Source: Fibrobacter sp. UWB11 (GTDB taxonomy: Bacteria; Fibrobacterota; Fibrobacteria; Fibrobacterales; Fibrobacteraceae). Taken from it: a DNA stretch of 64,000 nucleotides. The DNA is taken from the NCBI RefSeq assembly GCF_900143015.1, contig NZ_FSRT01000002.1, forward strand, positions 62,001 through 126,000, given 5' to 3'. The position numbers were made by a program, and so were the translations under genes. Positions 1 to 64,000 of this stretch are shown here, in pieces. The notes beneath the pieces are model-generated. The model was not told where the DNA came from, ran no database searches, and worked only from the letters and a program-made list of their open reading frames with translations. The stretch's first letter is position 1. Each line of letters begins with the position of its first letter.

Positions 1-179
1 TGCTGGTTAAAAACCTTTTTGTCATACCCATAAATTTCCGCCAAGTCGGAATCCAACATCACCTTGAGACCACGAATCGTGTAGATTCTGGATTTCAGGA
101 AATTTTCGTCTATCAGGGAGAAATCGTTTTTGCCGACTGCTTTTGATGCGGTTAATGCCGGTGCTTCTTGCTTGCTCAT
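1..179 (-). CDS. ORF6N-domain protein, N-terminal part (cut by window edge)
   Basis: The leftward frame starts at 179 and runs off the left edge (59 codons visible). After a short polar leader it reads IYTIRGLKVMLDSDLAEIYG, which matches the start of the ORF6N domain, a putative DNA-binding module common in phage and accessory-region proteins. A TTGACA / 16 bp / TATATT promoter lies just upstream on the same strand. The gene sits beyond the inverted hsdS half-gene, so it belongs to the accessory part of the restriction locus. Its C-terminus and exact role cannot be seen. Confidence 0.75.
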   Translation of the reverse strand, partial: MSKQEAPALTASKAVGKNDFSLIDENFLKSRIYTIRGLKVMLDSDLAEIYGYDKKVFNQ

Positions 180-227
180 ATACTACCTCACTCCGTTTAC
201 AACGCAAAAAAAACAGATTACTGCACA

Positions 228-255
228 AATATACACTATTTTGAAAATTTGTCAA
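228..255 (-). promoter_or_regulatory. Sigma-70-like promoter for the ORF6N gene
   Basis: On the minus strand TTGACA (255-250) and TATATT (233-228) are separated by 16 bp, about 50 bp upstream of the ATG at 179. It points away from the neighbouring hsdS fragment, which itself has no visible promoter. Pattern match only. Confidence 0.45.
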
Positions 256-292
256 GAGGTTTGGAGATTTTTATTGAAAAAAAATGTGAGGC

Positions 293-312
293 ATAACCCC
301 CATTATGAGAAG
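293..312 (+). repeat. Left arm of 20-bp inverted repeat in hsdS
   Basis: The 20 bases starting ATAACCCCC and ending GAGAAG recur exactly, in inverse orientation, at 1429-1448. In both copies they encode NPHYEK in the same frame, at the junction between the conserved spacer and the second target-recognition domain. Confidence 0.9.
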
Positions 313-882
313 TTGACCGATATTCCCTTTGAAATCCCTGATTCCTGGGAGTGGGTAAAGTTGGGGAATATATGTACAATTTCGTCTGCAAAGCGAGTTC
401 TAAAGGAAGATTGGAAAGAAACAGGAATACCCTTTTATCGTGCTAGAGAAATCGCTCAGTTAGCCAATGGTGAAATTGTAAAAGACGATTTGTTCATAAC
501 CAAAGAATTGTATGAATCACTGAAAGATTTATATGGTGTTCCTCAAACGGGTGATATATTGATGTCAGCAGTGGGGACTATCGGAAAAACATATATTGTG
601 AACAAAGACGATTGTTTTTATTACAAAGACGCAAGTGTTATTTGTTTAAAGAAAAAACATGCAGACATTTCATCAAAATATTTAAAAATGCTTTTTTCTA
701 GTAATTACTTGCAAAAACAAATGTTCGCCAATTCCAACGGAACAACGGTGGATACGATAACAATATCTGTTGCGCAAGGATATACAATTCCTTTCCCGCC
801 GTTGGCAGAGCAGAAAAGAATCGTGGATAAGATTGATGAAATCTTTAAGTCGTTAGACGAGATTTCTCTCCATTTGGTCTAG
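293..882 (+). pseudogene. Silent hsdS half-gene (alternative second target-recognition domain)
   Basis: The frame is open from 130, but similarity to HsdS begins only at about 290 (RHNPHYEK, then PFEIPDSWEWVKLG) and runs through one whole target-recognition domain to the C-terminal motif PPLAEQKRIVDKIDEIFKSL. It is therefore the second half of a specificity subunit, facing the intact hsdS tail to tail and overlapping it by 30 bp (853-882). No N-terminal half, ribosome site or promoter is visible. Its first bases are one arm of a 20-bp inverted repeat shared with the intact gene in the same reading frame. I infer a silent cassette that becomes expressed after inversion, rather than a decayed gene: the frame is intact across the whole domain. 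Confidence 0.8.
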
Positions 883-2280
883 TGTAGAAAACAACTCTTC
901 AATCTTTGCGACAATCCGAGATTGCTCATTAAGTGGTGGTAATGGAATTTGACACCGTTGAATTATTTCAAGAGTGAGGTTTGGAATAGATGTAACTTTT
1001 GTTTGGTTTAATAACAACTCTTGTATAAAAGACGAATTAAGAGCGTATACCACATATTTTAAGAAATCATCTTTTTTTAAATAAAGACGGACAATGGAAA
1101 TGGCTTGGTTTGTATTAAGTGGCAAATCTGATTTATGAACGATAGCTGTTCGTCCTAACGAACCTGCAATTGTAATAAGTATATCCCCTTCTTTAATAAT
1201 AGATCGCGCGAGAAAACCTTGATGGGTTGCGGAATCTATAAATTTCATATTCGAGGAATTAATTTTTAGCATTCCAGGAATGTTTTCTGCGCGAATAAAA
1301 CCGACACCGTTGTCTATATAAGCGACATTTCCCCCGCGTGGAGTTGTTCCTTTTGTAATTAAAGAAGAAAGACTACCCAAAGCAACCCAATACCAATTTT
1401 CGGGTATTTCGAAAGGTTCGTCCTCTATCTTCTCATAATGGGGGTTATCACGTGTTATTCGTTCTAGCAAAACGCTGGCGGGTTCGTCGGATTTGTTTTG
1501 TGGAACGAGTTTTCCGTGGATGGCGAGGTCAAGGATTTTTTGGCGGGTTTGCTTGATATGGGTTTTGAGGAGTTCCTTGTTCTTTTCGATGGCATCGATT
1601 TCGGCGAAGGCTTCTTCAATTTTTGCGACAATACGTTGTTGTTCCGCTAAGGGCGGGAGTGGCACAGTCAAGTCTAAAACAACACTTCGAGCAATGCCAG
1701 GAACAAGTCCATTACCCTGAAATTTTAGGCGCTCATATTGCGAACCAAGAAAATTATACACATAAGCATTCAATGTTTTATCACTTATTCTAATCGCCAT
1801 AATTTGTCTGGCAATATGTGCTTTTTCAAAATCAGCGTAAACATAATTACCATAACCAGATCCTTTACACACAAGCAAGATATCACCTTTTTGCGCAATT
1901 ACCGAAGGATATTCAGTCCATCTATTCAATATCACATGATTATTAACAAAATTACTCGCTCCAGTAATATAAGGCAATCCTTTTTTTTCTGCATTGTATT
2001 TTTCTGGAGGAAAATCCTGTCCAGAAATTAATTCGCAAACATCACCCAGTCTCACCCATTCCCAATTCTCGGGAATTTCAAAGGGGGCTTCGCTTTTGTC
2101 GAGAGGGATAATTTGCTTGAGATCCTTCGACTTCGCGCCCTTGGCGCTCCGCTCAGGATGACATGCAGAGGAAATTTCTTTCAACAGGTCGGCGGTATTG
2201 CCGTCACTTTTGAGTTGTTGCGTGAGCTTTCCGCGAATGGCGAGGTCAAGGATTTTTTGCTTCAGGAGTTTCGTGTTCAT
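853..2280 (-). CDS. hsdS: Type I restriction-modification specificity subunit HsdS
   Basis: HsdS recognises the two half-sites of the target DNA in the HsdR2M2S complex. The 475-residue product has the usual two-fold plan: a conserved helix (MNTKLLKQKILDLAIRGKL), a first target-recognition domain, a central repeat (KQTRQKILDLAIHGKLVPQ), a second domain, and a terminal PPLNEQSRIVAKIEEL helix. The ATG at 2280 is chosen because the family N-terminus starts there; an upstream ATG at 2343 would overlap the Abi gene. The linker before the first domain contains CHPERSAKGAKSKDL, which is a translated copy of dispersed repeat family B (2121-2162). The second domain lies in the invertible segment. Confidence 0.93.
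   Translation of the reverse strand: MNTKLLKQKILDLAIRGKLTQQLKSDGNTADLLKEISSACHPERSAKGAKSKDLKQIIPLDKSEAPFEIPENWEWVRLGDVCELISGQDFPPEKYNAEKKGLPYITGASNFVNNHVILNRWTEYPSVIAQKGDILLVCKGSGYGNYVYADFEKAHIARQIMAIRISDKTLNAYVYNFLGSQYERLKFQGNGLVPGIARSVVLDLTVPLPPLAEQQRIVAKIEEAFAEIDAIEKNKELLKTHIKQTRQKILDLAIHGKLVPQNKSDEPASVLLERITRDNPHYEKIEDEPFEIPENWYWVALGSLSSLITKGTTPRGGNVAYIDNGVGFIRAENIPGMLKINSSNMKFIDSATHQGFLARSIIKEGDILITIAGSLGRTAIVHKSDLPLNTNQAISIVRLYLKKDDFLKYVVYALNSSFIQELLLNQTKVTSIPNLTLEIIQRCQIPLPPLNEQSRIVAKIEELFSTLDQMERNLV
1429..1448 (-). repeat. Right arm of 20-bp inverted repeat in hsdS
   Basis: Exact inverse complement of 293-312, lying inside the intact hsdS where its second target-recognition domain begins. 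The pair bounds a 1,156-bp segment whose inversion would exchange the two domains without breaking the frame. Confidence 0.9.
2121..2162 (-). repeat. Dispersed repeat family B inside hsdS
   Basis: The palindromic element GATCCTTCGACTTCG...GCTCAGGATGACA, also found between genes at 24824-24865 and 39727-39767, lies in frame within hsdS and encodes a polar, probably flexible linker of about 14 residues. Confidence 0.85.
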
Positions 2281-2305
2281 TCTTATTCTTGATAATAACA
2301 ATAAA

Positions 2306-3196
2306 TCAACATTTCCATAAATTGTGAGTTTTCCAATCGGCAAGAAAACCTATGCATTCAAACGGCAAATCCGAATATTCAGCCATCAGCGTTTCTATGC
2401 GTGTTCGCCATTCTGTTTTCGGAGCGCACTTCTTTAGCATCTGGCTCAATATCATCAAAACAACAAATGGCTTGTCGTTTGAAATTTTCGCCCATTCCGG
2501 ATGCTTTTTCACTGTTGGAATTTGCGGGCGAATGCCAAGACGACGATTCCATAATCTAGCATGGTGCGCACAGATATTACGAACGTGATTCAAGGTCAAC
2601 AACCAAGATTCCATAATAACAACGGGCACTCCAAATTCAGATGCAATTTCCTGTTGTATTGGGCGATGCATTTTACGATATATCGTCAAGATGTTCCCAA
2701 ATGTCAGCAACTCAGCGACCATCCAAAAAGGCAAATTTGGTTCGTCGTACTTATCCAAATAATGGGTAACAAACTGCTCTTTACTTTTGATATGCCGATT
2801 TACCTCCGCATCAATTGTCGCCATCAATTTCTGAAAATCAGCATCACAAAAGTTATTGTAATTGGCCTTATCCAAATAACCGAAGGGACCGTACTTTTGC
2901 GTAAAGACGGTTACCACTTTTGCCTTGAGCGCCGTTTCAACACGTTCCAGTGCGTCCATAATCAGACATCTCAAACGACGGTCAAAACGATAACGGCGAT
3001 AAATCTGATCCAACGACGTTCCTGGCTTTAGACAATCAGAATTATCTTGCTTGAACGGGAACAAGTAAGCACTAAAATGATAATAACTGATATTGGATAA
3101 AATATCAACTAAAGACGCCTTCTCTGCAACAAGCCCCCTTTCTATTAATCTATCGGCTTGCTGTTCATAAGATAATGACGGCTTTAAGTACTTCAT
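2306..3196 (-). CDS. Abi_2 family (AbiD/AbiF-like) protein
   Basis: The 296-residue product matches the Abi_2 family (abortive infection AbiD/AbiF-like): an N-terminal YLKPSLSYEQQADRLIERGL segment, an ISYYHFSAYLFPF motif near residue 36 and the hallmark RNICAHHARLWNR near residue 206, a HEPN-like RxxxH nuclease motif. Family members stop phage growth at the cost of the infected cell. It lies between hsdM and hsdS and has its own AGAGGTG ribosome site directly before the ATG at 3196. A hairpin with a T-run separates it from hsdM, so its expression may be reduced relative to hsdRM. The family assignment is firm; the anti-phage role here is inferred from family and neighbours. Confidence 0.9.
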   Translation of the reverse strand: MKYLKPSLSYEQQADRLIERGLVAEKASLVDILSNISYYHFSAYLFPFKQDNSDCLKPGTSLDQIYRRYRFDRRLRCLIMDALERVETALKAKVVTVFTQKYGPFGYLDKANYNNFCDADFQKLMATIDAEVNRHIKSKEQFVTHYLDKYDEPNLPFWMVAELLTFGNILTIYRKMHRPIQQEIASEFGVPVVIMESWLLTLNHVRNICAHHARLWNRRLGIRPQIPTVKKHPEWAKISNDKPFVVLMILSQMLKKCAPKTEWRTRIETLMAEYSDLPFECIGFLADWKTHNLWKC

Positions 3197-3210
3197 TTCA
3201 CCTCTGGATA

Positions 3211-3256
3211 CAAAAACACCCCGGACATTTGAGCATTGTTAAGAGGCTTCCGGGGT
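3211..3256 (-). terminator. Hairpin between hsdM and the Abi gene
   Basis: On the minus strand ACCCCGGA and TCCGGGGT (3256-3249 and 3225-3218) form a perfect 8-bp stem with a 23-nt loop, followed by GTTTTTG. It lies inside the operon, so it may partly terminate transcription and lower expression of abi and hsdS. Confidence 0.5.
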
Positions 3257-3311
3257 TCGCTGTTAAAAATATACTCATTTTCTCAAGAAATGTCAAGAAA
3301 CATCAAAAGAA

Positions 3312-7605
<4,294 letters not shown>

Positions 7606-7650
7606 GAATTTCTAAACCCTAAAATAACTTATTTTCTAAAAATAGGAGAA

Positions 7651-7672
7651 GCCCGCCTACGCGGGCATGACA
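7651..7672. repeat. Dispersed repeat family C, degenerate
   Basis: GCCCGCCTACGCGGGC followed by ATGACA forms a short hairpin of the family C type. It lies in the 146-bp gap between the FISUMP gene and hsdR. Confidence 0.6.
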
Positions 7673-7751
7673 AAAAAGCGAGGATGACATTAAAAAACAG
7701 ATCCCCGCCTAACGACGAGGATTATGCAAGATAGAATCTGAAGCTATCCGC

Positions 7752-8339
7752 TTACTGCACACATCTCACCGAGAACCCGAACGTTTTCGGTTTCATCATG
7801 TAGCTAAAACCCATGGACTTTGAGGAAAGATACCACACCGATGCATCGTTCCCTTCTACGTTTGCACTCCAGAAGAACGCGAACTTGTTTTCATTGCCGT
7901 ATGTTCCGTCATCGAACATGTTGCCCGCCGGCATGGCGCTAAACTTGAACGTATCGTTTCCGTTCGTCTCGCCGGACCAACCGTAATTTGCCTTGATCAA
8001 ATAACCGGCATTGAAATCGCCGCCAGCGGCTTTCCACAAGCTTTCAAAGTCTTCGTTTGTAGGCAAGCGAAACCCGGCTGGGCACGCAGACTTTGCCGCA
8101 TTCCATGTGTAGAGGCGACCGTAGACCATGCAATTATCTTCGTCTTCGCGATAGCAAGTACTGCCCGGAGTTTTAAAGTTTAAGTTATCCGCCATCCAAG
8201 TGCGATCGGCAATTTTGACAAGGCGGTACTTTTGTTTATCACGCGGGTCTTTGAGTTCCTGCTTTTTTGCTTTGGGGGCAGCAAAAGATGCGTTGGACGC
8301 AACGAGAGCTATTACAAGAGCAGATGATAGATAGTTCAT
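7752..8339 (-). CDS. FISUMP-domain exported protein
   Basis: The 195-residue product starts with a signal peptide (cleavage expected near ASFA/AP, residue 20) and then carries one FISUMP domain (Fibrobacter succinogenes major paralogous domain, TIGR02145). The visible hallmarks are TWMADNLNF, YGRLYTWNAAKSACPAGFRLP, a FFWSA block and the final SVRCVQ. The family is expanded in Fibrobacter and its function is unknown; the fold is thought to resemble C-type lectin or sulfatase-modifying-like domains. Paired cysteines suggest disulfides outside the cytoplasm. It lies alone between repeat elements, and no clear Shine-Dalgarno precedes its ATG. Confidence 0.9.
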   Translation of the reverse strand: MNYLSSALVIALVASNASFAAPKAKKQELKDPRDKQKYRLVKIADRTWMADNLNFKTPGSTCYREDEDNCMVYGRLYTWNAAKSACPAGFRLPTNEDFESLWKAAGGDFNAGYLIKANYGWSGETNGNDTFKFSAMPAGNMFDDGTYGNENKFAFFWSANVEGNDASVWYLSSKSMGFSYMMKPKTFGFSVRCVQ

Positions 8340-8359
8340 TGTGAAATTTTGATTGTATA

Positions 8360-8386
8360 GATTGCTTCGCTACGCTCGCAATGACG
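8360..8386. repeat. Dispersed repeat family A
   Basis: GATTGCTTCGCTACGCTCG followed by CAATGACG is the inverse of the family A element seen at 30132-30165. It lies just upstream of the FISUMP gene. Confidence 0.8.
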
Positions 8387-8396
8387 TTATGAGAGA

Positions 8397-8438
8397 TGCC
8401 CGCCTGTCATCCCGGACTTGTTCCGGGACGGGCATGAC
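8397..8438. repeat. Dispersed repeat family C with nested hairpin
   Basis: TGCCCG and CGGGCA enclose a second palindrome, CCCGGA...TCCGGG. It follows the stop codon of the flavodoxin gene and could also help to end its transcript. Confidence 0.7.
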
Positions 8439-8442
8439 TAAT

Positions 8443-9339
8443 TTACTTTTCTACGCCGATGAGTTGAGTTTCGCCACGGCCTGGAAGCGGCTTGAAGATT
8501 TTCACATTCGCCTGTTCCGCAGGGCCACCGAAAGCCTTCATTTCGCAAACAAAGATGTAGTTCATGCCAGCAACCACTTGCGAAGAAACGCTGAGCGGTT
8601 TCAAATTCAAATACGCATAATCCTTCGTGCCTTCGGCAAATGCGGCAGAATCTTCTGCCGTAAGCGGACGCTGTTCCGAGAATCCGCCCATGAGCATTTC
8701 TTCGGTCTTGCCCGTTTCAAGATTTGCAAAGAACGCCGCAACTTCGGCCTTAGCAGTTTCGACACCGCCTTCGGCATTGATTCGCTTGTTAGAAATTCCA
8801 TAAGCGAGTGTCACGTTAGCATTCGGTTCAAGCGTTTTGAGTTCGTTTGCACTTGCCTTGCGACCGCCGCTACCATAAGTGCAGAAGGGCACCACGACCT
8901 TTCCGCTCAAATCGTTCGCTTCGAGGAACGTGTAAATCGGAGTCGTAAATGTCCCGAACATAATCGGATAACCGAGGAACACGGTATCGTACTTGTCAAC
9001 GTCGAGTTTCGCATTTACGAGAGCGGGCCACTGCTTGCTTTCGCGTTCGGCACGGACTTCGGCAATCGTGCTATCGTAAGTCGAAGGGAACGGCTTTACA
9101 AGCTGGAGTTCAAATTCATCGGCATTGCGGGCTTCCTTGAAAATCTGTGCCAGCTTTTTGGTGGCACCCGTCTGCGAGAAATAAACCACGACGGACTTGG
9201 ACTGTTGCGGAGCGCTTTCCGCAACTAGCGCAGGCTGGGTTTTGGACTGTGCAACTTCTTGCTTGTTGCAAGCGGAGAACATCGCCGATGCGGCAAATAC
9301 CGCCGACATAGCGAGAACAAATTTCAAGGAACGGGACAT
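8443..9339 (-). CDS. Lipoprotein with flavodoxin domain and cystatin-like C-terminus
   Basis: The ATG at 9339 is chosen because GGAGGTG precedes it; an ATG 12 bases further out would bury that site. The product has a lipoprotein signal ending near FSAC (about residue 24). A flavodoxin-like domain follows, with VVVYFSQTGATKKLAQIF as the FMN-phosphate loop and DTVFLGYPIMFGTFTTPIYTFL. The last 80 residues contain SSQVVAGMNYIFVCEMKA, whose QVVAG matches the QxVxG loop of cystatins. A flavodoxin tethered to an envelope membrane is unusual, because FMN and reductants are mostly cytoplasmic. Redox or flavin-binding function is inferred from the fold; the cystatin likeness rests on a short motif. Confidence 0.82.
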   Translation of the reverse strand: MSRSLKFVLAMSAVFAASAMFSACNKQEVAQSKTQPALVAESAPQQSKSVVVYFSQTGATKKLAQIFKEARNADEFELQLVKPFPSTYDSTIAEVRAERESKQWPALVNAKLDVDKYDTVFLGYPIMFGTFTTPIYTFLEANDLSGKVVVPFCTYGSGGRKASANELKTLEPNANVTLAYGISNKRINAEGGVETAKAEVAAFFANLETGKTEEMLMGGFSEQRPLTAEDSAAFAEGTKDYAYLNLKPLSVSSQVVAGMNYIFVCEMKAFGGPAEQANVKIFKPLPGRGETQLIGVEK

Positions 9340-9402
9340 AATCACCTCCAAATTAAACTTTTTTCAATGAAAAGATATTTATTTTTAAAATGAAGGAGTC
9401 CC

Positions 9403-9924
9403 ATGGAATTTATAATCGTCCTATTTTTCATTTTTGCACTGTTCGTATTTATTTTCGGATGGGCAATAACAAAAAAAGAGCGGCAAGCATCCGAGCTACC
9501 GCAAAATAAAGACTTATTTACTCAAGCCAGCAAAGCCGCAAAAAGATTCAAAATAGCCACAATCGTATCTTCATCCCTCCCCTTATTATTGCTCATTCCA
9601 TTCCTCTTCGATGAACCAACACACTCCACCGGGGATGACCTTCTTATATTTTTCATTTTTTTATCTATAATCATACTCTTTTTGTCAGGGACCTGCATTC
9701 TCAGCTACAATTACCTTTTCTTCACATCTAGCGATACAAAGGCATTCTATATTCTGCTGACTCCATTTATCCCCATTTTTGCCATAGGTTCTTTTATAAT
9801 ACTTGTGGGCGGCGGATTTCTCGGAGTTGTTCTGATGCTGCCATACGTTATTATTTTGGCTGTAATGGCGAAAATTTTGTACTTTAAAAGGCAAAAATTC
9901 AACGCAAAACAGAGCGAGAGTTAA
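9403..9924 (+). CDS. Small integral membrane protein of unknown function
   Basis: I do not recognise this 173-residue protein. It has about four hydrophobic segments: residues 1-23 with FIFGWAITKKER as the exit, 50-68, 78-107 and 120-160. A basic tail (KRQKFNAKQSES) follows. AAGGAG lies upstream of the ATG. It stands alone on the plus strand, and its 3' end overlaps the stop of the convergent lipoprotein gene by four bases. Confidence 0.75.
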   Translation: MEFIIVLFFIFALFVFIFGWAITKKERQASELPQNKDLFTQASKAAKRFKIATIVSSSLPLLLLIPFLFDEPTHSTGDDLLIFFIFLSIIILFLSGTCILSYNYLFFTSSDTKAFYILLTPFIPIFAIGSFIILVGGGFLGVVLMLPYVIILAVMAKILYFKRQKFNAKQSES

Positions 9925-10802
9925 TCCCCAAAAATATCATATTCGCAAATGTGGTAAGTATCTTCGAAACTGGTAAAAGTTCCGTCTTTTTTAGCATGGC
10001 GGCAGACTACCGGAAGCGAGCGTTCTCTATTAACGCATCCATTATGGACAAGAGTTTTTCCGTCAGCTTCATAGACGTTCATACAATCGACATCTTGGCA
10101 AGGGCGACCGCCCATGCCCATCGTAGAATAACCGTAATCAAAAACTTTGCCTTTGTATGTAAACCTGATTGAATAAGTTCCATGCGATCCGCCACCGTAG
10201 TATTTCACATCCGTAATTTCTTGTTTGGAACCGTTGACAAAAAATTCCGCCTTATAAACATCATATACAGGGGTTAGCTCGCTTCCGATGCATTTTGCCG
10301 GATTACTCTGCACATACACAAAGCCTTCTTCGCCATCATACTTAAAGCTACAAATGAGATCTTTTTCTTCAACATATCTTTTAAACACCGTATATGCAGT
10401 GCTGTCCATACAGAAAAGAGCTTCCTGATTTGGAACGCGGGTATCGAAAAGTTTCGTCGGGTCCGCGAGCGTTTCGCTGCTGGACGACACGGCAACAGTC
10501 GCAGAAGACGAGGACACTGCAAGAATCGCAGAACTAGAAGGGGTAGCAACGCTTGATGAACTGCTCACGTCATTGCGAGAGTTCGAAGAGCTCGAAGCAA
10601 TCCAAGAGGAACTGGAAGATTCCGGGTCAGGCACGGAATGACGGGAGGAACTGGAAAGGAGATTCCCGCTCGAGGCGGGAATGACAACCAATGAGGAACT
10701 TGTTAAATTTTCAGATTCCACATTAAATATACTATCGGAATTTTCATCAGAGCAAGCAATAAAAAGCAATGAGCAAATTGGCAATATTTTATACAAATTC
10801 AT
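9921..10802 (-). CDS. Ser-rich-linker lipoprotein, paralog 1
   Basis: The 293-residue lipoprotein has a signal ending in LLFIAC (Cys17), a Ser-rich linker to about residue 115, and a C-terminal domain of about 175 residues that is shared with the genes at 13079 and 13973. Common blocks are TRVP, CSFKYDGEEGFVYVQS, FTYKGKVFDYGYS, GRPCQDVDCMNVYEADGKT and LPVVCR. Conserved cysteines suggest disulfides. I know no function for the domain. The linker contains in-frame copies of repeat families A (10568-10603) and C (10619-10645 and 10661-10686), read as WIASSSS...SRNDV, RHSVPDPESS and VVIPASSGNLL. It is probably exposed on the cell surface. Confidence 0.85.
   Translation of the reverse strand: MNLYKILPICSLLFIACSDENSDSIFNVESENLTSSSLVVIPASSGNLLSSSSRHSVPDPESSSSSWIASSSSNSRNDVSSSSSVATPSSSAILAVSSSSATVAVSSSSETLADPTKLFDTRVPNQEALFCMDSTAYTVFKRYVEEKDLICSFKYDGEEGFVYVQSNPAKCIGSELTPVYDVYKAEFFVNGSKQEITDVKYYGGGSHGTYSIRFTYKGKVFDYGYSTMGMGGRPCQDVDCMNVYEADGKTLVHNGCVNRERSLPVVCRHAKKDGTFTSFEDTYHICEYDIFGD
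10568..10603. repeat. Repeat family A arms inside lipoprotein linker
   Basis: CGTCATTGCGAG and CTCGAAGCAATCC match the ends of the intergenic family A element (compare 30132-30165), while the middle is Ser codons. It is translated on the minus strand as WIASSSSNSRNDV. Confidence 0.75.
10619..10645. repeat. Repeat family C-like element inside lipoprotein linker
   Basis: ATTCCGGGTCAGGCACGG then AATGACGGG resembles the intergenic element at 28417-28440. It is translated as RHSVPDPESS. Confidence 0.6.
10661..10686. repeat. Repeat family C inside lipoprotein linker
   Basis: GATTCCCGCTCGAGGCGGG then AATGACA is nearly the same as the intergenic copies at 23107-23132 and 24449-24473. On the minus strand it encodes VVIPASSGNLL, a non-Ser interruption of the linker. 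Confidence 0.85.
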
Positions 10803-10813
10803 GTCTACACCTC

Positions 10814-13051
10814 TTAAAAAATATACGGACGAACCTGTTTAAAAATCAATTTGCGATCCTCCCCCATGACCTTAAATTCTATATCAAGAGCTAAAGCATC
10901 AGAGTACACATTGTACAAATTCGCAAAGTAGTTCTGAATTTTCTGCACAAATTGATATAGCTGGTAAATTTCGCCATCGGTGAGAATCAGCGAATCTGGA
11001 CTCAGCGAAGAATGTTGCAACAAGACACTCTGCACACCACGAGCCGGTGGCGGGGACGGAATTATCGAAATAATTTCTGGGAGTTCGCCGCCCTCGGGGT
11101 TTGTAATTGACGTTTCGCCCACTTGAATGTTTGCGTAAATACCCGCCACAGAATAGTCCGCGATGTTCTGTGTAATGATGACCCCATTCGCCACTTCGTC
11201 CGGATAGGCTTCATGAACTGCGACAGCCATCTGCACCGACATGTGGTCGATGTTCCAAAGAGTCCGTTCCTCGAACACCTTAAAACTCCACACAGAAGCC
11301 CAGACCTTGCGAATTTCATCAGACGGCAAATCCTTTTCGCGCGCCGTCGCCTTGACAGACTTGTAAAGCCCTGCGCCGTTGAAGTCTTCCAAATCCTCGG
11401 AATTTGTACTGGAACGCAGACGCACACCTGCTTCGCCGTAGAGCGTGCGAACTTTAGCATCGAGAGATTCGCCAAAAGTTTTATCTACGGGAATATGCTT
11501 GAACATGTAACGGACATTGTCGAGCATCGCTTCGCGGAGGCGCGTATCGGTCTTAAAATCATCACGAGCGATAATGTTTGTGATGTAACCACGGAGAGAC
11601 GCTCGCGGAGCCACAGCAGGCTCTGCATCCCTAGATACAGCACTCTGCGCTTGCCGAAGGGTGCTTATGCACGCATTCTTCACTTGCGTACAAATTTCAG
11701 ACGAACGGCCTTCTTTTCCGCAGTCTTCAAAAGAGCATCCGCACAGTTCTTCCGTGACTTGAGCGTAATCCATAAAATGGCTGTAATGATAGAACGGCAC
11801 AGCAAAACCATCAGGAGTATTTTCGGGCAGCAGTTTGTGGAGTTCAGCAAGATTTGCGGCCTTCACGCCCACCGATTTTGACGACTTGAAATTGAGATTT
11901 GCAAAATCGATGAATCCCGAATCAGACAAATCATACGTCAATTTTATCGGGTTTCGCACATTCTTATTCCAGAATGCTTGAGCTTCTTCAAGCGAAGTTT
12001 CGCCCACCGTGTAGGAGTTCGCCTTGACATCGAGTTTCACCAACTTTCCGCAAAGTGCAAGCAAACTATCGGGGAGTTCGTTCCCGTTAAAGGCTATGTT
12101 TGGCGTCTTGCGTGCTTGAGCGGCAAGATTCACATGCGAAAGCGGAGTCTGCGCGTCCTTGCTGATAGTCGCCGCAACCAGCGGAATTTCGGCCGGGAGC
12201 GTTTCGAGAATCAGAATGTCATGCGAAGAGACTATTGCCGTGTCGAGTTCTGCTGCGGTGAGCTTGCGGAGCGTCCCGTAAGCCGTTCCCGTATTCATAA
12301 TCTGATACGGAATATCGCCAAACAGTTCCGCATGCGTAAAGACGAGAATGTCCGCTTTTTTAAATTCGTTGGCGTATTCTGCAGCAGCCCTCTCAGCGGT
12401 CGAGCCCGCCGGCATATAGAACAGCCGGTTCTTTGCACCTTTTGAATTGAGGAAAAGCAAGCGATCTTGAACTAGCCTATAAACCGCAGCGACTTGCACA
12501 GGCGTAATATAATCCGTCGGGAAAAACGTCAATGCAATCATGGAATCCACAGAGGCGTAATACGCAAGCGTTCCAGCGACAGTATTTTTCTCCGCACTGA
12601 AATAAGTTTCCTGATTGAAAACAGCAAGCGAGCGAGTTTCACCCAACACCATTTCCGCAAAATCATAATGATAAAAGAACTTCTTCGAGTTCATAAAATG
12701 AACTTCGGCAGAATCCGTACCAAAATCGCTAATAAGTATTTTTACCAAATAGCTTGCGCCCATTTCTGTTTTGGACGTATACGATAATTTGCGGAAGGCC
12801 TCATAACCGTCTTCTTTGTAAAAACCGGTATATTCATCATCATTCTGGATAAAAATAGGGAGCGGAGAATCGCTAGAAGATTCCGGGTCGGGGCCGGATT
12901 GACGGGAAGAACTAGAAATTGCATCGCCACATTCTCCAGATTGTTCATCACAAGGAAGAACGAGTGCAGGATTGTCATCGCTACACGCCAATAACGCAGC
13001 CATCAGCGACGCAAGCAAGAATTGAACATAAGCAAAACGACCCAAACGCAT
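10814..13051 (-). CDS. Lipoprotein with phosphohistidine and PEP/pyruvate-binding (ATP-grasp) domains
   Basis: The 745-residue protein has a lipoprotein signal (LLAC, Cys23) and a short SSSSRQSGPDPESSSDS linker. A region of unknown type runs to about 230. A phosphohistidine swivel domain follows with TPLSHVNLAAQARKTPNIAF (His306). The C-terminal half resembles the PEP/pyruvate-binding ATP-grasp domain of PEP synthases and dikinases: KSVGVKAANLAELHKLLP, then LRSSTNSEDLEDFNGAGLYKS. The histidine domain precedes the ATP-grasp domain, as in glucan, water dikinases and unlike PpsA. ATP is not expected outside the cytoplasm, so either export, substrate or activity is unusual. It sits between paralogous lipoproteins. 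Dikinase chemistry is inferred and not shown. Confidence 0.85.
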   Translation of the reverse strand: MRLGRFAYVQFLLASLMAALLACSDDNPALVLPCDEQSGECGDAISSSSRQSGPDPESSSDSPLPIFIQNDDEYTGFYKEDGYEAFRKLSYTSKTEMGASYLVKILISDFGTDSAEVHFMNSKKFFYHYDFAEMVLGETRSLAVFNQETYFSAEKNTVAGTLAYYASVDSMIALTFFPTDYITPVQVAAVYRLVQDRLLFLNSKGAKNRLFYMPAGSTAERAAAEYANEFKKADILVFTHAELFGDIPYQIMNTGTAYGTLRKLTAAELDTAIVSSHDILILETLPAEIPLVAATISKDAQTPLSHVNLAAQARKTPNIAFNGNELPDSLLALCGKLVKLDVKANSYTVGETSLEEAQAFWNKNVRNPIKLTYDLSDSGFIDFANLNFKSSKSVGVKAANLAELHKLLPENTPDGFAVPFYHYSHFMDYAQVTEELCGCSFEDCGKEGRSSEICTQVKNACISTLRQAQSAVSRDAEPAVAPRASLRGYITNIIARDDFKTDTRLREAMLDNVRYMFKHIPVDKTFGESLDAKVRTLYGEAGVRLRSSTNSEDLEDFNGAGLYKSVKATAREKDLPSDEIRKVWASVWSFKVFEERTLWNIDHMSVQMAVAVHEAYPDEVANGVIITQNIADYSVAGIYANIQVGETSITNPEGGELPEIISIIPSPPPARGVQSVLLQHSSLSPDSLILTDGEIYQLYQFVQKIQNYFANLYNVYSDALALDIEFKVMGEDRKLIFKQVRPYIF
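12881..12905. repeat. Repeat family C-like element inside lipoprotein linker
   Basis: TTCCGGGTCGGGGCCGGATT then GACGG, translated as RQSGPDPES just after the lipid-anchored N-terminus, parallels 10619-10645 and 14809-14835. Confidence 0.55.
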
Positions 13052-13078
13052 TCTAATCTCCTAACAAACTATTCTACA

Positions 13079-13891
13079 TTAATTAGACAAACGACTATCG
13101 CCCGGACAAAGTTCAAAATTGTCGGTAAAATCACCAAACGAGCCATCTTCTAAATTAGAAAAACGGCACACAATCGGCAGTTGCCGAACTTTGCTTAAAT
13201 CATCACTATTAAAATTGCAACCGTCTTCTATAAGCGTTGTACCATCGGCCTCATAAACTTTGAGACAATCCATTTCTTGGCAAGGACGAAAAGCAAAACC
13301 ATTTATTGAAGAACGGGAATATTCAAATACTTTGCCGTCATAGCTAAAGCGGAACGAATCGTTATGGTGATTTCCGCCCCAATCATAAGTCACGTCATTC
13401 AGCGTTTCATACTTTCCGTTGACATAGAACACGGCCGAATCGACCCCAATATCAGGGTAAAAGCCCCAATGCGAAGTGCACCCCGTAGGCGAAGATTGCA
13501 CATAAACATAGCCTTCCATACCCGCATACTTAAAAGAGCAAATCCAATCTTTCTGGTCGAAATCGCCTTCGAAGCCACCTATTTCTTGCGTTAAGTCGCA
13601 GTGATAAACCGCTTTTTTCGGGACCCTCGTTTTGAAAATTTGCAGCGGATCGCCAGAGACTTCTCCCGACAATCTTTTTGCAGATGAACTTGAGGAAGGC
13701 TCGGTCGAGGATGATGAAGCAGCTACGCTTGAAGAACTTTTCACGTCATTGCGAGAACTCGAAGATTCTTGAACATCTTCGCTCGAGCTCGAGCAATTTT
13801 CCGCCCATTGATAATTTGCGCTGGAAGAATCATCACCGCAAGCGATAACGAGAACAGCAATACAACCGAACAACAAATTACAGTATTTCAT
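13079..13891 (-). CDS. Ser-rich-linker lipoprotein, paralog 2
   Basis: This 270-residue paralog of the proteins at 9921 and 13973 has a signal ending in LVIAC (about Cys18), then GDDSSSANYQWAENC, a Ser-rich linker to about residue 75 and the shared C-terminal domain: TRVPKKAVYHCD, CSFKYAGMEGYVYVQSSP, WGGNHHNDSFRFSYDGKVF, FRPCQEMDCLKVYEADGTT and LPIVCRF. Its first 55 codons after the signal are nearly identical in DNA to those of the next gene upstream, which suggests a recent duplication or gene conversion limited to the N-terminal part. Function unknown; likely surface-exposed. Confidence 0.85.
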   Translation of the reverse strand: MKYCNLLFGCIAVLVIACGDDSSSANYQWAENCSSSSEDVQESSSSRNDVKSSSSVAASSSSTEPSSSSSAKRLSGEVSGDPLQIFKTRVPKKAVYHCDLTQEIGGFEGDFDQKDWICSFKYAGMEGYVYVQSSPTGCTSHWGFYPDIGVDSAVFYVNGKYETLNDVTYDWGGNHHNDSFRFSYDGKVFEYSRSSINGFAFRPCQEMDCLKVYEADGTTLIEDGCNFNSDDLSKVRQLPIVCRFSNLEDGSFGDFTDNFELCPGDSRLSN

Positions 13892-13972
13892 AGTAATAAT
13901 ATACCTCGTAAAAGCCTAAACGCTCCAGTTCATTCTAAAAACAACCAAAACACGATAAGTTTTAATTTTTTC

Positions 13973-15025
13973 TCAATTTCGCGAATCCCCGTCGCAAACC
14001 TTAAACGTGTCAGTAAAGTCAAAAACTGGATTTTCCGCATTTACCCCTCTACAAACGATAGGAATAGAACGCTGTTCATCACAACCATTCACAACATAAG
14101 TTTTTTTATCTGATTCAAAGACATTTAAGCAGTCCATTCCTTGACAAGGACGCCCTCCCCAGCCCAACGATGATTGTCCATAACGGAATACCTTACCTTT
14201 ATATGTAAACCACAACTTTTGCACGTGATGATTTCCACCCCATTCATATTTAACATCCGATATATCCACAAATTTTCCATTAACATAAAGTTCCGCTTTA
14301 TCAACGTCATAATTGGGCGTTAAGGAAAATCCGAAAGAACAAGAAGTAGGCGACAACTGCACATACAAGAATCCTTTTTCGCCATCGTAATCGTATGTGC
14401 ATACAAAATCATTCTGCGAATATGTTTCTGTAAAAACGCCGTCTCCCCAATCTCCTTTTGCCTCGCATGTGTAAGCATCCCGTTTCGGGACTCGCATTTC
14501 GAAAATTTTCGAAGGATCTGTAGGGATTTCACTAGAAGAGCTGCTTACGTCATTGCGAGAGCTCGATGAGCTCGAAGCAATCCATGAAGATGAAGAGCTA
14601 ATCACGCTCGACGATGAAACCGCATCGTTCGATGAACTGCTACTGGATCCTTCGCTAGAGCTCAGGATGACGTTATGCGATGAACTGCTCAAGTCATTAC
14701 GAGAACTCGAGGAACTCGAAGCAATCAATGAGGAAGAACTTATTGCACTCGATGATGATTTGTCATTCTGGAAGCTCGAAGAGCTGATAGAATCCATGCT
14801 ACTTGAAGATTCCGGATCGGGCCCGGAACGACGGGATGAACTTGAAGATTTCTCGGAATTCGAACTCGATGAACTTTTCACGTCATTGCGAGAACTCGAA
14901 GACTCTTGAACATCTTCGCTCGAACTCGAGCAATTTTCCGCCCATTGATAATTTGCGCTAGAAGAATCATCACCGCATGCGATAACGAAAAGCAACACAC
15001 CCAAAGGCAATACCATTCGTTTCAT
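13973..15025 (-). CDS. Ser-rich-linker lipoprotein, paralog 3 (longest linker)
   Basis: The ATG at 15025 is chosen because a GAGGAT ribosome site precedes it and a lipoprotein signal (FVIAC) starts there. The product is 350 residues. After GDDSSSANYQWAENC comes a Ser-rich linker of about 150 residues, then the shared C-terminal domain (RVPKRDAYTC, CTYDYDGEKGFLYVQLSP, WGGNHHVQKLWFTYKGKVF, GRPCQGMDCLNVFESDKKT). The linker contains recognisable copies of all three repeat families: A at 14548-14583 and 14693-14726, B at 14645-14671 and C-like at 14809-14835. Linker length differs strongly between the paralogs while the C-terminal domain does not. Confidence 0.85.
   Translation of the reverse strand: MKRMVLPLGVLLFVIACGDDSSSANYQWAENCSSSSEDVQESSSSRNDVKSSSSSNSEKSSSSSRRSGPDPESSSSMDSISSSSFQNDKSSSSAISSSSLIASSSSSSRNDLSSSSHNVILSSSEGSSSSSSNDAVSSSSVISSSSSWIASSSSSSRNDVSSSSSEIPTDPSKIFEMRVPKRDAYTCEAKGDWGDGVFTETYSQNDFVCTYDYDGEKGFLYVQLSPTSCSFGFSLTPNYDVDKAELYVNGKFVDISDVKYEWGGNHHVQKLWFTYKGKVFRYGQSSLGWGGRPCQGMDCLNVFESDKKTYVVNGCDEQRSIPIVCRGVNAENPVFDFTDTFKVCDGDSRN
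14548..14583. repeat. Repeat family A arms inside lipoprotein linker
   Basis: CGTCATTGCGAG...CTCGAAGCAATCC with Ser codons between, translated as WIASSSSSSRNDV. Confidence 0.75.
14645..14671. repeat. Repeat family B arms inside lipoprotein linker
   Basis: GGATCCTTCG and CTCAGGATGAC are the ends of family B (compare 39727-39767), with the loop shortened to Ser codons. Translated as VILSSSEGS. Confidence 0.75.
14693..14726. repeat. Repeat family A arms, slightly decayed, inside lipoprotein linker
   Basis: GTCATTACGAG...CTCGAAGCAATC differs from the family by one base in the left arm. Translated as LIASSSSSSRND. Confidence 0.65.
14809..14835. repeat. Repeat family C-like element inside lipoprotein linker
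   Basis: ATTCCGGATCGGGCCCGGAA then CGACGGG, translated as RRSGPDPES, the same peptide type as at 12881-12905. Confidence 0.55.
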
Positions 15026-15156
15026 AAACATATCCTCAACCATTTTTACAATCCTAAATATACTACCTCCACGAAATCTAGTCAATACGTTTATGCAACA
15101 AAATATCAATTTTTATTAAAATTTAGCCATTTTTATTAATTAAAAACACAAAATAA

Positions 15157-15186
15157 GTCTATATGCTACATTTGTAGCATATAGAC
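15157..15186. promoter_or_regulatory. 30-bp palindrome upstream of xylanase genes
   Basis: Arms GTCTATATGCTACA (15157-15170) and TGTAGCATATAGAC (15173-15186) are perfect complements around a 2-base centre. It lies between the divergent lipoprotein gene (start 15025) and the xylanase gene (start 15325), so a terminator is unlikely and an operator for a dimeric regulator is the simplest reading. The surrounding 15026-15324 region is AT-rich and holds no gene. Confidence 0.6.
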
Positions 15187-15324
15187 GATTACTATTCCAC
15201 ACCTCTCGTTCCATTAATTTATCCCACACGCGCACGCATATTTTTGTTTACATCTTTTGCGTCTCTTTTTATTTATTTTCTATACGGGTTATAAACTAGG
15301 ATTAGGGTTAAAGGAGTACCAAAG

Positions 15325-16734
15325 ATGAGAAAGACTCACGCATTAGCGGGTCTTGTGTTAAGCACAACCCTTCTTGGCGCCGGCCTAACAAACGCCTTCG
15401 CCGCAGATGAAACCCTCAGATCCCTTGCAGATAAAAACAACATCTATATCGGAGCCATTCTGAACTCACAGTGGTTTGGCGGAGGCCTTCCCGGCAATTA
15501 CGAACAAATCCACAAATCCCAATTTAACATCGTCGTCGCCGAAAACGAAATGAAATTCGACGCGACCGAGCCGCAGGAAGGCCGATTCAACTACGGCAAC
15601 GGCGACAAGATGGTCAAGTACGCCCAGCAAAATGGAATGCGCGTCCGCGGCCACGCCCTCGCCTGGCACAGCCAAGTTCCGGGCTGGGTGAACAACTACA
15701 GGAACGACAAGCAGAAACTGCTCAAGGTGCTCAAGAACCACATCCAAAACGTGGTCGGGCACTGGAAAGGCAAAGTTGCCGAATGGGACGTGGTGAACGA
15801 AGCCATCAGCAACAACGAACCGATGTGGCGCTCCCAATCCGTCTGGTACCAGGGCATCGGTCCGGAATTCATCGACTCCGCATTCGTGTGGACGCACGCC
15901 GTTGACCCTGATGCAGAACTCTGCTATAACGATTACAACCTCGAACAAGGCGTCAATCCGAAAGCCAAAGCGGGCTTCTTGCTGGAACAAGTGAAGCGTT
16001 GGGTCAAAAACGGCATTCCCATCCATTGCGTGGGCTCCCAGACCCACGTGGAAGACACCACCACCGACAAGCACTTTATCGGCTCACCGGACAGCCTCCG
16101 CTCCCTCGCTAAAGAACTTGCAAAACTCAATGTCAAGCTGAAAATCACCGAACTTGATATCGGCTTCAAGAGCGGCATCAATGTCAGCAAGAGCGATCTT
16201 GAACGTCAGGGACAAACATTCCGTCAATACCTTGATATTATCCTCGAAGAACCGAATGCAGACACCTACTTGATTTGGGGCGTTTCCGATAAATGGAGCT
16301 GGCTTGGCGGCCTGAACAGACAAAAAGGCCTTATCTATGACGACAACTTAAAACCGAAGCCCGCATTCGACAGCATTATGGTGAGACTCCAGACATTCGA
16401 ACCGCCCAAGGACACCACCAAGAAGGATACTGTAGCTACGGACACGACCAAAAAAGATACAACAGCAAAGGATACAACTAAAAAAGATAGCATCGAATCC
16501 ATCAAGCCGTTCATCACGCCGAGCGGTATCTCTATGCAACTTGTAGGTCGCACGCTGTTCGTGACGGGTTCCAAGACCGCAAAGATTGACGTATTCGACA
16601 TGCAAGGCCGCCCGATTTTCAGCGCCGAAAACAACAAGGGCGTTTTTGACCTTACCTCAATAGCCGAAGGCCTTTACGTGGTACGAGTGCAAAGCGGATT
16701 CTCGAATTTAACCAAACGGATTTCCATAAAATAG
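15325..16734 (+). CDS. Secreted GH10 endo-xylanase with C-terminal sorting tail
   Basis: The enzyme should cut beta-1,4-xylan internally, outside the cell. The 469-residue product has a signal peptide (cleavage near AFA/AD, residue 27). A GH10 domain covers about 30-355, with the acid/base Glu159 in WDVVNEA and the nucleophile Glu276 in ITELDIGF. A linker of TTKKDT repeats (361-390) follows. The C-terminal domain (399-469) has ISMQLVGRTLFV, IDVFDMQGRP, GLYVVRV and a basic end (TKRISIK), resembling a type IX secretion sorting domain. AAAGGAG precedes the ATG. It is followed by a terminator and then by a close paralog. Confidence 0.96.
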   Translation: MRKTHALAGLVLSTTLLGAGLTNAFAADETLRSLADKNNIYIGAILNSQWFGGGLPGNYEQIHKSQFNIVVAENEMKFDATEPQEGRFNYGNGDKMVKYAQQNGMRVRGHALAWHSQVPGWVNNYRNDKQKLLKVLKNHIQNVVGHWKGKVAEWDVVNEAISNNEPMWRSQSVWYQGIGPEFIDSAFVWTHAVDPDAELCYNDYNLEQGVNPKAKAGFLLEQVKRWVKNGIPIHCVGSQTHVEDTTTDKHFIGSPDSLRSLAKELAKLNVKLKITELDIGFKSGINVSKSDLERQGQTFRQYLDIILEEPNADTYLIWGVSDKWSWLGGLNRQKGLIYDDNLKPKPAFDSIMVRLQTFEPPKDTTKKDTVATDTTKKDTTAKDTTKKDSIESIKPFITPSGISMQLVGRTLFVTGSKTAKIDVFDMQGRPIFSAENNKGVFDLTSIAEGLYVVRVQSGFSNLTKRISIK

Positions 16735-16754
16735 ATTTCACCTCTTAATTAACT

Positions 16755-16784
16755 AGGGACTAGGATTTTTCCTGGTCCCTTTTC
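16755..16784 (+). terminator. Terminator after first xylanase gene
   Basis: AGGGACTAGG and CCTGGTCCCT pair (one G-U) around ATTTTT and are followed by TTTC, 20 bp after the stop codon. Confidence 0.7.
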
Positions 16785-16849
16785 ATTTGACTTTCGCAAG
16801 CGTTTTATGTATCTTTCGGGTTGGTGCAAATGGGTTTAAGAGGAATAAA

Positions 16850-18259
16850 ATGAGAAAGAATCATTCTTTGTCACGTATTGCACTAGGTGCCGCAATTATT
16901 GGCGCTGGCTTTATGAACGCCAACGCTGCTGACGAAACCATTCGACAACTCGCTAAGGAACGCGGTCGCTTTATCGGCACCATTTTGAACAGCGAATGGT
17001 TCAACGATGCGATTGAACCGGAATTCGAAGAAATCCACAAAACGCAATTCAACGTGGTCGTCGCCGAAAACGAAATGAAATTCGACGCCACCGAGCCCAA
17101 AGAAGACGAATTCAACTTCGAAAAGGGCGACAAGATGGTCAAATACGCACAGGCAAATGGATTGCGTGTTCGCGGCCACGCCCTCGCCTGGCACAGCCAA
17201 GTGGCAAACTGGGTGAATAACTACAGCGGTCAAAAAGAAAAGTTACTGGCCGTACTCAAGAACCACATCACAAAAGTCGTCGGCCACTGGAAAGGCAAAG
17301 TTGCCGAATGGGACGTAGTGAACGAAGCCGTCAATGACGACTACAATGCCGATTGGCGTTCTACAAATTCCGTTTGGTACGAAGGCATCGGTGCAGAATT
17401 TTTGGATTCTGCATTTGTCTGGGCGCACGAAGCTGATCCAGATGCAGAACTTTGCTACAACGACTATTCCCTTGAATGGGGCTTGCGCGAAGGTTCCAAG
17501 GCAAGCTTTGTCGTAGAACAGGTCAAGCGTTGGAAAGCAAACAACATTCCTATCACTTGCGTGGGCACACAAACCCACATTGAAATCGCCCACGAAACGA
17601 CTCCGCAAAATGTGCGCGCTTTGGCAAAAGCACTCGCAGAACTCAACGTGACTTTGAACATCACCGAACTCGACATCGGATTCCCGAAGGGTTCGGCAGG
17701 CAACCTCACCAAAGCGGACTACGCCAAGCAAGGGCACTTGTACCGCCAATTCATGGACGTGTTCCTCGAAGAACCAAACATGGGCGAATTCGTGATCTGG
17801 GGATTGACCGATGCTCACAGCTGGCTCGATGATCAACAAGGCAAGACCGAAGGGCTTCTTTATGACAAGCAATACAAGCCGAAGCCCGCATACGATAGCG
17901 TCATGGCAAGCCTCAAGGCACACCCCGCTTCCGAAGTTAAAACACCATATTCAGAAAAGATCCTCAATCCACCGAAAGATTGCGGAACAGAGAACTGCGG
18001 AGATTCCACAATCGCAATCAAGCCGAGCTTAGTTGCAAACAACATTTCAATGCACATCACCGGTCGTACGTTATTCATAACAGGAGCAACTGCAGCGACT
18101 AGCGCAAAAATCGATATATTCGATATGCAGGGGCGCCCCATGTTCAGCACAAAGTGTAAAAACGGTCGCGCGGACCTTTCCACAATCGCCGAAGGACTTT
18201 ACGTCATTCGCATAAATAACGGTTTTTCAAGCATCGTCAAAAGAATAGCAATCAAGTAG
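16850..18259 (+). CDS. Secreted GH10 endo-xylanase, tandem paralog
   Basis: The ATG at 16850 is chosen because AGAGGA precedes it and a signal peptide (cleavage near ANA/AD, residue 26) starts there, aligned with the neighbouring gene. The 469-residue protein has a GH10 domain to about residue 360 with Glu159 (WDVVNEA) and Glu273 (ITELDIGF), and a sorting-type C-terminal domain (ISMHITGRTLFI, IDIFDMQGRP, GLYVIRI, VKRIAIK). Long stretches are identical to the upstream xylanase (VAENEMKFDATEP, RGHALAWHSQV). The linker differs: instead of TTKKDT repeats it has a short segment with two cysteines (PKDCGTENCGD). A tandem duplication is inferred, with separate terminators. Confidence 0.96.
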   Translation: MRKNHSLSRIALGAAIIGAGFMNANAADETIRQLAKERGRFIGTILNSEWFNDAIEPEFEEIHKTQFNVVVAENEMKFDATEPKEDEFNFEKGDKMVKYAQANGLRVRGHALAWHSQVANWVNNYSGQKEKLLAVLKNHITKVVGHWKGKVAEWDVVNEAVNDDYNADWRSTNSVWYEGIGAEFLDSAFVWAHEADPDAELCYNDYSLEWGLREGSKASFVVEQVKRWKANNIPITCVGTQTHIEIAHETTPQNVRALAKALAELNVTLNITELDIGFPKGSAGNLTKADYAKQGHLYRQFMDVFLEEPNMGEFVIWGLTDAHSWLDDQQGKTEGLLYDKQYKPKPAYDSVMASLKAHPASEVKTPYSEKILNPPKDCGTENCGDSTIAIKPSLVANNISMHITGRTLFITGATAATSAKIDIFDMQGRPMFSTKCKNGRADLSTIAEGLYVIRINNGFSSIVKRIAIK

Positions 18260-18313
18260 AAAAAAATTGAAAGTTTCTATTGGAGTTGAGATTCTCCAAG
18301 AAAAAAAATCAAC

Positions 18314-18341
18314 AGGTCGCAAATAAATTGCGGCCTTTTTT
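18314..18341 (+). terminator. Terminator after second xylanase gene
   Basis: AGGTCGCAA and TTGCGGCCT pair (one G-U) around ATAAA and lead into TTTTT. It is the main feature of the 227-bp gap before trxA. Confidence 0.75.
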
Positions 18342-18486
18342 GCGTTTTTAGCCTATTTTCTGCAAATTTCCGGCTCAAAAAAATTTTTTCGTTAATGTAA
18401 CCTAGTCACAGATTAAAGCCTTGGAATTATCTAAAATATAGGTGTAAAGAAAAGAGTTTAAAATAAAAAAAAGGAAAGGTAAAACA

Positions 18487-18795
18487 ATGGCAGAATTACA
18501 CATCACCAAAGACAACTTTGAACAAGAAGTCCTCAAGTCCGACAAGCCCGTTCTGATTGATTTCTGGGCGCCGTGGTGCGGTCCGTGCCGCATGCTTTCG
18601 CCGACCATCGCAGAAATTGCGGAGGAATGCAAGGACAGCATCAAGGTCGGAAAAGTGAACGTCGACGAAGAAGAGGAACTCGCAAGCATGTTCCATGTAT
18701 CGAGCATTCCGACTCTCCTAGTCATCAAGGAAGGGAAAGTCGTCAACTCCTCTGTCGGCGTCCGCCCGAAAGACCAAATCTTGAAAATGCTTTAA
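18487..18795 (+). CDS. trxA: Thioredoxin
   Basis: A 102-residue cytoplasmic thioredoxin, normal in length, that reduces protein disulfides. The active site WCGPC is at 30-34 (Cys31, Cys34), within FWAPWCGPCRM. The cis-proline lies in SSIPTLLVIKEG. GGAAAGG precedes the ATG. A Crp/Fnr-type regulator follows after 100 bp, with a weak hairpin between them, so the two genes may be separate units. Confidence 0.97.
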   Translation: MAELHITKDNFEQEVLKSDKPVLIDFWAPWCGPCRMLSPTIAEIAEECKDSIKVGKVNVDEEEELASMFHVSSIPTLLVIKEGKVVNSSVGVRPKDQILKML

Positions 18796-18817
18796 TCTAT
18801 TCTCCTCTACCCATAAC

Positions 18818-18846
18818 CCCCGCCAGCAAAAGCTGCGCGGGGCTCT
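18818..18846 (+). terminator. Possible terminator after trxA
   Basis: CCCCGC-CAGC and GCTG-C-GCGGGG form a hairpin with one bulged base, followed by only CTCTT. The weak T-run makes termination uncertain. Confidence 0.4.
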
Positions 18847-18895
18847 TCGCTTTAAGAAACAGCCAACTTTTATATATTACAAGAGGGAGCATTTT

Positions 18896-19579
18896 ATGAG
18901 CACAGGACACAACGCAACGCCAATCAGTCAAATTCTTTCAAAAATTCCATTTTGGGCAAACCTTTCTTCCGAAGAGAAGGCGCTCGTTTCGCAACGTGCC
19001 TTGACAAAGAGTTTCAACAAGGACCAAATCATAACAAGCGACCGTTCCGCATGCCTCGGGATTATCCTCATCCTCAAGGGAGGGGTCCGCATCAGCCTCA
19101 TTTCTGATGAAGGCCGCGAAATTACACTCTACCGCGCCCATGCAGGTGAATTTTGCGTTTCAACTGCTTCGTGCGTCATTCACCAGCTGACATTTGAAGC
19201 GAACGTTTCAGCCGAAGAAGATACGACCGTACTCGTCATTCCTTCATCCGTTACAGCTCGGCTCATGGAAAAGAACATCTACGTGCGTTCATTCGTCTTT
19301 GAACAGGAGACTGAACGTTATTCGCAGACAATCTGGGCAATCCAGCAGATGCTCTTCAAAAAGTTCGACCAGCGCCTCGCCGCTTACTTCATTGAAGCCT
19401 ACCAAAGCACAGGCAAGCCCGAAATCAAAAAAACGCAGGAAGAAATCGCCCGCGACGTGAATTCCGCCCGTGAGGTAGTCGCCCGCATGCTCAAGGATTT
19501 TGCTGCCAAGGGGTTTGTCGAAATCCAGCGCGGGAAAATCGTACTCAAGAACATCGAAGGGCTGAAAAAGCTGCTGTAA
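18896..19579 (+). CDS. Crp/Fnr-family transcriptional regulator
   Basis: The 227-residue protein has an N-terminal cyclic-nucleotide-binding-like beta-barrel (about 15-130, with CLGIILILKGGVRISLIS and GREITLYRAHAGEFCVST) and a C-terminal Crp-type winged helix (TQEEIARDVNSAREVVARML as recognition region, then GFVEIQRGKIVLKN). Only scattered cysteines are present and no Fnr iron-sulfur Cys cluster stands out, so the signal is unknown. The FCVSTASCVIH stretch places two cysteines in the sensor domain; redox sensing next to trxA is possible but speculative. AGAGGGAG precedes the ATG. Confidence 0.92.
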   Translation: MSTGHNATPISQILSKIPFWANLSSEEKALVSQRALTKSFNKDQIITSDRSACLGIILILKGGVRISLISDEGREITLYRAHAGEFCVSTASCVIHQLTFEANVSAEEDTTVLVIPSSVTARLMEKNIYVRSFVFEQETERYSQTIWAIQQMLFKKFDQRLAAYFIEAYQSTGKPEIKKTQEEIARDVNSAREVVARMLKDFAAKGFVEIQRGKIVLKNIEGLKKLL

Positions 19580-19668
19580 AAACTAAGTTTTATTTTGCCG
19601 CCCACTCCAAAAAATTCTAAATTGCCGCTCGTTCGGCGCATGTTGCGCCACATTAACCGGAGGCTAAA

Positions 19669-21123
19669 ATGGCACTTCAATTCTACAACACAGCATCGCG
19701 TAAGAAAGAGATTTTCACACTTCCTGAAGGCGTTCCCGCCGTGCGCATGTACTGTTGTGGCCCGACGGTGTACCATTTCGCCCACATCGGTAACCTCCGC
19801 ACCTACATTTTCGAAGACTTCCTGGTCCGCACGCTGAACTACTACGGCTACAAGGTGAATCACATCGTGAACATCACCGACGTGGGCCACTTGACCAGCG
19901 ACGCCGACTCTGGCGACGACAAAATGGAAAAGGGCGCCGCCCGCGAAGGCAAGTCCGTTTGGGACATCGCGAAGTTCTACACCGACGCATTCATGGCCGA
20001 CTGGCACCGCTTAAACATCCAGGAACCGACCCGCTGGACACCTGCCACGCAGCACATCCAGGAACAGATTGACCTGGTGAAGACCTTGGAAGAAAAGGGC
20101 TACACCTACCGCACTAGCGATGGCATCTATTTCGATAGCCTCAAGTTCCCGCGCTACGCCGATTTTGCCCGCCTCGACGTGGAAAACCTCCGCAAGGGTA
20201 GCCGCATCGACATGGGCGAAAAGAAGAACGCCACCGACTTTGCCTTGTGGAAGTTCAGCCCGAAGGACAAGAAGCGCGCCATGGAATGGGACAGCCCGTG
20301 GGGCGTCGGCTTCCCCGGCTGGCATATTGAATGCTCCGCCATGGCCATGAAGTACAACGGCCCGACGCTCGACATCCACTGCGGCGGTACCGACCACATC
20401 CGCGTGCACCACACAAACGAAATCGCCCAGAGCGAATGCGCCAACGGCGTGACGTTCGCACGCTTCTGGATGCACGGCGAATTCCTCCGCACCGCAAGCG
20501 AAGAAAAGCTGGAAGACGGCACGACCGAACAGAAGTTCGGCAAGATGAGCAAGTCCTCGGGCGAATTCTTGACCGTCTCGCTCCTCATGGACCGCGGCTT
20601 CAACCCGCTCGACTACCGCTTCTTCGCCATCGGCAGCCACTACCGCAACTACCTGAACTTCACTTGGGAAGCCCTCACCGGTGCCAAGGAAGCATTCAAG
20701 AGCTTGCACAAAAAGACTGACCCGCTGATCGGCAAGGCAACCGCCATTACAAGCGATGCTGCCAAGGCTTTCCAGCAGGAATTCAAGGACGCCATCGGTG
20801 ACGACCTCAACATGCCTCGTGCCCTCGGCATCATGAACACGATGCTCAAGAGCGATATCGACGACGGCGAAAAAGCCGCTCTCGTAATGGACTTCGACAA
20901 GATCTTTGGTCTCAAACTTGACCAGCCTCGCGAAGAATACGCCAAGAAGGGTGCCAACGACGAAATCGACACCGCCAAGATTGAAGCCCTGATTGCCGCC
21001 CGTAAGGAAGCCCGCGCCAACAAGAACTGGGCCGAAAGTGACCGCATCCGCGATGAACTTGCCGCGATGAACATCGTGATCAAGGACTCTAAGGAAGGCA
21101 CGACCTGGAGCATAAAGGAATAA
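19669..21123 (+). CDS. cysS: Cysteinyl-tRNA synthetase
   Basis: Charges tRNA-Cys with cysteine. The 484-residue class I enzyme shows the Cys-specific start (YCCGPTVYHFAHIGNLRTY, with HIGN as the HIGH-type motif and Cys as zinc ligand), GWHIECSAMAMKY with further zinc ligands, and KMSKS at 292-296. The length is normal. CCGGAGG precedes the ATG. The last codons carry a second ribosome site (AAGGA at 21115-21119) for the next gene, which lies in the same frame immediately after the stop codon. Confidence 0.97.
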   Translation: MALQFYNTASRKKEIFTLPEGVPAVRMYCCGPTVYHFAHIGNLRTYIFEDFLVRTLNYYGYKVNHIVNITDVGHLTSDADSGDDKMEKGAAREGKSVWDIAKFYTDAFMADWHRLNIQEPTRWTPATQHIQEQIDLVKTLEEKGYTYRTSDGIYFDSLKFPRYADFARLDVENLRKGSRIDMGEKKNATDFALWKFSPKDKKRAMEWDSPWGVGFPGWHIECSAMAMKYNGPTLDIHCGGTDHIRVHHTNEIAQSECANGVTFARFWMHGEFLRTASEEKLEDGTTEQKFGKMSKSSGEFLTVSLLMDRGFNPLDYRFFAIGSHYRNYLNFTWEALTGAKEAFKSLHKKTDPLIGKATAITSDAAKAFQQEFKDAIGDDLNMPRALGIMNTMLKSDIDDGEKAALVMDFDKIFGLKLDQPREEYAKKGANDEIDTAKIEALIAARKEARANKNWAESDRIRDELAAMNIVIKDSKEGTTWSIKE

Positions 21124-21126
21124 GCC

Positions 21127-22425
21127 ATTTTCCTCCTCGTTGTCATATACGTTGCATTTATTGGGCTAGGCCTCCCCGACACCATTCTTGGAGCAGCTTG
21201 GCCCTTAATGCATCTAGACCTTAAAACGCCGATTTCTGCGGCAGGCGTACTTTCCATTATTGCCTCCCTTGGAACAATTGTCTCTAGCCTTTGCACGCCG
21301 AAAGTTCTCCGCATTTTTGGCACAGGAAAACTCGTTGCCTACAGCATCGCGCTTACCGCAATCGCCTCCATCGGTTACGGTTTGGCGAACTCGTTCAACA
21401 TTCTTTGCCTTTGGGCAATCCCCATGGGCATTGGCGCAGGAGCCGTCGATGTGGCGATGAACAACTTCGCCGCAGTTTATCTAGAATCCAAACACACAAA
21501 CTGGCTGCATGCAAGTTGGGGCATCGGAGCTACACTCGGACCATCGCTCCTTTCGTTATCGATTTTGATCGGTGGCGGTTGGCGCGGGGCTTACGAATAT
21601 GTCGCCGCTGCTCTCGCTGCAATTTTCGTACTGATTCTTATTTCACTCCCGCTTTGGAAAAAAACGGAAGCCCGCGGAGGGCTTTCGGAAAACGTCACTA
21701 TCCAGGCAAAATCACCCGTAAAAGCACCGCAAATCAGCATTCGCGAAGCACTTCGGGTCCCGGGAATGAAGCTTTCGTTCCTCACGTTCTTCTTTTATTC
21801 GGCATTGGAAATTTCCACAAGCCTTTGGTGCGGCACCTACCTCATCGCCTGCGGATTCAAGCCCGAAATCGGAGCATTCATCGTGTCGCTCATGTTTGCA
21901 TCCGTGATGATCGGCCGCATCGCAAGTGGATTTTTTGCGATTAAATTCACCGACCATCGCCTGATTTATGCCGGGATTTTCATCGTCGCCGCAGGCTGCC
22001 TTGTGCTTTCACTCCCGCTTCCGCTATGGATGCAGCCCGTTTGCATTTGCCTGCTCGGCCTCGGTTGCGCCCCTGTTTATCCATCACTAATTCACGCCAC
22101 CCCTGCGCGTTTCGGCGAATCGCTCTCCAGCCAAGCCATCAGCATCCAGCTCGCCGGTTCTTACGTGGGTTCCATTTTGATGCCGCCTGCATTCGGTCTC
22201 GTTGCAACCAAATTCACAGTTCATCTTTGGCCAATTTCACTCTCGATTTTTGTCGGATTGTTACTTTTGTGCGTGTGCCTGCTGGACTACGTAACGCACA
22301 AGAAACTGAACAAATCTTACGCCCGCGAACGTGTCATTGACATCCTCCACACGGTCTCGATGGAAACGCTCAAACGGGAGCGCCGCATACAACGCCGTTT
22401 ACGCAATCGTCATAGAAAACATTAA
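21127..22425 (+). CDS. MFS transporter, apparently starting at AUU
   Basis: The 432-residue product has about 12 hydrophobic segments and the MFS look of a fucose-permease-like or sugar carrier. The first segment (VVIYVAFIGLGLPDTILGAA) is typical of the family, yet between the cysS stop (21121-21123) and the first ATG (21208) the frame has no ATG, GTG or TTG. An ATT codon at 21127 sits 7 bases after AAGGA, which is ideal spacing. AUU starts are known for infC. Starting at the ATG 21208 would delete the first membrane helix. Substrate unknown. A loss-of-start mutation cannot be excluded. Confidence 0.78.
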   Translation: MFLLVVIYVAFIGLGLPDTILGAAWPLMHLDLKTPISAAGVLSIIASLGTIVSSLCTPKVLRIFGTGKLVAYSIALTAIASIGYGLANSFNILCLWAIPMGIGAGAVDVAMNNFAAVYLESKHTNWLHASWGIGATLGPSLLSLSILIGGGWRGAYEYVAAALAAIFVLILISLPLWKKTEARGGLSENVTIQAKSPVKAPQISIREALRVPGMKLSFLTFFFYSALEISTSLWCGTYLIACGFKPEIGAFIVSLMFASVMIGRIASGFFAIKFTDHRLIYAGIFIVAAGCLVLSLPLPLWMQPVCICLLGLGCAPVYPSLIHATPARFGESLSSQAISIQLAGSYVGSILMPPAFGLVATKFTVHLWPISLSIFVGLLLLCVCLLDYVTHKKLNKSYARERVIDILHTVSMETLKRERRIQRRLRNRHRKH

Positions 22426-22434
22426 GGGTTTATT

Positions 22435-23091
22435 ATGGAGATAAAGCAATTTGTATTCAATCCGTTCGGAGTGAACTGCTACATTCTGAGTAACAGCAAG
22501 GGCGAAGCCATTTTAATTGACCCGAGCGTGAGCAATGCCCGCGAACAAGCGGCTCTCGCTGATTACATCAAGTCGGAAAACCTCAAAGTCTGCCGCAACC
22601 TGAACACGCATTTGCATCTCGATCACGTGCTTGGAAACGCATTCGTAGAACGCACATATGGCATCAAAGCCGAAGCGCACAAAGATGACACGTTCCTTCT
22701 CGAAGCGCAAAAAGAACAAAGTCAATTGTTCGGACTCCCGTGTAACGATTTAGCGCCAGCATTGGGTAATTACCTGAACGACGGCGACATCATCGAAATT
22801 GCAGAAATCCGGTTGCAAGTGATTCACGTCGCAGGGCACTCCCCGGGCGGTCTTGCCTTCTTCTGCGAAAATCCGGGCAAAGTCAACGGACAAGATAACG
22901 TACCGCCGCTCCTTTTTCCAGGCGATATCATTTTTGCAGGCAGCCGCGGTCGCAGCGACCTCTACGGCGGTGACGAATTTGCCCTCGTAAGCGGCATCAA
23001 ATCAAAGCTCCTTACGCTCCCGGCAGAGACTGTAGTGTTCCCCGGACATGGGCCAAGCACAACCATCGAGAATGAAAAGGGATGGTACTAA
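22435..23091 (+). CDS. Metallo-beta-lactamase-fold hydrolase (glyoxalase II-like)
   Basis: The 218-residue cytoplasmic hydrolase has the zinc motif THLHLDH (His59, His61, Asp63, His64), then VAGHSPGG and FPGHGPST as further metal ligands, all complete. The family includes hydroxyacylglutathione hydrolases and other thioesterases; substrate cannot be fixed from sequence. It starts 9 bases after the MFS gene, so the two are probably cotranscribed. Confidence 0.9.
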   Translation: MEIKQFVFNPFGVNCYILSNSKGEAILIDPSVSNAREQAALADYIKSENLKVCRNLNTHLHLDHVLGNAFVERTYGIKAEAHKDDTFLLEAQKEQSQLFGLPCNDLAPALGNYLNDGDIIEIAEIRLQVIHVAGHSPGGLAFFCENPGKVNGQDNVPPLLFPGDIIFAGSRGRSDLYGGDEFALVSGIKSKLLTLPAETVVFPGHGPSTTIENEKGWY

Positions 23092-23106
23092 TTTAAGCCA
23101 GAAGGA

Positions 23107-23132
23107 GATTCCCGATTAAATCGGGAATGACA
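23107..23132. repeat. Dispersed repeat family C
   Basis: GATTCCCGATTAAATCGGG then AATGACA. The element ends 12 bases before the start codon of the acyltransferase gene, so it lies in that gene's leader. Confidence 0.85.
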
Positions 23133-23144
23133 GTGAAGTAACAA

Positions 23145-24296
23145 ATGAACAACGGGCAAGCGAGAATCGGTTGGATTGACGAATTCAAGGGATTCGTTCT
23201 TTTGCTCGTTTGCCTTTTTCACATCGAGCAAAATTTCCCGAACGCACACTTGGGAATGTGGCATTTGAGCGCACTCCGCATGTCCGCATTTTTCTTTATT
23301 TCAGGGTTCCTATTCAGCACAAAGCGATTCACAAATTTTAAGGGGTACTTTACCCATAAAACGCGAGTCCTGTTAGTCCCCTACCTTTATCTTTCGTTCC
23401 TCTTTTTCGCCATTGACCCGGTCGTTTACAATTTTGCGCTGTACCCAAAATCGCCCACGATGACGGTCGTGAACACCATTCCTGACATCAATAACACTTG
23501 GCAATACATCTATTGGAACATCGCTAAAATTTTCATCGCCGGGAAATCTTCCGTTGGCGCAGGGCCACTGTGGTTTGTATTTACTTTATATTCCGTCAGC
23601 TTGCTTTTTTACCTGCTTCACGAGATGTCGAAAAAGCAAGTCCACCCCAAACTTTTTTTCGCCGTGATGTCCATAGAAGGTCTTCTTTGCGGTTGGCTCC
23701 TAAACGAGAACCACATTCACTTGCCGCTTGGCATTGAGCGCGACCTCACGATTCTCTTTTTCTTTGGATGCGGTTTTCTCTGCAAGGATCCTATCAAAAA
23801 GATTCACAGCGCCATTTCCGTAGGTGACGCTCACGCCGCAAAAAACACAGCCATCGTTGCTGCCATCGGAATTGCAAGCTTTATCGCCTACGCATTTTTG
23901 GAATCGCCCAGCCCGAATTTCAGCATCATGAACAATGACTTGGGCAAGAACCTCCCCCAATTTGTCGCAAGTTCCATTACAGGCATTATCGGCCTTATCG
24001 CCACGTTCCTGCTTGCAAGCAAAATTCCTGACTTTGCACCCATCCGAATTTTCAAGGGAATCCTCCGCAATATTTCCCGCAACGCACTTGTGATTCTCGC
24101 AGTCCATTGGTGGATTGTCCTGATATTGAGACTCTTCTTCAGGCCGCAAATCAACCAACCGGGAATCGCCTACATTGCCATCGTCATTGTCGCATTGGGC
24201 ACTATCGCCGCAATTCCGCTTTTCCGCAGCAAGCTCCACCGCCTACTCGGCAAAGAAAAAATCAGCGTAAAAGAAAGCCTGAACATAAATAGCTAA
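23145..24296 (+). CDS. Acyltransferase family 3 membrane protein
   Basis: The 383-residue integral membrane protein fits the acyltransferase_3 family (O-acetylation of surface sugars): the N-terminal RIGWIDEFKGFVLLLVCLFH has the family D...KG...H pattern, followed by MSAFFFISGFLFS and about ten hydrophobic segments, with GAGPLWFV in the middle. The acceptor is unknown; polysaccharide modification is plausible because nucleotide-sugar genes occur elsewhere in the window. A repeat C element sits in its short leader. Confidence 0.85.
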   Translation: MNNGQARIGWIDEFKGFVLLLVCLFHIEQNFPNAHLGMWHLSALRMSAFFFISGFLFSTKRFTNFKGYFTHKTRVLLVPYLYLSFLFFAIDPVVYNFALYPKSPTMTVVNTIPDINNTWQYIYWNIAKIFIAGKSSVGAGPLWFVFTLYSVSLLFYLLHEMSKKQVHPKLFFAVMSIEGLLCGWLLNENHIHLPLGIERDLTILFFFGCGFLCKDPIKKIHSAISVGDAHAAKNTAIVAAIGIASFIAYAFLESPSPNFSIMNNDLGKNLPQFVASSITGIIGLIATFLLASKIPDFAPIRIFKGILRNISRNALVILAVHWWIVLILRLFFRPQINQPGIAYIAIVIVALGTIAAIPLFRSKLHRLLGKEKISVKESLNINS

Positions 24297-24448
24297 TTAT
24301 TTCGAAAATCATTTAACATGTCATGCCCGCCACCGAGCTCTTTGATCACTTAGTGCTTTAGCACTTATGTGAGCATGATCCGCGAATGGGGAGGGCATCA
24401 CCCTTTTAAAACGCAAAAAGAAAATTGAGCAAAATTTAGCTCGATGGA

Positions 24449-24473
24449 GATTCCCGCATTCGCGGGAATGACA
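24449..24473. repeat. Dispersed repeat family C
   Basis: GATTCCCGCATTCGCGGG then AATGACA, in the 223-bp gap between the acyltransferase and the small convergent gene. The gap also contains a small AGTGCT/AGCACT palindrome at about 24352 and no gene. Confidence 0.85.
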
Positions 24474-24519
24474 AGATAATAATCGCTGAGCATCTCGAAA
24501 ACGACTGCGCAGCGTGCAA

Positions 24520-24786
24520 TTACAAATAGCTCTTGAACTTGGGCGTTGGTGCTTCGGCAGGCTTTTTCTTGGGCACGTAGATTTTTACGGCGTACACGTT
24601 AAAGTCAGTCTCCGCCAAAATATCGCCTTCCTGCAAGTCCTCGTAGACATCGATTTCAATTTCGACACCATCGCGTGCGATGCAGCGGATAGAACGTGCC
24701 GTCAGTTCCTCGCGCAAAAGAGGAACATCAACAACCTTCTTGTAAGTGCCGTGATGAGTCGTACCAAGAATTCGATTGCAAATCAT
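24520..24786 (-). CDS. Small protein resembling the UreE N-terminal domain
   Basis: From the ATG at 24786 the product is 88 residues. [21 protein letters not shown], then [18 protein letters not shown], then [11 protein letters not shown] and VYAVKIYVP follow the pattern of the UreE N-terminal (peptide-binding) domain, without the nickel-binding C-terminal domain. No urease genes are in the window. An in-frame ATG at 24822 would add 12 hydrophobic residues and is less likely. Role unknown; perhaps a stand-alone chaperone-like module. Confidence 0.65.
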
Positions 24787-24823
24787 GAACCGAAATATAG
24801 AAATTTCGAAGCAAGACTTCACT

Positions 24824-24865
24824 GGATCCTTCGACTTCGGGCTATGCCCTTCGCTCAGGATGACA
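24824..24865. repeat. Dispersed repeat family B
   Basis: GGATCCTTCGACTTCG...CTTCGCTCAGGATGACA lies between the divergent UreE-N-like gene and uvrB, 36 bp before the uvrB start. Confidence 0.88.
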
Positions 24866-24900
24866 ACCTCAATTTTACTTACTATTTTTCGTCTGATAAC

Positions 24901-27153
24901 ATGGCTCGCGCACGTAAGACTATTACTCCTGATCCGTATGCAAAACCGATAGCGAAACCGCTACCGCCTTCTAAGAGCTTGCCCGGCAAACTCAAGCAGT
25001 TCCAGGCGCCCACGCGTGCGGATTTTGACCTCGTGAGCCCTTACGGTGCTGCTGGCGACCAGCCCAAAGCCATCGAAGAATTGACCGAAGGATTCAAAAA
25101 CGGCGAACAGTTCCAGACGCTTCTCGGCGTAACCGGTTCCGGCAAAACTTTCACGATGGCAAACGTCATCAAGAATGTCGGGAAGCCAACGCTCATTCTC
25201 ACGCATAACAAGACGCTCGCCGCCCAGCTCTATCAAGAATTCAAGTCGTTCTTCCCGAACAACGCGGTGGAATACTTCGTCAGCTATTACGACTACTTCC
25301 AGCCCGAAGCGTACATTCCGCACACGGACACGTTCATCGAGAAAGACGCGAGCATCAACGATGAAATCGACAAGCTCCGTCTGCGCGCAACGGCCAACCT
25401 CCTCACACGCCGCGATGTCATTATCGTTGCTTCCGTGAGCTGCATTTACGGTTTGGGAAGCCCGAGTGAATACTTCGACTTGATGGTACGCATCAAGAAG
25501 GGTGACATTTACGACCGCGACAAGATTCTGCGAGACCTTGTCCACATCCAGTATTCACGCAACGATTTTAGCCTCGACCGCGGCACATTCCGCGTCCGCG
25601 GCGACGTCATCGAAGTGCACCCGAGCTACGACGAAGACGGGCTGCGCATTGAGCTTTTCGGAGACGAAGTCGATCGCCTTTACCGCTTCAACATCGTCAC
25701 CGGCGAAGTCATCAAGGAAGTTGAAGAACTCACCATCGCCCCCGCAAAGCACTTTGTCACCAAAGAAGAAAACCGCGCGGGCATGTTACAGCGCATACAG
25801 ATGGAACTCACCGACCGCCTCGCCGAACTCGATAAAGAAGGCAAAGTGCTGGAATCGGCACGCCTTTCAAGCCGCACCCGCTACGACATGGAAATGCTCC
25901 GAGAAACCGGCATGTGCAACGGCATCGAAAACTACTCGCGCATCATCGAAGACCGTGCTCCGGGCACACGCCCATTCACACTCATCGACTACTTTGGCGA
26001 CGATTGGCTTTTGATGATTGACGAATCGCACGTGAGCATCCCGCAAGTGGGCGGCATGGCCGAAGGCGACAAATCCCGCAAGACCACGCTCGTGCAATAT
26101 GGGTTCCGCCTTCCCTGCGCTCTCGACAACCGCCCGATGAACTTCGCCGAATTCGAGTACATGTACCCGAAACAGGTGCTCTTTGTGAGCGCCACGCCTG
26201 GCGACTACGAACTCAAAAAGACTAGCGGTGTCGCGACCGAACAGATTAACCGACCGACCGGACTTTTGGACCCGAAGATTGAGCTGTTCCCGATCCAAGG
26301 GCAAATGGATGTGCTCCTGTACCGCATCGAAGAAGTCGTGAAAAACGGCGACCGCGTACTCGTCACGACGCTTACCAAGAAGATGGCGCAAGACCTCACG
26401 GAATTTTTCATCGAAGCAAACATCCGAGCCAAGTACCTCCATAGCGATATCAAGACACTCGAGCGCCACGAACTCATCCGCGGGCTCCGCAGCGGCGAAT
26501 TTGACGTACTCGTGGGCATCAACCTCTTGCGCGAAGGCCTAGACCTCCCCGAAGTGAGCATGGTTGCCATCCTCGACGCCGACAAGGAAGGCTTTTTGCG
26601 CAACTACCGCAGCCTTATCCAGACGATGGGCCGCGCAAGCCGCAACGTGAACGGCACCGTCCTTTTGTTCGCGGACAATATGACCGAAAGTCTGCAAAAG
26701 GCCATTGACGAGACGAACCGCCGCCGCGGCCTCCAGGAAGAATTCAACAAGGAACACGGGATTACCCCAAAGTCCGTCACCCGCAAAATCGAAGAAGACC
26801 TGCGAATCATCGACCCGCTCGGTGACATCGGTGACGACAACGAAATTGACGAGCTGTGTCATCCTGAGCGAAGTGAAACGGAGTCGAAGGATCTCAGCGA
26901 AGACTTCACCCCCGGCATCCGTCCGATGGAACCGTTGCAGCCCTCACGCTTCAGGAAAAACTCCTCGAAGAAAGCGTCCCCCGGCAACCGTTCCGCGGCA
27001 TCCCCCTCTAACGTCATTGCGAGCCAAGGGCGAAGCAATCCAGGCGCTTCCAAGCTCGCCGACCTGGAACGCCAAATGAAAGAGGCTGCAGCCCGCCTGG
27101 ACTTCGAGGAAGCCGCCCGAATCCGCGATATTATACGCTCCATGGACGTTTAG
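24901..27153 (+). CDS. uvrB: Excinuclease ABC subunit B
   Basis: UvrB verifies DNA damage in nucleotide excision repair. The ATG at 24901 begins [17 protein letters not shown]; the frame is open further upstream but that part holds repeat B and is not UvrB-like. The 750-residue protein has Walker A GVTGSGKT (76-83), the beta-hairpin region [33 protein letters not shown], the helicase motif QTMGRASRN, and a C-terminal UVR domain (about 717-750). It is longer than usual (about 660-700). The extra part lies between helicase and UVR domains and contains in-frame copies of repeat B ([13 protein letters not shown]) and repeat A ([13 protein letters not shown]). Confidence 0.96.
26857..26893. repeat. 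Dispersed repeat family B inside uvrB
   Basis: TGTCATCCTGAGCGAAG...GTCGAAGGATC lies in frame, at residues about 653-665 of UvrB, in the linker before the UVR domain. Confidence 0.85.
27012..27043. repeat. Dispersed repeat family A inside uvrB
   Basis: CGTCATTGCGAGCC...GGCGAAGCAATCC lies in frame at residues about 704-714 of UvrB, immediately before the UVR domain. Confidence 0.85.
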
Positions 27154-27158
27154 TGTAT

Positions 27159-27230
27159 AAAATTGTTTACAAATTTATTATAATGTCCATCACAGTCCTG
27201 TAATTACACTACTGTTTCGTAAACAATTTT
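27159..27230. promoter_or_regulatory. Long-range inverted repeat between uvrB and a lipoprotein gene
   Basis: AAAATTGTTTAC (27159-27170) and GTAAACAATTTT (27219-27230) are perfect complements with 48 bases between them; TTGT follows. It could be a large terminator stem for uvrB or two operator half-sites for the gene at 27320. Confidence 0.4.
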
Positions 27231-27319
27231 TTGTATTATTATAAAAAGAAAAAATCTTGGTGCTTTTTTCCCATAATTTGTTTATTTTAACCTAAAGATT
27301 ACATAGAAAGGGTATTACA

Positions 27320-28363
27320 ATGAATTCAAAATTTGTCACACCTCTTATTTTTAGTTCGGCTCTCACATTGGGAGCGTTAAGCTTTGTTGCTTGTGGTGAA
27401 GATAGTAACCCCGGTTTTCCCGGTGGCCAGTCTACCGGTAATAGCTCTTCCAGCGTTTACGTTCCGCCAGAGCCAACACCGACCACAGCTATTGTATTCT
27501 CGGCTCTCAGCGCACCTCCGAGCCTTACAAAGATTGTTTTCGATGGCACTTTGACACTTGACCTCAGCGACTCGAACACGGTCATGGACATTAATGCAGT
27601 CCGCTTCACTGGTGTCGACTTCATGATTGTCAAAAAAGAAACCCAAGTACCGCAGGGTACCGTAAACATAGCTCAGCCTAGGGACTACGTAAACACCTTG
27701 GTCTCTACAGTCAGCTTGTCTGAAATGGGTGTCACCACGGACCTCGATGTCGGCTATACCGATTGCGGTGAGTTCGAACTCATCATCACGGCATACGCAG
27801 ACGATGGCTACGTGCCTTCGACCTCTGTTGCAAGAATTCCGTTTACTCGTAGCGAAGAAAAGTGCAAGGTTCCGGAAAGTTCTTCTTCTGCAGAACCGGA
27901 AGCACCGGGCATTCCGCTCACGTCTGTCGAACTCCAGTTCAACACCAAAATCAACAGATGCTTTAGCGCTGCAACCGGAGCAATCTCTGCAGACGAAACC
28001 GGCGATGTTTGCTTCAAGGCTACAAGTTCAACGGCTATTGGTTTGTACAGCACAACCGGATTTAAGTTTGCAATCTACAACAACAGAAACGATGGTGATG
28101 ACTGGAACGACTGGACACCGAACTGGCTGCCGGATGTTCCGCAAACAACTAGCTTCACCTACCTTTCTAGCTCCTTGCAAGAAACCATTGGAAACTTCAT
28201 CAGTGAAATCGGTGAACAGTTCGTCGTTGGCGTAGCCCCGACATACGCTCCGCTCACTGGTTCTGCAGCAGGTTTCGTAGCATTCGGCGTAAAGGAATCC
28301 ATTCCGCCTGATGCAAACGGCAACGTCACAATGACGCTTATTATCTACAAGGCCGCTCAGTAA
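27320..28363 (+). CDS. Lipoprotein of unknown function
   Basis: I do not recognise this 347-residue protein. It has a lipoprotein signal (SFVAC, about Cys26), a short SSSS-containing linker with PPEPTPTT, a beta-rich middle part and a second linker (PESSSSAEPEAPG, about 190-202) before the C-terminal half. Two linker-separated domains of about 130-150 residues are likely. It has its own terminator and stands alone between uvrB and gpmI. Export and anchoring are well supported; function is not. Confidence 0.8.
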   Translation: MNSKFVTPLIFSSALTLGALSFVACGEDSNPGFPGGQSTGNSSSSVYVPPEPTPTTAIVFSALSAPPSLTKIVFDGTLTLDLSDSNTVMDINAVRFTGVDFMIVKKETQVPQGTVNIAQPRDYVNTLVSTVSLSEMGVTTDLDVGYTDCGEFELIITAYADDGYVPSTSVARIPFTRSEEKCKVPESSSSAEPEAPGIPLTSVELQFNTKINRCFSAATGAISADETGDVCFKATSSTAIGLYSTTGFKFAIYNNRNDGDDWNDWTPNWLPDVPQTTSFTYLSSSLQETIGNFISEIGEQFVVGVAPTYAPLTGSAAGFVAFGVKESIPPDANGNVTMTLIIYKAAQ

Positions 28364-28384
28364 TTAAAGTTTCTATGCTTTTTC

Positions 28385-28412
28385 AGGACCCTCGTCACGA
28401 GGGTCCTTTTTT
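28385..28412 (+). terminator. Terminator after lipoprotein gene
   Basis: AGGACCCTCG and CGAGGGTCCT form a perfect stem with a 2-base loop centre (TCA region) followed by six T. Confidence 0.85.
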
Positions 28413-28416
28413 GTAT

Positions 28417-28440
28417 GTCATTCCGGCCTCCGTGCCGGGA
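28417..28440. repeat. Dispersed repeat family C, variant
   Basis: GTCATTCCGGCCTCCGTGCC then GGGA lies between the terminator and gpmI. It is the variant that resembles the PDPESS-coding elements in the lipoprotein linkers. Confidence 0.6.
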
Positions 28441-28493
28441 TTGTCTTTTCATTTTTCTATCTTTGCGCCGTAAACATTAAAATGGAGTAAATC

Positions 28494-30128
28494 ATGCTCA
28501 AGAAACTTTCCAATTTCCCTGGCATCAAGGGCCCGGTCGTCACCATCGTGATGGACGGTTTTGGTATCACCGATAAGGTCGAAGGCAACGCCATCAAGGC
28601 TGCCCGCACCCCGACTCTCGACAACCTCTTCAAGATGTACCCGAACGTTCTCTTGAAGGCCCACGGTCGCGCCGTCGGTATGCCGACCAACGAAGACATG
28701 GGTAACTCCGAAGTCGGCCACAACGCTATCGGTGCTGGCCAGGTGTACAACCAGGGTGCAGCCCTCGTTGCAGACGCAATCAACAGCGGCGACATCTTCG
28801 GCCGCGACGCTTGGAAGGAAATTGCCGGCAACGCCCGCGAAAAGAACACCGTCCTCCACTTCATCGGCCTCTTCAGCGACGGTAACGTTCACTCCAACAT
28901 TTCTCACCTCAAGGCCATGGTCGCTCAGGCCAAGAAGGAAGGCCTCAAGAAGGTCCGCGTTCACATTCTCCTCGACGGTCGTGACGTTCCGGAAACCTCC
29001 GCTCTCGATTACGTCGGCCCGTTCGAAAAGTTCCTCGACGAACTCCGCTCTCCGGAATTCGACGTTTGCATCGCTTCTGGCGGTGGCCGTATGCAGATTA
29101 CCATGGACCGTTACAACGCTAACTGGAAGATGGTGGAACTCGGCTGGAAGACTCACGTGCTCGGCGAAGGCCGCTACTTCGACAACGCTACGCAGGCTAT
29201 CGAAACTCTCCGTGGCGAAACCAAGGCTATTGACCAGGACCTCCCGCCGTTCGTGATTGCTAAGGACGGCCAGCCAGTCGGTACCATCAACGATGGCGAC
29301 TCCGTGGTGTTCTTCAACTTCCGTGGCGACCGCGCTATCGAAATCACCCGCGCCTTCGAAGAAGAATCCTTCAACGAATTTGACCGCAAGCGCTTCCCGC
29401 ACGTCTGCTACGCTGGCATGCTCCAATACGACGGCGACCTCAAGCTCCCGAACCGCTTCCTCGTTCCGCCTCCGGCCATCAAGGAAACCAGCGGCGAATG
29501 GCTCGCTGAAACGGGCGTGAAGCAGTTCGCCTGCTCCGAAACGCAGAAGTACGGCCACGTCACTTACTTCTGGAATGGTAACCGTTCCAGCAAGTTCGAC
29601 GGCGAAACCTACCTCGAAATCGAATCTGACGTTGTTCCGTTCGAACAGCGCCCGTGGATGAAGGCCGCCGAAATCACCGACGCCATGATCGAAGCCTTGA
29701 AGAGCGGCAAGTACCAGACGCTCCGCTGCAACTTCCCGAACGGCGATATGGTGGGCCACACCGGTAGCTTCCGCGCCGCTACGATGGCTATCGAAGCTGT
29801 GGACATCGGCCTCGCACGACTCCTCCCGGTGATCGACGCCCTCGGTGGTGTTGCCATCATCACGGCTGACCACGGTAACGCCGACGAAATGTACGAAATC
29901 GACAAGAAGACCGGCATGCCGAAGGTCAACAAGGACGGTACGTTCAAGGCCAAGACCAGCCACACCCTCAACAAGGTTCCTTGCATCCTTTACGATAACG
30001 TCACTGGCGGCAAGCTCGGCCTTAAGGAAGGCGACTGGGGTCTTTCCAACATCGCTGCAACGACAGCAAACCTCCTCGGCCTCGAAAAGCACGAAGCCTG
30101 GGACGATTCCATGCTCATTATCAAGTAA
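28494..30128 (+). CDS. gpmI: 2,3-bisphosphoglycerate-independent phosphoglycerate mutase
   Basis: Interconverts 3- and 2-phosphoglycerate in glycolysis, with metal ions and a phosphoserine intermediate. The 544-residue protein shows VTIVMDGFG (Asp21 metal ligand), the catalytic Ser72 in DMGNSEVGHNAIGAG, HIHSDGNVHS-like FSDGNVHSNISHL, and the ADHGNADEM metal site near the C-terminus. Length is normal for the longer GpmI type. GGAG precedes the ATG. Codon use is strongly biased to C-ending codons, as expected for a highly expressed gene. Confidence 0.96.
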   Translation: MLKKLSNFPGIKGPVVTIVMDGFGITDKVEGNAIKAARTPTLDNLFKMYPNVLLKAHGRAVGMPTNEDMGNSEVGHNAIGAGQVYNQGAALVADAINSGDIFGRDAWKEIAGNAREKNTVLHFIGLFSDGNVHSNISHLKAMVAQAKKEGLKKVRVHILLDGRDVPETSALDYVGPFEKFLDELRSPEFDVCIASGGGRMQITMDRYNANWKMVELGWKTHVLGEGRYFDNATQAIETLRGETKAIDQDLPPFVIAKDGQPVGTINDGDSVVFFNFRGDRAIEITRAFEEESFNEFDRKRFPHVCYAGMLQYDGDLKLPNRFLVPPPAIKETSGEWLAETGVKQFACSETQKYGHVTYFWNGNRSSKFDGETYLEIESDVVPFEQRPWMKAAEITDAMIEALKSGKYQTLRCNFPNGDMVGHTGSFRAATMAIEAVDIGLARLLPVIDALGGVAIITADHGNADEMYEIDKKTGMPKVNKDGTFKAKTSHTLNKVPCILYDNVTGGKLGLKEGDWGLSNIAATTANLLGLEKHEAWDDSMLIIK

Positions 30129-30131
30129 AAA

Positions 30132-30165
30132 CGTCATTGCGAGCCCTGCAAGGGCGAAGCAATCC
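30132..30165. repeat. Dispersed repeat family A
   Basis: CGTCATTGCGAGCCCTGC then AAGGGCGAAGCAATCC: the clearest intergenic copy of family A, starting four bases after the gpmI stop codon. Confidence 0.88.
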
Positions 30166-30180
30166 ACAAGAATTCAAAAA

Positions 30181-30207
30181 AGGAACCCTTCGGGGTTCCT
30201 TTTTTTG
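30181..30207 (+). terminator. Terminator after gpmI
   Basis: AGGAACCC and GGGTTCCT pair around TTCG, followed by seven T. Confidence 0.9.
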
Positions 30208-30320
30208 CATATAGCCCATTTTTGGGGTGATACTAGCCACGTTGCAAAAATATTTTTTCATTTTACTATCAAAAAACGTATTTTTAATTGTAAAAAAGAC
30301 GTGGTGATGAGGAAATTTTT

Positions 30321-30818
30321 ATGACCGATCCCAAGAAGAGCAAAGGCGGTTTTGGAATAGTCGAAGCTTTGGTAGCGGCGGCTGTACTTGGTTTTATGTA
30401 CATGGCTATAATGAACATGCACGGAGGAAACCACGATTCCCTGCTACGCATTCGAGGCCGTGACGGAGCAACCGAAGTCGCCCAGAACCTTATCGATTCC
30501 CTTGGGGCACTTGGACTTGCCAGCCTTTACGACGAAAATCTCGCCAAAGACGATGCCGGCAACATAAAACCTATAATTATCGACCCTATCGTGCGCACCT
30601 GGCAAGGCCAGCCTGGAGCTGTCACCAATACTATGACAGTGAACTACAGAGCCGAAATTACCGTTTCGCGCGATGACGAATACAAGACCAAGACCTCGTC
30701 CATGCTCCTTGGTACAGACAGCGTTGAGCACGTGTACGCCAAAAGGCTAGACGTCACCATCAGCTGGAAATTCAAGAACTCCACGCAGTCCATAAGCGTA
30801 TCGGGGGTAGTCAAATGA
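30321..30818 (+). CDS. Type IV pilin-like minor pilin (PilV-type)
   Basis: The 165-residue product has a prepilin leader: after MTDPKKSKG the peptidase should cut before FGIVEALVAAAVLGFMYM, leaving Phe at +1 and Glu at +5. One N-terminal hydrophobic helix is followed by a small soluble domain. It fits the PilV/GspI class of minor pilins. The stop codon overlaps the ATG of the next gene (ATGA, 30815-30818), so it opens a three-gene pilin operon. GAGG lies upstream of the start. Confidence 0.85.
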   Translation: MTDPKKSKGGFGIVEALVAAAVLGFMYMAIMNMHGGNHDSLLRIRGRDGATEVAQNLIDSLGALGLASLYDENLAKDDAGNIKPIIIDPIVRTWQGQPGAVTNTMTVNYRAEITVSRDDEYKTKTSSMLLGTDSVEHVYAKRLDVTISWKFKNSTQSISVSGVVK

Positions 30819-32242
30819 TTCCTTTTACAGACGAAAGGCAAAAATATAAAGCCGGTTTTACCCTCATGGAGCTCATGGTCTACATGGGCATTGTTGGCAT
30901 TATTGTAGTTATCGCTGGCGAAGCATTTAGCAATTCTACCAAGGTCCGCGTACGCACCGACAACATGATTAGGGCAAACCAAGATGCAGGAAATATCGCA
31001 TCAATCATTAAAGAAGACGTAGAACCGTTGGGAACAAAAAGCGCCAATGCGACTGGAAGCACCTCATTTACTTTTTCTGGAAAAAGAATCTACATGGACC
31101 CCGATAACGCAGACGGCGACAAAAGGGATTCATCCTCCTTCAGAATTGAATCTAGCGGCGGAAACAGCGTACTGACTTTCAAGCGCACGCGATACAACGA
31201 AGAAACAGGTGCATACCAAGCAATCGACTCCATTCGTTGGTACGTTGAAGACCGAATCCTCAAGCGCAGCTGTATCACTATAGAACCAGCATCCGGCTTT
31301 GCCTTACCCGATGACGATCCTTGCGTTACTTCGGGCAATGAACCCAACCCCGTAGAGATGGTCCCCAATGTTTCAGCCTTTAATGTCGAAGCCGCACAAC
31401 CAGGAGCATTGGAAGGCGCCACGCAAATATTCCCGGCAAGCGGATCGAGCCAATACATGCTTTTTCCGCGCTTGGATGCAAGTGGCGAATATGACAGAAC
31501 CTTTGTCTCTTTCAACACCGCCAATGAAACAAACGAAGCTTTTGCCGCAGGTACTGCAATTACACTTTCTGGTTTTTTCTCAAACTACAAGAACCAAGAA
31601 GACAATCTTGAAAACGCAATTTACGCCGAAGGTGATCAAAGAGTAAACCAAGCGATTGCCATAAACCCTTCCGATTACTTAGATGCCGACTGGAAAACGC
31701 AATGTGCAGAACACGGCGTCATGAACTTTGGTCCTGACACGGTCTACGAAATTTCATTTGAAGTGACATCTCAAGCCGATAAGGATAGAAGCATTAACTT
31801 TGTCCCAAATAAAGACCACATGTCTGTAGGCTTTAGAAAAAGTACTGGTGGCTATGCCATGTCACACGGTCACATTATATTGCCAGACTTTTTCTTTTAT
31901 CCGCCCAATGCTGCAGATGGCGCAGGAAAGCGCGTCATGAGGTTTACAGTCCCTGAACACGTAGGAAGTGTATGCCTAGCATTCACCTTCGCATTCTATT
32001 CACCTCTAGTCGCATCGGGCTTGGTGACCATAAAAGATTTGAAAGTAACGCAGGTGGCTACAGCCAACTACAAGTTCAGCGGATTCAACTCAGAAGCAAG
32101 TAGCAATATAAAAGAAAAGAAAAAAGTGAAAGCATTAAAGCTCAGGTTGCAAATAAGCCGTGGTGCTAAAAACGGCGGCAGCGGTGAAACAGGTAACGTG
32201 GACTTGATTATTCCTATTCCGAGCAACGGAACGGGCGACTAA
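30815..32242 (+). CDS. Type IV pilin-like minor pilin (PilW-type)
   Basis: The 475-residue product has a clear prepilin motif: cleavage after KAG, then FTLMELMVYMGIVGIIVVIAGEAF with Phe +1 and Glu +5. The large soluble part (about 40-475) is longer than standard PilW and contains a beta-rich domain at about 280-430 (TVYEISFEVTSQ, VGSVCLAFTFAFYSP), which resembles carbohydrate-binding or galactose-binding-like sandwiches, an inference from the strand pattern only. It is translationally coupled to the upstream pilin, and the giant pilin-like gene follows after 28 bp. Confidence 0.82.
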   Translation: MIPFTDERQKYKAGFTLMELMVYMGIVGIIVVIAGEAFSNSTKVRVRTDNMIRANQDAGNIASIIKEDVEPLGTKSANATGSTSFTFSGKRIYMDPDNADGDKRDSSSFRIESSGGNSVLTFKRTRYNEETGAYQAIDSIRWYVEDRILKRSCITIEPASGFALPDDDPCVTSGNEPNPVEMVPNVSAFNVEAAQPGALEGATQIFPASGSSQYMLFPRLDASGEYDRTFVSFNTANETNEAFAAGTAITLSGFFSNYKNQEDNLENAIYAEGDQRVNQAIAINPSDYLDADWKTQCAEHGVMNFGPDTVYEISFEVTSQADKDRSINFVPNKDHMSVGFRKSTGGYAMSHGHIILPDFFFYPPNAADGAGKRVMRFTVPEHVGSVCLAFTFAFYSPLVASGLVTIKDLKVTQVATANYKFSGFNSEASSNIKEKKKVKALKLRLQISRGAKNGGSGETGNVDLIIPIPSNGTGD

Positions 32243-32270
32243 TTTTAGTGTGAGAAGTGAGGTTTTCGAT

Positions 32271-35200
32271 ATGAGAACGGATTATTTAAAAAGCAGAGCC
32301 GGTGTTTCTCTTATCACCGTACTTATGTTTATGCTCGTTGCCACAATCGCAGCGACTGCCACTTGGAAATTTATCTCAAGTGAAGGATTCTCTAGCGCGA
32401 GTCGTATGCTCAAGCGCGAAGCCTACCAGAGCGCACAAGCGGGTATCGAAAACGCCCGTAGTTGGATGACATTCCACGGAAACGATGTAGGCGCCCTCAT
32501 CAAGCAGTTCCAAGAAAAAGGTAAGCCCATCAACATTGATGACCAGTTGCGTCCCTTGCAAAAGGCTGGGCAAAACTATCACGTGTGGGTGACCGGTGTA
32601 AACACGACTAATTCGACATACAAGATAAAAGTTCTTTCTACAGGTGAATCCCGTAACGAAACGAGCCATACCGAAGTGGCCATATTCAATGTAGACGGCT
32701 TGTATCGTGTCAAATTACCTGTTACGCAATCATCTTCCAATTTTGCAGAAGCATTCCACGGAGAACTGAAATCCATTGACAAACTCAACATCGACAAGGC
32801 TGTAATCACGCAAACTCCAGACGTAAGAAACGCTGGAGGACAAGCCATGAATGACGTCACCGTAACAAATTATCTTATTTTGGATGGTTCCTTTTACGCC
32901 AACGATAAAAACAACATCAAAGAGCTATACGTAACAGGAGACGTCGGAACCTGTTCGGGAATCAATGTGACAAACAACATGTATGTTCACGGCAACTTTT
33001 ATCCCGGCAACGTTAAATCCACTATTGGCGGTTCACTTTACGCAGAAGGGAATATTAATTTAAGAGATTTTTACCCTTACACAGCTATTACAGGGGGATG
33101 CTACAATGATAAACCTGGAGATCTAGAAGTTGGTGGCAACATCACGGCCGACACTCTTATTTATTATGACCATGGCGGTGCACACGCTTTTAATGCAAAA
33201 AGCAGCGTGGTATTCAATTCCATTAGATTTCCTTCGTCTTTCAACGATGCAACCGTCATTGACAGCATAATAGTAGGACACAATGTTTATGTCAAAGGAA
33301 ATTCTCCAGGAAAAATGGGTAACGCCCAACCATGCACAGGTTACCCTCATTTCAGCAACAAAATCGACGGACGAGATGCAATTCGAAGAACCAGGTTTGG
33401 TTCAGGAGATGGAGATAAAATTTGGATTTATGGATTTTATACTTATCTAAGTGGTACCACTCCAAATAATTTTACAGTCTGCACAGAGACCGGTTCAACA
33501 ACCGGCAAAAAAATCAATACAAAATGCAGAACAACGGATGGATTTACTTGTGCAAGATCACTAAATTACAACAAATGGCTTGGTTACAAAGGTCAATTCT
33601 TAGAAACAGAACCTTCAGAAGACGAAATCGCCAGTTGGAAAGCAAACAAACTCGACATATACAAAGCCAAATTAGAAGAAAGAGATGAATCGTGCGATCG
33701 AATAAAAACACCTATCCAGGTGAATACCAAAATTTTTGAACTCGGACTCACACATAGCAAGACATCTCCCAATGGTTGCAATGCCAATATATGGTCTGAA
33801 TGGGATAACTCGACAGAACTTATGAATGAATGTTACCAAATAGCCAAAAACAATGGTAAACTATACAACGACAACTGGTTGATATTAGAGTTCGGCACCC
33901 CCATGGGGTGGCAAGCACACAAGATGGGCGGAACTTTAAACGGCAACTTTATCTTCAAGTTCAACGCAAACAGTACGAACCACTCGGCCTATCTCCCCGC
34001 AACATCAGGAAATTCCAAAGTGTTTCTGTATTTGCCGAATGGTTGGCCAAGCCCATCAAACTATGCTATTGAATTCGCCGAGAAAAGCGGCGACCACCGT
34101 TATTTCGTCTTTAGCGAAGATGATGTAGTCCGCTTTGACATGAATACTCTCGAAAACCCCATGAGCGGTTCTGTGGTCATGGGCAAAAATGCCTCTACCG
34201 GAAAATGCGCCAGCTTTAACACCGTAGGCAACAACACCTTATACGCCCGTTTTGACCAAGAATTGACAGAAGACCTTTCTGACGCCTCTATTATTTGCGA
34301 CAACGACGGATCAAATACCTGTTCCGGCATGGCCGCCGCAAGTTCGAGTTCTGGAGGATCAGGTGGCGACGACGGTTACGACCATTACTATGTATCCATG
34401 GCCCCACAACTGGGCATTTCTCTTGAATCACAAACAAAGAGCTTTGAAAAAGTAACCGACAGTGACAACTTGGCCTCCTCATTTATCATATTACCCCGTG
34501 TAATATCCTTGCCCAATGACCCTTATGGAACTCTCGGCGACTATATCAACGTAATTACATTAAATAAGCCACAGAATGCAGCTCCACTAGCCAAGACAAA
34601 CTTGGATCTCGGTTCGTGCACCAAGGTAAACAGCTACTCCTCTTTGGATATAAGCAGTTTGAACTCAAAAATGTTTTCTCCTGATGGGAACAGGCTCCCC
34701 AAAGGAACATACAAGTGCGATATTTCAGCAGATGGCTATGACGAAACCGTCCCGGTATGGCTTGCTATAGACAACAAGGAATTACGCAATTTGCACCAAG
34801 TTTCGTTTGCCGAACCAAGCCAAGAAATTGGTGGAAGCGAGACCAAGGACATCTATATACGTTTACAACCCAAGATTAATTCAATCGATTTGCAAGTTTC
34901 TTGCCCGACACCACCAAGCAACTGGAGTTATGAATATGTACTTAATGATGTTACTACAGGTGGCACATGCACATTTACTGTAGCAAACCCCTATAACACA
35001 GAAAGACTGATGAAGTTGTTTACCATAAAAACAGATGCAGCCACAAGTGGAACCATGACGTTCCAGATTCTCGACGGTGAAAACTACATTCCAACCGCTC
35101 CGACCACTACAGGTCTCTACATGGGCACCACCGGATCTGTTAACCGAGCTCAAGCAACATTCGAACAACTCGATGATTATTGCCACACACATGCAGACGA

Positions 35201-38200
35201 GTGCCCCACCGAAGAAGAACGATACAACTGGAGGGATTGCGAAGTCCCTGCCGATGAGAAATGGGTCGAACCCGATGGAACAGGATTCCAAACCACAGAA
35301 CTTAACAACGCCTGGTTAGTATCCTCTGCCATCAACACCACTGTAAAGTTTATCGATGTGTCAAAACAAGACTTGCCCTGTATAGTCATCATCCCTGAAG
35401 AAGATAATTCTTGTACCTTTACAGAGACACACAAGAACTGCATATTGAACGCCTCAGCCAAGGAAAAAGTTCACAAAGTCAAATTCAAGTTTAAAAATGT
35501 CGAATCGGGCAAAAACCCGTCCTTTACAGTACATAGAGGCTCTGACCCCAAGGTCTGTCGATATAATGAAGCCAACGCAGAACACGAATGTATCGTAAAC
35601 GTGTACAGGGAAGGTAAAATATCCATGAGCATCGATACAGACAACGATGACAACAAGGATTTTAAATACTGGCAATGCGAAGGCCCCAGCTGTCCCAATC
35701 ACGAAAAGTGGAACTCGAACAACTTCTCGGAATTTACAGTCTCTGATAACGAAACCGTCATAACAGTGATGTATAATGAAGTCGACAAGCATTGCTTCTT
35801 TGACAAGTTCGAAAACAGTGCCGCAGCCTGTAACGATCTTCCGTCAAACGAAAGAAAGGAATACTGCATTGACTACTGCGCCCCCGCAGACCATTGCGAA
35901 TCGGCATCCATCACTGACGGCAACTTTGCCGATGCAAAATGGCACTTGGTCCGTGGCAAAATAAGCATGGTTGATTACGAAAACGGTATATTATCCATTC
36001 AAAAAAATGGCGACATCACCTTAATGAGCACCATCAATGCCGATGCAGGAACACACGGAACACTGAAGGCTTTGGTTCGCTTGCCTAGAGACGACTCTCA
36101 ATCAGGATTCTTGTTGGGTTCCGATGCAGAAGCAACAAGCTACCTAAAACTCAGCGTTTTCATAGACGACTACGGCAGTGCCGCAGTTCGTGTATGCAAT
36201 GCCGGTGGCACAACATGCCGTGAAGAATCACTGTCTTTGTCCGTAACAGAAAATGACATGGTCATGATTGAAGCCGAAATTACCGCTACAGAAATAACGG
36301 TTGCATTATCGAAGGGTAACGAAAGCACGAAGGCAAGTACCAAATTCCTTCTTGGCACATGGAGTGGCTACTTTGAAGGTTCGCATGTCGGATTGCGCAT
36401 GGCAAGCCCCAAGTTCAAGATTTACGGTATTGGCTGGAAGAGTACAAACTACGAATGTTTCAACACCTACCCCACAATCAAATGTTCTTTCGCGGCCGTA
36501 GCCTATTATGGAGTTATTCCGACAACAAAACCGGTAAAGCCATGGGTCGGCTATTCTGGCTGGGAAGGCTGGAATTCAAGCGATTGCACCGAAAAATACT
36601 ACTACCGAGGTGACGACGCTTGCAACGGTGACAATTATGGGTACACCACATGCGAAGACGATGGCTACATTTTTGATTTCACAAGTAGCGGAAAGCATGG
36701 TTACACTGATTTGAGTGGAACCGACATAAGAACCGCAAAAGTCGGCCTCGAATGTCAAAACACTTATTCATCGGATAATACCGAAGAAATGATGTGGGCA
36801 AATGACAGTGCTCATTGCGGTGTTTTCTGGACGGGTCCTCAGAACGTATGCTCTACAACAGATAAGATTACTGGCGAAATTTCTTTGCCCGGATCGGGCC
36901 AACAATCTGCTGCATTTACAAGAGCTATAAATATGCGTTCCGGCCAGCTGAAAATAGACCTCAAAAACGACGATAATAGCGAAGTATGGGTATGGTTATA
37001 CAGCCAAGGAACAGGAGATGAGCTCTACCCCAGCGAACACGTTTCCATGAATGGAGAAACAAAGACATTTAATGCCAGCGATTTCGAAACAGAAACGGGT
37101 GGATTCGACATTTCTAAGGTAAAGAGTGTACACTTCGAAAACAAGGGTAGCGGAAGCGTAACCGTAAAGAACGTTTCTGCTCTCTGCGAAACGGCAGTTC
37201 GAGTCAAGAGTTGCCAAGCCGAAGACAAAGTAAAAGGAACTTCCAGCTTTATGTTTATAGGAGGCAAGACATATATGTATGTCCAACTTACGGCTGCTAT
37301 AAACAATAGAGATGGTGTGGACAATTACCAAATTATCGCCCATAGACATTCCACCAATACGACCAAGACATACGAAATAGACAAAGCAGATATCGTGGTA
37401 TATGGTACAGAAAATGCTATGATTACCATACCGAGAGGTCTCGATGACATCAATGGATTACTTAGCGACTGGTCATTCAGCCTCAAGTTAAAATCGGATG
37501 GCGCAGACTATGGCGAAGAAAAAGAATGTCGAACAATCACAGGATTTACACCGGCTTGCAAAATCGAACAACCCGGCCCTGGAGAAGATCCTGAAGTGAA
37601 TCAAAACGCAGCACATTTCAAAGCATGGATATACAACTGCAATGGTTGCAGTTACACAGTCACACTCGATGGCGATGAAAAAATCAGTGGAAACTGCACG
37701 GCCAAAACAGGACATGGGCTTGTGTACGCCCCCAGTAATAAATGTGACATCAAAATCGATAACAAAGACATGCCCACCCTAACTGTCGGAACAACCTATA
37801 AGTTTAGGTTATATAGCCCTGATGGAGATTTTGACGAGTGCGAAAAGACATTTACAGTTAAAGAAAACGGCACGGAACCACAGCCAAGCAATGTGAATTT
37901 GGATTGTGATAATCTTAATGTTACAGTCGACGGTACTTCTGTAACGATTGAAACTAAATCAACGGGATGTGGTCCAGCAGAAGATTGCACATACAACATA
38001 GTACCTGCTGCCGATGGAAGTGGCGATTACAGTGATAACCAAACCATCAATTTCTCCTATGGAGGAAGTCAAACTTCAGTGACGCACAAACTTACCATAA
38101 GCAACGGGAAAAAATCTGACGATTGCAACTTTAACGTAACCTACAGTTCTAGTTCAGCAAAGAGCAGTAGTAGTTCTGCGAAGAGCAGTAGCAGTTCTGC

Positions 38201-38552
38201 AAAGAGCAGCAGTAGCTCTGCAAAGAGCAGCAGTAGTTCTAAGACCAACGATTTCGATTGCAATGATCATAATTCAATTGTAATGCAACCAGGAACTGGA
38301 GATGTACAAGATATCGAAGTTAGCGCAGGGCAATGTGTAAAATACACTATGCAACAGTCTAACACATTAAGAATCGGAAGTTGGTGGTCTCCACACTGTC
38401 CAGTTAATATCAAAATAAAGAATTGCGATGGAACATTTACCACTATATCACACGATTGTTCTGGTTGGATTAGTGTATATCAAACGCAAAAATGCACCAT
38501 TTACGCAAAACCAGAACTAGACATAAAATGGAAAATCTATGACTGGAATTAA
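32271..38552 (+). CDS. Giant PilX-like pilin-anchored surface protein (2,093 residues)
   Basis: The ATG at 32271 is preceded by GTGAGG; an earlier GTG at 32250 would only add seven residues. The N-terminus (SRAGVSLITVLMFMLVATIA) looks like a PilX-type prepilin: Gly then a hydrophobic helix, without Glu at +5. The very long Cys-rich extracellular part includes beta-helix-like GGSLYAEGNINL and VGGNITADTL stretches (about 200-310), an SSSGGSGGDDG linker near 695, a repeat-type domain near 1110-1170, a LamG-like sandwich at about 1215-1395, a four-fold SSSSSAK linker (about 1960-1990) and a C-terminal Trp/Cys-rich domain of about 100 residues. It is probably a pilus-tip or surface adhesin; plant-fibre binding is inference. 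Confidence 0.85.
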   Translation: MRTDYLKSRAGVSLITVLMFMLVATIAATATWKFISSEGFSSASRMLKREAYQSAQAGIENARSWMTFHGNDVGALIKQFQEKGKPINIDDQLRPLQKAGQNYHVWVTGVNTTNSTYKIKVLSTGESRNETSHTEVAIFNVDGLYRVKLPVTQSSSNFAEAFHGELKSIDKLNIDKAVITQTPDVRNAGGQAMNDVTVTNYLILDGSFYANDKNNIKELYVTGDVGTCSGINVTNNMYVHGNFYPGNVKSTIGGSLYAEGNINLRDFYPYTAITGGCYNDKPGDLEVGGNITADTLIYYDHGGAHAFNAKSSVVFNSIRFPSSFNDATVIDSIIVGHNVYVKGNSPGKMGNAQPCTGYPHFSNKIDGRDAIRRTRFGSGDGDKIWIYGFYTYLSGTTPNNFTVCTETGSTTGKKINTKCRTTDGFTCARSLNYNKWLGYKGQFLETEPSEDEIASWKANKLDIYKAKLEERDESCDRIKTPIQVNTKIFELGLTHSKTSPNGCNANIWSEWDNSTELMNECYQIAKNNGKLYNDNWLILEFGTPMGWQAHKMGGTLNGNFIFKFNANSTNHSAYLPATSGNSKVFLYLPNGWPSPSNYAIEFAEKSGDHRYFVFSEDDVVRFDMNTLENPMSGSVVMGKNASTGKCASFNTVGNNTLYARFDQELTEDLSDASIICDNDGSNTCSGMAAASSSSGGSGGDDGYDHYYVSMAPQLGISLESQTKSFEKVTDSDNLASSFIILPRVISLPNDPYGTLGDYINVITLNKPQNAAPLAKTNLDLGSCTKVNSYSSLDISSLNSKMFSPDGNRLPKGTYKCDISADGYDETVPVWLAIDNKELRNLHQVSFAEPSQEIGGSETKDIYIRLQPKINSIDLQVSCPTPPSNWSYEYVLNDVTTGGTCTFTVANPYNTERLMKLFTIKTDAATSGTMTFQILDGENYIPTAPTTTGLYMGTTGSVNRAQATFEQLDDYCHTHADECPTEEERYNWRDCEVPADEKWVEPDGTGFQTTELNNAWLVSSAINTTVKFIDVSKQDLPCIVIIPEEDNSCTFTETHKNCILNASAKEKVHKVKFKFKNVESGKNPSFTVHRGSDPKVCRYNEANAEHECIVNVYREGKISMSIDTDNDDNKDFKYWQCEGPSCPNHEKWNSNNFSEFTVSDNETVITVMYNEVDKHCFFDKFENSAAACNDLPSNERKEYCIDYCAPADHCESASITDGNFADAKWHLVRGKISMVDYENGILSIQKNGDITLMSTINADAGTHGTLKALVRLPRDDSQSGFLLGSDAEATSYLKLSVFIDDYGSAAVRVCNAGGTTCREESLSLSVTENDMVMIEAEITATEITVALSKGNESTKASTKFLLGTWSGYFEGSHVGLRMASPKFKIYGIGWKSTNYECFNTYPTIKCSFAAVAYYGVIPTTKPVKPWVGYSGWEGWNSSDCTEKYYYRGDDACNGDNYGYTTCEDDGYIFDFTSSGKHGYTDLSGTDIRTAKVGLECQNTYSSDNTEEMMWANDSAHCGVFWTGPQNVCSTTDKITGEISLPGSGQQSAAFTRAINMRSGQLKIDLKNDDNSEVWVWLYSQGTGDELYPSEHVSMNGETKTFNASDFETETGGFDISKVKSVHFENKGSGSVTVKNVSALCETAVRVKSCQAEDKVKGTSSFMFIGGKTYMYVQLTAAINNRDGVDNYQIIAHRHSTNTTKTYEIDKADIVVYGTENAMITIPRGLDDINGLLSDWSFSLKLKSDGADYGEEKECRTITGFTPACKIEQPGPGEDPEVNQNAAHFKAWIYNCNGCSYTVTLDGDEKISGNCTAKTGHGLVYAPSNKCDIKIDNKDMPTLTVGTTYKFRLYSPDGDFDECEKTFTVKENGTEPQPSNVNLDCDNLNVTVDGTSVTIETKSTGCGPAEDCTYNIVPAADGSGDYSDNQTINFSYGGSQTSVTHKLTISNGKKSDDCNFNVTYSSSSAKSSSSSAKSSSSSAKSSSSSAKSSSSSKTNDFDCNDHNSIVMQPGTGDVQDIEVSAGQCVKYTMQQSNTLRIGSWWSPHCPVNIKIKNCDGTFTTISHDCSGWISVYQTQKCTIYAKPELDIKWKIYDWN
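38150..38245 (+). repeat. Tandem SSSSSAK-coding repeat
   Basis: Four near-identical 21-base units (AGCAGTAGTAGTTCTGCGAA type) encode a Ser/Ala/Lys linker before the last domain of the giant pilin-like protein. Unit number may vary by slippage. Confidence 0.85.
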
Positions 38553-38563
38553 CAAATAACAGC

Positions 38564-38591
38564 AAAGCTCCCCCCACCGGGGAGCTTTTTT
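38564..38591 (+). terminator. Terminator of the pilin operon
   Basis: AAAGCTCCCC and GGGGAGCTTT pair around CCACC, followed by T-rich sequence, 12 bp after the stop codon. Confidence 0.88.
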
Positions 38592-38641
38592 CATATTTAC
38601 TCGTGCAAGAAATGCACATTTTTTCTAAATTTCGCCGTACT

Positions 38642-39664
38642 ATGAGTGAAGCTATTAACAATGTCAAGCAGGCCTTTGATGCAGAACTTGCACAAACGGA
38701 CCTCACCAATCAAGAAGCGGTCAACAATCTCCGCGTAAAGTACCTCGGCAAGAAGGGCGCCGTCACCGACCTCATGAAGCAGATGGGTTCGCTCAGCGCC
38801 GAAGAACGCCCTGCTTACGGCAAGCTCGTGAACGAACTGAAGGTTGCTGTTTCCGAAGCAATCGACAAGGCTATCGAAACGGCAAACGAAGCCGCTCTCC
38901 AGAAGAAACTCGCCAGCGGCGCTGTCGATATCACGCTCCCGGGCGCAGGTATCGCCGCCGGTTCTACGCACCCGCTGTACGACGTCCGCGAAGAAATCAT
39001 CGACTTCTTTGCGCAGATGGGTTTTGATGTGGACTTCGGTCGCGACATCGAAACGGATTGGTACAACTTTGAAGCGCTCAACACTCCGCCTGACCATCCG
39101 AGCCGCGACATGCAGGACACATTCTACGTCGACAACAAGGTCATGCTCCGCACGCACACGTCGGGCACCCAGATTCACTACATGGAAACGCACAAGCCGC
39201 CTTTCCGCATGATTGCTCCGGGCCACGTGTTCCGCGTCGATAACGATGCGACCCACGCTCCGATGTTCCAGCAGTGCGAAGGTCTTGTCGTTGACGAAAA
39301 CATTAGCTTCGCCGACCTCAAGGGCGTGCTCCAGGTGTTCATGAACAAACTCTTTGGCGCAGGCGTCAAGACTCGCTTCCGTCCGAGCTTCTTCCCGTTC
39401 ACGGAACCGTCTGCAGAAATGGACGTGAGCTGCGTGTTCTGCGGTGGCAAGGGTTGCCGTCGTTGCAAGGGCACGGGCTGGATGGAAATCGGTGGTTGCG
39501 GCTCTGTGGACCCGAACGTGTTCAAAAACTGCGGCATTGATTCCGAAAAGTTCACAGGCTTTGCATTCGGTTTCGGTCTTGACCGTATCGCCATGCTCCG
39601 CCATGAGATTCCGGAAATCGGACTTTTGACAGCCAACGATCAGAGATTCCTGAGCCAATTCTAA
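38642..39664 (+). CDS. pheS: Phenylalanyl-tRNA synthetase alpha subunit
   Basis: The catalytic subunit of the enzyme that charges tRNA-Phe. The ATG at 38642 begins MSEAINNVKQAFDAEL, the usual PheS coiled-coil start; an ATG 39 bases earlier would add an unrelated leader. The 340-residue protein shows RVKYLGKKGAVTDLMKQMG, the class II motif 2 region FRVDNDATHAPMFQQCEG, FRPSFFPFTEPSAEMDV and motif 3 (GFGLDRIAML). pheT does not follow, so the two subunit genes are apart here. A symmetric terminator follows. Confidence 0.96.
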   Translation: MSEAINNVKQAFDAELAQTDLTNQEAVNNLRVKYLGKKGAVTDLMKQMGSLSAEERPAYGKLVNELKVAVSEAIDKAIETANEAALQKKLASGAVDITLPGAGIAAGSTHPLYDVREEIIDFFAQMGFDVDFGRDIETDWYNFEALNTPPDHPSRDMQDTFYVDNKVMLRTHTSGTQIHYMETHKPPFRMIAPGHVFRVDNDATHAPMFQQCEGLVVDENISFADLKGVLQVFMNKLFGAGVKTRFRPSFFPFTEPSAEMDVSCVFCGGKGCRRCKGTGWMEIGGCGSVDPNVFKNCGIDSEKFTGFAFGFGLDRIAMLRHEIPEIGLLTANDQRFLSQF

Positions 39665-39694
39665 GTTAATTCGAAATTAGGAATTAAAAAGTGA

Positions 39695-39722
39695 AAAGGC
39701 GGGCTTAAGCCCGCCATTTTTC
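39695..39722. terminator. Terminator between pheS and manC, probably two-way
   Basis: GGCGGGCTTAAGCCCGCC (39698-39715) is a perfect palindrome with A-rich sequence on the left and ATTTTTC on the right, between converging genes. Confidence 0.8.
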
Positions 39723-39726
39723 ATTA

Positions 39727-39767
39727 GATCCTTCGACTTCGTGCTTCGCACTGCGCTCAGGATGACA
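39727..39767. repeat. Dispersed repeat family B
   Basis: GATCCTTCGACTTCG...GCGCTCAGGATGACA, between the pheS terminator and the end of manC. A second small palindrome (GCGGGCGAAGCCCGC, 39771-39785) adjoins it. Confidence 0.88.
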
Positions 39768-39791
39768 GAAGCGGGCGAAGCCCGCCCATGT

Positions 39792-41171
39792 TTAAGAGCG
39801 CTTGTAGTCGTCCTGCACGCGGATGATGTCGTCTTCGCCGGTGTATTCGCCGACCTGGACTTCAACAATCACGAGCGGAAGCTTGCCTTCGTTCTGCAAA
39901 CGATGAACCGTTCCCGACGGGATGTATGTCGATTCATTCGGACGCACATAGAACACCTTGTCGCCAACAGTCACTGTAGCGGTACCGCTCACAACGACCC
40001 AATGTTCAGAACGGTGCAAATGCTTCTGCAACGAGAGGCGTTCGCCCGGACGCACGACAATGCGCTTCATCTTGTAGCGGTCTGTCGATTCGAGCACGGA
40101 GTAAGTACCCCACGGACGATTGACCGTCTGCGGCACAGTCGGCAAGTCAGAGCCGCGAGCCTTGAGTTCGTCAACAACTTTCTTTACCTTCTGGCTGCTT
40201 GCAAGCGGAGCGACCAAGAGTGCATCCGGCGTATCGACAATCAACATGTTATCCAAATCGATTGTGCAAATCTGACGCTGACCGCCAAGCACGAGCGAGT
40301 TCTTGGAACCAATGCCCAAGTGCTTTGCGTTTATGTTGTTGCCGTTTTCATCGTGATCGAATTCACCATAGAGAGAATCGAATGCACCAAGATCAGACCA
40401 GCCGATATCGCTCGGCACGACCTTCACCTTCGAAGATTTTTCCATCACAGCGTAGTCAATCGAATTCGAAGGAATGTTCATCATGTCTTCATGATCGACA
40501 CGAATAAGCGAGTCCTTATTTTCTTTCTTGGCATTTGCAAAGGCTACCTTAGCGGCGCTCAAGATATCCGGAGAATAAACTTCAAGTTCGCTCAAGAACG
40601 TAGAAGCCTTGAAGCAGAAGATACCGCTGTTCCAGAAGAATCTTCCAGAAGCGACATACTTCTTTGCAGTTTCCAAATCCGGCTTTTCAACAAAGCGCTT
40701 GACATCTTCGCCATTCGCTTCAATGTAGCCGTAGCCAGTTTCCGGGCCCGTCGGCGTAATGCCAAACGTCACCAAGAAACCTTTCTTAGCAAATTCTTCG
40801 GCCTTGCGCAAACAATCTTCGTAGGCGTCAGCCTTGCGAATCACGTGATCCGAAGGAGACACGAGAACGATATCGTCCGGATTCAAGCCGAGGCAGGCAA
40901 GAGCAATTGCCGGAGCCGTATTGCGACCCACCGGTTCCAGGAGGAAGCGTGCCTTGTCAGCGCCGACTTCCTCGAGCTGGTCCTTAGCCAAGAAATACTG
41001 ATCCGCATTGCTAACAATGTATTGAGCTTCACAAATGCGAGAATTGGTTTTTACAGTACGCTGGAACAAGGATGCACCGTCAAAAAGACGTGCAAACTGT
41101 TTCGGCATAAGGGAGCGGCTAATCGGCCAAAGACGCGTTCCGCTACCACCACACAAAATCAAGTTAATCAT
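39792..41171 (-). CDS. manC: Mannose-1-phosphate guanylyltransferase / mannose-6-phosphate isomerase
   Basis: Makes GDP-mannose for surface polysaccharides. The 459-residue protein has the nucleotidyltransferase start MINLILCGGSGTRLWPISR, a middle sugar-binding region (VEKPDLETAKKYVASGRFFWNSGIF) and a C-terminal type II isomerase cupin (about 345-450, with NRPWGTYSVLE, LSLQKHLHRSEHW, YIPSGTVHRL). It is the last gene of the leftward polysaccharide cluster, 20 bp after the export gene. Confidence 0.95.
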   Translation of the reverse strand: MINLILCGGSGTRLWPISRSLMPKQFARLFDGASLFQRTVKTNSRICEAQYIVSNADQYFLAKDQLEEVGADKARFLLEPVGRNTAPAIALACLGLNPDDIVLVSPSDHVIRKADAYEDCLRKAEEFAKKGFLVTFGITPTGPETGYGYIEANGEDVKRFVEKPDLETAKKYVASGRFFWNSGIFCFKASTFLSELEVYSPDILSAAKVAFANAKKENKDSLIRVDHEDMMNIPSNSIDYAVMEKSSKVKVVPSDIGWSDLGAFDSLYGEFDHDENGNNINAKHLGIGSKNSLVLGGQRQICTIDLDNMLIVDTPDALLVAPLASSQKVKKVVDELKARGSDLPTVPQTVNRPWGTYSVLESTDRYKMKRIVVRPGERLSLQKHLHRSEHWVVVSGTATVTVGDKVFYVRPNESTYIPSGTVHRLQNEGKLPLVIVEVQVGEYTGEDDIIRVQDDYKRS

Positions 41172-41191
41172 TTTAATAGCCCTGATAACTG

Positions 41192-42346
41192 TTATTTAGA
41201 GCTGGCTTTCTTTTGAGAAGGAGTCTTCCAACCAGCGTTATTAATTTCCTGGATATTCTGAACGATATTCGTACCAGTGTAAACAGCATTCATCGTCGGC
41301 AAGATCAAGCTAAGAAGACGGTTCCAAGTTGCAATACCAGAAGCATCGACATAAACGATATCACGCGGATTCAATTCGAAGCGGTCGGCCATTGCTAAAG
41401 CCAAAGCATTCTTTGCATCCAACTGATAGATATCAATCTTTTCTTGGGACGTGTTTCTTATAACATAAACATCTTTCGGCGAAGCATTGATGGCATTCAC
41501 ACCACCGGCAGAAGCAAGAGCTTCAGCCAAGGACAAATAGCTATCCATGCGGACAATGCCGGTTCTGTTCACTTCACCAAGGACGTACACCTTTCTGTCA
41601 CGTTCCATTTGGCTTCTTAACGGGACAAAGAGTTGGTCACCCGGCTTCACGAGAATACGGTCAATGGCAATATTATCCTTGAATGCACGGACATAGTCGA
41701 TGTTATAGATTTTTTCGCCACGACGAAGCTGAACAAACGAAGGATCGGCCAATTCACTAAAGCCGCCCACATTTGCAATCATATCAGAAATCGTCATCGG
41801 GTTTTCATCAAACCTTACAACACCCGGTCTATTGACGGCACCAGAAACAAAAGCCTTACGGCTGTGGTAACCAGTCACGCGAACATCCACCTGAGGATCG
41901 TTAAGAATCTTGTCCGAAAGGCGTTTTGTAATTTCGGCGCGAAGTTCCTGAGCGGTAAGACCAGCAACCTGAATTTCACCGGCATACGGGTAGAAAAGCT
42001 TGCCATCGGTCGTCACCTTTTGGCCGGCCGGCTGGTATTGACCCATCGGGGAAGTCAGTTCCGGATGTTCCCAGACAACCACCTGAACCATATCCAAAGG
42101 TCCAATCCTGTATTCCAAGTCAGGAAGGGAATCCACCAGCAAATCTTCCAATTTGCCTTCGTACGGATTCGGGGCGACCTGCACCGGTTCACCCATGTCA
42201 CCTTCGTCAATGGAATGTAGTTTGAACGTAATTCCATTATAGGTCGTGGAGTCTGTGGGAATGTCCATTCGCATCTGAGGAGCAGCAAAGCAACCGCTCA
42301 AGATAACTCCGGCTACACCACAAAGAGCAATACCAATTTTATTCAT
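41192..42346 (-). CDS. Wza-like polysaccharide export lipoprotein
   Basis: Outer-membrane export channel for capsule or exopolysaccharide. The 384-residue protein has a lipoprotein signal (VILSGC, Cys19), a polysaccharide-export domain at about 75-165 (LEYRIGPLDMVQVVVWEHPEL, TQDGKLFYPYAGEI-like region) and SLBB domains after it (FVSGAVNRPGVVRF, VYVLGEVNRTGIVRM). Length matches E. coli Wza (379). The neighbouring tyrosine phosphatase is the usual partner; the matching kinase/co-polymerase (Wzc type) is not in the window. Confidence 0.92.
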   Translation of the reverse strand: MNKIGIALCGVAGVILSGCFAAPQMRMDIPTDSTTYNGITFKLHSIDEGDMGEPVQVAPNPYEGKLEDLLVDSLPDLEYRIGPLDMVQVVVWEHPELTSPMGQYQPAGQKVTTDGKLFYPYAGEIQVAGLTAQELRAEITKRLSDKILNDPQVDVRVTGYHSRKAFVSGAVNRPGVVRFDENPMTISDMIANVGGFSELADPSFVQLRRGEKIYNIDYVRAFKDNIAIDRILVKPGDQLFVPLRSQMERDRKVYVLGEVNRTGIVRMDSYLSLAEALASAGGVNAINASPKDVYVIRNTSQEKIDIYQLDAKNALALAMADRFELNPRDIVYVDASGIATWNRLLSLILPTMNAVYTGTNIVQNIQEINNAGWKTPSQKKASSK

Positions 42347-42363
42347 ACGTTTCCTTTTTAGAA

Positions 42364-42810
42364 TTATTTTGCGGCTTCACTCTGCCTAATTTTTTCAACC
42401 CAATACGGAGTCAGTTTGGAAATAAAATTCCAGGCCATGACATACGCATTTTCCGGTCTTCTGTACGGGTCAGGAATATCGACCTGGCGGGATTCACCAT
42501 AGCGAAACACCTTACCTTCGAGCCACGGGTATTTGTGCAAAAGTTCCCTTTTATGCCCATTTTCCATTACCAAAATCAAATCGGCCCATTTAAGAATGTC
42601 CAAATTGATTTGACGTGCCTTGTGAGCGCTCATGTCAATGCCATGCTGCAAGGCTATCTTCTGGGAAATTTCGTGAGCAGGATTATCCACCAAAGCACCA
42701 AGGCCCGCACTCATTACATTGAAGTCCGGTCCGAGTTCTTTTTTTAAAAGGTACTCCCCTGTTGGGCTGCGGCAGATATTCCCTGTACAAACGACAAGAA
42801 TGTTTTTCAT
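42364..42810 (-). CDS. Low-molecular-weight protein tyrosine phosphatase (Wzb-like)
   Basis: From the ATG at 42810 the product is 148 residues, the normal length. The active-site loop VCTGNICRSPT (Cys8, Arg14) and the general-acid DIPDPYR near residue 116 are intact. In capsule clusters such phosphatases dephosphorylate the tyrosine kinase that controls chain export. It lies 17 bp before the Wza-like gene. An upstream ATG would add an unlikely hydrophobic leader. Confidence 0.93.
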   Translation of the reverse strand: MKNILVVCTGNICRSPTGEYLLKKELGPDFNVMSAGLGALVDNPAHEISQKIALQHGIDMSAHKARQINLDILKWADLILVMENGHKRELLHKYPWLEGKVFRYGESRQVDIPDPYRRPENAYVMAWNFISKLTPYWVEKIRQSEAAK

Positions 42811-42888
42811 GATAGCGTAATAATAGAAAAATAAGTTTAAGTTTACAATCAATAGGCATCAGTCATAACTAATGACAAACGTCTAAAA

Positions 42889-43452
42889 CTATAAATCAAA
42901 AGCGAAGCCAAGATCCTTGAGGCACGGGTTCTTGGTATCCTTTTCGGAGAGGAGCGGTTCAAAACCGTCTCCCACCGGCCACTTGATGCCAATTTCCGGA
43001 TCGTTCCACATCAGGCCACCTTCGTCGCCCGGGGCGTAGAAACGCGTGCACTTGTAAACAAACGATGCCGTTTCGGAAAGCACTACAAAGCCGTGAGCAA
43101 AGCCTTCGGGAATGTAGAATTGCTTCTTGTTTTCGGCAGAGAGCGTAACGCCCACCCATTTGCCGAACGTCTTGCTGTTCTTGCGGAGGTCGACGGCCAC
43201 ATCAAAGACTTCGCCTTCGATGACGCGGACAAGCTTGCCCTGCGGATTCTGCTTTTGGAAATGGAGACCGCGAAGCACGCCCTTCTTGCTGCGAGATTCA
43301 TTATCTTGCACGAAATCGACATCAATGCCACCTTCGGCAAAGTCGCGGCGGCTGTAGGTTTCCATAAAATAACCGCGGGCATCGCCGAACACGGTCGGTT
43401 CAATGATTTTCACACCTTCGATTTTTGTATCTATAAAGTTAAACTTTCCCAT
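42889..43452 (-). CDS. rfbC: dTDP-4-dehydrorhamnose 3,5-epimerase
   Basis: Third step of dTDP-L-rhamnose synthesis. The ATG at 43452 gives 187 residues, normal for RmlC. It begins MGKFNFIDTKIEGVKIIEP. The cupin core shows DNESRSKKGVLRGLHFQ with the catalytic His, then FAHGFVVLSETASFVYKC and DPEIGIKWPV. It starts just 8 bp after rfbB, so the two are cotranscribed. Confidence 0.95.
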   Translation of the reverse strand: MGKFNFIDTKIEGVKIIEPTVFGDARGYFMETYSRRDFAEGGIDVDFVQDNESRSKKGVLRGLHFQKQNPQGKLVRVIEGEVFDVAVDLRKNSKTFGKWVGVTLSAENKKQFYIPEGFAHGFVVLSETASFVYKCTRFYAPGDEGGLMWNDPEIGIKWPVGDGFEPLLSEKDTKNPCLKDLGFAFDL

Positions 43453-43460
43453 TTTAGCAA

Positions 43461-44597
43461 TTACCTGTTCTTGTACATCGTTTCGTAATACTTTTCGTAG
43501 TCGCCGCTCGTGATGTTGTCCAGCCATTCCTGGTTGTCCAAGTACCAGCGCACGGTCTTTTCGATACCTTCTTCGAACTGCAACGACGGTTCCCAGCCGA
43601 GTTCCTTCTGGAGCTTGGTGGAATCAATAGCGTAGCGGGCATCGTGGCCCAAGCGGTCCGTCACGTAAGTGATGAGGTTCAAGTCTTCGCCTTCAGCACG
43701 GCCAAGGAGCTTATCAACGGTCTTGATGACGACCTTGATGATATCGATGTTCTTCCATTCGTTGAAGCCACCGATATTGTAGGTTTCGGCAATATTACCA
43801 TTGTGGAAAATCACGTCAATCGCGCGGGCATGGTCTTCGACAAAGAGCCAGTCGCGGACGTTTTCACCCTTGCCATAAACCGGGAGCGGCTTCTTGTGGC
43901 GGATGTTGTTGATGAAGAGCGGGATAAGCTTTTCGGGGAACTGGTACGGACCGTAGTTGTTGGAGCAGTTCGTCACGATGGTCGGCATGCCGTAGGTATC
44001 GTGGAACGCACGCACAAAGTGGTCGGAGCCAGCCTTGGATGCGGAATACGGGCTATGCGGCGTGTACTTCGTCGTTTCGTAGAAGAAGTCGTCACCGTAA
44101 GCCAAGTGATGTTCCGAGCTAGAAGCCGTCGTCGTGAACGGAGGCGTGATGCCTTCCGGGTGGTTCATCTTGAGGGCGCCGTAGACTTCGTCGGTCGAAA
44201 TGTGGTAGAAACGCTTGCCTTCGTACTTTTCGGGGAGGCTTTCCCAGTAGAGCTTGGCGGCCTGCAAAAGCGTGAGCGTACCCATGACGTTCGTACGAGC
44301 AAATGTGAACGGATCCTTGATGGAACGGTCCACATGGCTTTCGGCAGCAAGGTGGATGATGCCATCGACCTGTTCGTCCTGCATAAGCTTGTAGAATGCG
44401 TCAAAATCGCAAATATCCATTTTCACGAACTTGTAGTTCGGCTTGTCTTCGACATCCTTCAAGTTCGCAAGATTACCCGCATAAGTAAGCTTATCAAGGT
44501 TGATAATCTTGTATTCAGGATACTTATTGACAAAAAGACGAACGACATGGCTACCAATAAAGCCAGCACCGCCTGTAATCACTATTGAACGTTTCAT
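43461..44597 (-). CDS. rfbB: dTDP-glucose 4,6-dehydratase
   Basis: Second step of dTDP-rhamnose synthesis. The ATG at 44597 is preceded by GGAG and begins MKRSIVITGGAGFIGSHVVR, the NAD-binding start. The 378-residue protein has the active-site FYHISTDEVYGAL and the YSASKAGSDHFVRAFHDTYG catalytic YxxxK. An insert after the DEVYG block (HHLAYGDDFFYETTKYTPHS) makes it slightly longer than the usual 355 residues. rfbD is missing from the window, so the last reduction step must be encoded elsewhere or the sugar differs. Confidence 0.95.
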   Translation of the reverse strand: MKRSIVITGGAGFIGSHVVRLFVNKYPEYKIINLDKLTYAGNLANLKDVEDKPNYKFVKMDICDFDAFYKLMQDEQVDGIIHLAAESHVDRSIKDPFTFARTNVMGTLTLLQAAKLYWESLPEKYEGKRFYHISTDEVYGALKMNHPEGITPPFTTTASSSEHHLAYGDDFFYETTKYTPHSPYSASKAGSDHFVRAFHDTYGMPTIVTNCSNNYGPYQFPEKLIPLFINNIRHKKPLPVYGKGENVRDWLFVEDHARAIDVIFHNGNIAETYNIGGFNEWKNIDIIKVVIKTVDKLLGRAEGEDLNLITYVTDRLGHDARYAIDSTKLQKELGWEPSLQFEEGIEKTVRWYLDNQEWLDNITSGDYEKYYETMYKNR

Positions 44598-44681
44598 GCT
44601 TTTCTCCAATTTACAAGAACAATATAGAAATTGTAAAAACAGATTCCATTTAAAGCGCCCTACAATAACAGTATTTGACAT

Positions 44682-44713
44682 AAAAAAAGAACCCGGCAAA
44701 GAAAGCCGAGTTC
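44682..44713 (-). terminator. Terminator after the lipoprotein gene
   Basis: On the minus strand GAACTCGGC and GCCGGGTTC pair (one mismatch or wobble) around TTTCTTT, followed by seven T. It isolates the lipoprotein gene from rfbB downstream. Confidence 0.78.
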
Positions 44714-44737
44714 GTTGAGATAATAAGAAGTTTAGAA

Positions 44738-45379
44738 CTAAAGTCCTGCGTCTTGAAGCAATACAGGATACAAATAATTTCGATAAACCCACATAGCCTG
44801 TTCTTGGCCTAAATTTTTATATGTAGTCGCTTGCAGGACTATTTCATCATGTTTTCCAGGATTAAAAGTTGCAGCAAAAGTTGAAACAACACCAACACTT
44901 TTCCCACGAGGCAACTCATCTACGCACCTATTTTCAACAGCGTTTGAAACCGACACGGGAACACTTGATTCTGTATATCTACCCACACCTGAAACTTCTT
45001 TGCAATTTCCAAAATCATCACAGTCTTGCACGCATATAGTTCTAATATAAAGTAAATCAGCCTTTGTAGGAGCAGCATCTTTTGCAATCATTATTTTTGC
45101 ATAACCTTGATTAACGCTATTCACTAGGAGTTCTTGACGATAATGATACGTATGGCCCCAAAGATCAACTCGTCTAAAATAATTATGATCAGTATCGCCA
45201 CACACATTTTGAGGGCAATCATCTACAACAGCCTGCAAATTAGGTATTTCAGCAAATTCTATAACAAGTCCTTGCTGAGCAGCACCTATTGAAGACGTAA
45301 CAGAATTATCCATGCCCGATTCAGAGCAACCCATCATCGCCAAAGCCCAAACAACGGCCCCCAAAGTAACTTTTTTCAT
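44738..45379 (-). CDS. Lipoprotein of unknown function inside the polysaccharide cluster
   Basis: I do not recognise this 213-residue protein. It has a lipoprotein signal (AMMGC, Cys18) and then a domain with paired cysteines (DDCPQNVCGDTDHN, TICVQDCDDFGNCKEV) that suggest disulfides. It has its own ribosome site (AAAGGAG) and terminator, and a 288-bp AT-rich leader region. Both gene and flanks are more AT-rich than the rfb genes on either side, which suggests a later insertion between rfbA and rfbB. Surface location is likely; function unknown. Confidence 0.75.
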   Translation of the reverse strand: MKKVTLGAVVWALAMMGCSESGMDNSVTSSIGAAQQGLVIEFAEIPNLQAVVDDCPQNVCGDTDHNYFRRVDLWGHTYHYRQELLVNSVNQGYAKIMIAKDAAPTKADLLYIRTICVQDCDDFGNCKEVSGVGRYTESSVPVSVSNAVENRCVDELPRGKSVGVVSTFAATFNPGKHDEIVLQATTYKNLGQEQAMWVYRNYLYPVLLQDAGL

Positions 45380-45667
45380 AATTATCTCCTTTTAAAAAAA
45401 GTTGGGCCACAATATATTTTATTTTAATTTAGATTTCAATACAACATTTTCAATTATAACATAAAAATAATTTATCTATTAAAACTCCATACATACTACA
45501 AACTAATAACCCTTTATCGACAGTCAACAAACTAATTTATAATAAAACTCAAATTAATTTATTTTCATCATACAAGCAAACAAAATCCAAAAAGAAAAAA
45601 ATCCAGCTACAAGAGCCGGATTTCATTTTCAAAAGAATGATTTTATAACAGAGCGTTGCGTCTGAGC
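45380..45667. other. AT-rich gap upstream of the lipoprotein gene
   Basis: About 290 bases with no gene. The part nearest the lipoprotein gene is very AT-rich (probable promoter region); the end near rfbA holds its terminator. No repeat element of the A, B or C families is visible. Confidence 0.6.
45590..45625 (-). terminator. Terminator after rfbA
   Basis: On the minus strand AATCCGGCT and AGCTGGATT pair (one G-U) around CTTGT, followed by TTTTTTC. Confidence 0.75.
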
Positions 45668-46555
45668 TTAATAATGAATTTTTCCTTCAGCAACTTTTTT
45701 CAAGTGCTGGCCGTAAGGAGACTTACCATACTTGGCGGCTGATTCCAAAAGTTTTTCTTTGTTGATCCAACCGTTGATATAGGCAATTTCTTCGATTGCA
45801 GAAATCTGGATACCCTGGCGGTTTTCGACCATTTTCACGAACTCGCCCGCTTCGATGAGGCTATCCATCGTGCCGGTATCAAGCCATGCAAAACCACGGC
45901 CCAAGAGTTTCACGTCAAGTTCGCCCTTGTCGAGATAGGTCTTGTTAAGGTCGGTAATTTCAAGTTCGCCACGAGCACTCGGCTTTTGCACCTTTGCAAA
46001 TTTCGAAACGCGATTGTCGTAGAAATAAAGGCCTGTAATGGCATAATTGCTCTTCGGTTCCTTCGGCTTTTCTTCCACCGAAATCACCTTGCCATCCTTA
46101 TCGAATTCCACGACGCCAAAGCGTTCCGGGTCCTCGACATAATAACCGAACACACTTGCACGTCCGTTTTCTTCGGCGTTTTTCACAGCGGCCTTCAAAA
46201 GCGGGCTAAAACCGTTTCCATAGAAGATGTTATCGCCAAGGACCATTGCACAGCAATCATCGCCAATAAATTCTTCGCCAAGGATGAATGCCTGAGCAAG
46301 TCCGTCCGGGCTCGGTTGTACCTTGTAACTCAAGTTGAGACCCATGGCAGAACCATCGCCAAGCAAGCGTTCAAAATTCGGTAAATCCGTCGGAGTCGAT
46401 ATAATAAGAATATCACGGATACCCGCCAGCATAAGCGTAGACAACGGATAATAAATCATCGGCTTATCATAGACCGGCAAAAGTTGCTTCGACGTAACCA
46501 TCGTAAGCGGATACAGACGCGTGCCGGAACCCCCAGCGAGTACGATACCTTTCAT
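45668..46555 (-). CDS. rfbA: Glucose-1-phosphate thymidylyltransferase
   Basis: First step of dTDP-sugar synthesis, joining glucose-1-phosphate and dTTP. The 295-residue protein begins [18 protein letters not shown] and shows the family motifs [50 protein letters not shown] and [14 protein letters not shown]. Length is normal. AGGAG precedes the ATG. It has its own terminator, so it is transcribed separately from rfbBC although on the same strand. Confidence 0.96.
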
Positions 46556-46627
46556 AACAAATCTCCTTGATTTCGAAAATAGAAAACTTCCTACGAAATA
46601 TTTTCAAAAAGTTATCTTTGCACCACT

Positions 46628-49246
46628 ATGGCAGAGCAAAACAAGCGTATTCTCAAAGATTTTTTGAATGAACTTCTCGAAAAAGTCAACGGACACCGTT
46701 CCGACATATCGTCCGAAGACGTTTTAGAACAATTTATGGCATGGGCCGAGGCCCGCGGAACAACGTTATATCCCGCTCAAGAAGAAGCAATTTTGGAAAT
46801 TTTAGACGGCAAAAATGTCATTCTCAACACGCCGACCGGAAGTGGAAAATCCATGGTTGCGCTTGCTCTGCATTTCGACAGCCTTGTGCACAACCGCCGT
46901 AGCGTTTACACGTGCCCCATCAAAGCATTGGTGAACGAAAAATGGATGGCGCTCTGCAAGGAATTTGGCGCCGAAAACGTCGGACTTTCGACCGGTGACG
47001 CAACCGTCAACCGTGATGCGCCCATCATTTGCTGCACGGCAGAAATTCTTTCGAACATGGCGCTCTGTGAAGGCGAAACGCTCACCATCACAGACATCGT
47101 GATGGATGAATTCCATTACTATTCCGACCGCGAACGCGGTGTCGCCTGGCAAGTTCCGCTTTTGACGCTCCCGCAGTCGCGATTCCTTTTGATGAGTGCA
47201 ACCGTTGGCGCTACGGAATTTTTCGAACGCGACATGACAAAGCATACAGGTCGCGAATCGGTAACGGTCCGTTCTTCACAGCGCCCGGTGCCTTTGGACT
47301 TTAGCTATAGCACTACAGAAATTTCGACCGAAGTGCAAAAGCTCGTGAACGAAGGCAAAGCACCTGTTTACGTTGTTCACTTTACGCAGGCTGCGGCCGC
47401 AAGCAACGCCCAGAACTTTATGAGTCTGGACCTCTGCACCAAAGAAGAAAAAGTCAAAATTAACGAAGCGATTAAAGAGGTCCGTTTTTCTAGCCCATAC
47501 GGCCCGGATGTCAAGCGCTGGCTCAAGCAAGGCATTGGCATTCATCATGCAGGGCTCTTGCCCAAGTACCGCATTCTTTGCGAAAAGTTGGCGCAACAAG
47601 GTTTGCTCAAAGTCATTTGCGGAACAGACACGCTCGGCGTTGGCGTGAACGTTCCTATCCGCACGGTCCTTTTCACGCAGCTCTGCAAGTACAGCGGTGA
47701 CAAGACCGCCATTTTGACCGCGCGAGATTTTCACCAGATTGCAGGACGCGCAGGTCGTAAAGGTTTTGACAATGTCGGTTACGTTGTCGCGCAAGCGCCG
47801 GAACATGTCATCGAAAACTTGAAACTTGAAGCAAAGTCCCGCACGACCGGTAAAAAGTTCCAAAAGCGCAAACCGCCTGAACACGGCTACATTCCGTTTG
47901 ACGAAAACACATTCAAACGTTTGATTGACTCCGCACCGGAACCGCTTACATCAAGTTTCCAAGTCAACCACGGGATGCTTTTAAACATTTTAAGCCGCCC
48001 GACGGACGGCTGCCGTGCCATGCGAGCACTCCTTAAGGATTGCCACGAAAGTGCAGCAAGCAAAAAGCAGTTGCAGCACCGCGCCTTCCTCTTGTTCCGC
48101 AGTCTCGTCGAAAAGAAGATTATCGAATTTGTTCCAGCGGTAGCCAAAGGTTACAGCCACTTACGCGTTAACATGGACCTGCAAGATGACTTTTCGATGA
48201 ACCAACCGCTTTCGCTGTACCTGCTCGACACACTGCCGAAGCTCGACAAGGACTCGCCAGAATACGCACTCGATGTCATTACCTTGTGCGAAAGTATTCT
48301 TGAAAATCCTGATGCCATTTTGCGCATCCAGCAAAGCAAAGCTCGCGATGCCCGCATGAACGAACTCAAAGCGCAGGGCATGGAATACAACCAGCGTCTC
48401 GAAGAACTGGAAAAAGTCGAATACCCCAAGCCGCTCCGTGACTTTATCTACGATACGTTCGACGCCTTTGCCGATATTCACCCATGGGTAGACGAAAACA
48501 TTGAGCCAAAATCTATTGTGCGCGAAATGTTCGAGAATTTCAGCACATTCAGTGGTTACGTAAAGCAGTACAATTTGCAACGCATGGAAGCAATTTTGCT
48601 GCGCCACTTGAACGGCGTTTACAAGGTGCTTTCGCAGACAGTTCCCGACGGCTACAAGAACGAAGAACTCTTGGAAATGCAGGATTACCTGGGCGAAATG
48701 ATCCGCCGCGTAGACTCGAGCCTCTTGGAAGAATGGGAAAAGATGGCGCATCCGGAAGATTACCAGAAACGCTTGGACGAAGGTACCGCCGAAGACGAAG
48801 CCGAGAAAGCATTCGGTGCAGACAAGGCCGCCGCCGACATCACTTACGACAAGAAGCGTTTCCTCAGCTTGGTGCGCCAACGCATTTTCCAGATTATGAT
48901 GAGCTTGCAAAAGCAAGACTTCAACGATGTGCTGGACAGCCTTGCCGACGACCTCGCCGAAGGCGAACTTTTGGCAGATGCCGATGGCACGCCATGGACC
49001 GAGAAGTGCCTCATCGAAACGATGGCCGCTTACACTGCCGAACACCACAGATTCCGTATGGATGTGGAAGGCCGTTCCCTCACCCACACTATCGTCACCT
49101 ACGAAGGCAACATTATGCAAATCCAGCAGATGCTGCAAGACGAGGAAGGATTTAACGATTGGAGCATTGATTTCACGGTCAATCTCGACGAAAGCCGAGA
49201 AGCCGGAATGCCATTAATAAAACTTGCACGGATTGGAGAAGTTTAG
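46628..49246 (+). CDS. Ski2-like DEAD/DEAH-box helicase (DUF3516 type)
   Basis: The 872-residue ATP-dependent helicase has Walker A in [14 protein letters not shown] (about 64-72), DEFHYYSD as motif [11 protein letters not shown] as motif III and [17 protein letters not shown] as motif VI. The long C-terminal half fits the DUF3516-type extension seen in bacterial Ski2-like proteins. The substrate, RNA or DNA, is unknown; in bacteria these enzymes are poorly studied. It is divergent from rfbA and followed after 24 bp by an outer-membrane protein gene, without an obvious functional link. Confidence 0.9.
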
Positions 49247-49270
49247 ATTATATTAAAAGAGGATGTTGGT

Positions 49271-50266
49271 ATGGATAACTATTCTCTTTTTAAAAATCTA
49301 CTTTCGAGGGGCATTTCGACAATTGCATTTGTTGTAATTGCCAGTGTTTCTTTTATCGGTTCCGCTCACGCCGAAGAATCAAAAAAAATTTCGCACGCGC
49401 TAAAGGTCGATTTCGCTTACTATCCCCAAAGCGACTATCAAAAAGGTGGTGATCACTTCGCTAAAATAACGGGCCCCTTTGACGGAATTCTCGCCAAGGC
49501 AACATGGAAATCAACATACACAATTCCCACGCCACTCGGCGAAGGCGAACTCCTTTCGGGAGCGAATGTAGAGCTCAACGGATCTCTAGAATTTTCACCT
49601 TTGAGCATACGTCCCATAGCAAAAGTTTCATTCACGCCACTTCCATTCCTTGTTTTTGACGTTGGTTCTAGTATTGGCTCGGGCTGGAACGCACTCGGCT
49701 TCGAAGGTTTCTGCAAATACAACGGTAGCACCTATAAAAACCTAACACCCTTTGCTCATTACTATCACGACCATTGGGTCGGCGCAACATTCCAATTCGA
49801 CACAGGTGAAATTTTTGAAGGCGACTGGACTCACGTCGTCATGGTCGCTAATTACCAGATGATTTACAAAGGAATCACGGGCCTCGAAAAAGGACAATTG
49901 TGGGCATGGCAAACAACCGAAGGCTACGCAAACGGACTCGGTTATGAATTCATTGCATTGCTCGGCTACCAGATGCCCAAAGTTGTCAACTTCGTTGGAA
50001 TCATGGCCGATATGTACGGGAACTATAGCAAAAAAGATTTTGGAGACTATGCCGATACTTTTGGCAAATTCATAACCGTCAAATTAAACTTTCTTGCAAG
50101 ACTTGCTTTAAACAAAACAAACTCCCTTACTATTGATGCTATAATAGCAAGCCGTAGAAGCTTTACCACAGACCACAAAAAAGGCGAGGAAGAACCTCAC
50201 CTTATTCAGTCTGGACGCGAATGGTATTTTGACAGCATTGCGTTCAGCTGGGAACGATCTTTCTAG
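49271..50266 (+). CDS. Exported, probably outer-membrane beta-barrel protein
   Basis: I do not recognise this 331-residue protein. It has a long signal peptide (cleavage near AHA/EE, residue 35) and then alternating hydrophobic and polar strands with aromatic girdle residues (LKVDFAYYPQS, LSIRPIAKVSFTPLPFLVFD, WVGATFQFDTG, FITVKLNFLARLAL), ending in Phe (WERSF), all typical of outer-membrane barrels. AGAGGATG precedes the ATG. Its last four bases overlap the stop of the convergent metal-exporter gene. Confidence 0.72.
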   Translation: MDNYSLFKNLLSRGISTIAFVVIASVSFIGSAHAEESKKISHALKVDFAYYPQSDYQKGGDHFAKITGPFDGILAKATWKSTYTIPTPLGEGELLSGANVELNGSLEFSPLSIRPIAKVSFTPLPFLVFDVGSSIGSGWNALGFEGFCKYNGSTYKNLTPFAHYYHDHWVGATFQFDTGEIFEGDWTHVVMVANYQMIYKGITGLEKGQLWAWQTTEGYANGLGYEFIALLGYQMPKVVNFVGIMADMYGNYSKKDFGDYADTFGKFITVKLNFLARLALNKTNSLTIDAIIASRRSFTTDHKKGEEEPHLIQSGREWYFDSIAFSWERSF

Positions 50267-51705
50267 GCTTCGCCACCGAATTCAAAGCCAGCTTCTTCGA
50301 TAGTTTTCTTTAAAGCCGCTTCGTCCACAGAACCTTCGATAACGAGTTCTTTTTTTGCGACATTTGCCGCAGCAAAGACAACGCCTTCGAGCGCAAACGC
50401 AGCTTTTTCGACACACGCTTTGCAGTGACTGCAAGTCATTCCAAAGACTTTGTATGTTTTCGTTTTCGGTTCCGATTCGTGTTCGTCATGTTCCTCGTCA
50501 TGGTCTTCATCATGACTGTGGCAGCAGCAATGTTCATGTTCTTCATCATCGTCATCATGGTCTTCGCAGCCACAATGAGAATCACAGCAACCACATCCGC
50601 AATGTCCATCGCAACCTTTATGTGCGAACTTTGCATAAATCATAAACAAAGCAAGGAGACCGGCACAAATGTAATCGAATACGCCTAGCGCTCCATGACC
50701 ATGACATTCAGCAGCGCCCTGCGGAAACATTGCCGAAAGGAACGTATCCATGAAGAACGTATCGACAATGAAGCCAAAGAACATCGCACCAAAAGCAATC
50801 GAGAACAAGTATGCAACGAGAGTGCGCTTACCAAAAGCCTTGCCAACCACAAGCATCGAAGCGATACTCGTTGCAGGGCCAGCCATCAAAAGCACAAGAG
50901 CTGCACCAGGAGTAATACCCTTTGCTACAAGCGCAAGCGCAAGCGGAATGGAGCCCGTCGCACACGTGTACATCGGCATCGCCAAAAGCAACACACAGAC
51001 CATGCAAAGAATCGGGTATTCACGCAATGCAAGGAACAGTTCGTTCGGGACAAATGCAGAAATCAACGCACCAAGCAAAAGACCAATCATAAGCCACTTG
51101 CTCACATCGCCCACCATATTGACGAGTCCATATTCGATGGTTTCACCGAGTTTTTGAACAAAAGTTTTTTTCGCGGTCGCTGAGTTTTTCGAGATGTCAC
51201 ACTCACAATGTTCATGATCGCCACAACCACAATGCTCATGATGATGTTCGTGAGAATCCTTGTATTCCGCACCAGCAACTTCCGCAGATTCATTGCGCGT
51301 TGCAAAATTTGTCAGCACACCGCCAAACATAGCAGTTGCAAAAGCAGCGATCGGACGCAGAATGGCAAACGGAAGTCCAAGCAAGGAGTATGTTGCCAAA
51401 ATAGAATCTACGCCCGTCGCAGGAGTCGAAATCAAAAAACTCACGCTTGCGCCCTTGCTAGCGCCTTCACGCCTGAGCGCAATCGATGTCGGAATCACGC
51501 CACAACTGCAAATCGGAAGCGGCACTCCAAATAAAGAGGCCCAAAGCACAGATGCAAAATTCGGCTTCGAAATTTTAGGCACATACACTTGATTCGGCAC
51601 CCACACATGCAAAATTCCTGCAAGCAAAAAGCCCAAAAGCAGGAACGGAGCCATTTCCGAAAACAGCGTAATAAATTCAAGAATAAAAGTTGTAATGTAT
51701 TCCAT
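50263..51705 (-). CDS. Permease with His-rich loops and C-terminal HMA domain (metal exporter, SO_0444-like)
   Basis: The 480-residue membrane protein matches the DUF318/ArsP-like permease family, SO_0444 Cu/Zn efflux type. Two homologous membrane halves (FLLGFLLAGILHVWVP and WLMIGLLLGALISAFVP) flank a cytoplasmic loop rich in His/Cys (about 150-175, HEHHHEHCGCGDHEHC). A second His/Asp/Cys-rich stretch (about 372-413) leads to a heavy-metal-associated domain (416-480, FGMTCSHCKAC). The upstream ArsR-type gene on the same strand, two bp away, has a zinc-type site, so zinc is the more likely substrate. Direction of transport is inferred from the family. Confidence 0.88.
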   Translation of the reverse strand: MEYITTFILEFITLFSEMAPFLLLGFLLAGILHVWVPNQVYVPKISKPNFASVLWASLFGVPLPICSCGVIPTSIALRREGASKGASVSFLISTPATGVDSILATYSLLGLPFAILRPIAAFATAMFGGVLTNFATRNESAEVAGAEYKDSHEHHHEHCGCGDHEHCECDISKNSATAKKTFVQKLGETIEYGLVNMVGDVSKWLMIGLLLGALISAFVPNELFLALREYPILCMVCVLLLAMPMYTCATGSIPLALALVAKGITPGAALVLLMAGPATSIASMLVVGKAFGKRTLVAYLFSIAFGAMFFGFIVDTFFMDTFLSAMFPQGAAECHGHGALGVFDYICAGLLALFMIYAKFAHKGCDGHCGCGCCDSHCGCEDHDDDDEEHEHCCCHSHDEDHDEEHDEHESEPKTKTYKVFGMTCSHCKACVEKAAFALEGVVFAAANVAKKELVIEGSVDEAALKKTIEEAGFEFGGEA

Positions 51706-51707
51706 GA

Positions 51708-52028
51708 CTATGCCTTTTTCTTATGCAAAATATGAGCAAGACCCGTATTGAAAATTTCGCCAATATGCTCGTCGTCGAGCGCGTAATAAATTTTACGCCC
51801 GTCACGAGTCGGCTTGACCAAGTTCGCCGTGCGCAAAATACGCAACTGGTGACTTACCACGGATTGTTCGAGGTTCAGCTTTTCGGCAATGGCACTTACC
51901 GACATCTCGCCCGAAAGCAAAAGATGAATCACACGGATACGTGTCGTATCGCCAAAGAACTTGAAAAACTCCGAAAGTTCAAACAGAGTATCGATAGAAA
52001 TATTTTGCATATTCGATGCTTTGCACAT
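51708..52028 (-). CDS. ArsR/SmtB-family zinc-type repressor
   Basis: The 106-residue winged-helix regulator has the recognition region LEQSVVSHQLRILRTANLV and wing TRDGRKIYYAL. After it, DEH, ten residues, H, two residues, H matches the alpha-5 metal site of SmtB and CzrA (D-x-H-x10-H-x2-H/E), which senses zinc or cobalt. No alpha-3 CxC site is present. It is expected to release the operator when metal binds and so induce the exporter that follows two bp later. An operator-like inverted repeat lies 33 bp upstream of its start. Confidence 0.93.
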   Translation of the reverse strand: MCKASNMQNISIDTLFELSEFFKFFGDTTRIRVIHLLLSGEMSVSAIAEKLNLEQSVVSHQLRILRTANLVKPTRDGRKIYYALDDEHIGEIFNTGLAHILHKKKA

Positions 52029-52055
52029 ACTCGTTCTCTTTTTTTAATTGTTTAA

Positions 52056-52080
52056 ATACATGAACAACAATTCATATATA
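52056..52080. promoter_or_regulatory. Probable ArsR/SmtB operator
   Basis: TGAA (52061-52064), six bases, TTCA (52071-52074), extended to ATGAA...TTCAT, is the half-site layout of ArsR/SmtB operators. It lies just upstream of the arsR-type gene. Confidence 0.6.
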
Positions 52081-52147
52081 CATATTTTCATTCATTATGT
52101 CAAGACGAACGCCTCATATTTCAGTCATTTTGGAGCAAAACACATCA

Positions 52148-52165
52148 AAACAGATTAATCTGTTT
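52148..52165. promoter_or_regulatory. 18-bp perfect palindrome
   Basis: AAACAGATT and AATCTGTTT form a perfect palindrome between the divergent arsR-type gene and the barrel gene at 52227. A second one, AATCCTTTAAAAGGATT, is at 52191-52207 directly before the latter's ribosome site. Both are operator candidates; the regulator is unknown. Confidence 0.45.
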
Positions 52166-52226
52166 ATTATATTATCATTACAAGCCAGGAAATCCTTTAA
52201 AAGGATTGTATTAAAAAGGAGTTTTT

Positions 52227-53108
52227 ATGAAAAAAATCGCAGCCAGTCTTTTGACCGTTCTCTGCGCTACCGCAATCGCAACCGCTCAAGACTATTCACA
52301 ATCTTCTGAATGGGATAACGCACAACCCGTAACAACAACCCCGGCTGCCGTTGAAGTTCCTGCTCCGGCATACAACGAACCGCAAGCCGCACAAGCGACT
52401 GCACAGCCTGCAACAACAACACAGGCCGAAGCCGCCCCAGCCGAAAGCAACGATTCCATGCCTATCGATGAACAGCCCGCCTACAATCCCAAAAAACAAG
52501 CAATCGGATTCGGCGCACGCGCATCATTCATCTATGGTAACTTCTGGGGCTTCAAGGACCTCGACGACTTGGACGCGCCTACAGGTTTCGGTGCTGATTT
52601 CGGTGTTGCAGCACGCTTCACCATCACGAAAGGACTTTTGTTCACTCCAGAAATCGCCTTCCGCCTCCTTTATCTTGAACACGGAGACGACGATTACACC
52701 AGAAACTTCGACATGACCTTCCTTGATTTCGCATTTTATGTACGAGGCGAAATTACAAAAACATTCTATCTTGAAGTCGGTCCGCAGATTTCTATCAACA
52801 CAAGCGGTGATTACACTATAGAAAACGAAAGCGGCGCTTACGATGATTTTGAAAACATCGAACAAAGCGCTGTCGAACTCGGCATCAATATCGGTCTCGG
52901 CTACCACATTTTGGACAATTTAACTGTCGGTTTTCGTTGGTACATGGGCTTCAACGACGTATTCCCTGACACGAAGTACCTCGACGAACTCACTGCAGAC
53001 GACTACGAAGGATCCAAAATCAAGAGCAGTGTCAAATGCTCGTTCTCTAACCTGAAGGGCGCACACACGATGATGTTCAAACTCGGTGTCACCTACTGGT
53101 TCATCTAA
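52227..53108 (+). CDS. Outer-membrane beta-barrel protein (OmpA-like N-domain/porin family)
   Basis: The 293-residue protein has a signal peptide (cleavage near ATA/QD, residue 20), a low-complexity Ala/Pro/Thr/Gln region to about residue 85, then an eight-strand-like barrel (QAIGFGARASFIYGNFWGF, LLFTPEIAFRLLYLEHG, LDFAFYVRGEI, FYLEVGPQISIN, LGINIGLGYHIL, TVGFRWYMGFND) ending in an aromatic residue and Ile (KLGVTYWFI). AAAAAGGAG precedes the ATG. It is divergent from the metal operon and followed after 12 bp by nnr. Function beyond an envelope role is unknown. Confidence 0.82.
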   Translation: MKKIAASLLTVLCATAIATAQDYSQSSEWDNAQPVTTTPAAVEVPAPAYNEPQAAQATAQPATTTQAEAAPAESNDSMPIDEQPAYNPKKQAIGFGARASFIYGNFWGFKDLDDLDAPTGFGADFGVAARFTITKGLLFTPEIAFRLLYLEHGDDDYTRNFDMTFLDFAFYVRGEITKTFYLEVGPQISINTSGDYTIENESGAYDDFENIEQSAVELGINIGLGYHILDNLTVGFRWYMGFNDVFPDTKYLDELTADDYEGSKIKSSVKCSFSNLKGAHTMMFKLGVTYWFI

Positions 53109-53120
53109 TACGGTGTAAAA

Positions 53121-54809
53121 ATGTATTCGCTCCAGTCTTTGAATTTGCAACCCATCCTTTCAACTGATGGCATGCGCGGTCTTGATACTGCGTCAAAGAA
53201 TTTCTTAGCAAACGAGAATACGAGCGAACCTTCCGAAAAAGACGTTATCCAAAGCGGATACACGTTAATGCAAGAAGCAGGGCTTGCGCTTTTCAAATTT
53301 GTTCAAGAAAAAGCGCTTGAGCCCATCGCTATTTTTATCGGTGGCGGCAACAATGGCGGAGACGGACTCGTACTTGCAAAACACCTTTTGCAAGCCGGGA
53401 TTAAAAGCACCGTATTCAGCCTCGCCAACGAAATCAAATTCAAGAACGAAGCCAAATTAGCCCTTGATGATTTTCAGCAAGCGGGCGGCTCCCTTTTTGA
53501 TTTCAAAAAAATTATAGAAGACCCCAAGCAAGCCTCACTCCTTTTGCACGAAGGTTTTAAACTCATTGTCGATTGCATGCTCGGGAACGGCGCCAAAGGC
53601 GAACTCCGCCAGGAATTTGCAAGCACCGTACAAGCAATAAACAATAGCGGTCTTCCAGTAATCGCAGCAGATGCCCCCACGGGTTATGATTCAAACGCAC
53701 ACATTTGCAACGACATTTGCATTCATGCAGATGAAACAATGTTGTTCGGATTTCCGCGGCTCGACGCCTACACAAAAGAAGGCGGACCATCATTTGGCAA
53801 AGTAGTTATCGCTCCGCTGAACTACCCTGCAGAACCCGTTCAGCAATTTGACGAAAGAGTTTATCTCATCACAGAAAGCGCCATTCCGCAACTCACGCCC
53901 AAACGTGACGAATGGGGAGACAAGCGTATTCAAGGCAGTCCATTAATTATTGCCGGCTCCAAGGGTATGCCGGGAGCAGCCGCGCTTTGCACAGAAGCAG
54001 CCCTCCGCAGTGGAGCAGGCCTTGTAACATTGGCCGTGCCGCAAAGCATCGCACAAGTTTTGCAAACTAAGCTCTCGGAACCTGTTTTTTGTAGACTCGA
54101 AGATAAAGCAGGCGAAAATTGCCGCGACGAAGCTCACAGCGAGAATCGCGGAGTTCTGCAACCTGAACACATCCCGACTTTATTAAAGCGCGCGAAACAC
54201 GCAAGCGCCACCGCCATTGGACCAGGGCTTTCGACAAACGCAGGCGCAGTCCAAGCCGTTCTTGATTTACTCCCGCAGTTGAGCGCACCGACCGTCATCG
54301 ATGCCGACGCATTAAACGCCATCGCGACATTGAACGAAGGCGCTATCAACACCGCTTCACAGGATTGCGCTGCAACAAATAACTGCGCGGCAGTACAGTA
54401 TTTGCGTGAGATGAAGGCGCCAGCGATTTTAACTCCGCACATTCGAGAATTTGCAAGGCTTTTCGGCAAACTCCCCGAAAACAGTTGCGAAATTCCGAGC
54501 CGATTAAGAGAAATCGCCACAAGCATAAATAAAGTAATTCTTTTAAAAGGAGCCCCCACCTTTATTGCAGCGCCCGATGCTAACGTTTATATCATTCCTG
54601 TCGCGAATTCCGGCATGGCAAAGGGCGGCAGCGGAGACGTTCTTACAGGCATTATCGTAGCCTTAATTTCGCAGGGGCTCGCCGTAACAGAAGCAGCCGT
54701 ACTCGGAGCTCTTTTGCACCAGAAAGCAGGACGCATCACACGTGAAGAACTCGGTGCATTCAGCATGCTCCCGAGCGATGTGATTAAGAATCTGCACAAA
54801 GCATTTTAA
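53121..54809 (+). CDS. nnr: Bifunctional NAD(P)HX epimerase/dehydratase
   Basis: Repairs damaged, hydrated NADH and NADPH. The 562-residue protein has the N-terminal epimerase domain (about 15-235, with FIGGGNNGGDGLVLAKHL) and the C-terminal ADP-dependent dehydratase of the ribokinase fold (about 255-560, with PLIIAGSKGMPGAAALC, PTVIDADALNAIA, and SGMAKGGSGDVLTGII). Two short inserts are unusual: a charged stretch near 330 (GENCRDEAHSENRG) and a Cys/Asn-rich one near 415 (TASQDCAATNNCAAV). Active-site motifs are intact. It may be cotranscribed with the barrel gene. Confidence 0.95.
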   Translation: MYSLQSLNLQPILSTDGMRGLDTASKNFLANENTSEPSEKDVIQSGYTLMQEAGLALFKFVQEKALEPIAIFIGGGNNGGDGLVLAKHLLQAGIKSTVFSLANEIKFKNEAKLALDDFQQAGGSLFDFKKIIEDPKQASLLLHEGFKLIVDCMLGNGAKGELRQEFASTVQAINNSGLPVIAADAPTGYDSNAHICNDICIHADETMLFGFPRLDAYTKEGGPSFGKVVIAPLNYPAEPVQQFDERVYLITESAIPQLTPKRDEWGDKRIQGSPLIIAGSKGMPGAAALCTEAALRSGAGLVTLAVPQSIAQVLQTKLSEPVFCRLEDKAGENCRDEAHSENRGVLQPEHIPTLLKRAKHASATAIGPGLSTNAGAVQAVLDLLPQLSAPTVIDADALNAIATLNEGAINTASQDCAATNNCAAVQYLREMKAPAILTPHIREFARLFGKLPENSCEIPSRLREIATSINKVILLKGAPTFIAAPDANVYIIPVANSGMAKGGSGDVLTGIIVALISQGLAVTEAAVLGALLHQKAGRITREELGAFSMLPSDVIKNLHKAF

Positions 54810-54907
54810 CACATCCCGCGCCAAAACATCATCGTCAATCATGCCAAAGCCAACTTTGGCGCGATATTCGACTCGGCTCTTTTTGGCAAATTACTACATT
54901 CCCTAGT

Positions 54908-57781
54908 ATGGCAGAAAAGACTTTATTACTTCTCGATTCTTTCGCACTCGCGTTCCGTATGTTCTACGCATACAGCCAGAACCCGCTCGTCAACAGCAAG
55001 GGCGAAGAAGTTTCCATGATGCACGGCTATTGGGGCGCAGTGCTCCGCATTTTAGCAAAGCACAAACCCACGCATTTTGCAATCGCCCGCGATGTCGCGC
55101 ACACCAAGACTTTCCGCCACGAACTTTACCCGGACTATAAGGCCAATCGCGGCCCGATGCCCGACGAAATGGCCGCCCAAATGCCACTCCTTTGCGAATC
55201 CTTGGAAGCAAGCGGCATTCCACTTTTGTCAGAACCCGGCTACGAAGCCGATGACGTGATGGCAAGTGCCGCCGAAGCAGCTGTCAACGCTGGCTTCGAC
55301 CACGTTGTGATCATCAGCAAAGACAAGGACATGTCGCAAATCGTGACCGACAAAATTCACCTTTTCCATTTGGAAAAAGGCGCCGACGGCATCGATTTTG
55401 GACCGCAACAAGTCCTTGAGAAATACGGCATCCCGCCTGAAAAAATTCGCGACTACCTCGCACTCATGGGAGACTCGAGCGATAACGTTCCGGGCGTTCC
55501 GAAAGTCGGCCCCAAAACCGCCATCCAGCTGCTGACTGAATATGGTGACATGGACAACATTTACGCAAACCTCGACAACATCAAAAAGAAAGGTTTGCAC
55601 GACAATCTCGCGAACAACAAGGAACAGGCATTCCTCAGCCGCGAACTCGTAACGCTACAGACAAAGCGCGCCTACAACGGCAACCTCGATGCGCTTGAAT
55701 TCTGCGGCATCCACAGCGACACGCTCGAAGGCATTTTCAAAGAGCACGAAATCAACAGTCTCATTCGATTGCTAGAAAACGTTCCGAGCAAAACCGGCTT
55801 TGTACGCAAAGACGATAGCGGCGAATCTAGCGACTCTTCCGACGACGCGGCCGGCGATTCTAGCGAATCCGGCAAAGTCGTAAAAGCAAGTTTCCCGGCC
55901 GACCTCCCGCCCACCTACATCTGCGTTGATAACGAAGAAACCTTCGAACAGATGAAGAAGGAATTCGACGAAGCAACAGAAATCGGTATAGACACCGAAA
56001 CCGATGGACTCGATCCGATGCAATGCAGCATTGTCGGGCTTTGCCTTGCCGCCGCAGCAAAAGACGGTAGCGTTCCCAAGGGCTACTACATCCCGCTCGG
56101 ACATACCGACGATATCGGATTCCCGTACCCCACCGGCAAGGGCGGAAACTTTGACTTCAACGCCACCAAGAAGTGGTTCATCGATTTTTGGAACGATTCT
56201 TGCACACTCCCCGCCAGCGGTTCCAAGCGTTCACTCGTTTTCCACAATGCCAAATTCGACTTGCACGTTCTCGCCCGCACCTTCGGACTCACGCAAAAGC
56301 AAATCGACTCCGCAAACATTATCGACACGCTCATTGCCGCCTGGATGCTCTCGCCAGGCCAAACCGGGCTCGGTCTCGACAATCAGGTTATGCAGCTTTT
56401 GCAGCACGAAATGATTCCAATCGAAAATCTCATCGGACGCGGCAAGAACCAAATCACCTTCAACCGCACACCCATCAAGGACGCTACCGAATACGGCGCC
56501 GAAGACGCGGTCTACACGCTCCGCCTCTGGGCTCCGCTCCGCGCCAAGCTCCAGAAGTACGACTACGAAAAGTACTTCTTCAGTCAGGAAATGCCGCTTC
56601 TCAAGGTGCTTTACCAGATGGAAGGCGTTGGCGCATTCGTTGACACCAAGATTCTAAAGGACCTGCAAGCCAATTTGCAGCACCGCATCGAAAAGCTCGA
56701 AAAAGAAATCTGCGACATGGCCGGTTGTGAATTCAATATCGGTTCACCCAAGCAGCTCGGCGAAGTGCTCTTCGACACACTCGGACTCCCCGAAATCAAA
56801 AAACGCAGCACCGATGCCGCCGTCCTCGAAGAACTCAGCTTCCGCGCGGCCCACCCGATTGTTTTCGCTGTCATCGAATACCGCGAACTCAAGAAAATGC
56901 AGAGCACCTATGTCTCCGTGCTCCCGACGCTCGTGAATCCGGACACCAAACGCATCCACACGAGCTTTATCCAGTGGGGCACCGCGACAGGCCGCCTTTC
57001 GAGCCGCGACCCGAACTTGCAAAACATTCCCGTCCGCAGCGAACTCGGCAAGCAAATCCGCGCCGCATTCGTACCGCAGAACCCGAACAACGTGATTCTC
57101 GCAGTGGACTACTCGCAGATTGAGCTCCGCATGCTAGCCCACCTGAGCGGAGACGAAGCGCTCATCGAAAGCTACAAGGAAGGGATCGACATTCACGCCC
57201 GCACTGCAGCCGCCATCAACCGCGTAAGCCTCGAAGACGTGACCGCCGACATGCGCCGCGACGCGAAGGTCGTGAACTTCGGCGTGCTCTACGGCATGAC
57301 AGCCTTCCGCCTCTCCCGCGATTTGAAAATCCCGATGGCACAGGCCAAGAGCTTCATCGACGGCTATTTCGAAATGTACCAGGGCGTGCAAAAGTTCATC
57401 GACGACACCAAGGCCGCCGCCCACCGCGACGGCTACGTCGAAACGCTTTCCGGCCGCCGCCGCTACATCGCAGGCATCGACAGTTCCGACCGCATGGAAT
57501 CGCAAATGGCCGAACGCATGGCCGTGAACACCCCCGTGCAAGGGAGCGCCGCCGACCTCATCAAGATTGCCATGATCCGTATCCAAAAGCGCATCAACGA
57601 CGAGAACCTCCCGCTACGCATGATGCTCCAGGTGCACGACGAACTCGTGTTCGAATGCCCGAAGGACCAGGTCGAAGAACTTTCTGCCATGGTCAAGTCC
57701 GAAATGGAAGGAGCAATGGAACTTAAAGTTCCACTCGTTGCTAGCGTCGGATTCGGCAAAAACTGGTTAGAGGCGCATTAA
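54908..57781 (+). CDS. polA: DNA polymerase I
   Basis: Fills gaps and removes RNA primers. The 957-residue protein has the 5'-3' exonuclease domain (1-about 300, with DYKANRGPMP and GDSSDNVPGVPKVGPKTA), a Ser/Asp-rich linker at about 303-325, the 3'-5' exonuclease (about 340-540, with IGIDTETDGLDP, FHNAKFDLHVL and YGAEDAVYT, so proofreading residues are all present), and the polymerase (about 560-957, with GRLSSRDPNLQNIP, AVDYSQIELRMLAHLSGD and LQVHDELVFE). It is slightly longer than E. coli PolA (928). No strong ribosome site precedes the ATG. Confidence 0.97.
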   Translation: MAEKTLLLLDSFALAFRMFYAYSQNPLVNSKGEEVSMMHGYWGAVLRILAKHKPTHFAIARDVAHTKTFRHELYPDYKANRGPMPDEMAAQMPLLCESLEASGIPLLSEPGYEADDVMASAAEAAVNAGFDHVVIISKDKDMSQIVTDKIHLFHLEKGADGIDFGPQQVLEKYGIPPEKIRDYLALMGDSSDNVPGVPKVGPKTAIQLLTEYGDMDNIYANLDNIKKKGLHDNLANNKEQAFLSRELVTLQTKRAYNGNLDALEFCGIHSDTLEGIFKEHEINSLIRLLENVPSKTGFVRKDDSGESSDSSDDAAGDSSESGKVVKASFPADLPPTYICVDNEETFEQMKKEFDEATEIGIDTETDGLDPMQCSIVGLCLAAAAKDGSVPKGYYIPLGHTDDIGFPYPTGKGGNFDFNATKKWFIDFWNDSCTLPASGSKRSLVFHNAKFDLHVLARTFGLTQKQIDSANIIDTLIAAWMLSPGQTGLGLDNQVMQLLQHEMIPIENLIGRGKNQITFNRTPIKDATEYGAEDAVYTLRLWAPLRAKLQKYDYEKYFFSQEMPLLKVLYQMEGVGAFVDTKILKDLQANLQHRIEKLEKEICDMAGCEFNIGSPKQLGEVLFDTLGLPEIKKRSTDAAVLEELSFRAAHPIVFAVIEYRELKKMQSTYVSVLPTLVNPDTKRIHTSFIQWGTATGRLSSRDPNLQNIPVRSELGKQIRAAFVPQNPNNVILAVDYSQIELRMLAHLSGDEALIESYKEGIDIHARTAAAINRVSLEDVTADMRRDAKVVNFGVLYGMTAFRLSRDLKIPMAQAKSFIDGYFEMYQGVQKFIDDTKAAAHRDGYVETLSGRRRYIAGIDSSDRMESQMAERMAVNTPVQGSAADLIKIAMIRIQKRINDENLPLRMMLQVHDELVFECPKDQVEELSAMVKSEMEGAMELKVPLVASVGFGKNWLEAH

Positions 57782-58088
57782 GGCGGCGAATCTCGCCCGC
57801 GCCGATCCAAATGTTCTCAAAAAAAGTTCTCAAACGAATGTGATTTTAACCACGTTTATTCTTACAAACTTGTTATTTATTTCTATGTAAATAATTTTTC
57901 AGTTGCGTTTCAAACCTTTTTCATATATATTACTAGGCGTACAACGGGTGTATTCTTGAGTGTATGAGAAAAAGGGATGTTTGAGATTGGGCAAAAACGC
58001 TCGAAAATGTTCTCAAAAAATTTCTAAAATCACTTAAATTTCACAAAATAAGGCACCCAATCACAAGTCTCAACAAGGAGTCTTAGAC
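57782..58088 (+). promoter_or_regulatory. Leader and upstream region of the GH5 gene with repeated TCTCAAA motifs
   Basis: This 307-base region has no gene. AATGTTCTCAAAAAA occurs twice as a direct repeat (near 57809-57825 and 58006-58020), GTTCTCAAA again near 57826, and the inverse TTTGAGA near 57980. Shared motifs before a cellulase gene suggest regulator sites. AAGGAG lies before the ATG at 58089. Confidence 0.4.
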
Positions 58089-60269
58089 ATGAGATTGAAT
58101 ACCTTCGGCATCGCATGCAGCTCGCTTCTCATGGCAGCATCAGCATTCGCCGCCCTCCCCAAGGCAACCGCATTGGTCGAACCGATGGGCATGGGTTATA
58201 ATATCGGCAACACCATGGAAGTTCCGGAAAATCCGACTGCATGGGGTAACCCGCTCCCGACCGCAGGCTACATCAAGGCCATCAAGGCTGCCGGTTTCAA
58301 TACCGTGCGTATTCCTTGCGCTTGGTATTCCCATTCTGACGCTCTTACCAAAGACATCGCCGCAAATGGCGGTACCGCAGACAACGGCAGTTACACCCAC
58401 GTAGGCAAGGCCGCCGACTTTACCACCCCGACCATTGACGCCGCATGGCTCAAGCAGGTGAAGGACGTGGTGGACATGGTCATCGCCGAAGGCATGTACG
58501 TCGTCTTGAACTCCCACTGGGACGAAGGTTGGCTCGAAGACCGCGTTTATGAAGGCACTGCCAATCCGCGTAGCGGTTCCGGCGACATCGCTAACTCCTC
58601 TGCAACGACCAAGGCTCGCCAAGCCGCTTTCTGGTCTCAGATCGCATCTTACTTCAAAGACTATGATGAACACCTCCTCTTCGCAGGCGCCAACGAACCG
58701 GGCGTGAACGACCCGTGGGGTTCCAGCGGACAGTGGGTATTCGACGACTCCCGTATGCAGATTTTGAAGGGCTACTACGACGCATTCATCACTTCCGTTC
58801 GCAGCGCAGGTGGCAACAACGACACCCGTACCTTGATTGTGCAGGCTCCGCGTACCGAAATGGACAACGCTCCGATGCTCAGCAAGAACTGGCCGACCGA
58901 CCCGGCTGGCGATGGCTACATGATGGCCGAAGTCCACTATTATCCGTATCAGTACTCCCTCATGACCGCCGATGAAGATTGGGGCAAGCAGTATTATTAC
59001 TACACCGGACTTTCCAGCACGAATGACAAGGAACACAACATGGGCTGGAACGTTTACAGCAAGAGCATAGACAACTCCGCTCTCGGCACTCCGAACCAGA
59101 TTGCAAAGGCTTTTGGCGAACTCAAGACGATGTTCTGCGACAAGAGCATTCCTGTGATCATCGGTGAACTCGGCGCCATCAAGCGCACCGGTCAGATTAC
59201 CGACGCTGCAAACCTCAAGCTCCATTTGCAGGGCCGCGCCCTCTTCTACGGTGAAGTCGCCAAGAACGCCAAGGCAAACGGCATTGTTCCTTACGTTTGG
59301 GACACCGGTGCAGAAGACGACGGCAACATGACCATCATTACCCGCCAGAAAGGCACCTACACCATTCTTGACCCGGATGTTTTGAACGCATTGCAGAAGG
59401 CCTACGGCCAGGAAGGCAACAACAAGAGCAACCTCGACAGTCTCGTCAACGAAAACGAAGTTCCTGAAACTGCAGACGGCAAAGGCGTTCTCGTCACCTA
59501 CACGAGCAAGACCGCCGACTCCAGCGAAACCGGCACGCTCCGTATCAACCTCTCTGGCGCGAACAAGGATCTTTCCAAGTATGTCGGTCTCGAAATCCGC
59601 ATGAAGGGCGAAGTCGCTTCTGCAGGCCCGTGCACCAATGCAGCAAAGGATTGCGGTGAATACGGCTGGACTTCCATGGACCTCTTCATGATGACAGGCG
59701 GTAGCTGGGCATGGTTTGACGCCTCCGTTTTGGAACAGGCAGACCAGCAGCTCGATGCCACAACATTCCAGACATTCCAAATCAAGTGGACAGATTTCCG
59801 CACAGAACCGACGGACCTCAATTCCGCAAACGCCATCGGTCTCAACCTTTACGGCACGCAGGTTTCTGGCACCATCACAATTGACTACATCAAGGGCATC
59901 AAGGCTGACGGTTCTACCGAAATCATCGATGACTTCGACAAGAAGCCCTCTACCGAAGGCACCGCTTCTAGCAAGATCGTCGCCATCTCCGGTTCCGGCT
60001 CCTCCGCCATCAAGGCAGTCGCAGCCAAGGCAACGGGCCTCCACCTGAACATCGTTCCGGGCTCCGTCACGGCAATGTTCAACGCCAACAGAGCTACTCG
60101 CGGTACGGCTATGCTCATGAACTCCATGGGCCAGGTCATCGCTCAGAAGAACTTCAACGCCCACGTCGGTGCAAACGAAGTCCAGCTGAGCACAAGCGCA
60201 CGCGGTGCTGCAGTCCTCATAGTCAAGATGGGCAGCCAGAAGAGCGTACAGCAAGTCCGCCTCCGCTAA
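58089..60269 (+). CDS. Secreted GH5 endoglucanase with CBM-like domain and sorting tail
   Basis: Should cleave beta-1,4-glucan (cellulose or related) internally. The 726-residue protein has a signal peptide (cleavage near AFA/AL, residue 21). A GH5 catalytic domain covers about 30-440: GYNIGNTMEVP, GFNTVRIPCAWYSH, acid/base Glu203 in FAGANEPG, HYYPYQYS and nucleophile Glu360 in VIIGELGAI. A beta-sandwich module resembling CBM11-type domains follows at about 455-620 (DLSKYVGLEIRMKG, TFQTFQIKWTDFRTEP, ITIDYIKGIKADG). The C-terminal domain (about 650-726, AMLMNSMGQVIAQKNFNAHV...VQQVRLR) has a basic end like the xylanase tails. AAGGAG precedes the ATG; a terminator follows. Confidence 0.94.
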   Translation: MRLNTFGIACSSLLMAASAFAALPKATALVEPMGMGYNIGNTMEVPENPTAWGNPLPTAGYIKAIKAAGFNTVRIPCAWYSHSDALTKDIAANGGTADNGSYTHVGKAADFTTPTIDAAWLKQVKDVVDMVIAEGMYVVLNSHWDEGWLEDRVYEGTANPRSGSGDIANSSATTKARQAAFWSQIASYFKDYDEHLLFAGANEPGVNDPWGSSGQWVFDDSRMQILKGYYDAFITSVRSAGGNNDTRTLIVQAPRTEMDNAPMLSKNWPTDPAGDGYMMAEVHYYPYQYSLMTADEDWGKQYYYYTGLSSTNDKEHNMGWNVYSKSIDNSALGTPNQIAKAFGELKTMFCDKSIPVIIGELGAIKRTGQITDAANLKLHLQGRALFYGEVAKNAKANGIVPYVWDTGAEDDGNMTIITRQKGTYTILDPDVLNALQKAYGQEGNNKSNLDSLVNENEVPETADGKGVLVTYTSKTADSSETGTLRINLSGANKDLSKYVGLEIRMKGEVASAGPCTNAAKDCGEYGWTSMDLFMMTGGSWAWFDASVLEQADQQLDATTFQTFQIKWTDFRTEPTDLNSANAIGLNLYGTQVSGTITIDYIKGIKADGSTEIIDDFDKKPSTEGTASSKIVAISGSGSSAIKAVAAKATGLHLNIVPGSVTAMFNANRATRGTAMLMNSMGQVIAQKNFNAHVGANEVQLSTSARGAAVLIVKMGSQKSVQQVRLR

Positions 60270-60346
60270 CTTAAAACCCCTTGCATGTTGGAGTGTTTAC
60301 AGCAAGGGAATAACAGAGAGAAAAATCTCCTGTTGTTTAGGGAAAA

Positions 60347-60376
60347 GGGCCCGGCAATTGCCGAGCCCTTTTTTCT
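60347..60376. terminator. Terminator after the GH5 gene
   Basis: GGGCCCGGC and GCCGAGCCC pair around AATT (one mismatch), with AAAA before and TTTTTTC after, so it may also serve the converging lipoprotein gene. Confidence 0.82.
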
Positions 60377-60391
60377 TTTCCTCCTAACAAA

Positions 60392-62020
60392 TTACCATTC
60401 CGTTTGCCAATCGCGTATGAACGCGCCATTTTCATCAAGAAACATCATGTTGATGGCACCAATGCCAAATCTATAATCACCGTCAGATTCATCTTGAATC
60501 TTCAGCCTTACAGAAATCGTTTGCTTAGCAGCATTTTCCACTTTTTCTTCAATACGAGACGCTTCGTAACTTCCATGCACCATCATCTTGGTCACGTCAC
60601 TCATGTCATTTATTTCACCTTCATAAGGAGCAATACTGTCCTTAGGTAGTTTGAAATGGCCCCAATCTACACATCGTTTTACAGTCTTTCGAGAGCTAGG
60701 CAATTTCGCCCACGGCAAGCCATCCGACGTATCGCTTACAACCAGTTCAACCCTTATGGGTATTTCTGAATAATATTCAAAACAGACCGCATTCCAATTC
60801 GATATATCAACAGGTAATGGCTCTCCAGAAGCATCCTTAGCGATTCCAAAGCCGAGCGACACATACGGATCCGTCTGGCTAGTCCCCTTCTTCAGGGATG
60901 CAACGCCGCAAACACCCTTGCACGATTCGACAACCGGAGTCAACGAATTTTCCGCACCTTGCGCCACCGGCCATTTTACAGACGACATCCCGCCCACATC
61001 TTCGTCCGTAGCCCAATACCAGCGACCATCTTCCACGGCATTTTCCGGCCAAACGTTTTCAGCATAATATGATGTTTTAACTCGGTCAGGATTTTTAGTT
61101 GGAGTCCACAAAACTCCGTCATAGCCGTACAGAATAAATTCACCTGACGAATCGACCACTCCAGCATCACCTGCAGATTCCGGGTTTTCTACTTCCGGCA
61201 CACCGTCTGCTTTCGTTCCAAAATACTTGATATTGAACTTATATTGCCCAGGTTCATTCTGAATTCTAAACATCAGACCTATCAACTGTTTAGCAGACTT
61301 CTCCCCGGCTTCTCGACTCCAGCCATCCGGAAATTCTTTTTTCCAAGGTGGGAATTTAAACTGGCTCCAATTAAAGCACTTGGTAACCTGACTAAGCGCT
61401 TTCGGCAAAGCCACAGCCGGGAATCCAAAGCCATCGTCAAACAATGCACCTAGCGAATCTCCCAAATCAAGCACTAGCGAAGCAGCTACATCAGATGTAT
61501 ACGAAATGCAAACGCCATTCCAATCAGAAACATCAATCGGAGTCGGATTATCAGCTGCATCTCTAGCCATTACAAAGCCAACCCCAGCAAAAGGTTGCAT
61601 GGTCATTGTTCCCTTCTTCAAGTTGGCAACACCGCAAATGCCCTGACACGACTCAATAACAGTAGACAGGGAATCCGCATCACTACCGAGTTCTACAGGC
61701 CAGATTATGGAAGACTGCCCACCTTCGTTTTCATCCGCGCCACGAGCCTCCCAGAACCAATGACCATCAGCCTCTACATTCGCAGGCAGCCTCGACGCGT
61801 AAATTGCAGTATTAACATGGTAATCTCCCGCCTGAGGATTCCACAAATCATATCCATTCAGTCCAAAACTCCCCGAAGAAGATTCCCCCACGGAACTTGA
61901 CGATCCAAACGCCACCGTATTCGGCTCCGTCGAAGTGCCGCTGATGTTTCCGTTATCTCCAGTACAAGCAGCAAGACTCAGCACCATAGCACCGCAAGCC
62001 GTATAAAGTTTTTTGTTCAT
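60392..62020 (-). CDS. Lipoprotein with two tandem copies of a Fibrobacter-type domain
   Basis: The 542-residue lipoprotein has a signal ending in SLAAC (Cys19) and a short Ser-rich linker. Two copies of one domain of about 220 residues follow (about 50-270 and 300-525). Shared blocks are GHWFWEA / GRWYWATD, SSIIWPVELG / SSVKWPVAQG, ESCQGICGVANLKKGT / ESCKGVCGVASLKKGT, IDVSDWNGVCISY / VDISNWNAVCFEY and YKFNIKYFG / YRFGIGAIN. The beta-rich pattern suggests a sandwich, perhaps carbohydrate-binding, which is inference. Its ATG is one base after the stop of the TIGR02147 gene, whose last codons hold its ribosome site (GAGGAGG), so the two are coupled. Confidence 0.85.
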   Translation of the reverse strand: MNKKLYTACGAMVLSLAACTGDNGNISGTSTEPNTVAFGSSSSVGESSSGSFGLNGYDLWNPQAGDYHVNTAIYASRLPANVEADGHWFWEARGADENEGGQSSIIWPVELGSDADSLSTVIESCQGICGVANLKKGTMTMQPFAGVGFVMARDAADNPTPIDVSDWNGVCISYTSDVAASLVLDLGDSLGALFDDGFGFPAVALPKALSQVTKCFNWSQFKFPPWKKEFPDGWSREAGEKSAKQLIGLMFRIQNEPGQYKFNIKYFGTKADGVPEVENPESAGDAGVVDSSGEFILYGYDGVLWTPTKNPDRVKTSYYAENVWPENAVEDGRWYWATDEDVGGMSSVKWPVAQGAENSLTPVVESCKGVCGVASLKKGTSQTDPYVSLGFGIAKDASGEPLPVDISNWNAVCFEYYSEIPIRVELVVSDTSDGLPWAKLPSSRKTVKRCVDWGHFKLPKDSIAPYEGEINDMSDVTKMMVHGSYEASRIEEKVENAAKQTISVRLKIQDESDGDYRFGIGAINMMFLDENGAFIRDWQTEW

Positions 62021-62021
62021 A

Positions 62022-62855
62022 TCAAACCTCCTCTTTTTTCACAATTTCCTTTGATAGCGGAAACAGCTGTAAATTCAACCTGTAAACTTGAGTGATATCG
62101 CTACACTCGTTTGCAATATCAGTAATCTTTTTGCGGCACTCGTCAAGCACTGCGACAATTTTTTCGTACGCTTCACGATTCACGCCCATCGTAACCCCCG
62201 TAACGTTTCGCACGTCCGGAGTAAAACGGTTCAGAGAATCCACCGCCAAATTGCCCATGGCTCGTTGCATCGAACGGATTGCAAGCGGCAAGCCCTCCTT
62301 GGAGCCTTCCACAGACTTTTCGGTTTGTTCGTAAACATTTTCGCGCACTTGTTTTAAGAATCCCGCGCGTTCCAAAAACGCAAGCGACTTGCGGACATCC
62401 AACGCAGAAACTTCTTGCGCGCAGGCTTTTGCAATATCACCCGGCATGGCTCCCGGCATCAACGGCGCCAACTCGCGCACCACCGGATTTTTCCAAGTAT
62501 CGTAATACTCGAAAGCATCCTTATCGATAATGCGAACTTTATGATCGAGCGCAATCGATTGCATTTGTTCTAAGAAACTCTTCTTAGCATCGTCCGTTTT
62601 GGCGTTATCAAATTGAACCATCGCCTCAAAATAAGTGACCTCGCGTCCAACAAGACCTATAGCCTTAGCTACACGGTCCATAGTCACCTTACTCAAATTC
62701 GTCTTGCCCTCGCAAACCATCTTGAGGTACGACGGCGAAACAAACCCCGCAATTTTGGCAAACTCGCGCCATGAAAACGCAGAAGTCCTCTTGCGTTCTT
62801 CATAGTAGTCGTTCAAAAAAGCGTGATAATCTTGATATTCAACTATTGGTTTCAT
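62022..62855 (-). CDS. TIGR02147-family putative regulator
   Basis: The 277-residue protein matches the TIGR02147 family, which is expanded in Fibrobacter. From the ATG at 62855 it begins MKPIVEYQDYHAFLNDYYEE and continues FSWREFAKIAGFVSPSYLKM with an Xre-like helix-turn-helix (about 20-60, including NLSKVTMDRVAKAIGL). A DUF4423-type C-terminal region follows (ALDVRKSLAFLERAGFLKQ, then a block with SMQRAMGNLAVDSL). The family is thought to be regulatory. Coupling to a lipoprotein gene suggests it controls that gene or its own operon. TATAGTACA motifs lie upstream. Confidence 0.88.
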   Translation of the reverse strand: MKPIVEYQDYHAFLNDYYEERKRTSAFSWREFAKIAGFVSPSYLKMVCEGKTNLSKVTMDRVAKAIGLVGREVTYFEAMVQFDNAKTDDAKKSFLEQMQSIALDHKVRIIDKDAFEYYDTWKNPVVRELAPLMPGAMPGDIAKACAQEVSALDVRKSLAFLERAGFLKQVRENVYEQTEKSVEGSKEGLPLAIRSMQRAMGNLAVDSLNRFTPDVRNVTGVTMGVNREAYEKIVAVLDECRKKITDIANECSDITQVYRLNLQLFPLSKEIVKKEEV

Positions 62856-62898
62856 ACTAATAAATATACTTTTCCGATTAAACACATGTCAATATTTT

Positions 62899-62987
62899 AT
62901 AGTACATTTTCTTTAAAATTTATCAGTTTTTAGCATTTTTGTTCATGAGCAAAACGCAATTTAATTATATATAGTACACCCTGTACT
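62899..62987. promoter_or_regulatory. Repeated TATAGTACA motif upstream of the TIGR02147 gene
   Basis: TATAGTACA occurs at 62899-62907 and again at 62970-62978, the second followed after CCC by the inverse TGTACT (62982-62987). The spacing of 71 bp and the position 45-130 bp before the regulator start suggest operator sites, perhaps for autoregulation. Confidence 0.4.
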
Positions 62988-63084
62988 GTATAAGCCCATT
63001 TCATCATTTGCTAAGGCAGAGAAGCCTATCAAACTACCGGATTCGCACGCACAGTTTCAACACATTCCCTCCGTCATACGAAAA

Positions 63085-63114
63085 GGGCCCGGCTTTCGCC
63101 GGGTCCTTCTTTTC
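63085..63114 (-). terminator. Terminator after the partial lipoprotein gene
   Basis: GGACCCGGC and GCCGGGCCC (minus strand) pair around GAAA and run into TTTTC, 17 bp after the stop codon. The same stem sequence is used at 60347-60376. Confidence 0.8.
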
Positions 63115-63131
63115 CTCCTTACTATAATTTT

Positions 63132-64000
63132 CTAATCGCGATTCGTTCCAAGGGCCTTTATATTGAAACCGCCCTCGTTGCCCTTCTCGCCCTCGATAAT
63201 GAACCTAACCGCAACAGCCCTTTTGACAACATCTTCGCCCGATATCCTGTACTTTTCGGGATTCGGCAACTTGTCCAAATTAGGTTGGGTGAATTCATTC
63301 CATTTATAACACTTAACGATTTCTAAAGAAGATGTTTTGGGCAAGACAACAGAAGGCCATTTATAAATATCCAAGTCCGTATCTTCGATAGCGCTTCCCG
63401 AAGTCAAGGTATCCGTGCTCATTTCCAAAGACACCGGATCTAAATCCATCCTTATAGGATAATCCGACCGATAGGTAACACAGATTCCGCCCCAGTTGGA
63501 GATATCGACCGGCACACCCTGGAGAGAATCATTTTGAGCAAGCTGGAACCCAAACAACGCATACGGCTTTCTAGAAAGTTCGCCCTGGTCTAATATGACA
63601 TTGTTGCAGCACAGGCTACCGCACGCATCGATAATCACATCAAAAGGTGCAACATGCCCATCGTACTGATCGCTCCAATACCAGTCAAAAATCGAATTTC
63701 CGCCTTCATTTCGATCCGTATACTCGAACCATCGACCATTTTGCAAATGGTTCCACGAAGAATCCGCATAAAGAGTCGTTTTGACATTAGTCTCGCGAGC
63801 CTGACCATCCCACAAATCACGGGGATAATCGTCATCTGCATACAAATTCCCAGACGATTCGGTTCCCGAAGAAGAACTTGACAACGGTTCGGAATAAGTC
63901 CCTAACGACATGATATTGAATTTATATTCTCCAGGCCGCCCCGCAAATTCGATTCTAAACGCAACTAGCTGTTTCGCTGCTTTTGCTCCCACATCGGTTT
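63132..64000 (-). CDS. Lipoprotein-family protein with the same domain, C-terminal part (cut by window edge)
   Basis: The frame is open to the right edge, so only the last 289 codons are seen. The end of one domain copy (KAAKQLVAFRIEFAGRPGEYKFNIMSLG) is followed by a Ser-rich linker (SSSSSGTESSG) and a complete further copy (NGRWFEYTDRNEGGNS, DACGSLCCNNVILDQGEL, VDISNWGGICVTYRSDYPIRMDLD, GFNIKALGTNRD). It is therefore a multi-domain paralog of the gene at 60392. Its N-terminus and anchor lie outside. It has its own terminator. The TIGR02147 gene between the two paralogs suggests a local family expansion. Confidence 0.82.
   Translation of the reverse strand, partial: TDVGAKAAKQLVAFRIEFAGRPGEYKFNIMSLGTYSEPLSSSSSGTESSGNLYADDDYPRDLWDGQARETNVKTTLYADSSWNHLQNGRWFEYTDRNEGGNSIFDWYWSDQYDGHVAPFDVIIDACGSLCCNNVILDQGELSRKPYALFGFQLAQNDSLQGVPVDISNWGGICVTYRSDYPIRMDLDPVSLEMSTDTLTSGSAIEDTDLDIYKWPSVVLPKTSSLEIVKCYKWNEFTQPNLDKLPNPEKYRISGEDVVKRAVAVRFIIEGEKGNEGGFNIKALGTNRD

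Follow-up and report, generated by a model that had tools for sequence, protein, structure and literature searches.

CGTC/TGTC-tagged palindromic repeats inside serine-rich lipoprotein linkers of Fibrobacter sp. UWB11

The lipoprotein cluster and its linkers

The window analyzed here is a stretch of 64,000 nucleotides of contig NZ_FSRT01000002.1 from Fibrobacter sp. UWB11 (positions 62,001 to 126,000), and at 9921-15025 it carries a cluster of lipoprotein genes (Table 1). An unnamed C-terminal domain is common to P0001, P0003 and P0004 and is present in 23 of the 80 genomes of the genus. The first-pass annotation had reported arms of dispersed palindromic repeat (REP) families within the linkers of these lipoproteins; this was borne out, with peptides and DNA as it described them, and the intergenic copies that it quoted for families A, B and C exist, their coordinates being right within one base. 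Folded as DNA, the REP C of the P0001 linker reaches -8.7 kcal/mol (z -4.9). When the P0003 linker was searched for a complete REP, none was found, only a half-A, and the half-A of P0004 sits within a 127-nt stretch that is 94% identical to P0003. In the orthologs of genomes G075 and G067, the site of the P0004 half-A holds a full A; the half-element is consistent with a deletion between Ser repeats. The P0002 linker consists, in this clade, of a D REP flanked by Ser, and distant orthologs (G016, G059) have a Thr/Asp-rich, non-Ser linker. It is a local exception that may have been copied from a neighboring gene, because the 46-nt repeats around D are common to P0001, P0002 and P0004.

Table 1. 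Genes and palindromic repeats at the lipoprotein cluster, with reference copies from elsewhere
Feature	Position	Strand	Remarks
P0001 lipoprotein	9921-10802	-	Cys-containing signal peptide; 3 REPs in the Ser linker; C-terminal domain conserved
REP A (35 nt), P0001 linker	10569-10603	-	reads WIASSSSNSRND; 0 mismatches to either arm
REP D, P0001 linker	10617-10642	+ (antisense to gene)	reads RHSVPDPES; 1 mismatch
REP C, P0001 linker	10660-10685	+ (antisense to gene)	reads VIPASSGNL; 0 mismatches
P0002 lipoprotein	10814-13051	-	PPDK_N domain; short Ser/REP linker
REP D, P0002 linker	12878-12903	+	reads RQSGPDPES; 2 mismatches
P0003 lipoprotein	13079-13891	-	paralog of P0001 and P0004
Half-A (right arm), P0003 linker	13743-13764	.	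reads ESSSSRNDV; direct repeat D4
P0004 lipoprotein	13973-15025	-	most REP-rich linker (4 REPs)
REP A, P0004 linker	14549-14583	-	reads WIASSSSSSRND; 0 mismatches
REP B, P0004 linker	14645-14671	+ (antisense to gene)	reads VILSSSEGS; 1 mismatch
REP A, P0004 linker	14693-14727	-	reads LIASSSSSSRND; 2 mismatches
REP D, P0004 linker	14807-14832	+	reads RRSGPDPES; 2 mismatches
Half-A, P0004 linker	14880-14901	.	ESSSSRNDV; direct repeats D3 and D4
Intergenic REP C, reference copy	23106-23131	+	
Intergenic REP A, reference copy	30133-30165	-	
Intergenic REP B, reference copy	39726-39766	+	
REP A, apparent signal-peptide n-region (L174 coordinates)	9343-9369 (G000:C1:1449343-1449369)		
REP A, apparent signal-peptide n-region (L113 coordinates)	5568-5594 (G000:C1:445568-445594)		

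Repeat families and their frequency in serine linkers

The arms served to define four REP families: A by GGATTGCTTCG..CTCGCAATGAC, B by GGATCCTTCGA..GCTCAGGATGAC, C by AGATTCCCGC..GCGGGAATGAC and D by AGATTCCGGG..CCCGGAATGAC. REP A is built of a 5-bp outer stem (ATTGC/GCAAT), an internal loop and a copy-variable inner stem that is usually self-complementary, REP C has an 8-bp stem with a 5-nt loop, and the stems of all families begin with AT. At the terminal tag, G follows ATGAC in 44 of 45 non-linker copies of A, and the corresponding base in B and C is mostly A (TGTC) or G (CGTC). With up to three mismatches allowed, 1.6 Mb contained 37 A, 35 B, 54 C and 16 D matches (those of C and D overlap), and 1.6 Mb of reversed genome sequence contained no REP match at the same threshold. 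The REPs are high-copy, dispersed and mainly intergenic, with 139 of the 205 copies in 2.4 Mb lying between genes. REPs of family B with a length of 26 nt also occur in tandem at 48-nt spacing (G069:C11:55457-55626; also G023:C76, G046:C1, G054:C137).

CGTC-tagged REPs, which include Neisseria dRS3 (CGTC-1), have a stem of 8-9 bp that starts with complementary AT and a loop of 4-5, are found mostly as head-to-head dimers, and allow the tag variants TGTC and CCTC (Di Nocera et al. 2013, PMC3733652); the paper makes no mention of Fibrobacter. Families A to D resemble them in their CGTC/TGTC end tag, AT-initial stem and dispersal between genes, as well as in having some in-frame intragenic copies, including in uvrB, and no dedicated flanking transposase. 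They differ in the internal loop and variable inner stem of A and B, and in that their intragenic copies are concentrated in Ser linkers, with one Ser-reading frame and a linker-specific inner stem. GTAG REPs associated with RAYT are likewise small dispersed palindromes that have been proposed as non-autonomous mobile elements, but families A to D end in CGTC/TGTC rather than GTAG, and a search of this genome for Y1_Tnp gave 0 matches. Across 80 genomes of the genus, family A copy number showed no correlation with Y1_Tnp, and on both counts a RAYT transposase was ruled out as the mobilizer.

Enrichment was surveyed in 2.4 Mb of the 3.76-Mb genome, which held 195 Ser-rich linkers (25.7 kb). Fifteen REPs lie in these linkers, spread over 8 genes; as these represent about 4 gene families, the counts lack full independence. 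Ser linkers hold 0.48 REPs per kb, intergenic DNA 0.26 and other coding sequence 0.024, the last figure being probably an upper bound because gene calls were mechanical. The uniform 35-nt length of the A copies and their shared inner stems suggest few founders, and the enrichment therefore partly counts copies. Ser codons (TCN/AGY) can pair mutually and might by chance mimic REP arms, and short palindromes do arise from codons such as AGC-TCN. However, 60 rounds of codon shuffling left a mean of 0.05 REPs in the linkers compared with the 15 observed, and the arms comprise IAS, RND, PES and VIL codons in addition to Ser. Chance resemblance is thus scarcely credible; the shuffles led to its rejection, and they yielded the excess of arms over a codon-shuffled control on which the first-pass annotation had staked its claim. 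The presence of REPs in the linkers is far above chance.

Reading frame and serine-coding inner stems

Within linkers, each family lies in one orientation and one frame (A 6/6, B 4/4, C 3/3, D 2/2) and gives a Ser-rich peptide. All linker A copies read xIAS..SRND (one has PRND), all B copies VILS/VIQS..EGS, all C copies VIPASSGNx or a close variant, and the D copies are RHSGPDPES-like. Of 48 non-linker copies of A, only 15 have the linker frame open, as a TGA falls in frame at most lengths; the linker copies are all 35 nt, a length at which this frame stays open. Copies in other genes use different frames, such as VIAS..AKQS in the case of A. Codons are nearly fixed in the arms, SRND being written TCT-CGC-AAT-GAC in 37 of 38 cases and IAS as ATT-GCT-TCG in 30 of 43.

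The inner stem of linker A is GAGTTC-TTC-GAACTC and relatives, and it reads Ser-Ser-Ser-Asn through codons such as AGT-TCT-TCG-AAC. Among 16 distinct linker copies, a mean of 5.19 out of 6 Watson-Crick pairs is formed, compared with 1.94 after synonymous recoding. Codons 5 and 8 covary (AGT/AAC, AAC/AGT, AGC/AGC; permutation p 0.02, distinct copies), and their joint change accounts for the exchange of Ser and Asn that distinguishes WIASSSSNSRND from WIASNSSSSRND. In a 19-copy set, pair counts lie above all or most shuffles on every measure; in the linker-only set, pairs with a two-sided change were not more numerous than in shuffles. Replacement of the loops by Ser codons, or their drift to such codons, had been put forward in the first-pass annotation and does not hold: the loops remain palindromic inner stems that read as Ser, and drift is ruled out by the complementarity they retain.

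Orthologous copies in G005 and G045 are identical over 36 nt, with only 53% identity at 4-fold sites of the flanking domains, a pattern compatible with recent spread, with gene conversion or with a DNA-level constraint. The orthologous copies in G046 and G072 differ from these at 2 and 4 positions, respectively, a comparison that rests on pattern matches with mismatches. If the hairpin itself were under selection in genes, through mRNA folding, through pausing between anchor and domain, or as a recombination site for linker shuffling, the DNA would be constrained beyond the peptide. Inner-stem pairing with its covarying Ser/Asn codons, the G005/G045 identity against diverged flanks and the fixed arm codons are what such selection would leave. 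However, three of the four changes in the G072 copy are synonymous, arms and stems would equally persist under recent spread or gene conversion, stemless half-elements are tolerated (P0003), and two-sided pair changes in the linker copies alone do not exceed shuffles; selection on the hairpin is, on balance, unlikely.

An exact search for the Ser-type A returned 31 copies in 12 of 80 genomes, all 31 of them in Ser-containing linkers, in the same frame and in several unrelated proteins, and none between genes. Its hosts include the lipoprotein cluster, an InlB-repeat-like protein, a FISUMP (Fib_succ_major) protein and an SGNH-like protein, the last named by eye from its sequence. FISUMP domains found at other places in the UWB11 genome agree with a Fibrobacter-type organism. 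A looser Ser-type pattern gave matches in 20 of 126 genomes of the class, one of them in another genus. It is conceivable, though rather doubtful, that a REP subfamily has adapted to Ser-coding DNA: its complementary Ser/Asn inner stem would be kept at once for its hairpin and for the linker peptide it encodes, and the subfamily would spread between the linkers of unrelated secreted proteins across the genus.

Origin of the linkers and of their repeats

The first-pass annotation had interpreted the repeats as the apparent source of the Ser-rich linkers, and only part of this interpretation stands. Repeat insertion into linkers is supported by the intergenic dispersal of the same families, the linker enrichment, the restricted frame and the differing sets in paralogs and orthologs. 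As for the source of the linkers, 187 of the 195 Ser linkers are free of REPs, little REP trace is seen outside the REPs, and orthologous Ser linkers of other species lack REPs although their genomes carry intergenic ones; REPs are therefore not where Ser linkers in general come from. In REP-masked linkers, 2 decayed copies were found for 0.2 expected at 4 mismatches, 10 for 2.9 at 5 and 30 for 20 at 6, a weak excess in what remains of the linkers. Orthologs in G013, G016 and G059 have REP-free linkers in genomes that hold 23, 24 and 40 family A matches, respectively. An origin of the Ser-rich linkers from REP insertions whose loops then drifted to Ser codons would suit the P0002 linker, which is little beyond a Ser-flanked D REP and is non-Ser in G016 and G059, as well as the decayed copies at 5 mismatches. 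Against it stand the REP-free majority of linkers, the scarcity of half-words outside REPs, the REP-free orthologous linkers in genomes rich in intergenic REPs, and the inner stems, which remain complementary and show no drift; such an origin is improbable.

The reverse direction, repeats spreading from genes, had also been raised. It fails as an origin of family A, of which an exact 27-mer is found in Pseudomonadota, Bacteroidota, Chloroflexota, Spirochaetota, Planctomycetota and others; what survives of it is that the Ser-reading subfamily appears to have spread between linkers. Many family A copies also occur in genomes without linker REPs at the lipoprotein locus, the Ser-type stem is found only in linkers, and no support was found for REPs passing from linkers to intergenic sites. 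An origin of REPs in linkers followed by spread to intergenic sites is thus extremely improbable, and the 27-mer across phyla rules linkers out as their birthplace.

Differences in REP set and linker length among paralogs, as described in the first-pass annotation, were confirmed and extend to orthologs: the lipoprotein cluster varies in both respects among G000, G018, G023, G052, G057, G066, G067, G069 and G075. No empty site with unchanged flanks was found for a single element, linker alignments being confounded by Ser-repeat indels.

These data are best explained, and we hold this to be probable, by the entry of REPs into pre-existing Ser linkers, the retention of in-frame copies that read Ser, and the later copying of modules between linkers. 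Under this mechanism, the four CGTC/TGTC-tagged families would enter the DNA of Ser linkers already present between a lipid anchor and a folded domain, where an in-frame insert of about 9-12 residues is presumably tolerated. Selection would then keep only copies with an open frame and an inner stem that reads Ser or other small polar residues, as the bias in frame and stem suggests; for A, the copies kept would be those of 35 nt that read xIASSSSSSRND, a frame closed in two thirds of the other A copies. From a few founders, Ser-REP modules would be copied and cut within and between neighboring paralogous linkers by recombination in repetitive DNA, which would account for the half-elements and for the variation in set and length between paralogs and between species. 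The 127-nt repeat of P0003 and P0004 and the 46-nt repeats around D are signs of such copying.

A less probable account, though by no means a negligible one, is that the linker copies stem from a few ancient insertions, with nearly all present copies produced by recombination between linkers and no ongoing insertion. The linker A copies, all of one length and with two inner-stem types, the A-B dyad that recurs within genes and paralogs, the element common to orthologs in G005, G045, G046 and G072, and the long stretches shared between paralogs would all follow from it. It is countered by at least 8 founder types in this one genome (two of A, three of B, two of C and at least one of D), where the B types measure 27, 30 and 33 nt and the 33-nt type has an un-Ser-like loop, and by native-loop B copies (VILSDSEGS) that occur in Ser linkers of other species. 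The founder types argue for repeated insertion, and the uniform 35-nt A copies for much later copying, both of which belong to the preferred reading of insertion followed by module exchange. The dyad recurs up to three times within one linker (VILSSSEGS..WIASSSSSSRND) in the lipoprotein clusters L131 (G052) and L132 (G069), and linkers therefore grow by composite REP-Ser units. Another recurring linker peptide, KVPASAESGRSKPVEGSSSS, in L132 and L138, may derive from family B or from a repeat outside the four families.

Insertion of such repeats into genes, including in-frame CGTC REPs, is already known from the Rickettsia palindromic elements, of which RPE-6 is a member of CGTC-1 and RPE-4 of CGTC-4 (PMC3733652). 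RPE-1, RPE-4 and RPE-6 sit in frame within functional proteins, and, judged from sequence, complete REPs of Fibrobacter likewise occupy open frames inside otherwise conserved proteins (the linker copies and UvrB). RPEs occur in many unrelated proteins, whereas the Fibrobacter REPs favor a low-complexity Ser linker whose composition the insert matches. Palindromic amphipathic repeat coding sequences (PMC2996958) and the coding palindromes of Nematomorpha (PMC6649704) are also cases of palindromic DNA that codes for protein, in lineages and structures that differ from the present ones as far as the available parts of those two papers go. A literature search for palindromic repeats or Ser-rich linkers of Fibrobacter returned nothing relevant. 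New features are that the repeats concentrate in Ser linkers, that their frame is restricted and that the linkers have a Ser-coding hairpin of their own. Palindromic repeats would thus add protein sequence preferentially where it is tolerated, in a frame and with a loop that match the composition of the host region, and the linkers offer a tractable case in which to ask if intragenic REPs are dual-coding elements or relics that are tolerated, and to follow how the repetitive linkers of surface proteins diversify.

Other genes carry REPs as well. In uvrB (24514-27153), in-frame B and A REPs (26858-26894 and 27013-27041) lie between the UvrB domain and the C-terminal UVR motif, a close parallel to uvrB of R. 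conorii, which carries two single REPs (PMC3733652); the true start of uvrB probably lies downstream of a third REP (24824-24864). In the lipoprotein signal peptides MNSVIASIAKQSLLALF..IAC and KNVIASVAKQSIIILS..SAC, the n-region appears to come from REP A, and the stretch from the REP to the lipobox contains no Met. An in-frame B REP (CHPERSAKGAKSKDL) lies at 2120-2162, close to the N terminus of a type I restriction specificity subunit with a Methylase_S domain (853-2343).

Follow-up and report, generated by a model that had tools for sequence, protein, structure and literature searches.

A giant PilX-like prepilin of Fibrobacter with a CBM_E1-like terminal module, a predicted exchangeable-tip pilus adhesin

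The last gene of a prepilin operon in Fibrobacter sp. UWB11 encodes a 2,093-residue protein that, in our judgement, is probably an exchangeable-tip pilus adhesin presenting a glycan-binding module to plant cell walls, a reading that rests on sequence and modelled folds and in which glycan binding, location at the tip and assembly into a pilus are inferred. By these computational measures, the giant has a prepilin signal, lacks Glu5, stands last in its operon and combines a conserved multi-module body with predicted ConA-like and CBM_E1-like modules. Among its relatives, the giant is conserved family-wide, its tips are hypervariable, one tip cassette has been cleanly replaced, and tip classes are held in common with lipoproteins. 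The following features were assigned within the window (the whole 64,000-nt stretch analysed).

30321..30818, + strand: PilV/GspI-like minor prepilin, 165 aa, Glu5 present (ORF; weak GspI and PilV matches)
30815..32242, + strand: PilW/GspJ-like minor prepilin, 475 aa, Glu5 present
32271..38552, + strand (ATG at 32271): giant modular prepilin of the K-type (PilX/GspK-like), 2,093 aa (229 kDa when mature)
32271..32303, + strand: leader peptide, residues 1-11, ending in SRAG
32304..32714, + strand: predicted pilin head, residues 12-148, in which a long N-terminal helix precedes a four-strand sheet, Thr at position 5 (AlphaFold2 model)
32742..33293, + strand: beta-solenoid-like part, residues ~158-341 (strand pattern in the model; profile and fold matches)
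33753..35885, + strand: family core, residues 495-1205, Ig/cohesin-like beta-sandwiches (homologue coverage; folds at model positions 725-1161)
35934..36443, + strand: ConA/LamG-like domain, residues ~1222-1391 (fold match)
36900..37250, + strand: conserved beta-sandwich, residues ~1544-1660, the last module common to most members (block pLDDT 68-93)
38145..38243, + strand: Ser-rich linker (SSSSSAK)n, residues 1959-1991, a 21-nt tandem repeat
38244..38549, + strand: CBM_E1-like terminal module, Trp/Cys-rich, residues 1992-2093 (profile match 5klc; fold match 5kle)
38564..38588, + strand: intrinsic terminator 3' of the operon, 10-bp stem

The original prediction placed two minor pilins with prepilin motifs ahead of the giant, and the ORFs, the conserved loci and the motifs themselves (KGG/FGIVEA in the PilV-like protein, KAG/FTLMEL in the PilW-like protein and RAG/VSLITV in the giant; the slash marks the cleavage site) bear this out. 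Only the PilW-like protein passes the Pfam N_methyl cut-off (27.2 vs 21.2 bits); the PilV-like protein stays below it (14.3 bits), and its GspI match is weak (NCBIfam, E 0.023). The gene order is I-like, J-like, then the K-like giant, with pheS located 3' of the operon. In the 40 loci that were fetched and searched with tblastn, pilW adjoins the giant in all 40 and pilV was detected in 32; because this neighbourhood and the G before the cleavage site are conserved, chance is an unlikely explanation for the prepilin operon. A plasmid origin found no match by tblastn. The UWB11 genome encodes a single prepilin peptidase and has six matches to the T2SSE-family ATPase.

The pilin-type N-terminus claimed for the giant is likewise supported: PilX_N matches with an E of 9.5e-5, and the G at position -1 has no exception in 17 aligned sequences (the UWB11 giant included). 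The PilX_N score (22.7 bits) remains under the gathering cut-off of 25.5, so the protein is termed PilX-like here and not a PilX_N member; the match to GspK is weak (NCBIfam, E 0.073). Position 5 is occupied by T, A, V or M, and Glu5 is found in none of 95 relatives. In the AlphaFold2 model of residues 12-1205 (mean pLDDT 81), the head is pilin-like. K subunits lack Glu5 and cap filaments, according to the parts of PMC9934059 and PMC10191384 available to us, and the giant's sequence resembles this K-type (PilX/GspK) kind of minor pilin. The proposed PilX-like identity thus holds up on the missing Glu5, the I- and J-like pilins upstream and the predicted long helix and beta-sheet, with adhesion, tip location and processing only inferred.

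Sets of I, J and K subunits are common to type IV pili and type II secretion systems (PMC10191384, available in part), and the weak NCBIfam matches include both GspK (E 0.073) and GspI (E 0.023), so the operon might instead encode the tip of a secretion pseudopilus, in which the giant would be a pseudopilin acting on substrates, by recognising or pushing them, and not a surface adhesin. We consider this improbable: a 229-kDa subunit with an extracytoplasmic part of ~2,000 residues would, we infer, be ill-suited to a short periplasmic pseudopilus, whereas the predicted glycan-binding folds at the giant's end, and tips common to giants and lipoproteins, fit a surface role better.

Behind the head, the predicted beta-solenoid-like part resembles repeat proteins in profile searches (best E 6.5e-4), and the N-terminal model matches tapirin 6n2b (Z 11.6) and ComZ 6qvi (Z 10.1) by fold. 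The tapirin match has an rmsd of 4.7 over 293 aligned residues, a score that repeat folds can reach by arrangement alone, and a profile search of the solenoid-like part found no sequence match to tapirin. Coverage of the family core from residue 501 on is about 37-42 of 43 homologues and falls off past residue ~1650. The LamG-like domain of the original prediction was recovered as a fold match to CBM66 4b1m (Z 15.5, rmsd 2.6, 149 aligned), and the SSSSSAK linker and Trp/Cys-rich terminal domain also lie where that prediction had them. A modular pilin joins a pilin head to a non-pilin functional module, and the pilin-like model together with the ConA-like and CBM_E1-like modules meets this definition. 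The lists of fold matches cover mostly single domains, and parts of the giant that are not listed were barely tested. PilY1 was considered as a hidden partner and none was found: the giant has no Pfam match to the beta-propeller PF05567, even with E values up to 1 allowed, and there was none in 41 genomes, the latter in a search without a working positive control.

The terminal module is supported, by sequence and predicted fold, as a relative of CBM_E1, a beta-glucan-binding module of family CBM81; binding itself is inferred. A PDB search with the module's single sequence found no match, and profiles alone succeeded: a 10-row profile matched CBM_E1 5klc with an E of 7e-9 (39.3 bits, positions 11-107 of 107), and a template-free model aligned 90 of 95 residues with 5kle_A, CBM_E1 in complex with cellopentaose (Z 10.8, rmsd 2.5). 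The Trp positions of the two also align, which is only a lead as to binding. Tips of this class occur in 19 of 80 genomes of the genus, with 21 matches in all, on 17 giants and four lipoproteins; none is on a CAZyme, the other kind of carrier considered.

Across 80 giants, the last ~100 residues are hypervariable and fall into 31 clusters. Among the six closest pairs (at least 89% identity over the first 350 residues), only one shows a clean change of tip class: in L042/L067, near-identical otherwise, the swapped cassette comprises the module at the tip, its stop codon and the terminator that corresponds to the one in UWB11. The tips remain similar in L088/L101 (85% in the last block) and in L066/L085 (97%), those of L058/L117 are 49% alike and in the same cluster, one ORF of L068/L094 ends early, so that this pair is no clean case, and in L079/L086 the tips differ but identity fails to return 3' of the gene. 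These pairs count against tip exchange as a general rule. The exact Ser-linker DNA pattern is confined to the giant's gene (three matches genome-wide), and only 19 of 80 proteins have SSSS immediately ahead of the tip; a role of this DNA as a genome-wide recombination anchor is thus unsupported. The only repeats in 37500-39000 are the linker repeat and the terminator; neither repeated inversion sites nor alternative 3' segments were seen there. Rpn nuclease genes occur just downstream of giants, with none seen in the window of UWB11 (the queries for this count were drawn from the same neighbourhoods and from related genomes).

The 31 clusters and the cassette replacement could also be explained by diversifying selection from phages that exploit the pilus tip, the giant being a tip pilin whose ends vary to avoid phages or host immunity and not to widen the range of plant glycans. 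This is unlikely, albeit not negligible, given that the tip classes include at least one that is CBM_E1-like and that two tails have matches to CBM64 (best E 5.8e-5). Profiles of four other tip classes had no PDB match; carbohydrate binding is therefore supported for the CBM_E1-like class only, and the assignment of these classes to known CBMs is unsupported.

The fibro-slime family is implicated in cellulose adhesion, and tips of the same kinds as those of the giants terminate lipoproteins, some of them encoded next to fibro-slime genes; of 42 lipoproteins compared at E 1e-3, 16 have a tip in common with a giant and the other 26 have none. We tentatively suggest, with less than even confidence, a shared repertoire of ~100-residue tips, largely absent from domain libraries, whose cassettes (module, stop and terminator) move between and within genomes onto giant tip pilins and fibro-slime-linked outer-membrane lipoproteins, so that adhesins for plant fibre would diversify in a shufflon-like way without requiring an inversion system, possibly helped by Rpn nucleases.

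The giant's size, about ten times that of a usual pilus subunit, was initially called unusual. This is true against the literature, with 860 residues for the largest modular pilin cited in the available part of PMC8179133, but not within Fibrobacteraceae, where giants of about 1,560-3,200 residues are present in 95 of 111 genomes and a giant K-type pilin is a standard feature. Such a size, together with lipoproteins that carry the same tips and need no pilus, could suggest a fibrillar surface adhesin outside any pilus, held in the inner membrane by its pilin helix or released. The conserved prepilin cleavage site and an operon with two more prepilins leave us strongly doubtful of this.

Under the reading that we prefer, a pilus adhesin, the operon would encode the complex at the tip of a type IV pilus, in which the PilV-like pilin would serve as the I subunit, the PilW-like pilin as the J subunit and the giant as the filament-capping K subunit. 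The prepilin peptidase would cut after Gly11, and an extension ATPase would assemble the pilus beneath the giant, whose ~2,000-residue stalk would extend outward at the tip. Held out by the flexible Ser linker, the CBM_E1-like module may bind beta-glucan chains of plant cell walls, and pilus retraction would draw the cell to the fibre; relatives could switch targets through recombination that replaces, behind the constant body, a cassette made up of tip module, stop and terminator. In the portions available to us, modular pilins are described as adhesins (PMC8179133), and pilin A7UG50 is tabulated as missing in cellulolysis-deficient mutants (PMC6851124). Counting against a tip adhesin are the sub-cut-off PilX_N and PilV scores, the restriction of the CBM_E1-like class to 19 of 80, and a report, available in part, that F. 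succinogenes depended on vesicles in the rumen of sheep and that type IV pili were preferred by the ruminococci (PMC8092306).

The present analysis names a concrete candidate molecule for fibre attachment in Fibrobacter, a putative pilus-tip subunit ending in a CBM_E1-like module, and supplies a set of expressible ~100-residue modules. How Fibrobacter, a gut bacterium that breaks down fibre, attaches to crystalline cellulose without a cellulosome is a long-standing question. If tips indeed select the plant polysaccharide, tip exchange would account for the division of fibre types among related strains. New here are the hypervariable ~100-residue ends, the exchangeable terminal module, the tip kinds shared with lipoproteins and the family-wide giant, which extends modular pilins beyond the cited 860 residues on a predicted capping subunit. 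The titles and abstract openings searched contained no minor pilin with a carbohydrate-binding module, and the listings and passages on Fibrobacter pilins held no mention of the giants.

Among known systems, the PilY1/PilC tip adhesin of diderms is likewise large, modular and located at the pilus tip; unlike it, the giant has no PilY1 beta-propeller match. Tapirins of Caldicellulosiruptor, T4P-linked cellulose-binding proteins, are the best fold match of the N-terminal model, with an rmsd of 4.7 and no sequence match found; solenoids can be alike through their repeats alone. Both PilX/GspK and the giant follow I- and J-like pilins as the last gene and lack Glu5, but the giant has ~1,950 extra residues and scores under the Pfam cut-off; known K subunits are much smaller. 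CBM_E1 and the terminal module agree in the full-length profile match, predicted fold and aligned Trp positions, at only ~24% identity, and CBM_E1 is joined to an endoglucanase, whereas the Fibrobacter carriers are pilins and lipoproteins. The PilV adhesins of the R64 and TP114 shufflons combine a constant pilin body with interchangeable C-terminal segments of 69-113 residues that alter the target (PMC9045228, as far as available); no repeated inversion sites are seen in 37500-39000 at the giant's locus, and exchange is observed between genomes. The modular minor pilins PilC and PilB of Streptococcus sanguinis, as described in the accessible parts of PMC9934059 and PMC8179133, similarly graft adhesive modules onto a pilin head; PilC, which has an Ig-like and a ConA-like lectin module, is placed at the tip. 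PilC is a 52.8-kDa protein with Glu5, whereas the Fibrobacter giant is a 229-kDa, K-type protein without Glu5 that, unlike PilC and PilB, bears a CBM_E1-like tip behind a Ser linker and belongs to a family with hypervariable ends.

The pilin operon consists of three consecutive open reading frames on the forward strand, in agreement with the original prediction, which described the 30321-38552 region as a pilin operon ending in a 2,093-residue PilX-like adhesin:

30321-30818, + strand, ORF 1, PilV-like prepilin, 165 aa
30815-32242, + strand, ORF 2, PilW-like prepilin, 475 aa
32271-38552, + strand, ORF 3, giant prepilin-type protein, 2,093 aa counted from the ATG

The mature giant has 2,082 residues (229 kDa). 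The PilW-like prepilin scores above the Pfam cut-off, and the PilV-like prepilin below it, as does the PilX_N match on the giant (E 9.5e-5, 22.7 bits vs 25.5). The operon is flanked upstream by gpmI, whose last base is 30128, and downstream by pheS, which begins some 50 bases past the giant gene; a terminator with a 10-bp stem lies 3' of the giant stop codon. Both gene names were read off translations, without a family search. A palindromic-type repeat, GTCATTGCGAGC..GGCGAAGCAATCCA (30133-30166), located between gpmI and the operon, has one exact copy in the window and none in 100 shuffles. Upstream of gpmI, 27320-28363 encodes a lipoprotein-like protein of 347 aa containing a Ser-rich stretch, without a Pfam match, and a 53% identical relative occupies the same position in locus L049. 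At 46628-49246 lies a gene for a DEAD-box helicase whose DUF3516 domain is complete (E 1.1e-145).

The glycine at the cleavage site is invariant in 17 aligned sequences, and none of the 95 giants has Glu at position 5, which is occupied by T, A, V or M. In two reports, the K subunit is described as lacking Glu5 and capping the minor-pilin tip complex (PMC9934059, PMC10191384). Operon order and the missing Glu5, both features of sequence, point to the giant as the putative capping subunit. In the AlphaFold2 model of residues 12-1205 (mean pLDDT 81, pTM 0.53), a long helix at the N-terminus leads into four strands and then a solenoid-like stretch. The same genome encodes one prepilin peptidase (E 3.2e-28) and six matches to T2SSE-family ATPases; a search of 41 genomes for PilY1 found none, and gave no signal in any control genome either.

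Relatives of the giant were detected by tblastn in 50 of the 61 searched genomes of Fibrobacteraceae and, with a profile built from residues 1-300, in 107/167 genomes of Fibrobacterota (Fibrobacter, 76/80; other members of the family, 19/31; outside the family, 12/56, where G151, at 62 bits, was the only genome exceeding 30 bits among the matches listed). Many genomes carry two or three copies. Fetched regions together with 70 named loci yielded 95 distinct proteins. For the 80 whose stop codon falls within the locus, the median length is 2,436 residues (range 1,562-3,205, including the 11-residue leader). The original prediction regarded pilin-anchored proteins of this size as unusual, which holds in comparison with known modular pilins but not within the family, where giants are widespread and 84 of the 95 collected proteins exceed 1,500 residues. 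By title, all named loci belong to Fibrobacterota except two short contigs labeled Bacteroidales (L096, L100), which we suspect are probably misbinned Fibrobacter DNA. In all 40 fetched loci (40/40), pilW adjoins the giant gene, and pilV is detectable in 32/40. In one 91% identical pair (L098 6152-16344, L094 6146-16360), one giant ORF stops ahead of the tip region and the other continues, possibly a truncated allele or an assembly error.

Most of 43 relatives show homology to the giant across residues 1-300 and 500-1650, and past residue 1650, coverage drops from about 32 relatives to 1. For residues 1205-2093, the model (mean pLDDT 74) bears out the proposed LamG-like domain, with a ConA/LamG-like fold at about 1222-1391 (CBM66 4b1m, Z 15.5, rmsd 2.6, 149 aligned). 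Structure prediction, suggested originally as a check, matched the Trp/Cys-rich terminal domain (1992-2093, block pLDDT 73-93) to the fold of CBM_E1 with cellopentaose (5kle_A; Z 10.8, rmsd 2.5, 90/95 aligned, 24% identity, rank 27 in the fold list). As a separate line of evidence, a profile built from ten such modules matched CBM_E1 over the whole length (E 7e-9; next match, 0.42), with the GSW and GW tryptophan positions kept, along with two cysteines in the module's first part. CBM_E1, which we take to be the founding CBM81, binds mixed-linkage glucan, xyloglucan, Avicel and cello-oligosaccharides. CBM81 has been described as not fitting the type A/B scheme (PMC9079177). The best fold match of the N-terminal model was the C-terminal domain of Caldicellulosiruptor tapirin (Z 11.6, rmsd 4.7, 293 aligned), followed by beta-sandwiches that bind calcium and by the solenoid-containing Thermus pilin ComZ; the predicted tapirin likeness is a lead only, because repeats can attain such Z by arrangement.

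The tips, taken as the last 110 residues, are hypervariable: those of 80 complete proteins form 31 clusters (E 1e-4), the largest of which, with 10 members, includes the window's tip. Loci L042 and L067 are 98.6% identical over 8,805 bp, as far as the Ser linker; the next ~350 bp, comprising the tip module, stop codon and a terminator-like hairpin different in each, are unrelated, after which 98.5% identity resumes for 2,592 bp. Judged from the alignment, a cassette has been replaced here, and its left boundary lies inside the linker. Among six close pairs (N-terminal identity at least 89%), tips differ in three (L042/L067, L079/L086, L058/L117) and are kept in two, and one pair is spoiled by a truncated ORF, so that the evidence is mixed. 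The gpmI-pheS site holds other pilin-giant sets in other genomes: in L049, L053, L061 and L045, gpmI is 98-99% identical to that of the window, and pheS 96-99% where covered (2/4), with giants aligning at about 25-47%.

Of 80 Fibrobacter genomes, 19 carry the window's tip class, with 21 matches, 17 on giants and four on open frames of 431-448 aa. The latter are lipoproteins (lipobox-like start, Ser-rich linker; two PKD stretches in the one scanned), each encoded in a cluster with a fibro-slime protein (identified by TIGR02148 at E 1.9e-31 in the one scanned, and by tblastn in the others) and Rpn-type nucleases (PDDEXK_2). In L168 and L169, the lipoprotein/fibro-slime cluster lies directly 3' of the giant gene. 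Of 42 lipoproteins of this kind, 16 have a tip in common with some giant (E 1e-3; six clusters) and 26 do not. A related lipoprotein in the window's genome (C2:45886-46635) has a tip without a match to that of any giant, and the 20 kb read there contain no fibro-slime gene. Clusters that combine Rpn-type nucleases, lipoproteins with tips and a fibro-slime gene recur across genomes (L168 10675-17488, L170 7183-15347, L214 3308-17646) and may represent a mobile or hot-spot region. Rpn-type genes are present within 2 kb downstream of 21/61 giants compared with 1/63 matched upstream positions (Fisher p 6e-7), and at 3 kb, in 11/37 compared with 2/60; the p value overstates independence because the loci are related and the queries were taken from such neighborhoods. 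Genomes carry 2-25 Rpn-type genes (41 searched; 8 in the window's genome), none of them near the window's operon.

Most likely, the giant caps a type IV pilus as the first subunit to be assembled and bears a glycan-binding end; binding, tip location and assembly are all inferred. Its stalk would end in a flexible linker carrying a glycan-binding module, and this module could let the pilus catch glucans of plant cell walls. Earlier work has implicated type IV pilins in Fibrobacter adhesion: pilin A7UG50 is tabulated as absent from cellulolysis-deficient mutants (PMC6851124), three of four pilin genes are up on cellulose, on average less than twofold (PMC4668043), and pilus genes are reported throughout the phylum (PMC4704652). 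The contrary view, that S85 lacks a complete pilus gene set, appears in PMC3079729, and sheep-rumen expression data favor vesicles for F. succinogenes, which counts against a leading role of pili (PMC8092306). Modular pilins with lectin modules are already known (PMC8179133, PMC9934059), and in the shufflon PilV, C-terminal segments of 69-113 residues can be exchanged while the pilin before them stays constant (PMC9045228). New in the giant are the scale, the K-type (PilX/GspK-like) carrier, the CBM_E1-like end and the tips shared with fibro-slime-linked lipoproteins.
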